NCBI GenBank assembly: GCA_003554735.1
Contig: PWHE01000006.1
Coordinates: forward strand, 1-48,081
Length of the DNA: 48,081 nt
From: Mollicutes bacterium
Lineage (GTDB): Bacteria > Bacillota_I > Bacilli_A > Izemoplasmatales > Izemoplasmataceae
Direction: 5' to 3'
Shown: positions 1 through 48,081 of the stretch, piece by piece
How the letters are laid out: every line of letters begins with the position of its first letter
Position numbering within the stretch: position 1 is the first letter of the stretch
Program-made: the position numbers and the translations under genes
Notes under the pieces: generated by a model
Database searches by the model: none
What the model saw: only the letters and a program-made list of their open reading frames with translations
Told to the model about the DNA's origin: nothing

Positions 1-38
1 GGAAGGCCTTTGAACAGACTCTTAAATCCAAGAAGTAG
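1..38 (+). CDS. C-terminal end of an upstream gene (probably sufU)
   Basis: Only the last eleven codons are present (frame 3), ending in TAG at 36-38, eight bases before sufB. The residues visible ([11 protein letters not shown]) do not identify a family. In Bacillota, sufU commonly sits directly before sufB, so sufU is the best guess from position alone. Confidence 0.4.
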
Positions 39-46
39 GTGTTAAT

Positions 47-1462
47 ATGAGCAGTGATCAAACCAAAAAAGAAATAGAGCGCATCATCGGTGATTACAAG
101 TACGGCTTCAAGACGGAAACCCAAAGCGTCCTTGATACCGGAAAAGGTGTCAACGAAAACGTCGTGCGCGAAATCAGCAAAATCAAGAAAGAACCCGAGT
201 GGATGCTACAGTATCGCCTCGAGGCCTACAATAGATTCAAAAACATCCCGAATCCGACCTGGGGACCCGGGCTTCACCACATCAACTTTGATGACATCAC
301 GTATTATGTGAAGCCTTCTGAACGCATGGAAAAATCCTGGGACGATGTGCCCGGAGAAATCAAGGAGACCTTCGACAAATTGGGCATTCCCAAAGCGGAA
401 CAGGAATTTCTGGCCGGTGTGGGTGCTCAGTTCGAAAGCGAGGTCGTCTATCATTCCAGCATCGAAGAACTTGAAGAACAAGGCGTCATCTTCACCGATA
501 CGGACACCGCCCTCAAAGAATACCCTGAACTGTTCAGGGAGTATTTCGCACAAGTCATTCCTTCCGACGACAATAAATACGCCGCCCTGAACGGCGCGGT
601 ATGGAGCGGCGGGTCGTTCATATACGTTCCCAAAGGTGTGAAAGTCGAAAAACCGCTTCAGTCCTATTTCCGTATCAATAGCGAACAGATGGGCCAGTTC
701 GAACGGACCCTGATCATCGTCGATGAAGGCGCGTCGCTTCACTACGTGGAGGGGTGCACCGCACCGATTTATACCACGGATTCACTGCATGCGGCCACCG
801 TCGAGATCTTTGTCCGCAAAGGCGGACACGCCCGCTACACAACCATTCAAAACTGGGCCGCAAACATCGTGAACCTCGTAACCAAACGCGCCCTCGTCGA
901 AGAGGACGGACACATGGAATGGGTCGATGGCAACATCGGAAGCGGCATCAACATGAAATATCCTTCATGCATCCTGAAAGGCGATCGCGCCAAGGGGACC
1001 ACCATTTCCATCGCGTTCGCCGGCAAGAACATGCATCAGGATACCGGTGCGAAAATGATCCACCTCGGCAAAGACACCACAAGCTCCATCGTCAGTAAGT
1101 CGATGAGCGCCAAAGGCGGAAAAGTCAACTACCGAGGCATGATCCATCACACGAAAAACGCCACCGGGGCCAAAAGCAACGTCGAATGCGACACGATCAT
1201 CCTCGATGATGAGTCCTATTCCGACACCTTGCCCTATAACATCGTCAAGAACAACCTCGCAACCGTACAACACGAAGCGAGCGTCTCCAAAGTCAGCGAA
1301 GAACAACTGTTCTATCTGATGAGTCGCGGGTTGAGCGAGGAAGAAGCGACTGAAATGATCATCATGGGCTTCATTGAACCGTTCGCCAAAGAGCTTCCCA
1401 TGGAATACGCGGTCGAACTCAATCAGCTCATCAAACTCGAAATGGAAGGGTCCATCGGCTGA
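47..1462 (+). CDS. sufB: SufB, Fe-S cluster assembly scaffold
   Basis: SufB is the scaffold subunit of the SufBCD complex, on which Fe-S clusters are assembled in the cytoplasm before delivery to apo-proteins. The 471-residue product matches the usual family length (about 465) and is recognisable throughout, including the middle segment [14 protein letters not shown]-like and the C-terminal half ending in the typical [19 protein letters not shown] stretch. It starts at ATG 47, eight bases after the stop of an upstream gene, so it is the distal gene of a suf operon mostly outside the window. The many ferredoxin-type and radical-SAM enzymes in this region would be clients. No convincing terminator follows. 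Confidence 0.95.
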
Positions 1463-1493
1463 TGGCCCCTTTTTCTTTCCGGAAGATAATGTC

Positions 1494-1507
1494 TAAAAGC
1501 GTTCTCA
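1494..1507 (+). promoter_or_regulatory. weak cre-like site upstream of tkt
   Basis: TAAAAGCGTTCTCA matches 12 of 14 positions of the CcpA consensus TGWAARCGYTWNCW. It is centred about 45 bases before the predicted tkt transcription start, just upstream of the -35 region. Functional use is inferred only. Confidence 0.35.
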
Positions 1508-1510
1508 TCC

Positions 1511-1539
1511 TTTAATTTTGGTTTCGTTTCATGTATAAT
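1511..1539 (+). promoter_or_regulatory. tkt promoter
   Basis: A perfect -10 hexamer TATAAT lies at 1534-1539 with a poor -35 (TTTAAT, 1511-1516) at 17 bp spacing. It overlaps the in-frame ATG at 1531, which argues that this ATG is not the start of tkt. Confidence 0.6.
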
Positions 1540-1578
1540 TACTATGATAAACTCATTGAGAAAGCAGAGGAGATAACC

Positions 1579-3522
1579 ATGGAAAAAAGCATCAATGCCA
1601 TTCGCTTCCTTGGCCTGGACATGGTCAACGAAGCGAACTCCGGCCACCCCGGCATCGTCTTGGGCGCTGCGCCGGTCATGTATCAACTGTTCACCAAGCA
1701 TCTGAAAGCCAACCCCGCATCATCCAAGTGGTTCGACCGCGACCGTTTTGTTCTGTCCGCGGGACACGGAAGCGCACTGTTATATGCGACGCTTCATTTT
1801 GCGGGATACGACATCTCGATGGACGACCTCAAAGCCTTCCGGAAAACCGACTCGATTACGCCGGGGCATCCCGAATATGGTGATACCGACGGTGTGGAAG
1901 CGACCACCGGTCCGCTCGGACAGGGCATTTCCAACGCAGTCGGCATGGCCATCGCGGAAAAACACCTGAGACACCGCTACAACAAGAAGAACCTGAATGT
2001 CATCGACCACTACACTTACACCCTTTGCGGCGATGGCGACCTGCAGGAAGGCGTCGCGCTTGAAAGCATGTCCATCGCCGGACATTATGCGCTTGAACGA
2101 CTCATTGTCCTCTTCGATTCGAACGATGTCCAACTGGATGGACCGACGTCCGACGCATACAGCGATGACATCAAGAAAAAAGTCGAGTCCATGAACTGGG
2201 ACTATCAGCTTGTCGAGGACGCGAATGATCTCGAAGCGATCGACAAAGCGATCGAGCACGCGAAAACAACCGATACACCAAGCTTCATCGAAATCAAAAG
2301 CGTCATCGGCTATGGATCTTCTGTCGCCGGTACGTCCAAAGCGCATGGCGCACCGATCGGCAAAGAAGAGACCGAAAAAATGCGCAAGGATTTCGGGTAT
2401 GAGTACGGCGTCTTTGAAACGCCCGAAGCGGTCTACCACGATTTCATGAGTAAAATCAAAGAGCGTGGCGAAGACGCTGAAAATGAATGGCGCGCGACCA
2501 TGGACGAATATGCGGAACTCTATCCCAAGGAGTTCGGCGAACTCGAACACATCATCGAGAAGCACGTCGATGTCGATTTCGACAAACTGCTTCCCCACCC
2601 TGAAATCGGAACCTCTGAAGCCACCCGTGCAAGCGGGGGCAAAGCGGTAGAGACACTGTCAAAAGCCATCCCTGAGATGATCGGTGGGTCTGCGGACCTT
2701 TCGGGTTCGACGAAAGTCAAGGGAATCGAAGGCAACTTCACCAAAGAGAATCCGGCCGGACGCAACGTCAACTATGGCGTCAGAGAGCATGCGATGGCCG
2801 CCATCACGAACGGCCTTGTACTCCATAACATGAAAGGTTTCAGCGGTGGATTCTTCATCTTCAGCGACTACATGAAACCATCCATCCGCCTAGCCGCCCT
2901 TTCCGAGATTCCATCGATCTTTATCTTTACACACGACAGCGTCGGCGTCGGTGAAGACGGTCCGACCCATGAACCCGTCGAGCAGCTTGCGGTCTTCCGC
3001 AGCACACCGAAAATCACCACCATGCGCCCCGCTCACGCTGGCGAGGTGAACCACGCGATGCGCTACGCGCTCACCCAGCGCAATACGCCCAGCGCCATCG
3101 TCCTGACAAGACAGAATGTGACCGTCACCCATGAAGTCGCTTATGAGGACTTTGCGAAAGGCGCCTATATCGTTAAAGATCATAAAGAATTCGACGGCAT
3201 CCTGATCGCCACCGGAAGCGAAGTCGAACTCGCGCTAGAAACGGCCGACTATCTTGAAACCGAAAAAGGTCTGAAAGTCCGTGTAGTCTCTATGCCATCG
3301 ATGGAACTCTTTGATGCGCAAAGCGACAAATACCGACAAAAAATTCTGCCTAAGGGTGTCAAAACCCTGGCCGTGGAACTCGGCAGCCCGCAGATGTGGT
3401 ACAAATACGCCGATGACGCCTTCGGCATTACCCGTTTCGGAAAGAGCGGAAAAGGCGCCGAAGTCATCAAATCGCTCGGCTTCACCAAAGAAAACATTGC
3501 AGACCGTTTCCTCAAACTGTAA
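1579..3522 (+). CDS. tkt: Transketolase
   Basis: Thiamine-diphosphate enzyme of the non-oxidative pentose phosphate pathway that moves two-carbon ketol units between sugar phosphates. The 647-residue product shows the order N-terminal TPP-binding region (NSGHPG near residue 25, GDGDLQEG near 150), pyrimidine-binding domain (GVREHAMAAI) and C-terminal domain. An in-frame ATG at 1531 lies inside the promoter; ATG 1579 has a GAGGAG Shine-Dalgarno at 1567-1572 with six-base spacing and gives the usual family N-terminus, so it is chosen. Transcribed alone: it has its own promoter and a strong terminator at 3533-3562. Confidence 0.95.
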   Translation: MEKSINAIRFLGLDMVNEANSGHPGIVLGAAPVMYQLFTKHLKANPASSKWFDRDRFVLSAGHGSALLYATLHFAGYDISMDDLKAFRKTDSITPGHPEYGDTDGVEATTGPLGQGISNAVGMAIAEKHLRHRYNKKNLNVIDHYTYTLCGDGDLQEGVALESMSIAGHYALERLIVLFDSNDVQLDGPTSDAYSDDIKKKVESMNWDYQLVEDANDLEAIDKAIEHAKTTDTPSFIEIKSVIGYGSSVAGTSKAHGAPIGKEETEKMRKDFGYEYGVFETPEAVYHDFMSKIKERGEDAENEWRATMDEYAELYPKEFGELEHIIEKHVDVDFDKLLPHPEIGTSEATRASGGKAVETLSKAIPEMIGGSADLSGSTKVKGIEGNFTKENPAGRNVNYGVREHAMAAITNGLVLHNMKGFSGGFFIFSDYMKPSIRLAALSEIPSIFIFTHDSVGVGEDGPTHEPVEQLAVFRSTPKITTMRPAHAGEVNHAMRYALTQRNTPSAIVLTRQNVTVTHEVAYEDFAKGAYIVKDHKEFDGILIATGSEVELALETADYLETEKGLKVRVVSMPSMELFDAQSDKYRQKILPKGVKTLAVELGSPQMWYKYADDAFGITRFGKSGKGAEVIKSLGFTKENIADRFLKL

Positions 3523-3532
3523 ATATCAGCGA

Positions 3533-3562
3533 AGCGCAACCATCAGCGGTTGCGCTTTTTTT
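3533..3562 (+). terminator. tkt intrinsic terminator
   Basis: A 9-bp perfect stem (AGCGCAACC / GGTTGCGCT) with a six-base loop is followed by a run of seven T. Confidence 0.9.
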
Positions 3563-3596
3563 GATAAATATTCACCGAAAACGAACGGGAGGCCTC

Positions 3597-4022
3597 ATGA
3601 ACTATATACGCAAACACAGTGCCGGTGTTGAAGTGCACCGGGATGAATCGCTTCAGATCGTCAAACAGTCACTAAGGAAGCATCTTGATGCGCTCGTCAT
3701 TCCTACGCTCTCCACGGTCGAAGGCAGGAAAAAAGCCATAAGCGCCATTACAGGCATGAAGCGGAATGTCCCGGTTTATGTGAACGATGAATGTTGTCTG
3801 ATTCCCTTGATCGCAGAACGGGAATGGAACGCACTATTCATCAATTATTTCACTGTACTGGAAGTTGAAATGACCGCAGATAATCAATGCGACGTACGCT
3901 TTGCCGATGGGTCCGTGCTCACCGCACCGCTTTCTTCAAAAAAGGTCCTAAACCGATTGAACCGTTGCACTGAACTCTTGCAATGTCTGCAACAAAGAAA
4001 ACTTTCTGAAAACGTTTTTTAG
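3597..4022 (+). CDS. ComK-like transcription factor
   Basis: The 141-residue product resembles the core of ComK, the Bacillus competence transcription factor. The likeness is in the order of short blocks: a GRKKAI segment near residue 43-48 (GRKAGT in ComK), then a P-V-Y-V-N strand, then a L-I-P-L-I-(x4)-W-N block that parallels ComK's FLFPTLSS...C-GWI, then a strand-rich part with D-V-x-F-x-D-G-S ending at LNRLNRC. It is shorter than Bacillus subtilis ComK (192 residues), mostly at the C-terminus. ATG 3597 is chosen because GGGAGG at 3587-3592 precedes it; the longer frame from 3561 begins inside the upstream terminator. No other competence genes adjoin it. The family assignment is by eye and should be confirmed. 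Confidence 0.65.
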   Translation: MNYIRKHSAGVEVHRDESLQIVKQSLRKHLDALVIPTLSTVEGRKKAISAITGMKRNVPVYVNDECCLIPLIAEREWNALFINYFTVLEVEMTADNQCDVRFADGSVLTAPLSSKKVLNRLNRCTELLQCLQQRKLSENVF

Positions 4023-4024
4023 CA

Positions 4025-4040
4025 AAGAAAGCGCTTTACA
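4025..4040 (+). promoter_or_regulatory. cre-like palindrome upstream of pgk
   Basis: The segment holds the palindrome AAAGCGCTTT, core of CcpA cre sites, with 11 of 14 matches to the consensus. Its centre is about 57 bases before the predicted pgk transcription start, the spacing at which CcpA activates ackA in B. subtilis. An activating role is inferred. Confidence 0.45.
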
Positions 4041-4076
4041 TGCCGGGGTTTGTTAGATTTTCCCGGCGATATCTTG

Positions 4077-4082
4077 TATAAT
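4077..4082 (+). promoter_or_regulatory. -10 box of the pgk operon promoter
   Basis: Perfect TATAAT 43 bases before the pgk start codon. No good -35 is visible 16-18 bp upstream, consistent with an activator-dependent promoter. Confidence 0.6.
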
Positions 4083-4124
4083 ATGTGTGGATAAAACGAC
4101 TATGTAATAAAGGAGAATGAATCA

Positions 4125-5318
4125 ATGGCTAAAAAAACGATTCGCGATTTGAATGTGACAGGAAAGACGGTTCTTGTACGTGTGGACTTCAACGTCCCCA
4201 TGAAAGACGGTGAGGTCAGCGATGACAACCGCATCCGTCAAGCACTGCCTACAATCAATTCACTGATCGAGAAAAACGGCAAGGTTGTGCTTTTTTCACA
4301 TCTGGGCAGAATCAAAGAAGAAGCCGACAAGGAAGGAAAATCATTGAAACCTGTGGCGGAGAAGCTCTCAGAACATCTCGGGCGCCCCGTCAAATTCGTA
4401 CCATATACCAGAGGTACCGAACTGGAGACAGCCATCGCATCGATGCAAGTCGGCGATGTGCTGATGTTTGAAAATACCCGTTTTGAGGACATCGACGGCA
4501 AAAAAGAAAGCAAAAACGATCCTGAACTCGGAAAATACTGGGCTTCGCTCGGAGACGTATTCGTCAATGACGCGTTTGGAACCGCGCACCGTGAGCATGC
4601 TTCAAATGTCGGCATCGCACGCAACATCGACGAAGTCGCAGCCGGGTTGCTTCTGGAGAAGGAGATCAAGTTCATCGGCGGTGCTGTTGAAAACCCAGAT
4701 CGACCATTTTATGCAATTCTTGGCGGTGCCAAAGTATCCGACAAGATCGGTGTCATTGAGAACCTTCTCGACAAGGCCGACAAAGTTCTTATCGGAGGCG
4801 GCATGAGCTACACGTTCATGAAAGCTCAAGGATATGAAATCGGAACCAGTCTTGTTGAAAACGACAAACTCGACCTCGCGAAACGTCTGCTTGAAAAAGG
4901 CAAGGACAAACTGGTGCTTCCGGTTGATTTCAAACTGACCAAAGAGTTCGCTGAAGACGCCGAATACCGTCTCGGTCGTTATGATGACTTCAAGCCGGAT
5001 GAAATGGGTCTGGATATCGGGGATGAGACACTCAAACGCTATCAGGACATGCTCAAAGAAGCGAAAACCGTCGTATGGAACGGTCCGGTCGGCGTGTTTG
5101 AATTCGAGAAGTACGCACAAGGAACCTTAGGCATTCTCGAAACACTTGCGTCGCTCAAAGATACTAGCACCATCCTTGGTGGCGGCGACTCAGCGGCTGC
5201 GGCCATTTCGCTCGGTTACGAAGATGCGATTACGCATATCTCCACCGGCGGTGGCGCATCGCTTGAATACCTCGAAGGCAAATCCCTTCCCGGCATTGAT
5301 GCCGTGGACGACAAGTAA
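4125..5318 (+). CDS. pgk: Phosphoglycerate kinase
   Basis: Glycolytic kinase transferring phosphate from 1,3-bisphosphoglycerate to ADP. The 397-residue product has the expected length and landmarks: RVDFNVP near residue 22, SHLGR near 59, the hinge and the nucleotide-binding GGGDSAAA near the C-terminus. AAAGGAG precedes ATG 4125. It is the first gene of a three-gene unit with an HPr-like gene (11-base gap) and tpiA. gap, commonly its partner in Bacillota, is not here. A cre-like palindrome sits upstream of its promoter. Confidence 0.97.
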
Positions 5319-5329
5319 GGTGAAATAAT

Positions 5330-5575
5330 ATGAAGAAGCAGATTGTCATCAACAGCACCATCGGACTGCATGCACAGCTGGCTGCCAAATTGGTGGATGT
5401 GACCAGCAATTATCATGCTGATGTCCGTATCGAGTACGCTGATCAGACAGTCGACGCCAAGAGCGTCCTCGGTCTGATGAGTCTTGCGGTGCCGAGCGGC
5501 GAGAACATCAACGTGATCGCCGAAGGCGAAGATGCAGACAAGGCCATTCAGGAAATCGAAAAAATACTGGAATAA
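5330..5575 (+). CDS. HPr-like phosphocarrier / Crh-like paralogue
   Basis: An 81-residue HPr-fold protein. HPr relays phosphate from PTS enzyme I to sugar permeases through an active-site histidine, and in Bacillota is also phosphorylated on a serine by HPr kinase to become the CcpA co-repressor. The serine context is intact (AKS-VLGLMSLA, Ser45). The histidine is present in GLHA (His14), but the usual GLHARPA loop reads GLHAQLA: the conserved Arg and Pro that support phosphotransfer are replaced by Gln and Leu. This suggests a mainly regulatory role, as with Bacillus Crh, which lost the histidine instead. Its place between pgk and tpiA ties it to glycolysis. Whether a standard HPr exists elsewhere in the genome cannot be seen. 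Confidence 0.85.
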   Translation: MKKQIVINSTIGLHAQLAAKLVDVTSNYHADVRIEYADQTVDAKSVLGLMSLAVPSGENINVIAEGEDADKAIQEIEKILE

Positions 5576-5588
5576 GGTGGAAATGACC

Positions 5589-6356
5589 ATGCGAAAACCA
5601 ATCATCGCAGGAAACTGGAAGATGCACAAGACAAGGGATGAAGCCCTGCAGTTCATCTATAACGTCAACTTGAAAGTGCCGAACAAAGAGTATGTCGAAT
5701 CTGTGGTTTGCGCGCAGGCTCCGGTTCTCAGAGACCTTGTCAAACGTCAAGGTGAAAATCTGCGGATCGGCGCACAGACCATGCACGAACAGACAGAAGG
5801 CGCATTTACAGGTGAAGTGTCGGCCGCCCTGCTTGAAGACCTCAATGTTGATTATGTCATCATCGGGCACAGCGAGCGTCGCGAATACTATAATGAGACC
5901 GACGAGGGTGTCAATAAGAAGATTCATCAGGCGTTCCGCTATGACCTTGTCCCGATCGCCTGTGTCGGCGAATCGCTTGAGATCCGTGAAAAAGGCGAGA
6001 CGGACGCTTTCGTCTCGAACCAGGTCAAAGCGGCCCTCAAAGGGCTTACGGACGACCAGGTCAAGAATCTTGTCATCGCCTATGAGCCGATCTGGGCCAT
6101 CGGCACCGGCAAGACAGCAACTCCAGAAGAAGCCAACAATGCCATAAAAAGCATTCGTTCGGTCATTACTGAAATGTATGATGCCGGTGTCAGTGACGAA
6201 ACCCGTATTCTTTACGGAGGCAGCGTGAAACCCGCAAACATCGACGATCTGCTCGCGCAAAGCGACATCGACGGTGCGCTTGTTGGTGGCGCCTCGTTGA
6301 ATGCGCAGGATTTCCTCACACTTGTGAACAGTGCACAAGCCAAAGTCGATCAATAA
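5589..6356 (+). CDS. tpiA: Triosephosphate isomerase
   Basis: Glycolytic isomerase interconverting dihydroxyacetone phosphate and glyceraldehyde-3-phosphate. The 255-residue TIM barrel carries the N-terminal GNWKMHK with the substrate lysine, the catalytic histidine in IIGHSERR, the catalytic glutamate in AYEPIWAIGTGK and the phosphate loop YGGSVKP. ATG 5589 is chosen over 5583 because AAGGTGG at 5574-5580 sits eight bases before it. It starts within 14 bases of the HPr-like stop and ends the operon at a terminator. Confidence 0.97.
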   Translation: MRKPIIAGNWKMHKTRDEALQFIYNVNLKVPNKEYVESVVCAQAPVLRDLVKRQGENLRIGAQTMHEQTEGAFTGEVSAALLEDLNVDYVIIGHSERREYYNETDEGVNKKIHQAFRYDLVPIACVGESLEIREKGETDAFVSNQVKAALKGLTDDQVKNLVIAYEPIWAIGTGKTATPEEANNAIKSIRSVITEMYDAGVSDETRILYGGSVKPANIDDLLAQSDIDGALVGGASLNAQDFLTLVNSAQAKVDQ

Positions 6357-6366
6357 TATGCGCTGA

Positions 6367-6396
6367 AGCGTCACATCCATATGTGGCGCTTTTTTT
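6367..6396 (+). terminator. pgk-tpiA operon terminator
   Basis: A 10-bp stem (AGCGTCACAT / ATGTGGCGCT, one G-T pair) with a four-base loop, followed by seven T. Confidence 0.9.
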
Positions 6397-6408
6397 ATTA
6401 GGAGCGAA

Positions 6409-6440
6409 CAAAAAAACCGTTCGATCGAATCGAACGGTTT
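6409..6440 (-). terminator. rpsD terminator
   Basis: A 12-bp perfect stem (AAACCGTTCGAT / ATCGAACGGTTT, loop CGA) lies between convergent tpiA and rpsD; on the minus strand it ends in a T run, so it terminates rpsD. Confidence 0.9.
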
Positions 6441-6463
6441 GATATGAATGTAAAAATTATGTC

Positions 6464-7063
6464 TTAGCGGTTGTAGTATTCAACGATGAGGTTCTCTTTG
6501 ATGTCAGAGAGAATCTCTTTGCGTTCGGGAAGACGCTGGAATGAGAAAGCTTTCTTTTCGTCATCGAACTTGATGAAATCAAGACGCTCTACCACATTGT
6601 CCAGGTTGTCCAGAATCGTCGAGAGCTTTTGTGAACGCTCTTTGAGCGAAACAGTAGAACCGACTTTGACACGGTACGATGGAATGTCGACTTTTTTGCC
6701 GTCAACCATGAAATGTCCATGATTGACCAGTTGGCGTGCTTGACGGCGTGTCTTGGCGAACCCTGCGCGGTACACGAGGTTGTCCAGACGGCTTTCAAGC
6801 AGGAACAGGAAATTCTCGCCATGACGGCCAGCCATCTTGTTCGCTTCGTCGAACGTCTTTTTGAACTGACGTTCGTTCACTCCATAGGTGAAACGCACCT
6901 TTTGTTTTTCCTGAAGCTGTGTAGCGTACTCGCTGAGTTTGGTGCGACGTTGACCATGCTGCCCTGGTGGATAAGGACGCTTGCCGAGTTCTTTACCGCT
7001 TTCAAGGGTCGAATAATTCAAACGTCTTGAAATTTTCCACTGCGGTCCGGTATATCTAGCCAT
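6464..7063 (-). CDS. rpsD: 30S ribosomal protein S4
   Basis: Primary 16S rRNA-binding protein that nucleates small-subunit assembly. The 199-residue product begins [15 protein letters not shown] as in Bacillota S4, contains the [13 protein letters not shown]4 RNA-binding domain, and ends in the usual basic tail. It lacks the N-terminal zinc cysteines found in some lineages. AAAGGAGG lies before the start. It stands alone on the minus strand with its own strong promoter and a leader of about 170 bases, a layout used for S4 autoregulation in Bacillus; the terminator follows directly. Confidence 0.97.
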
Positions 7064-7236
7064 ACGTATTGCCTCCTTTAGAATTATTTGCGTTAAAAGA
7101 AGTTCACTCGCCTATAAGGACAGAACAATGTCGACGGTTCATCTCGCCAGCAGAGACTACTTGGTTCCCTTCACCAAGGAAGGATCGTTCAGCGGTCTTA
7201 TAAGACAAAAGTGCAGCTGCCTTTATTACGCATGCG
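7064..7236 (-). promoter_or_regulatory. rpsD mRNA leader, probable S4 autoregulatory region
   Basis: About 170 bases of untranslated leader separate the promoter from rpsD. It contains a hairpin (CTTGGT ... ACCAAG at 7161-7179) and two copies of a GGCGAG(A)TGAAC motif (minus strand, at 7137-7148 and 7102-7112). S4 represses its own synthesis by binding such leaders in Bacillus; that it does so here is inferred. Confidence 0.5.
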
Positions 7237-7241
7237 CAAGT

Positions 7242-7270
7242 ATTATATTAGAATTAGCTCATATTGTCAA
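7242..7270 (-). promoter_or_regulatory. rpsD promoter, consensus sigma-A
   Basis: On the minus strand a perfect TTGACA (7265-7270) is separated by 17 bp from a perfect TATAAT (7242-7247). The -35 box lies inside the last codons of the upstream reductase gene. It is the best promoter in the window. Confidence 0.9.
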
Positions 7271-7736
7271 CAAGCAATTGCGCGACTTTTTCAAGGTGTT
7301 TCTGGTCCGTTTCGTCGAACCTCGAAAGCACGGGGGCATCAATGTCCAATACCCCGATCAGGCTGCCTTTGCGCAAAAGCGGAATGACGATTTCGCTTTG
7401 CGAGTCGGAATCACAGGTGATGTGTCCTTCAAACTGGTTGACATCATCCACACGGACGGTCTTTTGATTGATTGCCGCGTGGCCGCACACGCCGCTTCCC
7501 ATCAGGATTTTGGTGCAGGCCGCCTTGCCTTGGAAGGGCCCAAGGAAAAGGTCATCGCCGTGTTTGATGTAAAACCCGACCCAGTTGATGTCATCGAGGA
7601 AATAATCAAGGATGGCGGTGGCGTTGGCAAGTGTCGTGTACCACGGGTCGTCCTTGTTGATATAATAGGGGAGTGTCTCGAGCAGTTTCTGATAATTTTC
7701 GTTCTTGTTTTCGCTTTTTTCAACGGGTATGAACAT
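7254..7736 (-). CDS. Free methionine-R-sulfoxide reductase (GAF domain)
   Basis: Reduces free L-methionine-(R)-sulfoxide with thioredoxin. The 160-residue protein is a single GAF domain with the family blocks WVGFYI, LGPFQGKAACT, GSGVCG, HITCDS.SQSEIV and GVLDID. The three cysteines at 74, 84 and 108 are spaced exactly as the Cys84/94/118 set of the E. coli enzyme, so activity is expected. An AGGTGA Shine-Dalgarno precedes the start. It is divergent from thiI and lies upstream of rpsD, whose promoter overlaps its 3' end. Confidence 0.92.
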   Translation of the reverse strand: MFIPVEKSENKNENYQKLLETLPYYINKDDPWYTTLANATAILDYFLDDINWVGFYIKHGDDLFLGPFQGKAACTKILMGSGVCGHAAINQKTVRVDDVNQFEGHITCDSDSQSEIVIPLLRKGSLIGVLDIDAPVLSRFDETDQKHLEKVAQLLVDNMS

Positions 7737-7790
7737 GTTGTATCACCTCATGGAAATGATATAAAAGATTTCATGATAATGCAATGAATA

Positions 7791-7799
7791 TGATACAAT
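7791..7799 (+). promoter_or_regulatory. thiI promoter, extended -10
   Basis: TGATACAAT is an extended -10 (TGn plus TACAAT) 28 bases before thiI. No clear -35. Confidence 0.6.
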
Positions 7800-7826
7800 A
7801 TAGTAGATTTAACTGAGGTGAATACT

Positions 7827-9056
7827 ATGATCGACAGAATACTCGTCCGATACGGCGATCTGACACTCAAAGGAAGAAACAAGAAGTCCTTTATCAACAT
7901 CTGCCTGCAACGGATACGCGAACGCGTACCCGAAGGAAAAGTGAAATACATCAAAAGTCACAACCGGCTTTACATCATCTTGAACGGCGAGGATCCGGAT
8001 GCCGTCATCAGAGCGCTTGATACGGTTCCCGGCCTGGCCGGATACGCCAGAGTCATCCGGTGCGAGAAATCCATCGATTCGATTGTCGCCGCATCAGGGA
8101 AGCTGCTGAACCGTTTTAAAAAACCCCGTACCATGAAGGTTGAGACCAAACGGACCGACAAGTCCTTTCCGCTGACCAGCCAGGAGATTTCGATCAAAGT
8201 GGCTTCACTGGTGCTTTCCCACCACGAGAATTTGAGCGCCGATGTCCATCACCCGGACATCACACTGAACGTCGAAGTCCGCAAGGACGACGCCTATGTC
8301 TACGTCGATTTCACTCAAGGTCTGCGCGGCTTTCCCGTAGGCACCATGGGCAAAGGAATCACACTGCTCTCCGGTGGCATCGATTCACCGGTAGCGGCCT
8401 ATCTGGCGATGGTCAAGGGCATCGAGACCGACCTTTTGCATTTTGAAAGCACCCCGCTGACCAGCATCGAATCGTCCCAAAAAGTCATCGATCTCGCCAA
8501 AAAACTCTCGGCATACGGAATAAAACGTTCCATCCGTTTGCATATGGTTCCGTTTGTGGAACTTCATCAAACACTGCTTGAAATGGTCCCCGAACCGTAT
8601 CACATCACCATCATGCGTCGAATGATGATGCGTATCGCAGAACGTTTTGCAGAACAGGATCACACTCCCGTGCTCATCAACGGCGAATCCATCGGACAAG
8701 TTGCTTCACAGACGCTTGACAGCATGAAAGTCGCCGAAGCGGTGACCTCCCTTCCGGTCCTGAGACCGCTTGCCGTGATGGAAAAGAACGACATCTCCGC
8801 CATCGCGAGAAAGATTGGCACGTACAAGATATCCGTCCGACCGTTTGAAGATTGTTGCGCCATCTATGTCCCTTCAAGCCCGGTAACCCATCCACGTAAT
8901 TATTATGCGGAACGCTACGAGAGACTTTTCGATTATGAACCGCTCATTGAAACAGCGATCGCCAACATCAAAACACTGACCCTGTCCCCTGAAAGCGACA
9001 TCCAGCTCGATGTCGCCGGGCTGACGGTCCGTGAAGCACTTGAAACGGGGGAATGA
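7827..9056 (+). CDS. thiI: tRNA 4-thiouridine synthase ThiI
   Basis: ThiI adenylates and thiolates U8 of tRNA and in many bacteria donates sulfur for thiazole formation. The 409-residue protein has an N-terminal ferredoxin-like and THUMP region followed by the PP-loop ATP pyrophosphatase motif SGGIDS at 182-187. It has no C-terminal rhodanese domain, as in B. subtilis (about 400 residues) and unlike E. coli. A GTG at 7818 is in frame but is part of the GAGGTG Shine-Dalgarno; ATG 7827 with six-base spacing is chosen. No nifS-like partner is adjacent. Confidence 0.95.
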   Translation: MIDRILVRYGDLTLKGRNKKSFINICLQRIRERVPEGKVKYIKSHNRLYIILNGEDPDAVIRALDTVPGLAGYARVIRCEKSIDSIVAASGKLLNRFKKPRTMKVETKRTDKSFPLTSQEISIKVASLVLSHHENLSADVHHPDITLNVEVRKDDAYVYVDFTQGLRGFPVGTMGKGITLLSGGIDSPVAAYLAMVKGIETDLLHFESTPLTSIESSQKVIDLAKKLSAYGIKRSIRLHMVPFVELHQTLLEMVPEPYHITIMRRMMMRIAERFAEQDHTPVLINGESIGQVASQTLDSMKVAEAVTSLPVLRPLAVMEKNDISAIARKIGTYKISVRPFEDCCAIYVPSSPVTHPRNYYAERYERLFDYEPLIETAIANIKTLTLSPESDIQLDVAGLTVREALETGE

Positions 9057-9058
9057 TC

Positions 9059-9778
9059 ATGATCACCTCGACACAAAATGCGACCATCAAAGACGTCAAG
9101 AAACTTTTGATGAAGAAATACCGCCAAAAAGAGGGAAGGATGCTCATTGAAGGCAAGAATCTTCTTGATGCCGCCAAAGCGCACAATCTCCTCGAGTCGT
9201 CATTCCATCTCGAACCGCATCCCGACTATCCGAAGGGTACCGTGCTCAGCGACCATGTCATGAGGCATCTGACCAAGACCAAAACACCGCCCCGCGATGC
9301 GGGCGTCGCCAAAATACCCGCTTCACAAACTGCCGGTAAGCGCGTGCTCATTCTTGAGAACGTGCAAGACCCGGGCAATGTGGGGACGCTTCTGAGAAGC
9401 GCCCTGGCTTTCGGGTTCGACACTGTGGTGTTCGATGAAAGCGCCGACCCCTACGCCCAGAAAGTCATGAGAAGCACCCAAGGCGCTATTTTCTCGCTCA
9501 ACATCCTCTTTGATACCGTGCCGGGTTTCAAGTCCGCATATCCCGGCCATACGCTGGTAGGCGCTCATCTTGACCGTGACGCCAAAACGTATGAACTCCC
9601 CGCCGATCCGCTCGCCCTTGTGCTTGGCAATGAGGGCCACGGACTCAAAGACTCGACGATCCGCAGTCTGGATCGTACGGTCTATGTGCAAATCCAAAAC
9701 ATTGACTCACTCAATGTCGCCATCGCCGGAAGCATCATCATGCATGCTTTCAGCGGCGAAAAGCCTTTGTTCGGCTAA
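9059..9778 (+). CDS. SpoU/TrmH-family RNA 2'-O-methyltransferase
   Basis: SPOUT-class methyltransferase of rRNA or tRNA ribose. The 239-residue product has a short N-terminal substrate-binding domain, then the three knot motifs: ENVQDPGNVGTLLRSA, LVLGNEGHGL, and the NIDSLNVAIAGSI block. It resembles B. subtilis YsgA; the target nucleotide is not predictable. Two ATGs are possible; 9053 overlaps the thiI stop, but GGGGGA at 9046-9051 is better spaced to 9059, which also gives the usual start MITSxxN. Cotranscribed with thiI. Confidence 0.92.
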   Translation: MITSTQNATIKDVKKLLMKKYRQKEGRMLIEGKNLLDAAKAHNLLESSFHLEPHPDYPKGTVLSDHVMRHLTKTKTPPRDAGVAKIPASQTAGKRVLILENVQDPGNVGTLLRSALAFGFDTVVFDESADPYAQKVMRSTQGAIFSLNILFDTVPGFKSAYPGHTLVGAHLDRDAKTYELPADPLALVLGNEGHGLKDSTIRSLDRTVYVQIQNIDSLNVAIAGSIIMHAFSGEKPLFG

Positions 9779-9782
9779 GGGC

Positions 9783-9811
9783 TTGCATTATGCGCGCGCG
9801 TGTGATAGAAT
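9783..9811 (+). promoter_or_regulatory. rimP-nusA-infB operon promoter
   Basis: TTGCAT (9783-9788), 17 bp spacer, then extended -10 TGATAGAAT (9803-9811). Confidence 0.75.
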
Positions 9812-9817
9812 GTGCTT

Positions 9818-9860
9818 GCATATGGGTTAGAAGAGTGGGTCAAATCCCACTCTTTTTATG
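9818..9860 (+). ncRNA. rimP leader hairpin (attenuator-like)
   Basis: The short leader holds a perfect 8-bp hairpin AGAGTGGG / CCCACTCT (9832-9853, six-base loop) followed by TTTTTA, placed between the promoter and the rimP Shine-Dalgarno. This resembles the conserved rimP leader described in Bacillota as a putative transcription attenuator. Ligand or factor is unknown. Confidence 0.7.
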
Positions 9861-9878
9861 CCATAAGGAGGATATAGT

Positions 9879-10316
9879 ATGGACAAACTCAATGACATCA
9901 TCAAAACGGAAGTCGAAGCCATGGGCTTCTATTTGTACCAAACCAATTTTCACAGACGTGGCAAAGACTACGTTCTCGCCGTGGAAATCGATCACAAGGA
10001 ACCGATCAGCATCGATGATTGCGTCCGTGTCAGCGAGCGCCTGTCCGCTGTGCTCGACGAGAAGGACCCGATTGAACAGGCCTACATGCTCGAAGTGAGC
10101 AGCGCCGGTGCGGAGCATACGCTAAGAAACCGTGAGGAGATGCTTCGGGCGGTTGATAAGTTCATACACATACGGACCGGCGACCAGACGATTTATGAAG
10201 GTGTTCTTGTCAGTGTTGATGAGTCATCCCTCGAAATACTGGACAAAAAACAAAACAAGACAGTAGCAATACCATTCAACGATATCGAAAAAATCCGTCT
10301 TGCAGTGGATTTTTAG
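9879..10316 (+). CDS. rimP: Ribosome maturation factor RimP
   Basis: RimP helps mature the 30S subunit. The 145-residue product has the family features: an N-terminal alpha/beta domain with G-F-Y-L-Y, the hinge YMLEVSSAGAEHTL (SSPGxxRPL in most relatives), and a C-terminal Sm-like barrel ending FNDIEKIRL. AAGGAGG precedes ATG 9879. First gene of the rimP-nusA-rnpM-ylxQ-infB-rbfA operon, spaced nine bases from nusA. Confidence 0.95.
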   Translation: MDKLNDIIKTEVEAMGFYLYQTNFHRRGKDYVLAVEIDHKEPISIDDCVRVSERLSAVLDEKDPIEQAYMLEVSSAGAEHTLRNREEMLRAVDKFIHIRTGDQTIYEGVLVSVDESSLEILDKKQNKTVAIPFNDIEKIRLAVDF

Positions 10317-10325
10317 GAGGCAACC

Positions 10326-11432
10326 ATGAAAGCGAAAGATTTTTACAAAGCACTCGATGTGATCGTCCAAGAACGCGGCATCGACAAAGAGAAAGTACTG
10401 GAAGTATTGGAACGCGGCATGCTCAATGCTGTAAAAAAAGAATACGAGACATCCGACAACGCCCGCATCGAATTCATCGAGGACAAAGACGAAATCAAGG
10501 TTGTTGCGGATTATCTTGTGGTCAAAGAACCATCCGACAGCACGGAAATCTCGTTGGAAGAAGCGCGTGAAGAGAAAAAATCCGTCAAAATCGGCGATGT
10601 GATCAGCCGTGACATCACGCCGAAGAACTTCGGCAGGATTGCCGCGGTCAGCGCCAAACAGATTCTCACCCAGGGACTCAAGCAACTCGAAAGAGAAAAA
10701 ACCTACGAGATTTTCAAAGATAAAGAAAACGAGATGGTGACCGGAGAAATCGTCGGATTGAACAAGGACTTTGTGACCCTGGACCTTTCCCACAACCTTG
10801 AAACCTCGCTGCCCAGAAAAGAATTGCTCCGCAGTGACGAGGTTCGCATCGGTGCCAAACTCAAAGTGTACATCACAAAAGTCGAACTTACGACCAAAGG
10901 GCCCAAAGTGTTCGTCAGCCGCACGGACCGGAATCTTGTCAAGCGCCTGATCGAACAAGTCGTCCCCGAGATCATGGACGGCACGGTTGAAATCATGGGC
11001 CTTGCCCGCGATGCGGGATCACGCAGCAAGATTGCGGTGTATTCCCACGATGAGAACGTCGATCCCGTAGGCGCCTGCCTGGGGCGTGAATCAAACCGCA
11101 AAAAGGAAGTCGAAGAAGCCCTTCAAGGCGAACGCATCAGCTTCTATCGCTGGAGCGACGACCCCTATGAGCTTATTCAAGATGCCCTTGCGCCAGCGTC
11201 TGTCGTGGCCATCAACCCTGATAAAAAAGACAAGACCGCGACCGTGATCGTCGAAGACCAAGATTTCACGGGTGCCATCGGATCGAAAGGCCAGAATGTT
11301 CGTTTGGCGGCTCAGTCAAGCGGTTGGAAAATCGATATCAAATCCGTCTCCGACGCCGAGGAACTCGGCATCAACTACACACCGCTCGAAGAGATGGAAG
11401 AGGATAGTGATACGGATGAGCAAGACGCGTAA
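10326..11432 (+). CDS. nusA: Transcription termination/antitermination factor NusA
   Basis: Binds RNA polymerase and nascent RNA to modulate pausing, termination and antitermination. The 368-residue product shows the N-terminal polymerase-binding domain, the S1 domain (near 130-200, with EIVGLNKDFVTLDL), and two KH domains (SRTDRNLVKRL through IGSKGQNVRLAAQ). It ends soon after KH2, as in B. subtilis, without the acidic repeats of E. coli NusA. An AGGAGG lies over the rimP stop. Confidence 0.97.
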   Translation: MKAKDFYKALDVIVQERGIDKEKVLEVLERGMLNAVKKEYETSDNARIEFIEDKDEIKVVADYLVVKEPSDSTEISLEEAREEKKSVKIGDVISRDITPKNFGRIAAVSAKQILTQGLKQLEREKTYEIFKDKENEMVTGEIVGLNKDFVTLDLSHNLETSLPRKELLRSDEVRIGAKLKVYITKVELTTKGPKVFVSRTDRNLVKRLIEQVVPEIMDGTVEIMGLARDAGSRSKIAVYSHDENVDPVGACLGRESNRKKEVEEALQGERISFYRWSDDPYELIQDALAPASVVAINPDKKDKTATVIVEDQDFTGAIGSKGQNVRLAAQSSGWKIDIKSVSDAEELGINYTPLEEMEEDSDTDEQDA

Positions 11433-11685
11433 AACGCCACTCAGAAAATGCATTGTCACCGGTGAGCAGCACGACAAGCGCGAACTGATGCGAGTCGTGC
11501 GAAACAAAGAAGGCATCGTCAGTGTGGATCCTACGGGCAAAGCGCACGGACGGGGTGCCTACCTCAAACTTGACAAGACCGTCATCAATAAAGCCCGGAA
11601 GAAAAATCTCATCGCCAAGCATTTCGGCGTGAGTGTCGAACCGGAAATCTACGATCAGCTCGAGGCGCTCATCAACAATGAGTGA
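11416..11685 (+). CDS. rnpM: RNase P modulator RnpM (YlxR)
   Basis: YlxR-family RNA-binding protein, shown in Bacillus to bind and inhibit RNase P RNA. The 89-residue product has the signature R-K-C-I-V-T-G near the N-terminus and the basic G-R-G-A-Y strand. ATG 11416 overlaps the last 17 bases of nusA, indicating coupled translation; the longer frame upstream lies wholly inside nusA. Confidence 0.92.
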   Translation: MSKTRKTPLRKCIVTGEQHDKRELMRVVRNKEGIVSVDPTGKAHGRGAYLKLDKTVINKARKKNLIAKHFGVSVEPEIYDQLEALINNE

Positions 11686-11962
11686 TCCCCTTTCCCTGCT
11701 CGGCCTGGCAATGCGTAAAGGGGACACCGTATTCGGTGTAAAACAGGTCATCGAACATATCCAGAAAACCCGTCGCACCATCGTCTTCCTTGCAAAAGAT
11801 ACTGGAGACAACACAGCCAAAAAGATTCGCGACAAATGCAACACCTACAACATCACACTCTACGATACGTATACCTCGGATCAACTGTCTGATGCCATCG
11901 GCAAGGAAAACGTCAAAGTCATAGCACTCAAGGATTCCAGCCTACTGAATGCATTCAAATGA
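11678..11962 (+). CDS. ylxQ: L7Ae-family ribosomal protein-like YlxQ
   Basis: Small (94-residue) L7Ae/L30e-fold RNA-binding protein; the family binds K-turn RNAs. The pattern LLGLAMRKGDTVFGVKQV and the F-L-A-K-D-T-G-D-N-T strand-loop are typical of YlxQ between rnpM and infB. ATG 11678 overlaps the rnpM stop by eight bases. Confidence 0.9.
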   Translation: MSDPLSLLGLAMRKGDTVFGVKQVIEHIQKTRRTIVFLAKDTGDNTAKKIRDKCNTYNITLYDTYTSDQLSDAIGKENVKVIALKDSSLLNAFK

Positions 11963-11988
11963 CCAAACAATAGAAAGAGGTGGTTTAT

Positions 11989-13788
11989 ATGGCGAGAAAA
12001 CGTCAGAAACCAAACAAACCCAAAGCAAAACCACAAACCCCGTCTGTCGTCTATTACAAGCCGGACATGACGGTTAATGAACTGGCCGAAGCCCTGAAGA
12101 AACCGACCAATGAAATCATCAAAAAAGCGATGACGCTCGGCATCATGGCTTCGCAGAATCAAGCCCTCGACCGTGAAACCGTCGAACTGATCGCCATGGA
12201 ATACGAGGCCAGCGTCGAAGACGAAGTCATCACCGACAAGACACGTTTTGAAGAAATGAAATCGGAAGATGACGAAAAAGATCTCCAACACCGCCCACCG
12301 GTCGTTACCATCATGGGTCATGTCGATCATGGAAAAACCACATTGCTCGACACGCTTCGAAACGCTCGCGTCACCGAAGGCGAAGCGGGCGGCATCACTC
12401 AGCATATCGGAGCCTACCAATACGTCAAGAACAACAAGGCGATCACCTTCATCGACACACCGGGTCACGCGGCCTTTACTGAAATGCGCGCCCGTGGCGC
12501 CACCGTCACCGATATCACGGTCCTGGTTGTCGCTGCGGATGATGGCGTCATGCCACAGACGCGTGAAGCGATCGACCATGCCAAAGCCGCCGGTGTTCCC
12601 ATCATCGTTGCCGTCAACAAGATGGACATGCCCGGTGCCAATCCGGACAAAGTGAAACAGGAACTCGCCGAATTCAACCTGCTCAGCGAAGAGTGGGGCG
12701 GGGACACCATATTTGTCGAAATATCCGCCCTCAAAGGGGAGAATCTCGAGGAACTCATCGAGATGATCTTGCTTACTGCGGAAATGGAAGAGTTTAAAGC
12801 CAATCCGAACCGTCTCGCCGAAGGAACCGTCATCGAAAGCGAACTTGACAAAGGGCGGGGACCGGTCGCGACATTGCTCGTTCAAAACGGAACGCTCAAT
12901 GTCGGCGATCCGCTTGTCGTTGGCGACACATACGGTCGTGTCCGTGCGATGACCGACGATTTCGGTCGTAACGTCGAACACGCAGCTCCATCCAAAGCGG
13001 TCGAAATCATCGGTCTCAACGATGTGCCTCAGGCCGGCGATCCTTTCAAAGTCTTCTCCGATGACAAAGAAGCGCGCCAGATCAGTGAAGAAAGGGCGCA
13101 CCGCACATGGAAAGAAGAACGCGGTGTTTCCAAGGCGATGAGCCTCGACGAACTCTTTGAGAACATGAACGAAGGCGATACCAAAATCCTTCCGATCATC
13201 GTCAAAGCCGATACCCACGGTTCCGTCGAAGCGGTCAAGGGTAGCCTTGAAAACATTGACGTCGACGGTGCCCGTGTCGAAGTGGTCCGTTCAAGTGTCG
13301 GGACCATCACCGAAACCGATGTCACCCTTGCGCTAGCCAGTGGTGCCATCATCATCGGATTCAACGTCCGCCCCATGGCTGCGGTGCGTGAAACCGCCCG
13401 CAACAAAGGCGTGGAGATCCGTCTTTACAACATCATCTATAAAGCGATCGACGACATTGAAAACGCCATGAAAGGCTTGCTCGATCCGGAATTCAAAGAA
13501 GTCGTCACCGGACAGGCCGAAGTCAGGGAGACGTTCAAGATTTCCCGCATCGGCACCATCGGTGGTTGCTATGTGACCGACGGACATATCGAACGCGACG
13601 CGTTGGTACGCGTGCTGCGTGACGGTGTGGTCGTCTACGAAGGCAAACTGGCCAGTCTGAAACGTTTCAAAGACGATGTCAAGTCCGTTCGACAAGGATT
13701 TGAGTGCGGAATTCAGATCGAAAACTTCAACGACATCAAAGAAGGCGATATCATCGAAGCCTCAACCATGAAGGAGATTGAACGATAA
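11989..13788 (+). CDS. infB: Translation initiation factor IF-2
   Basis: GTPase that brings fMet-tRNA to the 30S subunit. The 599-residue product has a compact N-terminal IF2N domain, then the G domain ([12 protein letters not shown] with P-loop, DTPGH, NKMD), and domains II to IV. It lacks the long charged N-terminal extension seen in many bacteria, so it is a short IF-2 as in mollicutes. AGAGGTGG at 11976-11983 supports ATG 11989; the in-frame GTG at 11980 is inside that Shine-Dalgarno. Confidence 0.97.
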
Positions 13789-14150
13789 TGCCGAACATTG
13801 AAAGACTCGAAAGCGACATCGAACGTGCTCTGATGAGCATTTTCCGAAAAGAGATCAAACATCCCGACATACAGTTCATAACCATCACGAACGTCGACCT
13901 TACCAACGACCTTTCCTATCTGACCATTCATTACACGACACTGGACGATGAACAGGAGAAACGCGATGCGACGCAGCAAGCGCTTGAACAAAGCAACAAG
14001 TTCATCCGCACCGCGCTCGCACAGAAAGTCAAGATGCGCAAAATGCCCCAACTGCGTTTCAAGTACGATACCACACTGGAACACGCCAACCGCATCGAAC
14101 GCGGTCTGAAAGAAGTCATGGACAAAAACAATAAGAACAACGACGAATAA
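13788..14150 (+). CDS. rbfA: Ribosome-binding factor A
   Basis: KH-fold factor acting on 16S rRNA during late 30S maturation and in the cold. The 120-residue product has I-x-x-A-L-M-S-I at the N-terminus, the ITNVDLTNDLSYLTI strands and the R-x-x-P-x-L-x-F-K-Y-D-T signature. Its ATG shares one base with the infB stop, so the two are translationally coupled. It closes the operon. Confidence 0.95.
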   Translation: MPNIERLESDIERALMSIFRKEIKHPDIQFITITNVDLTNDLSYLTIHYTTLDDEQEKRDATQQALEQSNKFIRTALAQKVKMRKMPQLRFKYDTTLEHANRIERGLKEVMDKNNKNNDE

Positions 14151-14176
14151 AAGCGATGGTTCATCGCTTTTATTTC
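14149..14176 (+). terminator. hairpin between rbfA and uvrC
   Basis: A 10-bp stem (AAAAGCGATG / CATCGCTTTT) with a three-base loop ends in TTTTATTT. The T tract is interrupted, so termination may be partial. Confidence 0.7.
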
Positions 14177-14193
14177 TATGAGGAGCGATCAGG

Positions 14194-15963
14194 ATGCTCA
14201 AAGATAAACTGAATGATGTTCCCACCAAACCGGGGTCCTATCAGATGCTGGACCAAAACGGAAACATCATATACGTCGGAAAGGCGAAAAGTCTGCGCAA
14301 CCGTCTGCGGAGTTACTTTACAGGGTCTCATGACTACAAGACGACCAAGATGGTCCGCCAGATCCACGATTTCAACTACATTGTCACCAATACGGAACTC
14401 GAAGCGCTCATCCTCGAGATCGACCTCATCAAAAAACATCAACCCCGCTATAACATCCTTCTCACCGACGACAAGACCTATCCCTATATCGAGATCACCC
14501 GTGAAAAACATCCGAAAATGGTCGTCACCCGGAAGGTTCGAAAGAAACACAACTATCTCTTCGGGCCCTACCCCAACGTCAAGGCGGCCCGTGAGACGCT
14601 CAAGGTCCTGAACAAACTCTACCCTCTAAGGAAATGTCAGACCCTTCCCGATGAACCGTGCCTTTATTATTATCTGGACCAGTGCATGGCACCGTGCATC
14701 AACAAGGTCGATCCATCTAGGTACAAAGAAATCGAGAAAGAAATCAGCGACTTCCTCAAAGGCAACACGTCCAAAGTGACCAGCGAACTCAAAGCGAAGA
14801 TGTACACCGCAAGTGAAAAACTCGAATTTGAAAAGGCTCAGGAATACAAATCCATGATCGATGCCATCGAAACCACGGCCAAAAGCGACCAGGCCGTCAA
14901 CCTGCGCGACCTCAAGGACCGCGACATCATCGGCGTTGATTATGACGCCACCCACGTGGCGATCACCATCCTTTTCATCCGCAACGGCAAGATCGCGGCC
15001 AGTGAAAAACGCATCATGGACTACTATCTCGACCACGAGAAGACCGCTTTTGATTTTCTCGGACAATTCTACAAAAACACCCCGTTGCCCGGTGAACTCT
15101 TTGTTCCCGCCGCCCTGAACAAGGACATGCTCGAAGAATACCTCGGCGTGGACGTTCTCACCCCTCAACGCGGCGTGAAACGGAAACTTCTCGACCTTGC
15201 GGTCAAAAATGCCGGAGACATGCTCAAAACGGAGAAAGCATCCGTCGAACAGGAACGCAAAAAAACCTTCGGCGTCCTTGATGAACTCGCGGAAATGCTT
15301 TCCATTCCCACCCCTTATCACATTGAGGCGTTCGATAACTCCCACACCTTCGGCGAATACCCGGTTAGCTCAATGGTCGTTTTCAAGAACGCCAGACCTT
15401 CCAAAAAGGACTACCGCAAATACCGCTTGCAGGAAAGCGCCCGTCAGTCCGGCGATACCGACCAAATGCGCGAAGTGCTTTATCGCAGGTATCGTCGCGT
15501 CCTTATGGACGACCTCAAACGTCCCGACCTTATCTTCGTCGACGGCGGCATCCATCAGCTCAACGCCGCGAAAGCTGTCATTCGCGAACTTGAATTGAAC
15601 ATTCCGATCGCAGGACTCGTCAAATCGAAAGACCACAAGACCCACCATCTGTTGGATGAAGATTCCAACACGTTCGAACTCGAAAAGACGAGCGAACTCT
15701 TCCGATTCCTGAGTTTTGTCCAAGAAGAAGCCCACCGCTTCGCGGTCACCTTCCACAAGGACCTTCGCGAAAAAGGGGTCTATGAAAGCGTGCTTGACAG
15801 GATTCCGGGTGTCGGTGCAAAGACGCGCAAGAAACTGTTGCGTGAGTTCAAGACCATCGAGAACATCAGAAACGCTTCCAACCAGGCGCTTCGTGACCTC
15901 AATATCAATCAAAAGACCATCAACGCCATCAAGGAGACATTGAATGGCGAAAACGACAGGTGA
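14194..15963 (+). CDS. uvrC: Excinuclease ABC subunit C
   Basis: Endonuclease of nucleotide excision repair that makes both incisions around damage bound by UvrAB. The 589-residue product has the N-terminal GIY-YIG nuclease domain (KPGSYQM, IIYVGKAKSLRNRL), a UVR segment near residue 205-235 (EKLEFEKAQEYKSMI), the RNase H-like C-terminal nuclease (FDNSH, FVDGGIHQ) and a terminal helix-hairpin-helix pair (IPGVGAKTRKKLL). GAGGAG precedes ATG 14194. Confidence 0.97.
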   Translation: MLKDKLNDVPTKPGSYQMLDQNGNIIYVGKAKSLRNRLRSYFTGSHDYKTTKMVRQIHDFNYIVTNTELEALILEIDLIKKHQPRYNILLTDDKTYPYIEITREKHPKMVVTRKVRKKHNYLFGPYPNVKAARETLKVLNKLYPLRKCQTLPDEPCLYYYLDQCMAPCINKVDPSRYKEIEKEISDFLKGNTSKVTSELKAKMYTASEKLEFEKAQEYKSMIDAIETTAKSDQAVNLRDLKDRDIIGVDYDATHVAITILFIRNGKIAASEKRIMDYYLDHEKTAFDFLGQFYKNTPLPGELFVPAALNKDMLEEYLGVDVLTPQRGVKRKLLDLAVKNAGDMLKTEKASVEQERKKTFGVLDELAEMLSIPTPYHIEAFDNSHTFGEYPVSSMVVFKNARPSKKDYRKYRLQESARQSGDTDQMREVLYRRYRRVLMDDLKRPDLIFVDGGIHQLNAAKAVIRELELNIPIAGLVKSKDHKTHHLLDEDSNTFELEKTSELFRFLSFVQEEAHRFAVTFHKDLREKGVYESVLDRIPGVGAKTRKKLLREFKTIENIRNASNQALRDLNINQKTINAIKETLNGENDR

Positions 15964-15968
15964 TACCC

Positions 15969-16808
15969 ATGCGTATTCAAGGAACCATCATCGCCCACGA
16001 CAGCAACGAACGAACCATACAAATCGATTACAGAAAACGCCGTCACACCATCTATTTTCAAAGGGCGACCTATAACAAATACCACCGTTTTCTGGACAAC
16101 GGATTCCATATCGCCCTCGATGCGAAGATCATCGCGAAAAAGCGGGGCAAACAGCTGACCGCGACGCACGTGCTTAAAATCAGCAAACCGCGCCCCTATG
16201 GAACCAAAACGCTTTATTCGTTCGCCTCGATGCGGGATGAGACTCGCAAATTCATCAATTCACTCGACACCAAGCTGTTTCTCGACTTCGAGATGAGCAT
16301 GCACCCCTATAAGAAAAACCCTCGTTTCACCCAGGAGATCATCCAGGCCGGCTACATTCTCGAAGACAGGGAAGGAAACATCATAAAGGAATACAGCGCC
16401 TACATCAAACCTACCCGACATAAAACTCTTTCCAGACGGACGACCAAATTTCTCGATCTCACCCAGGAAGATGTCGATCAGGGCATCGGTTTCCTGACGT
16501 TTTACAATGAGTTCAAAACATTGCTTGAAACCTACCGTCCCGCGATTATCGTCTGGGGCAAAAACGACCATCTCGCGCTCAAAGATTCCTACAAAGTCAA
16601 CAAGGTGCGCTCTCTTGGCAGACTGACCCGGTTCGTCAATCTGCTCAAGCTTCACAAAAACGTCTTCAACTATAAAGACGACATCGGCCTGAAAACCGCC
16701 TATGAGATGTATGGCAACAACCTGAAAACCCAAAGGCACGACGCACTCGAGGACGCCTACATGACCAAACGTGTGTTCGATGGGTTCAAAGCCAGCCTCA
16801 ACCGATAA
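15969..16808 (+). CDS. DEDDh 3'-5' exonuclease with an added N-terminal domain
   Basis: The 279-residue protein carries the three exonuclease motifs of the DnaQ/RNase T superfamily: F-L-D-F-E (ExoI, near residue 100), VWGKNDHLALK (ExoII, near 200) and HDALEDAY (ExoIII, near 260), so it should be active on single-stranded nucleic acid ends. About 80 basic, strand-rich residues precede the nuclease; I do not recognise this domain. KapD-type exonucleases are the nearest analogy for the catalytic part. It follows uvrC by five bases with AGGTGAT near the uvrC stop, so cotranscription is likely and a repair role possible. The in-frame GTG at 15960 belongs to the Shine-Dalgarno. Confidence 0.85.
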   Translation: MRIQGTIIAHDSNERTIQIDYRKRRHTIYFQRATYNKYHRFLDNGFHIALDAKIIAKKRGKQLTATHVLKISKPRPYGTKTLYSFASMRDETRKFINSLDTKLFLDFEMSMHPYKKNPRFTQEIIQAGYILEDREGNIIKEYSAYIKPTRHKTLSRRTTKFLDLTQEDVDQGIGFLTFYNEFKTLLETYRPAIIVWGKNDHLALKDSYKVNKVRSLGRLTRFVNLLKLHKNVFNYKDDIGLKTAYEMYGNNLKTQRHDALEDAYMTKRVFDGFKASLNR

Positions 16809-16810
16809 GA

Positions 16811-16833
16811 AAACGCCGTTTCGGCGTTTTTTT
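16811..16833 (+). terminator. terminator after the uvrC unit
   Basis: AAACGCCG / CGGCGTTT stem with a TTT loop, followed by a T run. Confidence 0.9.
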
Positions 16834-16864
16834 ATTTGACCCTCCTCATATCGTTTTAAATTCA

Positions 16865-16873
16865 TGCTATAAT
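16865..16873 (+). promoter_or_regulatory. extended -10 promoter of the galactokinase-like gene
   Basis: TGCTATAAT is a perfect extended -10 28 bases before the start codon. A TTGACC at 16836-16841 is too far (26 bp) to be its -35. Confidence 0.65.
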
Positions 16874-16900
16874 ATAGGTGATACACAAGGGGGAATAACC

Positions 16901-18061
16901 ATGAAAGAGACGCTTAAGAAGCATCATAAGAAACGGTTCGGAATCGTGCCGAGCGGTTATTATTTCGCGCCGGCTACGGTATTGCTTATCGGGGAAAGCC
17001 TGGACATCCTCAAAGGCCCTGTTCTCACAGCCTCCATGAACAAAGGGTTGCACGCGACCGTAAACGCCAGAGATGACCTGGTGCTGAACATCCATATCGA
17101 TTTTCTTGAATCCAAACAGTCTTTTGAACTCGATCTCTCCGTCATCGACTATCCCCAGGACTCGATTTACGCCCGTTTGCTCATTTCCATCATCAAGAAA
17201 CTTCAGTATGAAGGCTACAAAGTGTCCAAAGGGCTGAACATCACGGTCATGTCCAATCGTTCCTTACCAAAAAACCTCGGGTTGCACCAGAGTTTTGAGA
17301 TGTTGTTCATGAAACTTTTATCCAATCAGAACAGCTTCAATCTCACCAAGGACAAGATGGTGCGCTATGCCTACCAGGCCGAGAAAAACACGAACGAACT
17401 TTATACGTCCGTCGCCCAGCTTCACGCCTGCGCGTATGGCGAGAAAGACAAAGTCATTCACCTGGACACCAAAACGCTCGAGTACGAAACCATCCCGTTC
17501 AACACCGCCGATTACGGCTTTTTGAGCGTTTTTGTCTCACGCCCCAAATTTGTCCTCAACGCGGATATAAACACCCGCATCAAAGCCATTGAAAAAGCGA
17601 CCCAAGCCATCCGTCCGAAGCGCTCGATCACCCATCTGAGTGAACTGTCACTCGATGAATTCAACAGCATGAAATCCATGATTAAAGGGGCGAACACTGT
17701 CAAATATACGGAGCATGTGATGTTTGAAATCCAGCGGGTCGTCCAAGCGGCCGAGTATCTCAAAGATGAGGACTATGTTATGTTCGGCGACGTGCTCGAA
17801 CAGTCGCAAAACTCGCTGCGCCACCTTTTTGAAATCTCGAATCAGTACCATAACGACATCGTCAACATCATGCATGAAAACAAGTCTCTGGGCGCCAGGC
17901 TTTCCATCATCGGCTATGACCAGATCGTTATCGCCCTGTTTGAACAAGCTGAAATGCCATCGGATGTCCATGCCTTCCAGGAGGACTTCTACAACAAGTA
18001 TAAAAAGAACCTTGAAATCCAGAAACTTAAACTGGGTGATGGCGTCCGCTCGACAAAGTGA
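16901..18061 (+). CDS. Galactokinase-like GHMP pseudoenzyme
   Basis: A 386-residue protein with the length and layout of galactokinase, but with the catalytic positions worn away. The N-terminal GRVNLIGEHTDY motif reads ATVLLIGESLDI (residues 25-36): the motif Arg is Thr and the His is Ser. The phosphate-binding GLSSSA loop reads LGLHQSFE (126-133). The catalytic Asp of the MDQ motif is Ala (SVAQLHACAYG, Ala172). The C-terminal GARMTGAGFGG is GARLSIIGYDQ. I infer that it does not phosphorylate galactose; a sugar-sensing or structural role is possible. No Leloir-pathway gene adjoins it. It has its own promoter and terminator. Confidence 0.8.
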   Translation: MKETLKKHHKKRFGIVPSGYYFAPATVLLIGESLDILKGPVLTASMNKGLHATVNARDDLVLNIHIDFLESKQSFELDLSVIDYPQDSIYARLLISIIKKLQYEGYKVSKGLNITVMSNRSLPKNLGLHQSFEMLFMKLLSNQNSFNLTKDKMVRYAYQAEKNTNELYTSVAQLHACAYGEKDKVIHLDTKTLEYETIPFNTADYGFLSVFVSRPKFVLNADINTRIKAIEKATQAIRPKRSITHLSELSLDEFNSMKSMIKGANTVKYTEHVMFEIQRVVQAAEYLKDEDYVMFGDVLEQSQNSLRHLFEISNQYHNDIVNIMHENKSLGARLSIIGYDQIVIALFEQAEMPSDVHAFQEDFYNKYKKNLEIQKLKLGDGVRSTK

Positions 18062-18080
18062 GACCCATCGTCAGTCCCGG

Positions 18081-18110
18081 CCCCGCCGCAATCATTGCGG
18101 CGGGGTTTTT
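18081..18110 (+). terminator. terminator after the galactokinase-like gene
   Basis: A G+C-rich stem (CCCCGCCGC / GCGGCGGGG) with a seven-base loop, then TTTTT. Confidence 0.92.
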
Positions 18111-18130
18111 CATGGACGAATTGTCCATAT

Positions 18131-18160
18131 AAAAAGAGCATCTTCGTGAAAAGATGCTCT
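18131..18160 (-). terminator. rnjA terminator
   Basis: AGAGCATCTT / AAGATGCTCT stem with a six-base loop; on the minus strand it is followed by TTTTT. It faces the terminator of the convergent gene. Confidence 0.9.
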
Positions 18161-18173
18161 CAGGTTTTTCTGA

Positions 18174-19853
18174 TCAGACGAGTTTGACAACCGGAAGAAT
18201 CATCGGATTCCGTTCGGTTTTCGTGAAAATATAATCATTGAGCAGGCGTATGATGTCGCGTTTGATCAGCCCGGTCTTGATGGTGTCGTACTTATCGAGT
18301 GTGGAAGTGACCATGTCGTCGACCTTTTTGGAAAGGTCCTTGGTCAGTTTGGTCTGTTCTTTCATGTAGACGAACCCTCTTGAGACGATGACCGATTCGC
18401 CGATGCGCTTACGTTTTTTCTCATCGATGGTGATGACGACGCTCAAAAGTCCGTCTTCACTCAATATTTTCCTGTCCTTAAGGACTACCGATCCGATATC
18501 ACCGATGCCTTTTCCGTCGATATAGACATTGTTGGCGGGAATCTGTCCGGCGACCCGTGCGGTCTTTTTGGTAAGGGCGAGTACGTCTCCGTTATCGAGT
18601 ACGAACTCATTGCCTTTTTTCACGCCGGTGGCGATGCCCGTTCGGGCATGAATCTTAAGCATTCTGTGTTCTCCGTGGATCGGCATGAAGAACTTCGGCT
18701 TGATGAGTTTGAGCATCAGCTTGAGCTCCTCGTTTCCGCCATGCCCAGAGGTATGCGTGTCATTGAGCGGTGAATGGGTGATGACGTTCGCACCGCGCTT
18801 GAAAAGCTGGTTGATGGTTTTGTTGATGCCGCTTTGATTGCCTGGAATCGGTGAGGAAGAAAAGATCACCGTATCACCCGGTTGCACCTTGATTTGCCGG
18901 TGTGATCCGTTGGCGATGCGTGACAGCGCCGCAAACGGCTCCCCTTGTGATCCGGTACAAAGGATGGTGATTTCATGGGGGGCGAAATGCCTTAAGGCTT
19001 TGGATCCCACAAAGGTTCCGTGTGGTGCCTTGATGTAGCCCATTTCCTGTCCGACCTCGACGGTCCGCTCCATGCTTCGTCCGAATACAGCGATTTTTCG
19101 TTTGGTGGCGATTGAAGCTTCGACGATCTGCTGCACACGGTGAATGTTCGAGGCGAATGTCGCGACCACCGCACGACCCTCGATGTTGGAGAAAATCTCT
19201 TTGATGCTTTCGCTGACGAGTGTTTCGCTTTTGGTGAACGCGTCCACTTCCGCACCGGTCGAGTCGCTCAAAAGACAAAGGACCCCTTCGGTCCCGAGCC
19301 GAGCCATTTTGGCATAATCGGCATCTTTCCCCGTGGGGGTGAAATCGAATTTGAAATCACCGGTGTGCACGATTTTACCGTGTGGTGTCTTCACCACCAC
19401 CCCGAACGAATCGGGGATGGAGTGGTTGGTTCTGAAAAAGCTGACGGCAAGATGCTTGAAACGGATGTTGTCGTTTTCGAAGAATTCCAGGAGATTGTAT
19501 TGAATCCCCTGATGTTCACGCATCTTGTTCTTGATCAGGCCGACGGCCAGGCCGTTGGCATAGATTTTCGGTATTTTGACATGACGTAAAAGCCAAGGAA
19601 TTCCGCCAATATGGTCCTCGTGACCATGCGTAATGACCAAAGCCTTGATCTTATCTTGATTTTGCTGAAGGTATGTATAATCGGGAATGACATAATCAAT
19701 GCCGAGCAGCGACTCATCGGGGAACATGACGCCCGCATCGATGATCACGATCTCGTTTTGATATTCCACAACATACATATTCTTTCCTACTTCACCAAGA
19801 CCGCCTAATGCAAAAACACCAACTTCATGTTTTTTAAAAATTTGATTTTGCAC
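18174..19853 (-). CDS. rnjA: Ribonuclease J
   Basis: Metallo-beta-lactamase/beta-CASP ribonuclease with 5'-3' exonuclease and endonuclease activity, central to mRNA decay and rRNA processing in Bacillota. The 559-residue product shows the zinc motif HGHEDH (76-81), further metal ligands in HTGDFKFD and H-S-P-L-N-D-T-H-T-S-G-H-G, and the RNase J linker and C-terminal domain. The start is a GTG at 19851-19853 with TAGGAGGA nine bases upstream. It is monocistronic between two terminators. Only one RNase J gene is in the window. Confidence 0.96.
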   Translation of the reverse strand: MQNQIFKKHEVGVFALGGLGEVGKNMYVVEYQNEIVIIDAGVMFPDESLLGIDYVIPDYTYLQQNQDKIKALVITHGHEDHIGGIPWLLRHVKIPKIYANGLAVGLIKNKMREHQGIQYNLLEFFENDNIRFKHLAVSFFRTNHSIPDSFGVVVKTPHGKIVHTGDFKFDFTPTGKDADYAKMARLGTEGVLCLLSDSTGAEVDAFTKSETLVSESIKEIFSNIEGRAVVATFASNIHRVQQIVEASIATKRKIAVFGRSMERTVEVGQEMGYIKAPHGTFVGSKALRHFAPHEITILCTGSQGEPFAALSRIANGSHRQIKVQPGDTVIFSSSPIPGNQSGINKTINQLFKRGANVITHSPLNDTHTSGHGGNEELKLMLKLIKPKFFMPIHGEHRMLKIHARTGIATGVKKGNEFVLDNGDVLALTKKTARVAGQIPANNVYIDGKGIGDIGSVVLKDRKILSEDGLLSVVITIDEKKRKRIGESVIVSRGFVYMKEQTKLTKDLSKKVDDMVTSTLDKYDTIKTGLIKRDIIRLLNDYIFTKTERNPMILPVVKLV

Positions 19854-19903
19854 TATTGAGTCCTCCTAAAAAATGTGTTGAAAATGTTGTTTTCAATTAC
19901 CCT

Positions 19904-19909
19904 ATTATA
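19904..19909 (-). promoter_or_regulatory. -10 box of rnjA promoter
   Basis: Perfect TATAAT on the minus strand, 50 bases before the GTG start, giving a short leader. A weak TTTATT lies 17 bp further upstream. Confidence 0.55.
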
Positions 19910-19940
19910 GCTTATTTTTCACTATAAATAAATGCTAATG

Positions 19941-19949
19941 TGTTATAAT
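19941..19949 (+). promoter_or_regulatory. extended -10 promoter of the HAD-priA-fmt unit
   Basis: TGTTATAAT, a perfect extended -10, lies 19 bases before the HAD gene and is divergent from the rnjA promoter. Confidence 0.6.
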
Positions 19950-19968
19950 TTTCACAGTAGGTGATTGC

Positions 19969-20757
19969 ATGGACTATAAACGCGCGATATTTTTCGATAT
20001 CGACCACACTCTGTACAACCCTAACGATAAAACCATTCCAGCGTCCACTGTCAATGCGCTCAAAAAACTGTCTGAGAGAAAAGACACGTTGATCGCGGTT
20101 GCGACGGGACGCGCTTTTTACATGCTTGAAGGTGTCATCGATCCGCTTCGTCCCTATATTGAGGCCTACATCACCATAAACGGGCAGACGATCCACCACC
20201 ACGGAAAACTGATCCATGATGAACCGATGGATAAGAAACTCGCGGTCAAAGCCCGCAAAACCTTCCAGAGACTGGATCTCACTTATGGCTTCATCGGCGC
20301 CGACAGCCAGGTTGTGAACCGTCTCAATGGCTATGTGAAAAGCATGTTCATCGACCAGCGCATACCACTGCCCAAGGTGGACCCCGAATACGAAAAACAT
20401 CATAAAGTCTATCAGATGTGGGCGTTCGGCGATGCGGAAACGCTTAAAAAAGTCCGCGGCCATATCGACCCTTCCTACATCGTCCCCTGGGTAAGCGACG
20501 GCTTTGACATCATCGACCCCGAACGCAACAAGCTTCATGGCATCGAGCGTCTGATCGACCGTCTTGAGATTCCCATGGACAAAGTCTATTGTTTCGGCGA
20601 TGGCGCCAACGACCTGCAAATGTTAAAAGGCGTACCGCATTCATTCGCCATGGCGAACGCCTCCGATTCAGTAAAAAAACACGCGAAATACACCACAGCG
20701 GCCTTCGATGAAAACGGCATCGAAAAAGCCCTGAAATGGCTCAAACTTATAGATTGA
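19969..20757 (+). CDS. Cof-type HAD-superfamily phosphatase
   Basis: The 262-residue protein is a class IIB haloacid dehalogenase phosphatase. It has the nucleophile motif FDIDHTL near residue 9-15 (Asp nucleophile plus Asp acid), the TGR motif (VATGRAF), and the metal motif FGDGANDLQML near residue 206-216, so the catalytic set is complete. The cap domain lies between. Family members act on sugar phosphates, flavin or pyridoxal phosphate; the substrate cannot be told here. It lies ten bases before priA. Confidence 0.92.
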   Translation: MDYKRAIFFDIDHTLYNPNDKTIPASTVNALKKLSERKDTLIAVATGRAFYMLEGVIDPLRPYIEAYITINGQTIHHHGKLIHDEPMDKKLAVKARKTFQRLDLTYGFIGADSQVVNRLNGYVKSMFIDQRIPLPKVDPEYEKHHKVYQMWAFGDAETLKKVRGHIDPSYIVPWVSDGFDIIDPERNKLHGIERLIDRLEIPMDKVYCFGDGANDLQMLKGVPHSFAMANASDSVKKHAKYTTAAFDENGIEKALKWLKLID

Positions 20758-20766
20758 GGGAGACCT

Positions 20767-23100
20767 ATGATCGCAGAAGTCCTCGTTGACATCGAACACC
20801 ACACACTGGACCAGTGCTTCGACTACCTTGTCCCCGATGCCCTTAAAGACACCATCGCTGTCGGGCAGCGCGTCGAAGTCCCTTTCGCCCACCGGAAAAT
20901 CACCGGGTTCGTCGTCGGACTCAAATCGCAATCCGACATTGAAAGTCTTAAACCGATTCACGCCGTGCGTGATCTTTTCCCCTATATGGACGACGAACGG
21001 ATGCAACTCGCAGAAATCCTTTCCAAACGCCATATCCAGCCCAGAATCGCCTACATGAACGCGATGTTGCCACGCGCGCTCTCGATGCGCTACACCACTT
21101 ATTTCAAAGTTCACGACAAGCAGCGTCTCAATGAGCTGCTGGCCCCTTATTTCAAAGACACAGAAACCATCAAAAGAGACACCCTAGACGCCAAGGCTTT
21201 GAGGCATGTGCAGCATCATCTCAAAACAGGCGTCCTCTCCCAACATCTCACCGTTGCTCAGACGACCGGCGTAAAAACCGTCCCCGTCGTCGTACTGAAA
21301 AATGACGGCCCCGTCAAAAACGCCTCCAAACAACAGGCCATCATTGATACACTGAAAAGCCAAGGCCCCCTTGAGAAAAAGACGCTGCTAAAAACGGCCG
21401 GAACCACCGACGGCCCCTTGCGCAGCCTCGTTGAAAAAGGCAGAGTCGAAATCGTGTCCAAGGAACGCTATCGCGAGATCGCCTCCATCATCAGGGAAAA
21501 CGATAAACCCATCACCTTCAATGAGGAACAGGAGGTCACGTTCGACGCTATAAAGAAGAGGCTCCACACCCCGAGCGAGCACCTCATCCACGGCGTGACC
21601 GCCAGCGGAAAAAGCGAGCTCTATATCGCGCTTATCAAGGAAGTGCTGAAACACGGGCAACAAGCCATCGTACTGCTTCCGGAAATCGCTTTGACACCGA
21701 AGATTGTCGCCCGCTTCAAAGCGGCAATCGATGAACCCATCGCCATCTTTCATAGCGCGCTCACACCGGGCGAACAATACGATCAATGGCGTCGCATGTT
21801 AACCGGTGAGGCCAACGTCTGCATCGGTGCGCGAAGCGCAATCTTCGCCCCATTTCAAAACATCGGGCTGATTGTGCTCGACGAAGAACAAAGCGATGCC
21901 TTCGTGCAACGCGAAGCGCCTTCTTATAGCGCGAAAGAAGTTGCCCGCCTGCGTGCGAAACATCATACGGCGCCAATCGTCTACGGTTCGGCCACACCCT
22001 CGATCGAAACCTATTACGAGGCGAAAAAGGGCCATATGCATCTTCACACACTCAGCAGGCGCGCTCTTAAATCCACCATGCCATACATTGAAATCATCGA
22101 CATGAAAGAAGAGTTCAAGCAGGGCAACCCATCCATCTTTTCACACGCCCTCAGAACTGCCATGAATGAAACGCTTGCACGTGGTGAACAAGTCATCCTG
22201 CTCATCAACCGGCGCGGGCACGCCAACTTTGTGATCTGCCGGGACTGCGGAAAGCGTATCAAGTGTCCACAGTGCGAAATCTCGCTGACTTATCACCACG
22301 CTACGGGCGAACTCAAATGCCATTACTGCAACCACAAGGAGCAAGCGCCTTCGACCTGCCCCGCGTGCGCATCAAAACACATCCGTTACATGGGCCTTGG
22401 CAGCGAGAAAGTGGAAATGGCGCTTCAAAAGACGTTCCCGGATGCGCGTGTCTACCGCATGGACCGCGACAGCACGACCAAAAAAGGGGCGCATGAACGT
22501 ATCATTGCGGACTTTGAACGCGACGGCGACATCCTCGTCGGCACGCAGATGATCACCAAAGGGCTCGATTTCGACAACGTGACGCTCGCTGGGGTCCTCT
22601 CGGCGGACATGTCCCTTTTCGTGCCCGATTTCTACGCGGAAAGCGAGACCTACGCGATGCTTACACAAATCGCGGGAAGAAGCGGTCGTCGCGACAAACC
22701 GGGACGCGTGCTCATCCAGGCGTATGATACGTCGCACCAGGTGCTCGAAGATGTCAGACACGGGGATTTTACGTCCTTCTACGAACGGGAGATCGCGTTT
22801 CGCAAACGTGCACGTGTCGAACCGTTCAAAAAGCTGACTCAGATTCTTTGTGTCCACAGGAACTACGACATCGCGTATCGCAAGGCGCTTGAAATCAAGC
22901 GTTTCATCAAGAAACAGACCACTGCAAGCGTGCTGGGGCCGACCGATGCGAGAATACTGAGACAAAACAATCGTTACCGCGTTCAGTTGCTCATCCGGCA
23001 TGACGGCGATGAGGCCATCTATGAATCCCTTCAGAAAGTGCATCGGCATTTTTCCAACAACGCAACGCTTTATTTCATTCACAACCCGAGAATCATCTAA
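20767..23100 (+). CDS. priA: Primosomal protein N' (PriA helicase)
   Basis: Superfamily 2 helicase that reloads the replisome at collapsed forks. The 777-residue product has the N-terminal 3'-DNA-binding domain, Walker A (GVTASGKSELY), the zinc-binding cluster of paired cysteines (CRDCGKRIKCPQC, CHYC, CPAC) and helicase motifs V and VI (GTQMITKGLDFDNVTL, QIAGRSGRRDKPG). The Walker B element usually DEEH reads DEEQ at residues 372-375, an uncommon change. GAGGGAG precedes ATG 20767. priA-fmt is a conserved neighbourhood, though def, usually between them, is absent. Confidence 0.96.
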   Translation: MIAEVLVDIEHHTLDQCFDYLVPDALKDTIAVGQRVEVPFAHRKITGFVVGLKSQSDIESLKPIHAVRDLFPYMDDERMQLAEILSKRHIQPRIAYMNAMLPRALSMRYTTYFKVHDKQRLNELLAPYFKDTETIKRDTLDAKALRHVQHHLKTGVLSQHLTVAQTTGVKTVPVVVLKNDGPVKNASKQQAIIDTLKSQGPLEKKTLLKTAGTTDGPLRSLVEKGRVEIVSKERYREIASIIRENDKPITFNEEQEVTFDAIKKRLHTPSEHLIHGVTASGKSELYIALIKEVLKHGQQAIVLLPEIALTPKIVARFKAAIDEPIAIFHSALTPGEQYDQWRRMLTGEANVCIGARSAIFAPFQNIGLIVLDEEQSDAFVQREAPSYSAKEVARLRAKHHTAPIVYGSATPSIETYYEAKKGHMHLHTLSRRALKSTMPYIEIIDMKEEFKQGNPSIFSHALRTAMNETLARGEQVILLINRRGHANFVICRDCGKRIKCPQCEISLTYHHATGELKCHYCNHKEQAPSTCPACASKHIRYMGLGSEKVEMALQKTFPDARVYRMDRDSTTKKGAHERIIADFERDGDILVGTQMITKGLDFDNVTLAGVLSADMSLFVPDFYAESETYAMLTQIAGRSGRRDKPGRVLIQAYDTSHQVLEDVRHGDFTSFYEREIAFRKRARVEPFKKLTQILCVHRNYDIAYRKALEIKRFIKKQTTASVLGPTDARILRQNNRYRVQLLIRHDGDEAIYESLQKVHRHFSNNATLYFIHNPRII

Positions 23101-23113
23101 AGGAGTGAAAATT

Positions 23114-24043
23114 ATGACCATTATTTTCATGGGAACCCCCGAATTCAGTGTGCCGAGTGCACGCACCGTGCATGAGGAATACGGCATCGACCTGGTGGTG
23201 ACCCAGCCATCAAAGAAAAAGGGCCGAAGCGGAAAAATCGTCGATCCGCCGATGAAAACGTTCGCCGACAGTCATAACATCCCGGTCCTTCAGCCGAAGC
23301 GGCTTCACGCGGTGATGGATGAGATCATCGCCATGAATCCCGACCTTATCATCACGGCCGCCTATGGTCAGATCCTGCCAAAACGCCTTCTTGAAATCCC
23401 TTCTTTCGGGGCCATCAATGTCCACGCTTCGCTTTTGCCGAAACTGCGAGGCGGCGCGCCCATCCAACGCGCCATCGAACGCGGGCATGAATATACGGGA
23501 ATCACCATCATGTATATGGCTGAAAAGATGGATGCGGGCGATATCATCGCAACCAAACGCCTTCAGATTGAAAAAGATGACACTGGGGGCAGCCTGTTTG
23601 AAAAGCTTGCGCATCTAGGCAGCGATCTTCTCGAGGATGTGCTTCCCTCCATATTCAACAACGAAGTGAAGGCGACGCCTCAAGACGAATCCGAAGCGAC
23701 CTATGCTTATAACATCAAGCCCGAAGAGGAGAAGCTGGATTTCGAAACCACGGCCAGCGCCAATGAGCGTAAGGTTCGCGCCTTTCATCCCGAACCGTCC
23801 ACGTATCTCACCGTGGATGGAGAGCGAGTGAAAGTCCTCAAGGCAGAGGTTGTCGAATCGGACGGTGAAACTCCGGGACGTGTCGTTGACCATCGGAAAG
23901 AAGGCATTGTCATCCAGTGCAAGGACGACGGGCTGCTTTTGAAAGAAGTCCAGCCTTCCGGCCGTAAAGCGATGGACGGTGCAAGTTTCCTCAACGGAAA
24001 AGGGAAAACGCTTTTACCGATTGGTAAAAAAATAGACGATTAA
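23114..24043 (+). CDS. fmt: Methionyl-tRNA formyltransferase
   Basis: Formylates initiator Met-tRNA with 10-formyltetrahydrofolate. The 309-residue product begins IIFMGTPEFSVPS, has the folate-binding region GAINVHASLLPKLRGGAP near residue 100 with the catalytic Asn-His pair, and the C-terminal tRNA-binding barrel. AAAGGAGTGA supports ATG 23114; the longer in-frame extension lies inside priA. Confidence 0.96.
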   Translation: MTIIFMGTPEFSVPSARTVHEEYGIDLVVTQPSKKKGRSGKIVDPPMKTFADSHNIPVLQPKRLHAVMDEIIAMNPDLIITAAYGQILPKRLLEIPSFGAINVHASLLPKLRGGAPIQRAIERGHEYTGITIMYMAEKMDAGDIIATKRLQIEKDDTGGSLFEKLAHLGSDLLEDVLPSIFNNEVKATPQDESEATYAYNIKPEEEKLDFETTASANERKVRAFHPEPSTYLTVDGERVKVLKAEVVESDGETPGRVVDHRKEGIVIQCKDDGLLLKEVQPSGRKAMDGASFLNGKGKTLLPIGKKIDD

Positions 24044-24086
24044 GCCAAAAAGCGTCGTTTTAGCAATTTATCTTTGGCTTGAAAAG

Positions 24087-24095
24087 TGCTATAAT
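24087..24095 (+). promoter_or_regulatory. extended -10 promoter before the PgpA-family gene
   Basis: TGCTATAAT is a perfect extended -10, 45 bases before the start codon. Confidence 0.6.
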
Positions 24096-24140
24096 GGGGT
24101 ATTAGAAAAAATCATACAAATTTTTAAGGAGTTATACACA

Positions 24141-24701
24141 ATGAAAAGAGCTTTGTTTTCCAGGGATGAAATGCTTCGAATGAATGTTGAAACCTTGAAG
24201 GAACGCGGGGTTTCCGTCGAACAGATCGCTGACATCGCATTCGCCCAGCAATCCAAGTGGACCGACCAGATTTCCATGCAGGATTGCATCGACTCCGTCG
24301 AGAAGATTCTTTCTCTACGGGACACGTTCCACATTCTTCAACTCGGTGCAGAAATCGACAGACTGACTGAAGAAAACCTGATTCGCGAACCATTACGCGA
24401 AATCCTCAACAGCGATTTGGGCATGTTCGGCATTGACGAACTGTTCGGATTGGAACTCGCCGGCATCTACGGCACCATCGGTAAAACCAACTTCGGGGAT
24501 ATCGATGTCAACAAACCCGCGGTGGTAGCGGAACTGAATTACGGCGGGAAAAAAGACAAAACCAAGTGCCATACGTTCCTGGATGACATCGTCGGCGCCA
24601 TCGGCGCAGCCGCATCGACGCGTGTCGCCCAGATCACCAACGAGCTCGAAGCCAGAAAAGACCCTAAATACAAGGAGATTCGTCTCGACTTCGACCTTTG
24701 A
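24141..24701 (+). CDS. PgpA/YutG-family phosphatidylglycerophosphatase A-like protein
   Basis: The 186-residue product matches the cytosolic-looking PgpA relatives of Bacillota (YutG, LtrC). It shows an N-terminal helical part (LKERGVSVEQIADIAF), then the PgpA-like core with G-I-Y-G-T-I-G-x-T-N-F-G and the diagnostic segment CHTFLDDIVGAIGAAAS, whose acidic pair is thought to bind metal. The family is linked to phospholipid metabolism and cold tolerance; activity on phosphatidylglycerol phosphate is assumed from the family. The downstream membrane-protein gene starts 25 bases later and is probably cotranscribed. Confidence 0.85.
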   Translation: MKRALFSRDEMLRMNVETLKERGVSVEQIADIAFAQQSKWTDQISMQDCIDSVEKILSLRDTFHILQLGAEIDRLTEENLIREPLREILNSDLGMFGIDELFGLELAGIYGTIGKTNFGDIDVNKPAVVAELNYGGKKDKTKCHTFLDDIVGAIGAAASTRVAQITNELEARKDPKYKEIRLDFDL

Positions 24702-24726
24702 ACCGTAACCGCGAGGATGTGAAATC

Positions 24727-26283
24727 ATGGGAAAAAGGGAAAAGGACCTTGACGACTTTTTCAAGAAAGCCGATCAGGACCCCGAAGAACTCAAAGAATA
24801 TGTAGACAAGATGAAAAAAGGGGACGACCCGAACAAGACGACACGTCTTGACAAAATCGCCATGTTTTTCAGAAACACGGCGGAGCGAATCAAGATGTAC
24901 TCGTCCAAGCGGGAAGACAAGCGAAACCCCAACAAACCATCCAAAATAAGACGGCGGGCCCGTGTGCTTTACAAAATGATCATGAAGCGCGCCAGTGAAA
25001 AATTCAACTTCGAAGCCGGAGTTGATATTTTGGATGAAACGAGTGTCCTTTACCGAAGAAACCGTGTCATCAAAAATATCCTCATCGTAACGAACGCCGT
25101 GTTCCTGATCTTTACCCTGATCGGGAACCGGAATCCCAATTACATTGTCATTTTCGGGTTTGGTGTCATCATGTTCGCGACCAACACGACCCTCAAGCGA
25201 ATCATCAGGGAACGACCGAGAACGCTCCTCAAACAACAGATGGCGATGTACATCGCGAGTGTCTATATCCTTCTTGCGTCCTTCGGTGTCTACATCAAAC
25301 TGAGACTCGGCGTCGATGATTATTCGGACGTATTCGGTTTTTCCATCACCCAGGCCGGCTACGTTCTGATCTATTTCGCGCTTGTCGTGATCGCGCTTTA
25401 CCAAAACGCGACCCTGCTTCGCATTCTTTTCAAATGGGTCCTGGTTCTGATGACCGTCATCCATGTCACCATCATGCACCCGCTTTATGAACATGCCGAC
25501 AGCATCCAGTCCTTGTATGACTACCTGATTATCGACGAACCGCAAGTATCCATCGATATCCTGCTCAGGACATTGGTTCTGATCATCTTCAACATCGCGC
25601 TTTATTCATCCGTCGCCATCGGGCAGATGATGAACAACAAGCGGAAAGAAGAACTGGTCAAACGCCGCGATATGGAAAGCGACTTCAAAGCGGTTGTCGG
25701 CGACGTATTCGATGTCATCAGCGTATTCAACGCCAACACACGCAGCGAAGAGCGACAAGCCGCCTACCGTGTCGCGGAAATCGCCTCAAGACTCGGCAAC
25801 ATCCTCGGACTTTCACCGAATGTGTGCACCGAGATATATGATTACTCCAAGATTCACGTCGATCGCACGAAAGACCTCTCCATTGTCGAGTATGAGAACA
25901 AGGACGTTCTCAACGAGAAAGACTACCAGGTCATCCGGGAGAAGACCATTCTCGGTAGTGTCATCATCAAACGTCTTCAACTGAAACAAAAAAGTGAGGA
26001 TGTCGTCCGTGCGCATTTTGAGAAAACGGCCGATCGGAGCTTCACAGAACGCATGAAAAAGATTCAGCGTTCGCAAGAGGGCCAGATCATTCTGCTTTCC
26101 GAGATGTATGAGATTTTAAGACAAAGCCGGAACTACAAGACGGCACTTAACCATAAACGCGCCATTGAACTGTTGGAGCTTGAATTCAAGAATTATTTCG
26201 AGCCATACATTCTTGATCGTTTCATCAAATACAGTTCTGAATTCGAAAGTTATTATCAACGGTTTCAACAACGTACCGCATGA
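24727..26283 (+). CDS. Membrane protein with degenerate HD-GYP-like domain
   Basis: A 518-residue protein with a charged N-terminus (1-110), about six membrane segments (roughly 115-134, 137-154, 172-192, 210-226, 232-252 and 278-298) and a cytosolic C-terminal domain. Residues 345-500 follow the HD-GYP fold: YRVAEIASRLGNILGLS matches the first helix, SEMYEILRQSRNYKTALNHKRAIELL matches the VADVYDALTSDRPYKKALS block, and YFEPYILDRF matches the end. The metal-binding HD, HH and GYP residues are missing (for example IYDYSKIH at the HD position), so c-di-GMP hydrolysis is unlikely. A sensing or scaffolding membrane protein is inferred. A terminator follows. Confidence 0.75.
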   Translation: MGKREKDLDDFFKKADQDPEELKEYVDKMKKGDDPNKTTRLDKIAMFFRNTAERIKMYSSKREDKRNPNKPSKIRRRARVLYKMIMKRASEKFNFEAGVDILDETSVLYRRNRVIKNILIVTNAVFLIFTLIGNRNPNYIVIFGFGVIMFATNTTLKRIIRERPRTLLKQQMAMYIASVYILLASFGVYIKLRLGVDDYSDVFGFSITQAGYVLIYFALVVIALYQNATLLRILFKWVLVLMTVIHVTIMHPLYEHADSIQSLYDYLIIDEPQVSIDILLRTLVLIIFNIALYSSVAIGQMMNNKRKEELVKRRDMESDFKAVVGDVFDVISVFNANTRSEERQAAYRVAEIASRLGNILGLSPNVCTEIYDYSKIHVDRTKDLSIVEYENKDVLNEKDYQVIREKTILGSVIIKRLQLKQKSEDVVRAHFEKTADRSFTERMKKIQRSQEGQIILLSEMYEILRQSRNYKTALNHKRAIELLELEFKNYFEPYILDRFIKYSSEFESYYQRFQQRTA

Positions 26284-26290
26284 TTCGAAA

Positions 26291-26318
26291 TGTCCTTCCA
26301 TCCGGAAGGACTTTTTTT
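26291..26318 (+). terminator. terminator after the HD-GYP-like gene
   Basis: GTCCTTCC / GGAAGGAC stem with a four-base loop followed by seven T. Confidence 0.92.
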
Positions 26319-26654
26319 ATAGGAACTACATTCTGAACACAATGTCAAAACAGGTTCCTCATATTCCTTTGTATGCAAAAGAACACTCTGCAAAACACCC
26401 ATAGTTCAAATCATTGAACCCGGTCTTTGAAGGCCGCAGGACATTTTCATGGTGAAAAAAACCTCTATTGAGGTTTTTTCACATATGTGTTCTTTATCTT
26501 AAAGACCATAGCTTGCACGACGCTGTCGAAAATGCGTCATCCGTTTCATTAAAAAAATGAATGAAAATGATTCCGTTATCCATATGCAAACATTGTGAAA
26601 GCAACACAGCAATTCAATATGGTAAGTGTACGAAACAACAGTTTTAAATAAGCC
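26319..26654. other. gene-free stretch before the glutamate fermentation operon
   Basis: I see no convincing coding frame. Its one clear structure is the symmetrical hairpin at 26455-26479. The rest is A+T-richer than its surroundings, and I recognise no known small-RNA motif in it. Confidence 0.5.
26455..26479. terminator. A/T-flanked symmetrical hairpin, possible bidirectional terminator
   Basis: AACCTC / GAGGTT stem with a TATT loop is flanked by seven A on one side and six T on the other, so it can act on either strand. No gene reads directly into it, so it could end an unrecognised small RNA. Confidence 0.55.
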
Positions 26655-26682
26655 TTGATTTCTAAATGCGTAGCGTTATAAT
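26655..26682 (+). promoter_or_regulatory. glmS operon promoter
   Basis: TTGATT (26655-26660), 16 bp spacer, then perfect TATAAT (26677-26682). Transcription should begin near 26689. Confidence 0.75.
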
Positions 26683-26690
26683 TATATTGT

Positions 26691-26704
26691 GGAAAGCGTT
26701 TACA
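26691..26704 (+). promoter_or_regulatory. cre site at the glmS operon start
   Basis: GGAAAGCGTTTACA matches 13 of 14 positions of TGWAARCGYTWNCW. It begins at about +2 of the predicted transcript, a position where bound CcpA blocks transcription. Confidence 0.75.
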
Positions 26705-26719
26705 CTAAATAAGCCAATT

Positions 26720-26786
26720 CGAGGGTGCGACAATGATGATGACTTCCTTCAAGCGAGGAAAACGGTTACTGAGCGAGGGTCGACAA
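26720..26786 (+). repeat. pair of direct repeats in the glmS leader
   Basis: CGAGGGTGCGACAA (26720-26733) recurs as CGAGGGTCGACAA (26774-26786), one base shorter. A partial third copy of the CGAGG core occurs at about 26754. They may form RNA structure or bind protein. Confidence 0.5.
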
Positions 26787-26897
26787 CCATGCAACACTGG
26801 TTCTTTAGTTTACGCTTGTAACGAAAACGAAAAGGATGAAATGAGTGGTTTTTTTCATCCTTTTTATTGTGAGAAAATCGGAAAGAAGGTTGATTGA
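26733..26897 (+). CDS. possible 54-codon leader ORF ahead of glmS
   Basis: Open from ATG 26733 (three ATGs in a row) to TGA 26895-26897, with a GAGGGTG Shine-Dalgarno-like sequence five bases upstream. The frame runs through the intrinsic terminator at 26830-26865 and stops one base before the glmS GTG. The predicted peptide is basic at first, has three Cys and a small Glu cluster (NENEKDE) encoded at the start of the terminator stem. I recognise no family. It could be a regulatory leader peptide whose translation lets polymerase pass the terminator, or a chance frame. Confidence 0.35.
26830..26865 (+). terminator. attenuator-like terminator in the glmS leader
   Basis: AAAAGGATGAAA / TTTCATCCTTTT, a 12-bp stem with an 11-base loop, ends in a T run. 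It lies between the promoter and glmS, so the operon needs readthrough. Confidence 0.75.
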
Positions 26898-26898
26898 A

Positions 26899-27306
26899 GT
26901 GTACACAGTCGTAATCGGCGTGATCGGCGCAGACGTGCATGCGGTGGGCAACAAAATCATCGACCATGTACTCAAAGAACACGGATTCAATGTCGTCAAT
27001 ATCGGCGTTTTGAGTTCACAGGAAGATTTCATCAATGCGGCGATTGAAACGGACGCGAAAGCGATTCTTGTTTCCAGTCTTTACGGACATGGCGAACTTG
27101 ATTGCAAATACATGAAAGAAAACATGGTTGAAGCCGGTTTGTCCCATGTGAAACTCTATGTCGGTGGCAACATCGTCGTGGGTAAGCAGGACTTCACAGA
27201 AGTAGAGGAGCGTTTCAAAAAGATGGGTTTTGACAGAGTGTATCCTCCGGGAACGAACATCGAACACGCGGTGGGCGATATCAAGGAAGACCTAGCCGAC
27301 GCATGA
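26899..27306 (+). CDS. glmS: Glutamate (methylaspartate) mutase, S subunit
   Basis: Cobalamin-binding small subunit of glutamate mutase, which rearranges L-glutamate to 3-methyl-L-aspartate. The 135-residue product has the B12 signature D-V-H-A-V-G (Asp-x-His-x-x-Gly, near residue 11), the S-S-L-Y-G loop and GGNIVVGK, in the spacing of the clostridial protein (137 residues). GTG 26899 is chosen: AGAAGG lies nine bases upstream and the product then begins like its relatives. A longer frame from 26845 would start inside the leader terminator. First gene of the fermentation operon. Confidence 0.93.
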
Positions 27307-28685
27307 GTGTTCACCTTCTGGTGGATTTCGGCTCGACATATACCAAGCTCACCGCGGTCGATCTCAAAAAAGAAGAGATCGTCGGAACATCGAGAGCCAT
27401 GACCACCGTCAAAACAGACGTGTTGGAAGGATTCAATCTCGCACTTGAGAAGCTTCAAAACGCTCATCCTGAAATGGGTGACATTGAAGCTGTTTCCGCA
27501 TGCTCTTCAGCGGCTGGCGGACTTAAGATGGCTGCCATCGGGCTTGTTGAGGAGTTGACGGCAGAAGCGGCGAAGCGGGCCTGTCTGGGTGCGGGCGCTT
27601 TGGTGGAGCATGTCTATACGCACCATTTGTCCAAGAAGGAAATCAAACAGCTCAAGCAATCGAATATCGATATCGTCTTGCTTGCCGGCGGTACGGATGG
27701 CGGCAACAAGGAATGCATTATTCATAACGCCAAGAAACTGGCTGATGCCAATCTGGGTGTGCCGATCATCGTTGCGGGCAACAAAGATGCGGCGGACGAA
27801 ATCGATGATATCTTCAGTGCGGCGACTATCGAATATTATATTGTCGACAATGTGATGCCGAAACTGAAAAAGCTTTGTGTTGAAGAGGCAAAGAAGGTCA
27901 TAAGGAAAATCTTCATTACAAAGATCATCGAAGCCAAAGGCATCAACAAGGCGGAAGAAAAAACCGGTGAAATCATCATGCCGACACCTGAAAGCGTCCT
28001 GATGGCGGCAGAACTTCTTGCGAAAGGCCATGAGGATGTCGAAGGCTACGGCGAGCTCATGGTGATCGACATCGGCGGGGCGACAACGGATGTCCATACC
28101 ATCGGGGAAGGCTCGCCCAAACGCACCGAAGTGATCCTTAAAGGACTGGAAGAACCGTTTGCCAAGCGTACCGTCGAAGGCGACCTCGGAATGCGTTACA
28201 GTGCGAACGCGCTGGTGAGTCTCGTCTCCCCTTATGAATTCAAGAAATATTATGAATATCATGAGGAGAACAACATCGAGGAATCCGCCAAGAAACGACA
28301 GGACAATGTGGATTACCTTCCCGATACTGATGAGGAAAGAGCTTTTGACAGAGCTCTTGCGAGAATTTGCACGGATTATTCCATCTCTCGCCATGTCGGC
28401 ACAGTCGAGGTTGTATATACCCCGCTTGGAAACATGTATTATCAAACCGGAAAAGATTTGACGGACATCAAATATGTCATCGGCACAGGGGGGGTACTGA
28501 TCAACAGTCCCGACCCGAAACAGATTCTCAAGGAAGTCAATAAGAAGAGCGACAAAAAGCTGGAGCTCAGACCATCGGACCCATCGTTTTTGATTGATGA
28601 AAAGTACATACTCGCAGCCATGGGGCTGCTTGGACAAAAACATCCCAAACTGGCGTTGAAACTGATGAAACGTCATTTGAAATAG
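27303..28685 (+). CDS. glmL: GlmL/MutL, glutamate mutase-associated ATPase
   Basis: The 460-residue protein belongs to the MutL family (unrelated to the mismatch-repair protein) encoded between the two mutase subunits in glutamate fermenters. It shows actin/Hsp70-type ATPase motifs: [15 protein letters not shown] at the N-terminus and [14 protein letters not shown] near residue 255. By analogy with other B12-enzyme chaperones it is thought to reactivate the mutase by exchanging damaged cobalamin. Its ATG overlaps the glmS stop by four bases. Confidence 0.9.
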
Positions 28686-28696
28686 GAGACCTGCAG

Positions 28697-30172
28697 ATGA
28701 TGATTATGAACAAGAAACTTTCAAAAGAGGAATTTTTTAAAAAACGTGAGGAAATCCGAAGCCACTGGCCCACCGGGGCGGATGAGCGGCTTGAATTTGA
28801 AAAAGCGGTCGCACTCCTCAAAAGCGTTCCGGACTCAAAAAACTTCGCGAAGAAACTTCGCTTCGCCAAAGAACACGACCTCACCATGATTCAACCCAGA
28901 GCCGGCGTTGCGCTTGTTGATCAGCATATCGAACTGATGCAGTTTTTGGAAAAACACGGCAAAGCCGATTTTCTGCCGTCGACCATCGACTCTTATACGC
29001 GTCAGAATCGGTATTCACATGCCGAGGACGCCATCAAACAATCGTTGAAACAAAAACGCTCGATGCTCAACGGTTTTCCCGCGGTCAATCACGGCATCGA
29101 CGGATGCCACAAAGTGTTTGAAAACGTGAACGTACCGCTTCAAGCCCGTCACGGTACGCCTGACGCAAGACTGTTGAGCGAAATCATTCACGCTTCTGGC
29201 TGGACGTCGAATGAAGGCGGCGGCATCTCCTATAACATCCCTTATGCGAAGAATATCTCACTCGAGGACACTATCCGTTACTGGCAATACTGTGATCGTC
29301 TGGTCGGACTCTATGCCGAAGAAGGCATCGAGTTGAACCGCGAACCCTTCGGTCCGCTGACAGGGACCCTTGTTCCACCGTCAATCTCTCATACCATCGC
29401 GATCATCGAAGCGATTTTGGCTGCGGAACAAGGCGTCAAAAACATTACGGTCGGTTATGGTCAGTGCGGCAACATCACCCAGGATGTCGCGGCCCTTCAG
29501 ACGCTGGATTCACTCACCAACTACTATCTCAAAATCTTCGGATATGATGATGTTTTCGTGACCACCGTCATGCATCAGTGGATGGGCGGATTTCCTTCCG
29601 ACGAGGCCGAAGCCATGTCCCTGATTTCACTGGGCGCGACCGTCGCAACCCTCGGCAACGCCACAAAAATCATTACCAAAAGCCCCCATGAATCGCAGGG
29701 CATTCCGACCAAGGAAGCGAATGCGGAAGGTTTGCGGGCGTCGAAGCTCATGACCCGGATGCTCAAGACCCAGCGCTATCCGTCCGATGACGTGTTGAAA
29801 GCGGAAAAGGAAATGATTGAAAAAGAAGTCAAGACGTTGCTTTATGCGACACTCAACATCGGTAAGGGCGATTTCGCCCAAGGCGTCATCCAGGCTTTCA
29901 AGCACGGCATTTTGGATATTCCCTTTGCCCCGAGCGAAATGAACCACGGCAAGATCCTTCCCGCCCGTGACTTGAGAGGGAACATCCGCATTCTCGAGTT
30001 TGGCAACCTGCCGTTTGACGATGAAATCAAACGATTCCACAAGGATGCGTTGGAAGCCCGTGGAAAGGCGGAAGGCAGACCCGTCAGCTTCAAGATGACA
30101 ATCGACGATATCTATGCGGTATCCCAAGGCATACTGGTGGGCAATTCCGAATACAAGGAGCCCTCGCTATGA
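28697..30172 (+). CDS. glmE: Glutamate (methylaspartate) mutase, E subunit
   Basis: Catalytic large subunit of glutamate mutase; a TIM barrel that holds the substrate against the GlmS-bound adenosylcobalamin. The 491-residue product is close to the clostridial length (483) and shows family blocks such as FLPSTIDSYTRQNRY, VNHGIDGC, and TVGYGQCGN-like near residue 255. TAGGAG eight bases upstream supports ATG 28697. Its stop overlaps the mal start by four bases. Confidence 0.94.
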   Translation: MMIMNKKLSKEEFFKKREEIRSHWPTGADERLEFEKAVALLKSVPDSKNFAKKLRFAKEHDLTMIQPRAGVALVDQHIELMQFLEKHGKADFLPSTIDSYTRQNRYSHAEDAIKQSLKQKRSMLNGFPAVNHGIDGCHKVFENVNVPLQARHGTPDARLLSEIIHASGWTSNEGGGISYNIPYAKNISLEDTIRYWQYCDRLVGLYAEEGIELNREPFGPLTGTLVPPSISHTIAIIEAILAAEQGVKNITVGYGQCGNITQDVAALQTLDSLTNYYLKIFGYDDVFVTTVMHQWMGGFPSDEAEAMSLISLGATVATLGNATKIITKSPHESQGIPTKEANAEGLRASKLMTRMLKTQRYPSDDVLKAEKEMIEKEVKTLLYATLNIGKGDFAQGVIQAFKHGILDIPFAPSEMNHGKILPARDLRGNIRILEFGNLPFDDEIKRFHKDALEARGKAEGRPVSFKMTIDDIYAVSQGILVGNSEYKEPSL

Positions 30173-31431
30173 AAATAAAGAATGTGCTCTGCGCGGAAGG
30201 ATTCACAGGATTTTACAACGATGACCAGGCTGCCATCAAAAAGGGAGCCGAAATGGACCGGTTCACCTACATCGGCGATCCGCTCACTCAAAACTTCAAA
30301 GCGATTCGTCAGGCGGGCGAATCCCTTTCCATCATGCTCCTGCTGGAAAACGGCATGATTGCCTATGGCGATGCGGCGGCCGTCCAATATAGCGGTGCGG
30401 GAGGACGCGACACACTGTTTGAGGCCAAAAAGGCGAAGACGTTCTTCCTGGAAAACATCCGTCCGCTTCTGCTCGGGCTAGACATCAGCGAATTCAGAAC
30501 CAACGCCCGACGTTTTGACACCCTCAACATCGACGGAAAACCGATTCATACCGCCTTGCGTTATGGCATCACCCAGGCCCTTTTGGACGCCACAGCGAAA
30601 GCGCAGGGGCTCACCATCTCGGAACTGGTGCGCAAGGAATACAATATCGATACGCCCCGTTACGTACCGATTCCCGTGTTCGCCCAAACCGGTGATGAGC
30701 GCTATACCGGTGTCGACAAGATGATCATGAAGGAAATCGAAGTACTGCCGCACGGTCTCATCAATTCCGTCAAGACCAAACTCGGCATCAACGGTGAAAA
30801 GCTCATGGACTACGTGAAGTGGCTGCGTCACCGCATCATCGAAAAACGCATGCGGGAGGACTATGAACCCATCTTGCACATCGATGTCTATGGCACCATC
30901 GGCATGATCTTCGATGACAACATCGAAAAATGTTTCAACTATCTCAAGGAACTCTCAAAAACTGCCGAGCCGTTCACCCTGAGAATCGAAGGCCCGATCG
31001 ACAAAGGCAACCGCGAAGACACCCTTGAGGCCCTCAAAGCGCTCAAGACCATGATTGACGCCGATGATTCTGTGCATGTGGAGATTGTGGCGGACGAATG
31101 GTGTAACACGCTTGAGGACGTCAAAGTCTTCGCGGATGAGGGCGCGGCCCATATGCTCCAGGTGAAAACTCCCGACCTCGGCGGCGTGAACAACACCATC
31201 GAAGCCTTGCGATATTGCCTGAAAAAAGGCGTCGGCGCGTACAGTGGCGGATCATGCAACGAGACCAACATCAGTGCCGAAATCACCACCAGCATCGCCA
31301 TCGCTTGCAGCGCCAAACAATGTCTCGCCAAACCCGGCATGGGAACCGACGAGGGAATCATGATCGTCAAAAATCACATGATGCGCGAAATCGCCTTCAT
31401 AGAAAGCAGGTGGCACGATGAAAACCGTTAG
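30169..31431 (+). CDS. mal: Methylaspartate ammonia-lyase
   Basis: Enolase-superfamily enzyme that removes ammonia from 3-methylaspartate to give mesaconate. The 420-residue protein (413 in C. tetanomorphum) carries metal-binding acids in HIDVYGTIG and the following barrel strands, and the catalytic lysine in VKTPDLGGVNN near residue 329. It commits carbon from the mutase to the pathway. ATGA overlap with glmE; its 3' end overlaps citD by 14 bases, so the mutase, lyase and citramalate-cleaving genes form one transcription unit. Confidence 0.95.
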   Translation: MKIKNVLCAEGFTGFYNDDQAAIKKGAEMDRFTYIGDPLTQNFKAIRQAGESLSIMLLLENGMIAYGDAAAVQYSGAGGRDTLFEAKKAKTFFLENIRPLLLGLDISEFRTNARRFDTLNIDGKPIHTALRYGITQALLDATAKAQGLTISELVRKEYNIDTPRYVPIPVFAQTGDERYTGVDKMIMKEIEVLPHGLINSVKTKLGINGEKLMDYVKWLRHRIIEKRMREDYEPILHIDVYGTIGMIFDDNIEKCFNYLKELSKTAEPFTLRIEGPIDKGNREDTLEALKALKTMIDADDSVHVEIVADEWCNTLEDVKVFADEGAAHMLQVKTPDLGGVNNTIEALRYCLKKGVGAYSGGSCNETNISAEITTSIAIACSAKQCLAKPGMGTDEGIMIVKNHMMREIAFIESRWHDENR

Positions 31432-31678
31432 TGTGGGCACGCTTGAATCAAGCGACTGCCTAGTGACCATCAAGCCTCATGAAAGCCTCGAAATCGAAAT
31501 CGACACCGTCGTTCATGACGCGTTTTACGAACATATCAGCGACCTGGTGAGAAAGACGCTAAAGGAACACGGCATCACCAAAGCCTATGTGATTGTCCAG
31601 GACAAAGGCGCGCTCGATTATGCCATTAAAGCAAGACTTACCACCGCGATCAAAAGAATGCGGGATGACAATGGCTAG
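31418..31678 (+). CDS. citD: Citrate/citramalate lyase acyl carrier protein (gamma subunit)
   Basis: Small carrier (86 residues) bearing the 2'-(5''-triphosphoribosyl)-3'-dephospho-CoA arm. The attachment serine lies in the motif G-T-L-E-S-S-D at residues 8-14, and DKGALDYAIKARL near the C-terminus is the family mark. The setting beside mal implies that the lyase cleaves citramalate rather than citrate. Confidence 0.92.
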   Translation: MKTVSVGTLESSDCLVTIKPHESLEIEIDTVVHDAFYEHISDLVRKTLKEHGITKAYVIVQDKGALDYAIKARLTTAIKRMRDDNG

Positions 31679-32501
31679 ATCCTACCTTTTCATTCCGGGC
31701 AACGTCCCGCGGATGCTGCAAAACATGGATGTCTATGAGGCGGATGTCATCATCATTGACTGGGAAGACGCCATTGCGCCAGGTGAAAAAGATGAAGCGC
31801 GCATCCTGAGTGAGACCTTCTTGAAGAAACACGCCCCCGATGTGGAAATCTACATTCGGATCAACGCTGAGCCATCCCTCTATGAGGCGGATCTTGCCCA
31901 TATTCCCTTGAACCATGTCAAAGGCGTCGTGTATCCGAAAAGCGACACCGCTTCATTGAGCAAACTTCTAAAAGTCCTTCCGGACTCACTGGACATCATC
32001 GCCCTGATTGAAACGCCCGGGGCGTTCTTCGATATCAAAACCATCGCTGCCATGGAACGAATCAGCGCCCTTTTTCTCGGTGCTGAGGACCTATGCAGTG
32101 AACTTGGGGCGACACGCGACCCATCCGGAGATGCCATTCTCTTTGCCCGCTCGACGCTCATCATGGCGGCCAAGGCATATGGGAAAGACGCGGTCGACAC
32201 ACCATGGGCCGATTTGGACGCCAACAACCTCCAAAAGGATGCCGCCCGAGCCAAGAATCTTGGCTTTGACGCCAAATCGGCCATCCACCCCAATCAGGTC
32301 CCTTTGATCAACCGTCTGTTCTCGCCCGGCGCCGAACAGATCAAAGATGCGAAACGCATCATCGCCATGCACGAGCGCAAAGGCACAATGCGCTTTTCAC
32401 TCGATGGGAAAATGGTCGATAAACCAATCATTCAAAGAGCTTACAAGCTGCTTGAAAAAGCGCGACGTTACGGTCTGGACGGAGGCGATTCCGTTGATTA
32501 G
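31671..32501 (+). CDS. citE: Citrate/citramalate lyase beta subunit
   Basis: Aldol-cleaving subunit that splits the acyl-carrier-bound hydroxy-acid into a 2-oxo acid and acetyl-ACP; from citramalate this gives pyruvate. The 276-residue TIM barrel has R-S-x-L-F-I-P-G-N, the metal-binding E in LIETPGAF and GAEDLCSELG, and AIHPNQV. Two starts two codons apart are possible (31665, 31671); 31671 gives the usual MxRSYLF start. It overlaps citD by eight bases. Confidence 0.93.
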   Translation: MARSYLFIPGNVPRMLQNMDVYEADVIIIDWEDAIAPGEKDEARILSETFLKKHAPDVEIYIRINAEPSLYEADLAHIPLNHVKGVVYPKSDTASLSKLLKVLPDSLDIIALIETPGAFFDIKTIAAMERISALFLGAEDLCSELGATRDPSGDAILFARSTLIMAAKAYGKDAVDTPWADLDANNLQKDAARAKNLGFDAKSAIHPNQVPLINRLFSPGAEQIKDAKRIIAMHERKGTMRFSLDGKMVDKPIIQRAYKLLEKARRYGLDGGDSVD

Positions 32502-33891
32502 CAAATCGCTTGAGACGTTACTGGATTTTGTGAAGCCCAGCGATGGGATGGCGTGTTCGTTCCACCATCATTTCCGCAACGGCGACAATGTTCTGAACAT
32601 GGTGATGGAGGCCTTGATGGACAGGGACCTTACCAACCTCGAACTTTATCCGAGCGGCATTTTTCCCGTCCACACATCACTCATCAGAGCCCTGAAAGAA
32701 AACCGCATCCGCAATCTCACCACGAACTATATCAGCGGTCCGTTCGCGGACGCCCTGAACACCTACGGCCTCACAGGCGAGCTCACCATGCAGACGCACG
32801 GCGGGCGCGCCCGTGCCATCATCGAAGGAGAAAACGCCATTGATGTCGCGTTCATCGCGGTGTCCGCCTGTGATGAAAAAGGCAACGCAACCGGCCTTGA
32901 AGGTGACAATGTCTGTGGTTCCTTGGGATACGCCATCGAGGATGCCATTCACGCCAAAAAGACCATCCTCATCACCGATACCATCCAAACGACCATAACC
33001 AATCCGCAAATCCGCTCAAAATGGGTCGACGGCATTCTTCACGTCCCTTCCATCGGCGACCCGCGTGGCATTGTCAGCGGGACGCTCAGCATCACAAAAG
33101 ATCCGCTCGGTCTTAAAATCGCCAGGGACACGATCCGGTTTCTCGATGAAAGCGGCATGATCGAAAAAGACGTGTCGTTCCAAAGCGGCGCGGGCGGAAT
33201 TTCACTCGCCATCACCAAAATGTTCACCGAAACGCTCGAGGAAAAAGGGCTGTCGGCTTCGTTTTTCACCGGAGGCATCACCAAGCATCATGTGAACGCC
33301 CTTGAAAAGGGGCTGGTCAAGGACCTCTACGATGTCCAGTGCTTCGACCTCGACGCCATCCGCAGTCTCCGGGAAAATCCCCGTCATCATTTCATGAGCG
33401 CATCGGACTATGCGAACCCGAACAATGACCACCGCAAAATCAAAGACCTTTCCATCGTCATTCTCGGGGCCGCCGAAGTCGACCTTGATTTCAACGTCAA
33501 CGTCACCACGGATTCATCGGGCACCATCATCGGAGGGTCAGGCGGCCATAGCGACACGGCGGAAGACGCCGCCTTGTCCATCATCGTCTCGCCGCTTCTC
33601 AAAGGGCGCATGCCGCTTATCAAAGACCGGGTCACGAGCATCACCACCCCTGGGCAAAGCGTCGATGTGATCATCACCGAACGCGGCATCGCGATCAACC
33701 CGAAACGTCATGATCTGCTCGAACGCTTCAAAAACACCACACTGCCCCTCATGTCCATCGAATCATTGCAAAAAAAAGCGCACGCCTTGAGCGGCGTCCC
33801 GAAACACTCCCCTGCAAAAGGGCGCGTGATCGGCCATATCGAAAGCCGCCACGGCCAAAAAGGCGATGCCTTATATCGGAAGGAAGGATAG
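32494..33891 (+). CDS. citF: Citrate/citramalate lyase alpha subunit, short N-terminus
   Basis: Transferase subunit that exchanges acetate for the substrate on the carrier arm. The core is intact: SFHHHFRNGDNVLNMV, GDNVCGSLGYAIEDA, GGSGGHSDTAE. The best start is TTG 32494, which overlaps the end of citE and has GGAGG at 32481-32485 with eight-base spacing. The product is then 465 residues, about 40 shorter at the N-terminus than typical CitF (505-520). The longer frame lies inside citE. Confidence 0.92.
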   Translation: MISKSLETLLDFVKPSDGMACSFHHHFRNGDNVLNMVMEALMDRDLTNLELYPSGIFPVHTSLIRALKENRIRNLTTNYISGPFADALNTYGLTGELTMQTHGGRARAIIEGENAIDVAFIAVSACDEKGNATGLEGDNVCGSLGYAIEDAIHAKKTILITDTIQTTITNPQIRSKWVDGILHVPSIGDPRGIVSGTLSITKDPLGLKIARDTIRFLDESGMIEKDVSFQSGAGGISLAITKMFTETLEEKGLSASFFTGGITKHHVNALEKGLVKDLYDVQCFDLDAIRSLRENPRHHFMSASDYANPNNDHRKIKDLSIVILGAAEVDLDFNVNVTTDSSGTIIGGSGGHSDTAEDAALSIIVSPLLKGRMPLIKDRVTSITTPGQSVDVIITERGIAINPKRHDLLERFKNTTLPLMSIESLQKKAHALSGVPKHSPAKGRVIGHIESRHGQKGDALYRKEG

Positions 33892-33892
33892 G

Positions 33893-34906
33893 ATGAAAAT
33901 TCGTGAAGCCGTGCTTAAAGAGGATATCAAAGCCATATCGAAGTTCCTCTCCACATACAATCTCGTGTATGAGGACGACATCGATATGACCCTCTACATG
34001 GAAGAAGCGGGCCGCATCATCGCCACCGTCTCGAGCGCCGAACACATCATCAAATGCGTCGCTGTCGACGAGACATACCAGGGTCAACACCTGCTCAACA
34101 CCCTCATGAGCAAACTGATCAAGCAACTCAACGAAAAGGGCCATGACCATCTTTTTGTCTACACTCAGCCCGAGCACATCGGGATTTTCCGTTCGCTTGG
34201 GTTCAAAGAAATCGTCCAGACCATGAACCTCACCTTCATGGAACTTCACGGCGATATCGAACAGACACTCAAACGGCTCAAACGCAAATACGATCTCGAC
34301 AATCGCGCCAAAGGCGCCGTAGTCATCAATGCGAACCCGTTCACCAAAGGGCATCTGCATCTGATCGAAGAAGCATCCAAGCTGCATGAACAGATCATTG
34401 TGTTCGTGGTCAGTGAAGACAGGAGCTTCTTTCCGTTTGAAGACCGTTTCGAAATCATCAAAAACAGCTTCAGGCACAGACCCGACATTCACGTGCTCCC
34501 TTCCAAGGATTACCTTGTATCGTTTGCGACGTTCCCAAAATACTTCCTCAAACAGGAACAGTCCATCAAAAAAGAACACGCATTGATTGATGTGCTCACG
34601 TTCAAGCAACACTACATGCGCATTTTCAACATCAACGCCCGCTATGTCGGCGAAGAGCCCTATTCACCGATGACCGACGTCTATAACCAGACGATGAAAG
34701 AATACCTGGGCAGCGCGCTTAAAATCGTTGAGAGAAAAACCATCGACACCGTCCCGATCAGTGCTTCGACGGTACGGAAACTGTTGAAGAAGAACGGTCT
34801 GGACACCGTAAGGAAATACGTGCCTGAAGCGACATATGACTACCTCATCAGCGACAAGGGACAACGGGTCATCAGGAGGTTGAAACGCCATGAAAGCAGA
34901 CACTGA
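33893..34906 (+). CDS. citC: Citrate/citramalate lyase ligase CitC
   Basis: Acetylates the carrier arm of the lyase with acetate and ATP, switching the enzyme on. The 337-residue product has an N-terminal GNAT-like region (1-125) and a C-terminal nucleotidyltransferase domain with INANPFTKGHLHLIEEA (residues near 140-156, the T-x-G-H motif) and IS(A/S)STVRK-like at the end. AAGGAAGGA precedes ATG 33893. citC follows citF here, whereas it leads the cluster in enteric bacteria. Confidence 0.92.
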   Translation: MKIREAVLKEDIKAISKFLSTYNLVYEDDIDMTLYMEEAGRIIATVSSAEHIIKCVAVDETYQGQHLLNTLMSKLIKQLNEKGHDHLFVYTQPEHIGIFRSLGFKEIVQTMNLTFMELHGDIEQTLKRLKRKYDLDNRAKGAVVINANPFTKGHLHLIEEASKLHEQIIVFVVSEDRSFFPFEDRFEIIKNSFRHRPDIHVLPSKDYLVSFATFPKYFLKQEQSIKKEHALIDVLTFKQHYMRIFNINARYVGEEPYSPMTDVYNQTMKEYLGSALKIVERKTIDTVPISASTVRKLLKKNGLDTVRKYVPEATYDYLISDKGQRVIRRLKRHESRH

Positions 34907-36122
34907 GTTGTTAAAAAGCCGGAGTCAACGCGCAAAAGTCATCGCTTCGTATGATCAGAGCGACCCGCTCGTCGTGATGCAGACGAACATGCCCGGCCAC
35001 GCCAAACACCATCCCGCGGCGGACGTTGTCCTGAAGACCTTTAAAAGAGTGCTTGAAGCGCTTTACAAACAGCCTGTTGAGATCCATCGCTCATCCGACG
35101 GCGACTATGCGATCATGCCATGCAAGCGGGATGTCGAACGTCTCAAGAACACGCTTGTCTATCTTGAAGAAAACCATCCGCTCGGCCGGCTGGTCGATCT
35201 CGATGTGCACTACTTGGGCGAGCAACATTCAAGACGCGACCTCGGCATGCCGCCGCGTCGCTGTTTTCTCTGTGAAAAGGACGTCAACGTCTGCCGGCGG
35301 GAGGGCAACCATTCCGTGGAATCCCTGGTCAATCATTTCGATGATACCGTCCGTGCGTTTTTAAAGCGCGCGTTGGCCAAAGAGGCCATCCACGCACTCA
35401 GACGCGAACTTTTCACCTATCCTTGCTTCGGTCTCGTCTCCCACCGGGATTCGGGCATTCACACCGACATGAACATCTCACACTTCCTGTCTGCGTTCGA
35501 GATTCTAAAAGAGGCGTTTGAGACCTATCTTTCCTATGGGCTTCACAAGGGGTTCTCCCTGAGCACGCTCCGCGAACAGGGCAAACGGTACGAACTGACG
35601 CTTCTTAAGACGGTCGGCGCGAACACCCACAAAGGGGCGCACTACCTTTTCGGCCTCATCCTTCCATTTTTCGCGCGGAGCGTCATGGAAGGAAATGGGC
35701 GCGAAGCCTTTCTGGAGGCCTTGAAAAAGGCGGCCTCGACCTTTGAAAGCGAGGACCTCGCCGAACAAAAAACCCCGGAATCCACCGGGGAGAAAGCGTA
35801 TCAGTCGTATAGGGTCCGCGGCATCCGCGGTGAAATCGCCGAGGGCTTGCCCTCCATCTATGCATGGTACCCGGGCGCCCATCTTTCCGATCTTGAAAAA
35901 CTGATCCAGATCATGATGCGTCTTGACGACACCACATTGCTAAAGGGCGAAAAAGGCCTTCTCGAGGATGTCAAACGCTGCATGCGCGAGTACATCGGGA
36001 ACCCTTCACCTGAGATGGAGAAAAAACTTGACTGCCTGAAAAAGAATGTCTCGCCGGGTGGCGCGGCCGACATGCTTGCGCTGGTATTCTTTCTTGAACG
36101 GAGCGACTATCTGCTTGAGTAG
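34890..36122 (+). CDS. citXG: CitXG fusion: lyase prosthetic-group transferase and synthase
   Basis: One 410-residue protein doing two steps of prosthetic-group attachment. Residues 1 to about 165 match CitX (transfer of the triphosphoribosyl-dephospho-CoA to CitD): GRLVDLDVHYLG and the RRCFLCEKDVNVCRREGNHS-type cysteine block. Residues from about 175 match CitG (synthesis of that group from dephospho-CoA and ATP): SHRDSGIHTDMN and VGANTHKGAHYLFGL. Fusions of this kind are known in some lactic acid bacteria. AGGAGG lies in the end of citC, overlapped by 17 bases. It ends the operon and overlaps the 3' end of the opposing radical-SAM gene by 16 bases. Confidence 0.93.
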   Translation: MKADTELLKSRSQRAKVIASYDQSDPLVVMQTNMPGHAKHHPAADVVLKTFKRVLEALYKQPVEIHRSSDGDYAIMPCKRDVERLKNTLVYLEENHPLGRLVDLDVHYLGEQHSRRDLGMPPRRCFLCEKDVNVCRREGNHSVESLVNHFDDTVRAFLKRALAKEAIHALRRELFTYPCFGLVSHRDSGIHTDMNISHFLSAFEILKEAFETYLSYGLHKGFSLSTLREQGKRYELTLLKTVGANTHKGAHYLFGLILPFFARSVMEGNGREAFLEALKKAASTFESEDLAEQKTPESTGEKAYQSYRVRGIRGEIAEGLPSIYAWYPGAHLSDLEKLIQIMMRLDDTTLLKGEKGLLEDVKRCMREYIGNPSPEMEKKLDCLKKNVSPGGAADMLALVFFLERSDYLLE

Positions 36123-37030
36123 AGGTCGCCTTGGACCAGGCGCTCCTTGCGCATCCGTTTATCGATTTCATTCATGACCACGAACTTCTTGAGCGTCCAC
36201 TGCGGAGCGATCAGGTCGTCTTTGGCCGCATCGCCGGTGACGCGCTGGACGATGACGTCGGGATGCAGTCGCCTGATCTGTTCGATGGTGATGTCGACGT
36301 ATTCCTCAAGCGTAAGCAAGGGGAAAGGATTCGCCAGGTATTCGTTTCCAAGCGCGGTGTTCTTCGTGATATGAAGCATATGGATTTTGATGCCCTGGAT
36401 ATCCAGATTTCCCAGATGGTCCACGGTTTCAAGCATGGCGTCCTTATCTTCCCAGGGGAAGCCGTTGATGATATGGACCACGACATTGATGCCGCGTTTT
36501 CTGAGCCGTTTGACGGCATCGTCGAACGTGGCCAGATCATGACCGCGATTGATCCGTTTCGCGGTTTTTTCATGCATGCTCTGAAGACCGATCTCCACTT
36601 GTAGGTAGGTACGCTTGTGCAATGATTCGAGCACATCGATTACGGATTCATCCACACAATCGGCACGGGTCCCGATGGAAAGGCCGACCACGTTTTCATC
36701 GAGGTTGAGAGCCTTGTCATAAAGCGTGCGGAGTGTGTCCGCCGGCGCGTAGGTGTTCGTGTTCGCCTGGAAGTAGGCGATGTATTTCGCTTCGGGCCAT
36801 TTTTCGTGCATTCGCGTCTTGATCGCTTTGAACTGTGAAGCGAGCGTCTCGCCGATGTCGCCGGCGAAGTCGCCCGACCCCGAGGGCGAACAGAAGATGC
36901 ATCCGCCATAGCCTTTTGTCCCGTCTTTGTTCGGGCATGAGAAACCGGCGTTCAAAGAGACCTTGAACACCTTGGAACCGAATGTGTTTCGGAGAAAGTC
37001 ATTCATTGTGTTGTAATGTTTTTCAGCCAT
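36107..37030 (-). CDS. Radical SAM protein, TIGR01212 family (YtqA/YhcC)
   Basis: The 307-residue protein has an unusual cysteine motif for a radical SAM enzyme, SCPNKDGTKGYGGCIFC near residues 30-47, typical of the YtqA/YhcC group, followed by the barrel with V-G-L-S-I-G-T-R-A-D-C and LQVEIGLQSM. Its reaction is unknown to me. The start at 37030 is preceded by AAGGTG with six-base spacing; a GTG nine bases upstream is part of that signal. It is the only minus-strand gene between 20 and 48 kb and converges on citXG with overlapping ends and no terminator between. Confidence 0.88.
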   Translation of the reverse strand: MAEKHYNTMNDFLRNTFGSKVFKVSLNAGFSCPNKDGTKGYGGCIFCSPSGSGDFAGDIGETLASQFKAIKTRMHEKWPEAKYIAYFQANTNTYAPADTLRTLYDKALNLDENVVGLSIGTRADCVDESVIDVLESLHKRTYLQVEIGLQSMHEKTAKRINRGHDLATFDDAVKRLRKRGINVVVHIINGFPWEDKDAMLETVDHLGNLDIQGIKIHMLHITKNTALGNEYLANPFPLLTLEEYVDITIEQIRRLHPDVIVQRVTGDAAKDDLIAPQWTLKKFVVMNEIDKRMRKERLVQGDLYSSR

Positions 37031-37082
37031 ACCCATCACCTTGATTTATTTTAGCACAACGTGTTCGCATGCGTCCATGATG

Positions 37083-37091
37083 TGGTATAAT
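37083..37091 (+). promoter_or_regulatory. extended -10 promoter before the DUF1189-like gene
   Basis: TGGTATAAT, a perfect extended -10, lies 16 bases before the start codon, so the transcript has a very short leader. Confidence 0.6.
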
Positions 37092-37107
37092 AATTATTGG
37101 TGATTAT

Positions 37108-37929
37108 ATGTTCAGACGTGTAAGGAGCGCCATAGTCGCACCACAAGACCTTATTGGATTCCGTAACGACAAACCCATCCTCGCCATCTTGTTCATGATG
37201 TTTTTCGCCCTTTTCATGACGGTCGGACCCGCTTTGCGCGTCCTGCAGTTCTCGGGCATTTCCAACACCATGCGCACAGAGATACGCGAGTCTTTTGTCT
37301 ATCCGGATGAACCGTGTGGCATCGCTGATGCGACGGTCGAGTGCGAGGGCGGTCCGCACGCATTGTTCGAAGAGACTATTTTCAATCTGCCGTTCACGTT
37401 CATCATCGATGGCGCCGAAAGTTATGACATCGACCGTTATGATGGCAATCATGTCGTGCTGATCGGCGATACGATGTATATCTCGGCCGATCAGTTCTTT
37501 TTGCAGCAGGCGTTCATTGAACGGCCCATCAGCGAGATGGACCCGGCGATCCACAACCTTGATTTCAACCCCGACCCCGGTGAACGGACGGCCTTTTTCG
37601 CGAGCCTGTTTGACACGATCGACACGGAAATGATGAACTACGTCCCCTTTTGGCTCGGTGTGAGAGTCGTCTCCGAATTCATCAGCGCGATGCTTCTGTT
37701 TATGGCGTTTGTGCTGCTCAACGCCTTCTTGATTCGCCAACGCATGAAAAAAGTGCCGTTCCGCCAGATGTTCGTGATGATGACCTACGCCTCGACGCTG
37801 CTTTTTATTGTTCTGGTGTTCAATCAGCTCGTGATGTTCAATCTCATTTTGTTCATCGTGTTGCTGTTCATAGGCTTCAGGCAGACATCGAAACTCGCTT
37901 TCGAACTGCAAAAACGCCTTTACGGTTGA
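37108..37929 (+). CDS. Predicted membrane protein, DUF1189-like
   Basis: The 273-residue protein has one N-terminal membrane segment (about 25-45), an extracytoplasmic domain of some 140 residues, and three or four C-terminal segments (about 190-260). The opening P-x-D-L-I-G-F-R and the overall layout recall DUF1189 (MalT-like or envelope-associated membrane proteins of Bacillota), but the match is weak. Function unknown. It has its own promoter and is followed by the leuS promoter and T-box. Confidence 0.6.
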   Translation: MFRRVRSAIVAPQDLIGFRNDKPILAILFMMFFALFMTVGPALRVLQFSGISNTMRTEIRESFVYPDEPCGIADATVECEGGPHALFEETIFNLPFTFIIDGAESYDIDRYDGNHVVLIGDTMYISADQFFLQQAFIERPISEMDPAIHNLDFNPDPGERTAFFASLFDTIDTEMMNYVPFWLGVRVVSEFISAMLLFMAFVLLNAFLIRQRMKKVPFRQMFVMMTYASTLLFIVLVFNQLVMFNLILFIVLLFIGFRQTSKLAFELQKRLYG

Positions 37930-37953
37930 AAAATTCTTCAAATGTGCTAAACT
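37926..37953 (+). promoter_or_regulatory. leuS promoter
   Basis: TTGAAA (37926-37931), 16 bp, then extended -10 TGCTAAACT (37945-37953), placed over the end of the preceding gene. Confidence 0.6.
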
Positions 37954-37959
37954 TAAATC

Positions 37960-38167
37960 AAATCAAAGACAACGATCCGGGAGCAGTAGTGTCCCTCGCT
38001 TTTCAAGAGACTTAGTGGTGCTGCGAACTAAGAAAGCGACCGCACGAACTCGCCCGGGGAGTCGCGCATGAACTGCGCCGTTTTCCGCGTTAAGGACTCA
38101 AGTGCTTAATTGAACAAAGGTGGTACCGCGGCTCAGTCGTCCTTATTTGAAATAAGGACTTTTTTTA
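37960..38167 (+). ncRNA. T-box leader of leuS
   Basis: A tRNA-sensing riboswitch. Stem I closes with CCGGG (37977-37981) and CCCGG (38053-38057); its loop-E pair AGTA (37985-37988) and GAA (38046-38048) precedes the specifier codon CTC (Leu) at 38049-38051. The T-box AAAGGTGGTACCGCG is at 38116-38130. The antiterminator strand AAGGAC (38092-38097) competes for GTCCTT with the terminator at 38139-38167. Uncharged leucyl-tRNA should favour readthrough into leuS. Confidence 0.95.
38139..38167 (+). terminator. T-box-controlled terminator of leuS
   Basis: GTCCTTATT / AATAAGGAC stem with a three-base loop and eight T; conditional on leucyl-tRNA charging. Confidence 0.93.
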
Positions 38168-38187
38168 TTCACAAAGGAGGAATACCC

Positions 38188-40608
38188 ATGAAATACAATC
38201 CCAAAGCCATCGAAGCGAAGTGGCAGAAACACTGGTACGAAAGCGGTGCGTTCAGCGCCGAGGACTTCAGCGACAAACCGAAATACTATTCGCTTGTCGA
38301 ATTCCCCTATCCTTCGGGTTCAGGGATGCACGTCGGTCACATTCGTGCCTACACAAGCCTCGAGATTGTTTCAAGAAAACGCCGTATGGAAGGTTATAAC
38401 GTGCTTTTCCCGATCGGGTTTGACGCGTTCGGATTGCCGACGGAGAACTACGCCATGCAACAAAAGATCCACCCCAGAAAAATCACCGACGAGAACATCG
38501 GAATATTCACCGATCAATTGAAACGTGCCGGATTCTCATTCGATTTCGACCGCACGGTCGATACGACGGACCCCGGTTACTACAAATGGACGCAGTGGAT
38601 TTTCCTGCAACTCTTCAAGAAAGACCTCGCCTATCGCAGCAAGACCCATGTCAATTACTGTCCGTCCTGCAAAGTGGTGCTTTCCAACGAAGAAAGCCAG
38701 GGCGGCAAATGCGACCGCTGCGGCGAAACCGTCGTCCAAAAAGAGAAAGACGTCTGGTTCCTCAAAATCACCGAATACGCCGACAGGTTGCTTGAAGGAC
38801 TCAAAGACCTTGACACCCTGCCACGAATCAAACGCGAACAGGAAAACTGGATCGGCAAGAGCGTCGGAGCCGAAATCGTCTTTCCCGTCAACGAAGCGGA
38901 CGAATCCCTGAACGTTTTCACCACACGCCCCGATACGCTTTTCGGTGCGACCTTCATGGTCATCGCCCCCGAGCATCCGCTCATTGAAAAGGCCGCAGAC
39001 CACATAAAAAATCTCGATGCGGTACGCCAATACCGTAAGGACGCGCAACTCAAAAGCGAGTTCGAACGGACCGAACTTTCCAAAGACAAGACCGGCGTGA
39101 AACTTGAAGGGCTCACAGCCAAGAATCCGCTCAGCGACGAAGATATCCCGATCTTCATCGCCGATTACGTCATGATGGGTTATGGAACCGGAGCCATCAT
39201 GGCGGTCCCCGCGCACGATGCGCGCGATTACGAGTTCGCCAAGACCTACGGACTTTCCGTTCGTGAAGTCATACAGGGCGGCGACATCGAAAAAGAAGCC
39301 TATACCGACGTGGAAGAAGGCGTCTTGATCAACAGCGGCTTCCTCAATGGCCTCAGTGTCGCCGAGGCGATCGAGAAAACCATTGAGCACGTTGTTGAAG
39401 AAGGCATTGGGGAAAAAGCGGTCAACTTCAAGATGAAAGACTGGGCCTTCAACCGCCAACGCTACTGGGGAGAGCCCATCCCGATCGTGCACTGCGATGC
39501 ATGCGGCATGGTTCCTGTCCCTGAAGAAGACCTTCCCGTGGAACTTCCCGGCACCGACCAGGACATCCGCAACATCGAACCGGGCGCAGAAGGCGAAAGT
39601 CCGCTTGCAAGCATCGATGCCTTCGTTCATACCACTTGCCCCAAATGCGGCAAGGCGGCCCGCCGTGAAACCGACACCATGCCCCAATGGGCCGGATCAA
39701 GCTGGTACTTCCTGCGCTATACGGACCCCGGGAACGACGAGGCATTGGCCGATTATGAGAAACTGCAATACTGGTTGCCAGTCGATTGGTACAACGGCGG
39801 CATGGAGCACGTCACCCGCCACGTCATCTATTCACGTTTCTGGCACCAGTTCCTCTATGACATCGGCGTGGTCCCCACCAAAGAACCTTACAAAAAACGC
39901 ACCGCCCAGGGTCTGATTTTGGGGCCCGACGGTGACAAGATGAGCAAATCGAAAGGCAATGTCGTCAACCCGATGGAGACCATCGACTTCTACGGCGCCG
40001 ACACCCTGAGACTCTATATCCTCTTCATCGGGGACTACGAACAGCCGACCCCGTGGAGCGAAACCGGCGTCAAGGGCTCGAGGCGTTTCCTTGAAAGAGT
40101 GTGGAAACTTCAACACAACGTCGATGCGGCCCACGAGGACGACAAAGCGCTTCTCATCGAACTCAACAAGACCATCAAAGGCGTGGATGAGGACATCGAG
40201 AACACCAAGTTCAACACCGCCATCTCCAAACTCATGACCTTTGTCAACGAAGCGCTGCAGCGGGAGAAAATCAGCAAAACGACGTTCGAGACCCTGCTCA
40301 GACTCCTGAATCCCTTCGCCCCGCATATGGCCGAAGAACTCAACGAACTCATCGGTAACACGCAAAGCCTTGTCCATGCACCGTTTCCGACGGTTGATGA
40401 GACCCTGCTCGAAGAAGAAAAAGTCACCATCGTCCTGCAAGTCAACGGAAAAGTCCGCGACAAGGTGGACACCGCCAAAGACCAAGAAAAGGACGCCCTC
40501 GAACAGATCGCGCTTGAAAGCGAACGCGTGAAACAGTTCACGGAAGGCAAAACCATCCATAAAGTCATCGTCGTCCCCAACAAACTCGTCAATGTCGTAG
40601 CGAAATGA
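38188..40608 (+). CDS. leuS: Leucyl-tRNA synthetase
   Basis: Class I synthetase charging tRNA-Leu. The 806-residue product has the HIGH element as HVGHIRAYT (near 51), the zinc-like cysteine pairs (CPSC, CDRC), the CP1 editing domain with the T-rich and GTGAIMAVPAHD segments, and KMSKSKGN near residue 590. Start ATG 38188 has AAAGGAGG; an in-frame extension from 38110 lies in the T-box terminator and is rejected. Confidence 0.98.
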   Translation: MKYNPKAIEAKWQKHWYESGAFSAEDFSDKPKYYSLVEFPYPSGSGMHVGHIRAYTSLEIVSRKRRMEGYNVLFPIGFDAFGLPTENYAMQQKIHPRKITDENIGIFTDQLKRAGFSFDFDRTVDTTDPGYYKWTQWIFLQLFKKDLAYRSKTHVNYCPSCKVVLSNEESQGGKCDRCGETVVQKEKDVWFLKITEYADRLLEGLKDLDTLPRIKREQENWIGKSVGAEIVFPVNEADESLNVFTTRPDTLFGATFMVIAPEHPLIEKAADHIKNLDAVRQYRKDAQLKSEFERTELSKDKTGVKLEGLTAKNPLSDEDIPIFIADYVMMGYGTGAIMAVPAHDARDYEFAKTYGLSVREVIQGGDIEKEAYTDVEEGVLINSGFLNGLSVAEAIEKTIEHVVEEGIGEKAVNFKMKDWAFNRQRYWGEPIPIVHCDACGMVPVPEEDLPVELPGTDQDIRNIEPGAEGESPLASIDAFVHTTCPKCGKAARRETDTMPQWAGSSWYFLRYTDPGNDEALADYEKLQYWLPVDWYNGGMEHVTRHVIYSRFWHQFLYDIGVVPTKEPYKKRTAQGLILGPDGDKMSKSKGNVVNPMETIDFYGADTLRLYILFIGDYEQPTPWSETGVKGSRRFLERVWKLQHNVDAAHEDDKALLIELNKTIKGVDEDIENTKFNTAISKLMTFVNEALQREKISKTTFETLLRLLNPFAPHMAEELNELIGNTQSLVHAPFPTVDETLLEEEKVTIVLQVNGKVRDKVDTAKDQEKDALEQIALESERVKQFTEGKTIHKVIVVPNKLVNVVAK

Positions 40609-40611
40609 TCC

Positions 40612-40634
40612 GAGCCCTCTTTGAGGGCTCTTTT
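40612..40634 (+). terminator. leuS terminator
   Basis: GAGCCCTC / GAGGGCTC stem with a TTT loop, followed by TTTT. Confidence 0.88.
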
Positions 40635-40682
40635 CTTGTTTTTCATAAAATTTCTATAATACAACTTTTTTATCTTTTGGCA

Positions 40683-40711
40683 TTGCAACCCCATATCAAA
40701 CGTGTTATAAT
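40683..40711 (+). promoter_or_regulatory. promoter of the branched-chain fermentation operon
   Basis: TTGCAA (40683-40688), 17 bp, then extended -10 TGTTATAAT (40703-40711). Confidence 0.8.
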
Positions 40712-40718
40712 TTTTGTG

Positions 40719-40744
40719 TAAAAACGCTTTCATACAAAGCGTTT
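40719..40744 (+). promoter_or_regulatory. double cre-like operator with inverted repeat
   Basis: TAAAAACGCTTTCA (40719-40732) matches 13 of 14 cre positions. A second site lies immediately downstream, reading 12 of 14 on the minus strand. Together they make the perfect inverted repeat AAACGCTTT-CATAC-AAAGCGTTT (40722-40744). The pair begins at about +1, so a bound CcpA-like repressor would block the operon. Confidence 0.75.
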
Positions 40745-40781
40745 AAATTATGAGTGCTTATCTTTTAAGGAGGATTTTTTT

Positions 40782-41852
40782 ATGAAGAAATTTGAGTACA
40801 TGGAGAAACACGGATACGAACAACTCGTGTTTTTTCATGACAAGACAACAGGACTGAGGGGCATCACATGTATTCATAATACGACTCTGGGTCCCGCACT
40901 CGGGGGAACACGGTTGTGGGATTACGAAAACGAAGACGACGCCACTTTGGACGTGCTTCGTCTGGCTCGCGGAATGACCTATAAAGCCGCGGCCGCCGGT
41001 CTCAATCTCGGCGGTGGGAAAACCGTACTCATCGGCAAGGCCGACGAAGTGAAAAGTGAAGCGTATTTCCGCGGTCTCGGCCGTTATGTCCAATCGCTCA
41101 ACGGACGTTACATCACGGCTGAGGACGTCAATACATCAACCAAGGACATGGGCTTTGTGAACATGGAAACCGACCATGTCGTTGGGCTTCCCGGCAAAAG
41201 CGGGAACCCTTCTCCGGCCACGGCTACAGGCACCTTCCACGGCATTCGTGCATCGCTCGTGGAGAAATTCGGTTCCGATGATATGAGTGAACGGACCTTT
41301 GCGGTTCAGGGTGCCGGGCAGACCGGTGACTTCCTGATCGGCTATTTGCTCGATGCCGGGGCGAAAAAGGTCTATTTCACTGAAATCAACGAGAAGCATA
41401 TCAAGAAGATCAAGGAAAAATACCCGAGCGTGGAATTCGTCGATCCCGACGACATCTACGGACTCGATGTCGATGTCTACGCACCATGTGCGCTTGGCGC
41501 CGTCATCAACGACAAGACCATCAAGCAACTCAAAGCGTCCATCGTGGCGGGAACGGCGAACAACGTTCTTGAAGAAGAGGACAAACACGGACAGAAACTT
41601 TTCGATGCCGGCATTCTCTACGCGCCCGACTTCGTCATCAACGCCGGCGGGCTGATCAATGTCTATCATGAGACCAAAGGGTATAACGAAGAAGCCGCCT
41701 ACCGTGATATCGAGCGCATCTACGACCGCATCACGGATATCTACAAGATTTCCAAAGACAACAACACCCATACACAAGAAGCCGCCAAGATTTTCGCAAA
41801 ACAACGCATCGAGACCATCAACCAGATGCGTGCCAACTACATCAAGCGATAA
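40782..41852 (+). CDS. ldh: Leucine dehydrogenase
   Basis: NAD-dependent deamination of leucine, valine and isoleucine to 2-oxo acids. The 356-residue product has the Glu/Leu/Phe/Val dehydrogenase active-site segment GGGKTVLIG near residue 77-85 with the catalytic lysine, P-A-L-G-G-T-R upstream, and the Rossmann motif VQGAGQTGDFL. AAGGAGG precedes ATG 40782. The next five genes encode the steps that would follow, so it acts here in catabolism. The symbol follows Bacillus usage (also bcd) and does not mean lactate dehydrogenase. Confidence 0.93.
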   Translation: MKKFEYMEKHGYEQLVFFHDKTTGLRGITCIHNTTLGPALGGTRLWDYENEDDATLDVLRLARGMTYKAAAAGLNLGGGKTVLIGKADEVKSEAYFRGLGRYVQSLNGRYITAEDVNTSTKDMGFVNMETDHVVGLPGKSGNPSPATATGTFHGIRASLVEKFGSDDMSERTFAVQGAGQTGDFLIGYLLDAGAKKVYFTEINEKHIKKIKEKYPSVEFVDPDDIYGLDVDVYAPCALGAVINDKTIKQLKASIVAGTANNVLEEEDKHGQKLFDAGILYAPDFVINAGGLINVYHETKGYNEEAAYRDIERIYDRITDIYKISKDNNTHTQEAAKIFAKQRIETINQMRANYIKR

Positions 41853-42499
41853 TGAAGCGAATAACGGTTCTGAGCGGTCACTACGGAAGCGGGAAAAGTG
41901 AGATCGCGGTGAACCTCGCAATCAATGAAAAGGTCGACATGCTTGTCGACCTTGACATTGTCAATCCCTATTTTCGTTCCAGGAGTGTCCGTGACCTGTT
42001 GGAATCCCACCAGGTGAGACTTGTCGAATCGACAATCGAGAACGCATCCGGAAGCGACCTTCCCTATGTGTCGGGCACCGCACTCAAACCGTTTTTGGAT
42101 CCTTCCATCCGCGCAATCTATGATTTGGCCGGAACGAAAGCGGGAGCGAAGCTGATGATGCAGTATACCGAACACATCAACCCCGATTCCATCGACTTTC
42201 TGCTGGTGATTAACATCTATCGGATGGAAACATCGGATGCGGCCAAGATCATCGCACTCATCGATGAGCTTGAAGGAAGCGCACAGCTGCGCATCAACGG
42301 ACTCATCAACAACTCAAACCTGATGAAAGAGACAACACAGGAACATATCGAAGAAGGTGAAAAGGTTTTGAAAACCGTGTCCGAAAAAACCGGCATTCCA
42401 ATCGCTTTCACGTTCATCGAGGAACATGTCAAAACCAACCACATTTTCGCAGGCCGGAACCGGACGCTGGTTCGCTATCTTGCGAAGCACTGGTTATAG
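41852..42499 (+). CDS. P-loop ATPase associated with 2-oxoacid oxidoreductase
   Basis: The 215-residue protein is a MinD/NubA-like P-loop NTPase: Walker A GHYGSGKSE (residues 9-17), switch DLDIVNPYFRSR near 33-44, and DLAGTKAG near 90 as Walker B region. It has no cysteine-rich cluster site. Its ATG shares a base with the dehydrogenase stop and nine bases separate it from the ferredoxin subunit, so it is embedded in the operon. A role in cofactor or Fe-S loading of the oxidoreductase is a guess from position; I know no tested function. Confidence 0.8.
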   Translation: MKRITVLSGHYGSGKSEIAVNLAINEKVDMLVDLDIVNPYFRSRSVRDLLESHQVRLVESTIENASGSDLPYVSGTALKPFLDPSIRAIYDLAGTKAGAKLMMQYTEHINPDSIDFLLVINIYRMETSDAAKIIALIDELEGSAQLRINGLINNSNLMKETTQEHIEEGEKVLKTVSEKTGIPIAFTFIEEHVKTNHIFAGRNRTLVRYLAKHWL

Positions 42500-42508
42500 G
42501 AGGCTACT

Positions 42509-42733
42509 ATGGCAAAAGGAAGAATCATCATCAATGAAGAGAAGTGCAAGGGCTGCAACCTGTGTGTCCACCAATGCCCCGTGAACATCCTCGCACTGGA
42601 TACCTCGCGCACCAACCAAAAAGGCTACACCCCACTGATGGTGACCGACATGGACAAATGCATCGCTTGCACCTTTTGTGCGATGATCTGTCCGGACAAC
42701 GTCATCACTGTCGAGCGATACGCAAAGGATTAA
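42509..42733 (+). CDS. vorD: 2-oxoacid:ferredoxin oxidoreductase, ferredoxin-like delta subunit
   Basis: A 74-residue protein with two 4Fe-4S motifs CxxCxxCxxxCP (residues 13-23 and 51-61), which would carry electrons from the thiamine centre to ferredoxin. AGGAGG precedes the ATG. Twelve bases separate it from the alpha subunit. Vor/Kor naming depends on substrate; branched-chain oxo acids are inferred from leucine dehydrogenase in the operon. Confidence 0.9.
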   Translation: MAKGRIIINEEKCKGCNLCVHQCPVNILALDTSRTNQKGYTPLMVTDMDKCIACTFCAMICPDNVITVERYAKD

Positions 42734-42745
42734 AGGAGGCCAATC

Positions 42746-43816
42746 ATGGCAAAAGTACTCATGAAAGGGAACGAGGCGATGGCACTTGCGGCCATCAAGG
42801 GTGGATGCGACGCCTTTTTCGGCTATCCGATCACCCCGCAGAACGAACTTCCCGAATATCTGTCTTACCATATGGAACAATACGGCCGCGTCTTCGTGCA
42901 GGCCGAAAGCGAAGTCGCCGCCATCAACATGGTCTATGGAGCGGCCGGAAGCGGAGCCCGTGTGCTGACCAGTTCGTCCTCACCCGGAATCGCCCTCAAA
43001 CAAGAAGGGATTTCCTACATGGTGGGTAGCGAACTGCCGGGTGTCATCATCAATGTGATGAGAGGCGGTCCCGGTCTCGGTGGCATCCAGCCTTCCCAGG
43101 CGGACTACAACCAGATTACCCGTACCGGTGGCAACGGCGACATGAAAGTTCTATCTTTCGCACCTGAAAACCTGCAGGAAACCGTCAACATCGTCAAAGA
43201 GTCCTTCGCGCTCGCCGATTATTACCGCAACCCGGTCATGATCGCGGTGGACGGCCTGCTCGGCCAGATGATGGAGCCCGTAGACATGGACCAACCGGTC
43301 GAGACCCGCGAGGTTCCGCCCAAGGACTGGGCCGCCACCGGCGAAGCCGCAAAACGCGGCAAGCGCAACACCATCGTTTCACTGCACCTCGATCCGTACA
43401 AACTCGAGGAACACAACCTGAACTTGCAGGCCAAGTACACTAAAATGATCGAAAACGAGCAACGCTACGAATTGATCAATATGGACAGCGAGCCTGAAAT
43501 CGTCCTTGTCGCCTACGGCTCGATGGCCCGCATCGCGCGCAGTGCCATCGACGCCCTCAAAGACGAGGGCATCGAAGTCGGAATGATCCGGCCCATCTCA
43601 CTCTTTCCCTATCCGCAGAAAGCTTTCGACGCACTGAGTGAAAAGACCAAAACCCTGCTGACGCTTGAAATGTCCCTTGGCCAGATGCTGCAAGATGTGC
43701 GTCTCGCATCCAACGGAAAACACAGAATCGAATTCTTCGGACGTACCGGCGGCGTCGTCCCCGAAACCGATGAAATCGTCAGCAAAGTCAAAGCCATCAT
43801 GAAGGAGGCCGTCTGA
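42746..43816 (+). CDS. vorB: 2-oxoacid:ferredoxin oxidoreductase, alpha subunit
   Basis: The 356-residue product is the pyrimidine-binding/transketolase-C part of the enzyme: GNEAMALAAIKGGCDAFFGYPITPQ-type opening, SSPGI loop, and the P-G-L-G-G-I-Q-P-S-Q-A-D segment near 110. AAAGGAGG lies before ATG 42746. With the beta, gamma and delta subunits it forms the complex oxidising 2-oxo acids to acyl-CoA with CoA and ferredoxin. The stop overlaps the beta start by one base. Confidence 0.93.
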   Translation: MAKVLMKGNEAMALAAIKGGCDAFFGYPITPQNELPEYLSYHMEQYGRVFVQAESEVAAINMVYGAAGSGARVLTSSSSPGIALKQEGISYMVGSELPGVIINVMRGGPGLGGIQPSQADYNQITRTGGNGDMKVLSFAPENLQETVNIVKESFALADYYRNPVMIAVDGLLGQMMEPVDMDQPVETREVPPKDWAATGEAAKRGKRNTIVSLHLDPYKLEEHNLNLQAKYTKMIENEQRYELINMDSEPEIVLVAYGSMARIARSAIDALKDEGIEVGMIRPISLFPYPQKAFDALSEKTKTLLTLEMSLGQMLQDVRLASNGKHRIEFFGRTGGVVPETDEIVSKVKAIMKEAV

Positions 43817-44577
43817 TGAATACCAAGACCATCTATCAACCAAATACGGGCCTCACCGACCGTGATTTCACCTACTGCCCGGGATGCACCCACGGCATCA
43901 TCCATAAGCTGATCGGCGAAGTACTCGTTGAAAAAGGCCTGATCGATCAGGCCATCGGCGTTGCCAGTGTCGGCTGCAGCGTCTTGAGTTACGAGTTTTT
44001 CAACTGTGACATGCAGCAAGCGGCGCACGGAAGAGCCCCGGCTGTGGCTACGGGCATCAAGCGTGTCCGTCCTGAATCGGCCGTTTTCACCTATCAGGGG
44101 GATGGAGACCTCGCTTCCATCGGCCTGGCTGAAGTCGTCCATGCCGCACACCGCGGCGAAAACATGACGGTCATCTTCGTCAATAACGCCATCTATGGCA
44201 TGACTGGCGGACAGATGGCACCGACGACCCTGATCGACCAAAAGACGACTACTTCACCAATCGGCCGCAAGAAAGTCGGCGCCGGCGAACCGATCCGCGT
44301 GAGTGAAATGCTTGCGGCCGTACCCGGAGCGACGTATCTTGAACGCGTGAGCGTCCATGACCCCAAGCATATCCGAAAAGCCAAAAAAGCCATTGAAAAA
44401 GCATTTGACGTTCAAATGAGCAAACAAGGCTTCTCGATGATCGAGTTCATCTCGACCTGCCCGATCAACTGGGGCATGAACCCCAACGACTCTTTGAACT
44501 GGGCCGTCGAAAACATGATTCCCTACTATCCTCTCGGCGTTTACAAAGACGCGACCAAGGAGGGCGGCGATGAATAA
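43816..44577 (+). CDS. vorA: 2-oxoacid:ferredoxin oxidoreductase, beta (TPP) subunit
   Basis: The 253-residue thiamine-diphosphate subunit shows C-P-G-C near residue 18, GRAPAVATGIKR, the TPP motif GDGDLASIG near 95-103 with the following NNAIYGMTGGQMAPTT, and the conserved F-I-S-T-C-P-I-N-W. It overlaps the gamma subunit by eight bases. Confidence 0.93.
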   Translation: MNTKTIYQPNTGLTDRDFTYCPGCTHGIIHKLIGEVLVEKGLIDQAIGVASVGCSVLSYEFFNCDMQQAAHGRAPAVATGIKRVRPESAVFTYQGDGDLASIGLAEVVHAAHRGENMTVIFVNNAIYGMTGGQMAPTTLIDQKTTTSPIGRKKVGAGEPIRVSEMLAAVPGATYLERVSVHDPKHIRKAKKAIEKAFDVQMSKQGFSMIEFISTCPINWGMNPNDSLNWAVENMIPYYPLGVYKDATKEGGDE

Positions 44578-45118
44578 GACAACCGAAAAACTGATTGTTG
44601 CGGGATTCGGTGGTCAGGGGGTCATGCTTCTGGGACAAATCATCTCCTATACCGCCACCGAAGCGTCCCTGAATACCGTATGGATCCCTTCCTACGGTCC
44701 TGAAACGCGCGGGGGCACCGCGAACTGCTCCGTCATCGTCTCCAAGGAGAGCATCAATTCCCCCGTCGTCAGCGAATGTGATACCCTGATTGCGCTCAAC
44801 GAACCCTCGCTCAAGAAATTCGAATCGAAAGTCAGACAAGGCGGCACCATCATCGTGAACGCTGGTCTTGTCAAAGAGTATTCCTATCGTGACGACGTTA
44901 CGGTCTACCCCGTCGACGCCTCCAAAATCGCCCTTGAAATCGGCAATTTGAAGACCGTCAACATGGTTGCGCTCGGTGTCTATCTCGGTGCGACCGGACT
45001 TTTCACGAGCGATGCAATCGAAAAGACGTTTGAGAAGATTTTCACAGGTTCTAAGGAAAAACTGATCGATATCAACAAACAGGCCCTGAAATCGGGCATA
45101 GAAGCAGCCCAAGCATAA
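44570..45118 (+). CDS. vorC: 2-oxoacid:ferredoxin oxidoreductase, gamma subunit
   Basis: The 182-residue gamma domain has the start GFGGQGVMLLGQII and the segment SYGPETRGGTANCSV, hallmarks of the family. AAGGAGGG lies in the end of the beta gene. The order delta-alpha-beta-gamma is common for branched-chain or 2-oxoglutarate enzymes, unlike pyruvate oxidoreductases, which are often one long chain. Confidence 0.92.
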   Translation: MNKTTEKLIVAGFGGQGVMLLGQIISYTATEASLNTVWIPSYGPETRGGTANCSVIVSKESINSPVVSECDTLIALNEPSLKKFESKVRQGGTIIVNAGLVKEYSYRDDVTVYPVDASKIALEIGNLKTVNMVALGVYLGATGLFTSDAIEKTFEKIFTGSKEKLIDINKQALKSGIEAAQA

Positions 45119-45137
45119 GGAAGGAAGTGATTCTCGC

Positions 45138-46214
45138 TTGAGGATCCTGACAATCAACCCAGGTTCGACATCGACGAAGGTGGCGGTATTCCATAAAATC
45201 CCGAAAACGGGGAAGTCCAAACGGATTGCCAAAGCCACCATCAAACACGATGATTCAAGGATGCTGCAATTTGAGTCGTTCGCCGAACAGCTTCCCTATC
45301 GCGAGAACCTCATCAAGGAATTCCTGGAAGAATATGACATTGAACTTTCCACCATCGACGGCTTCATCGGACGAGGCGGCCTGCTCCGTCCCGTGCCGAG
45401 CGGCCTTTACCGTGTCAATGAAACCATGATTGAAGAACTGACCGGCAACGTCCACGGTGAACACGCCTCGAATCTGGGCGGACTGATCGCCCACAACCTG
45501 GCGAGTGAAGTCGGAAAAGACGCCTACATCGCCGACCCCGTTGTGGTCGACGAGATGGACGATGTCGCAAAACTTTCCGGTCTCAACGGCATCGAGCGTC
45601 GCTCGCTGTTTCACGCGCTCAATCAAAAAGCCGTCGCCAGGACGTATGCCGAAGAGGTGAACATCCCTTACGAACACCTCAATCTGATCGTCGCCCATCT
45701 CGGTGGCGGCATCAGTGTGGGGTATCATCGTCAGGGAAAGGTCGCGGATGTCAACAACGCACTGGACGGCGATGGACCGATGAGTCCTGAACGCGCCGGT
45801 TCGCTGCCTGTATGCAGCGTCATCGATCTTTGCTACAGCGGACAGACCAAAGAAGAGGTGCTCAAGTTGGTCCGAAGTTACGGCGGCATGTTTTCCTACC
45901 TCAACACCAAGGATGCCGAAGATGTTTCGGACATGCTGGCGGACAACCGTGTCGAAGCCCACAAGGTCGTCAAGGCCATGGTGCATCAGATCGCCAAGGA
46001 AATCGGGTCGCTTTATGCCCTGACCAAGGGTCATCTCGATGCGATCATTCTTACTGGCGGTTTGGCCTACAACCAGGATTTCATCCAGCCTTTGATCGAA
46101 ACCATCGACCATCTGGGGGACATCACCATCTATCCCGGGGAAAACGAACTTGAGGCGTTGGCGTTCAACATGCGCGCCTATCTCGAAGGCGCCATCGAAG
46201 CCAAGGAATATTGA
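45138..46214 (+). CDS. buk: Butyrate kinase
   Basis: Acetokinase-family enzyme that makes ATP from butyryl phosphate or branched-chain acyl phosphate. The 358-residue product has INPGSTSTK near the N-terminus, GRGGLLRPVPSG near 75, and HLGGGISVG near 190. The start is TTG 45138, with AAGGAAGTGA seven bases upstream. It is the last gene of the operon and its energy-conserving step. The partner phosphotransbutyrylase (ptb) is not in the window. Confidence 0.94.
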   Translation: MRILTINPGSTSTKVAVFHKIPKTGKSKRIAKATIKHDDSRMLQFESFAEQLPYRENLIKEFLEEYDIELSTIDGFIGRGGLLRPVPSGLYRVNETMIEELTGNVHGEHASNLGGLIAHNLASEVGKDAYIADPVVVDEMDDVAKLSGLNGIERRSLFHALNQKAVARTYAEEVNIPYEHLNLIVAHLGGGISVGYHRQGKVADVNNALDGDGPMSPERAGSLPVCSVIDLCYSGQTKEEVLKLVRSYGGMFSYLNTKDAEDVSDMLADNRVEAHKVVKAMVHQIAKEIGSLYALTKGHLDAIILTGGLAYNQDFIQPLIETIDHLGDITIYPGENELEALAFNMRAYLEGAIEAKEY

Positions 46215-46218
46215 AGCA

Positions 46219-46265
46219 AAACACATCCTTCACGCGTATCATGCGTGTGAAAGGATGTGTTTTTT
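46219..46265 (+). terminator. long hairpin terminator after buk
   Basis: A long stem (ACACATCCTT-CACGCG pairing with CGTGTG-AAAGGATGTGT, small bulge) ends in TTTTTT, which directly abuts the next start codon at 46266. Confidence 0.85.
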
Positions 46266-46631
46266 ATGAGGATCTGCACAATCTGTCATCAACCGTTCCA
46301 GCCAGCCCAGACGTTTGAAAACCTGTTCCGGATGAGACATATCTGCGAAGTGTGCGAAGTCATGATCGAGACACCGGTCAAAAAAAGCGTGTTTCCGATG
46401 GAGCATTCGGAGTGCCATCTCTATACGTTCGATGGTTCATTCCATCCCGCGCATTTCAAAATAATGATGGAAGAAGTCGTGCTTGACAAGCGCATTGAAC
46501 TGCTTTTCAAAGACAGCGTCACCGAGCCGAAACCTACGGTCTGGCACTTGCTGAGCAAACTGTTCGATCCCCTTAATCTCTTCGCTTCGCACCATCTCAG
46601 TCTCCATGAGATGGCGCGCATGATCGAATGA
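46266..46631 (+). CDS. ComFC-like N-terminal fragment
   Basis: The 121-residue product starts with a zinc-ribbon-like C-T-I-C ... C-E-V-C pair (residues 4-7 and 30-33 approximately), like the N-terminus of ComFC, the competence/recombination protein; in B. subtilis comF genes also lie near hpf and secA. The later CHLYTFDGSFHPAHFKIMM may match the start of the phosphoribosyltransferase-like domain, but the PRPP-binding loop is absent and the protein is about half the usual length (about 230). It is probably a truncated or highly diverged ComFC. The start codon abuts the buk terminator and has no good Shine-Dalgarno. Confidence 0.55.
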   Translation: MRICTICHQPFQPAQTFENLFRMRHICEVCEVMIETPVKKSVFPMEHSECHLYTFDGSFHPAHFKIMMEEVVLDKRIELLFKDSVTEPKPTVWHLLSKLFDPLNLFASHHLSLHEMARMIE

Positions 46632-46658
46632 CATTTTGATTTGCTTTTGACTTTGATA

Positions 46659-46667
46659 TGTTATAAT
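46659..46667 (+). promoter_or_regulatory. extended -10 promoter of hpf
   Basis: TGTTATAAT, a perfect extended -10; TTGCTT at 46641-46646 is a weak -35 at short spacing. Confidence 0.65.
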
Positions 46668-46699
46668 GAAATTACCAAAACATAAAGGAGATGATGTCC

Positions 46700-47239
46700 A
46701 TGAAACTTGAGGTTCGTGGAAAGAACGGCTTCGAAGTGACTCAGGCAATCGAGAATTACGCTGATGAGAAACTCGGCAAACTCGAACGCTACTTCAAAGA
46801 GGAACTCGATGCCGTTGTCGTATGCAAGACCTACAATGACCACCATAAAGTGGAAGTGACCATCCCTACCAAGTTCTTCACGATGCGTGCCGAGGTCGGC
46901 GAAGAAGACATGTACGCCGCCATCGACCAGGCCATCGACAAACTTGAAAGCCAAATCCGCAAAAACAAAACCAAAATCAATCGCTCGCTCCGTAAAAAAG
47001 AAGGCGTCGCCGATCTGTTCAACGAAGACATTGATCTCGATGCCCTTGAAAGGGAACTTGTCGGTCCGCCGGTAAGGAAAAAAGAGATCACTCCAGAAGA
47101 GATGTCAAGCGAAGAAGCCATCACGGCGATGAACATGCTCGGTCACGACTTTTACATCTACAAGGATGCCGAAACCAAACGAATCAATGTGCTTTATCTC
47201 AGGAACGACGGAGATTATGCGGTCATAGAAACAAAATAA
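46700..47239 (+). CDS. hpf: Long-form ribosome hibernation promoting factor
   Basis: Dimerises 70S ribosomes into inactive 100S particles in stationary phase. The 179-residue length and the two-domain layout (N-terminal HPF/YfiA domain with EVRGKNGFEVTQAIENY, C-terminal dimerisation domain with DFYIYKDAETKRINVLYLRNDGDYAVI) mark the long form used by Bacillota. AAAGGAG at 46684-46690 fits ATG 46700 better than the ATGs at 46691 and 46694. It precedes secA as in many relatives. Confidence 0.95.
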   Translation: MKLEVRGKNGFEVTQAIENYADEKLGKLERYFKEELDAVVVCKTYNDHHKVEVTIPTKFFTMRAEVGEEDMYAAIDQAIDKLESQIRKNKTKINRSLRKKEGVADLFNEDIDLDALERELVGPPVRKKEITPEEMSSEEAITAMNMLGHDFYIYKDAETKRINVLYLRNDGDYAVIETK

Positions 47240-47245
47240 CTGCTT

Positions 47246-47273
47246 AAGGCCCTTGAGAAAGGGCCTTTTCTTT
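47246..47273 (+). terminator. hpf terminator
   Basis: AAGGCCCTT / AAGGGCCTT stem with a four-base loop, then TTTTCTTT. Confidence 0.88.
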
Positions 47274-47398
47274 GAGCATAATCCGGTACTTTCCAAACGT
47301 CTCGCATGAAGGTGCCCATAGAGAATGTGCAGCTTGAGAACAATATCATTCCTTTTTTCTCAACGCGGCACGTTTGTCTTTTTTCTAAAGGGCCTTTG

Positions 47399-47407
47399 TG
47401 ATATTAT
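47399..47407 (+). promoter_or_regulatory. extended -10 promoter of secA
   Basis: TGATATTAT (TGn plus TATTAT) 26 bases before secA; no clear -35. Confidence 0.5.
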
Positions 47408-47432
47408 ATATATGAAAAAATGAGGTGAAACA

Positions 47433-48081
47433 ATGCTTAGTAGACTACTAGACCCTTCGCGAAGAGCACAAAAACCGCTCAGCAAATTCGCTGACAGGGT
47501 AATGGAACTTCACGAACAAATACAATCATTGTCCGATGAAGCACTCAAAGCGAAAACAGAAGAATTCAAACAACGGCTCAGCGACGGTGAAACCTTCGAT
47601 GACATGATCGAAGAGGCATTCGCTGTGGTCCGCGAAGCTTCGACCCGCGTGACGGGAATGACCCCGTTCAAGGTCCAGGTCATGGGTGCGAAAGTACTCC
47701 ATGACGGCGACATCGCGGAGATGAAAACCGGTGAGGGGAAGACCCTTACCGCCGTCATGCCCGCCTATTTGAACGCCCTTACCGGCGAAGGCGTCCATAT
47801 CGTTACGGTCAACGAATACCTCGCAGGTCGCGAGGCCGAAGGTGAAATCGGAGACATTTTCCGTTTTCTCGGACTTACCGTCGGCTTCAACAAGCGTGAC
47901 CTTTCCAAAGATGAAAAGCGCGAAGCCTACCTGTGCGACATTCTTTATTCGACCAACAATGAAATCGGCTTCGACTACCTGCGTGACCACATGGTCATCT
48001 ACAAGGAAGACATGGTTCAACGGTCGTTGAACTATGCGATCATTGACGAGGTCGACTCCATTCTCATCGACGAGGCGCGCA
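47433..48081 (+). CDS. secA: Protein translocase ATPase SecA (5' part)
   Basis: Motor of Sec-dependent protein export. The first 216 residues are present; the gene runs off the window. They show the N-terminal helix, the Walker [15 protein letters not shown] near 95-108, the [13 protein letters not shown] segment, and the Walker [15 protein letters not shown] at the end. GAGGTGA precedes ATG 47433. It has its own promoter after the hpf terminator. Confidence 0.97.

Follow-up and report, generated by a model that had tools for sequence, protein, structure and literature searches.

A conserved HPr paralogue with an altered active-site loop, encoded between pgk and tpiA in Acholeplasma, Anaeroplasma, Izemoplasma and their relatives

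The HPr* gene and its operon

The window, meaning the whole 48,081-nucleotide stretch analysed, contains a glycolytic operon in which a small gene of the HPr family, here called HPr*, lies between pgk and tpiA (Table 1). It begins 11 nt downstream of the pgk stop codon and ends 13 nt ahead of the likely tpiA start. The predicted protein matches the Pfam PTS-HPr profile PF00381 over residues 2-81 with 90.1 bits (cut-off 23), which places it in the HPr family, and NCBIfam TIGR01003 with 85 bits. It scores 72.4 bits against the canonical-HPr equivalog NF010352, below the cut-off of 110, as do the GLHARPA-type HPrs of the same genome. Where canonical HPr reads H-A-R-P, the window protein reads HAQL. 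An AF2 model has the HPr fold with helix 1 beginning at His14 (pLDDT 82.7, pTM 0.73) and is too weak for claiming an altered active site.

The first-pass annotation had described a protein with GLHAQLA in place of GLHARPA that keeps the active-site His and Ser45 and is encoded between pgk and tpiA. The 81-residue ORF bears this out, and the synteny is conserved in relatives. Its statement that Arg and Pro are both lost is right, but the signature is the change from Pro to an aliphatic residue; position 17 is variable. A literature search, mainly of open-access papers, found no description of this paralogue.

Directly 5' of the pgk promoter lies a ComK-family gene (PF06338, 48.7 bits; window 3561-4022), and similar small genes occupy this place in many relatives. 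Between pgk and HPr*, many relatives carry a gene of about 182 codons for an XRE-HTH and cupin regulator (gap of about 570 nt; e.g., L047:3434-3982 and L067:3438-3986). It is absent from the window, and in those relatives it is a second regulator tied to the pgk-HPr*-tpiA operon.

Table 1. Features of the pgk-HPr*-tpiA operon in the window
Feature	Position	Strand	Evidence
cre-like site 1, TGAAAACGTTTTTT, upstream of pgk	4007..4020	+	sequence match; position conserved in relatives
cre-like palindrome 2, AGAAAGCGCTTTACA, about 20 bp from site 1	4026..4040	+	sequence
-10-like hexamer TATAAT, presumed pgk promoter	4077..4082	+	sequence
pgk, phosphoglycerate kinase, first gene of the operon	4125..5318	+	ORF; gene order in relatives; named from sequence
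HPr* gene, 81-aa HPr-family paralogue, ATG start	5330..5575	+	ORF; profile matches; orthologous group
Loop codons G-L-H-A-Q-L-A	5363..5383	+	sequence; conservation across orthologues
His codon of the loop (His14, canonical His15)	5369-5371	+	sequence
Gln codon replacing Arg	5375-5377	+	sequence
Leu codon replacing Pro	5378-5380	+	sequence
Ser45 codon (canonical Ser46, HPr kinase site), within VDAKSVLGLMSLAVP	5462..5464	+	Ser in 111/112 orthologues
tpiA, triosephosphate isomerase, likely start 5589 (MRKPIIAG)	5589..6356	+	ORF; synteny; named from sequence
Terminator-like hairpin, operon end	6365..6392	+	6 hairpins in region vs 3.2 expected by chance

Orthologues, synteny and phylogeny

When HPr* was used as a query in 60 relatives, one set of places scored at least 71 bits, clearly set apart from the remaining HPrs, none of which exceeded 58 bits. 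Each of its 30 loci is flanked by pgk and tpiA, one to either side. Named genomes, when scanned, yielded 80 loci from Acholeplasma (laidlawii, oculi, granularum and equifetale), Anaeroplasma, Izemoplasma and related MAGs; on the stretches examined, pgk is upstream in 80/80 and tpiA downstream in 79/80. Families f18 and f7 retain HPr* in the same slot. At the HPr* locus of genome G145 pgk is not there, and tpiA is present together with upstream ABC-ATPase and ComK-like genes.

Maximum-likelihood analysis places HPr* in a single clade apart from 55 other HPrs, HPr and Crh of Bacillus subtilis among them (support 100/95), and the clade persists after removal of the columns H15-P18 (support 91/79). 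It excludes Crh, although the Crh branch is long and an alignment of 81 residues resolves little. Most of the other HPrs sampled have H-A-R-P intact. Orthologues are 52-90% identical, and throughout the group the altered loop and the pgk/tpiA neighbours are retained; this conservation marks HPr* as a genuine gene under selection, as opposed to drift. The conserved orthologous group likewise rules out a sequencing error or a one-off variant.

Residue conservation was counted over 112 distinct HPr* sequences in canonical HPr numbering. Ser46 is present in 111 of them, Lys45 in 107 and Ala54 in 111. His15 is kept in 104, the other 8 having Asp or Asn. Pro18 is found in none: the position holds Leu (101), Ile (6), Met (4) or Lys (1). 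Position 17 is occupied by S, Q, A, E, T, L, K, V, I or N, and by Arg in three sequences (from G145, G192 and G027). Thus position 18 is constrained to an aliphatic residue (Leu, Ile or Met in 111/112) and position 17 is free, which makes the Pro-to-aliphatic change the signature of HPr*. Across 30 divergent orthologues 17 columns are invariant. A departure at the kinase site is L254 of the single-contig genome G013, in which Ser46 is replaced by Asn despite the presence of HPr kinase. In published work, Arg17 is among the HPr residues that contact the enzyme I N-domain most, and Pro18 caps a helix; a Pro18-to-Ala change could affect helix capping (PMC8509676).

HPr* shares with HPr (PtsH) its fold, its family, Ser46 in a KS[IV] context and, in the window protein, His15. 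It differs in reading GLHAQLA instead of GLHARPA and DAKSxLGLMSLAVP instead of NLKSIMGVMSLGI, and in being encoded between pgk and tpiA with no adjoining ptsI. Like Crh of B. subtilis (1MO1, 1ZVV), it is a paralogue beside a canonical HPr that keeps Ser46, and the two have NAKS/DAKS and GLMSLAV in common. However, Crh has lost the His (to Gln) and kept Arg-Pro, whereas the window protein has kept the His and lost Arg-Pro. HPr* is unlikely to be a Crh orthologue: its His is kept, and the tree, in which Crh is a long branch, does not group the two. The f18/f7 orthologues lost their His (to Asp or Asn) separately from Crh. The HPr domains of NPr, DhaM and FPr also share the fold, but HPr* falls far below their curated cut-offs, and no dihydroxyacetone-kinase or fructose-EIIA fusion is found at its locus.

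HPr-family and PTS genes of the window genome

The genome from which the window derives is 82% complete (1.29 Mb on 122 contigs). It encodes four HPr-family proteins: HPr* and one each on contigs C16, C38 and C29, the latter three all reading GLHARPA. The gene on C38 directly follows the end of a ptsI-like frame and that on C29 follows an EIIC-like frame. One HPr kinase and one LacI-family, CcpA-like regulator were also found, so the components that the first-pass annotation proposed to look for (a second, canonical HPr, HPr kinase and CcpA) are all in place. The three further HPrs make HPr* a paralogue and rule it out as the only HPr of this genome. The enzyme I N-terminal profile PF05524 has no match in the assembly. 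Absence of enzyme I was nevertheless rejected, as ptsH on C38 (L002) is immediately preceded by the C-terminal end of a ptsI-like frame; the N-terminal part of this ptsI is probably missing from the assembly.

A small gene just 5' of the canonical HPr gene (L001:1154-1498, L198:3235-3639) encodes a product with one likely membrane segment. The remainder of this protein resembles, by eye, a Cys-less EIIB domain, and it has no Pfam match above cut-off.

Co-occurrence with HPr kinase and enzyme I

Among 90 genomes of the same families, HPr kinase was detected in 74 of the 75 holders of HPr* and in 8 of the 15 genomes that lack it (Fisher p 6e-6, from raw counts of related and partly incomplete genomes, with no phylogeny correction). 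G016 has HPr* with HPr kinase undetected. All eight orthologues with Asp or Asn for His15 come from families f18 and f7, and HPr kinase is present in 8/8 of their genomes; a search of these genomes for enzyme I detected none in 7/8. The remaining one, G192, combines an HPr* with Asp for His (L202) and a full-length enzyme I, which was possibly regained. At least two His15 changes are needed on the HPr* tree. The f18/f7 members without HPr kinase, G086 and G064, have no HPr* match.

Enzyme I was detected in most holders of a His-bearing HPr*. The full-length protein was not found in G004, G007, G028, G057 and G058, several of which are incomplete MAGs, and in G182 its frame is split by a stop; all six genomes have a His-bearing HPr*. 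G145 keeps His15 and HPr kinase, with enzyme I undetected. G011 (family f1) has enzyme I and neither HPr kinase nor HPr*. Enzyme I and HPr* were not found in genus g19 of family f3 (G038, G040 and G044), in which HPr kinase is present. In two of these genomes the sole HPr reads GLQARPA (L154 in G040, L155 in G044), apparently a separate origin of a Crh-like protein.

From this pattern of presence and absence, Ser46 and HPr kinase look like the core of the system, with His15 depending on enzyme I. HPr* has lost part of the transfer loop; in the species of the window it has kept both phosphorylation sites, one of which is lost in sister families mostly without detected donor enzyme. It therefore gives the impression of a regulator devoted to glycolysis, more than of a standard component of sugar transport.

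The first-pass annotation had set its regulatory reading against an HPr that is alone beside a working PTS. The window genome, with its three other HPrs, does not have this arrangement, but it is partly realised in G270, G294 and G312 (96-97% complete), where no HPr-family match besides HPr* was found and enzyme I looks intact: at about 505 aa it keeps the GG..SHGAIL region and the PEP-binding motifs. That HPr* is the sole HPr found beside such an enzyme I suggests that it can accept phosphate from it. In a relative, G306, a second HPr reads GLCVKPA and lacks the His, leaving HPr* the only His-bearing acceptor seen. PTS_EIIC (PF02378, the one EIIC family searched) was found in 13/57 genomes, not in G270, G294 or G312, and was absent from most acholeplasma and anaeroplasma genomes tested. 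In families f22 and f16 (L177-L180, L183, L187, L188 and L190), whose genomes gave no PTS_EIIC matches, enzyme I is divergent and shortened to about 505 aa, with the catalytic His region retained.

CcpA and cre-like sites

Among structures, those of CcpA give the best alignment with the LacI-family protein of the window genome (L036). Its YDIGAVSMRVLTK falls opposite YDIGAVAMRLLTK of the B. subtilis CcpA chain in 3OQM, a complex with HPr, so the HPr-Ser-P contact motif is present. The Arg of this motif contacts Ser46-P in B. subtilis (named R304; PMC4591507). CcpA of G270, G294 and G312 keeps YDIGAVSMRLLTK, and the contact motif is kept in most others sampled. It is altered in family f2 (HPr and HPr kinase not above cut-off), G040/G044, G051 and G145; G012 keeps it with HPr and HPr kinase absent. 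G051 (family f3) and G145 have lost the Arg that contacts Ser46-P and retain HPr*. If the Arg contact is needed, CcpA is thus not the only conserved partner of HPr*, and it may not be a universal output. A. laidlawii is reported to possess HPr kinase and CcpA (PMC5138195).

The first-pass annotation had suggested that HPr* could report glycolytic flux to CcpA, with a link to the cre sites of the window, and this is partly supported. A cre-like pair lies upstream of the pgk operon (Table 1), and such sites are conserved in relatives: 51 of 82 distinct pgk upstream regions contain one that deviates from the consensus at no more than one position. The expected number is about 2.6 when estimated from real 200-nt windows taken at these loci, and 0.8 from shuffles. 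Their centres mostly fall some 44, 55 or 63-64 nt ahead of the TATAAT, in steps of about one helical turn. In B. subtilis, a cre upstream of the -35 goes with activation in a helix-face-dependent manner (PMC3463425). Other cre-like sites of the window lie at 26691-26704, 26757-26770, 40719-40732 and 42397-42410 (7 matches vs 2.6 expected). They precede genes named by eye: a glutamate-mutase/methylaspartate/citrate-lyase-like cluster, a leucine-dehydrogenase-like gene and a 2-oxoacid oxidoreductase-like pair.

Proposed role of HPr* and alternatives

We propose, with a probability of about one half and on sequence evidence, that HPr* serves the glycolytic operon as a regulatory HPr whose core input is HPr kinase and whose second input is enzyme I. 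High glycolytic intermediates and ATP would lead HPr kinase to phosphorylate Ser46, and enzyme I, where present, would phosphorylate His15 and so oppose or tune the Ser46 mark. With Arg17 lost and Leu or Ile in place of Pro18, onward phosphotransfer to sugar permeases may be weakened, which would make HPr* a signal and not a carrier. HPr*-Ser-P would most likely act as a co-effector of CcpA where CcpA keeps the HPr contact motif, and CcpA may activate pgk-HPr*-tpiA from the upstream cre sites in a feed-forward loop. As the other likely output, HPr* would contact glycolytic enzymes directly. The full scheme is considerably more tentative: HPr* would be a signalling protein ancestral to the Acholeplasma, Izemoplasma and Anaeroplasma group, a non-carrier that receives one mark from enzyme I (PEP state) and an opposing one from HPr kinase (FBP/ATP state). 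Through CcpA it would feed forward to activate its own pgk-tpiA operon, and it would become Crh-like once enzyme I is lost.

A competing possibility, to which we give a minor share, is that the main role is allosteric: HPr*, as Ser-P or His-P, would bind GAPDH or the operon's own Pgk or TpiA, with CcpA secondary. The strict pgk/tpiA synteny speaks for it, as does the retention of HPr* in G051 and G145 despite the altered CcpA, and there is precedent in B. subtilis HPr, which binds GapA; HPr-S46-P is reported to inhibit GapA by at most 35% (PMC12445079, citing Pompeo 2007). However, operon position may reflect co-regulation only, and the effect on GapA was modest in vitro and failed to account for the phenotype studied (PMC12445079). 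It is less probable still that HPr* is an ordinary phosphocarrier, with Arg17 and Pro18 dispensable, that passes enzyme I phosphate to EIIA or DhaM. Such a role would fit the prevalence of His15 and the genomes in which HPr* is the sole HPr found beside enzyme I, but it sits poorly with the scarcity of the EIIC family searched in acholeplasma and anaeroplasma genomes, with the retention of the gene in f18/f7 after His loss, with the published roles of Arg17 and Pro18 (PMC8509676) and with the three GLHARPA HPrs that coexist in the window genome. A decaying duplicate without distinct function might explain why two residues otherwise conserved in HPr are lost; the conservation of HPr* in essence refutes this idea, given the invariant columns, the kept Ser46 and pgk/tpiA slot, the near-uniform replacement of Pro18 and a monophyly that survives removal of the loop columns.

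If the regulatory reading is true, HPr* would be a variant on the known HPr/Crh theme whose specialisation runs opposite to that of Crh: it retains the His but has given up Arg-Pro in the transfer loop, and it is encoded within the glycolytic operon. The group offers natural experiments, including His15 loss where enzyme I was undetected, lack of the gene where HPr kinase is missing, and genomes with HPr* as the only HPr found. The idea is testable because Acholeplasma laidlawii, which is culturable, carries the gene (L095). It could help explain why enzyme I, HPr, HPr kinase and CcpA are retained in wall-less bacteria, many of them without detected main-family EIIC permeases.
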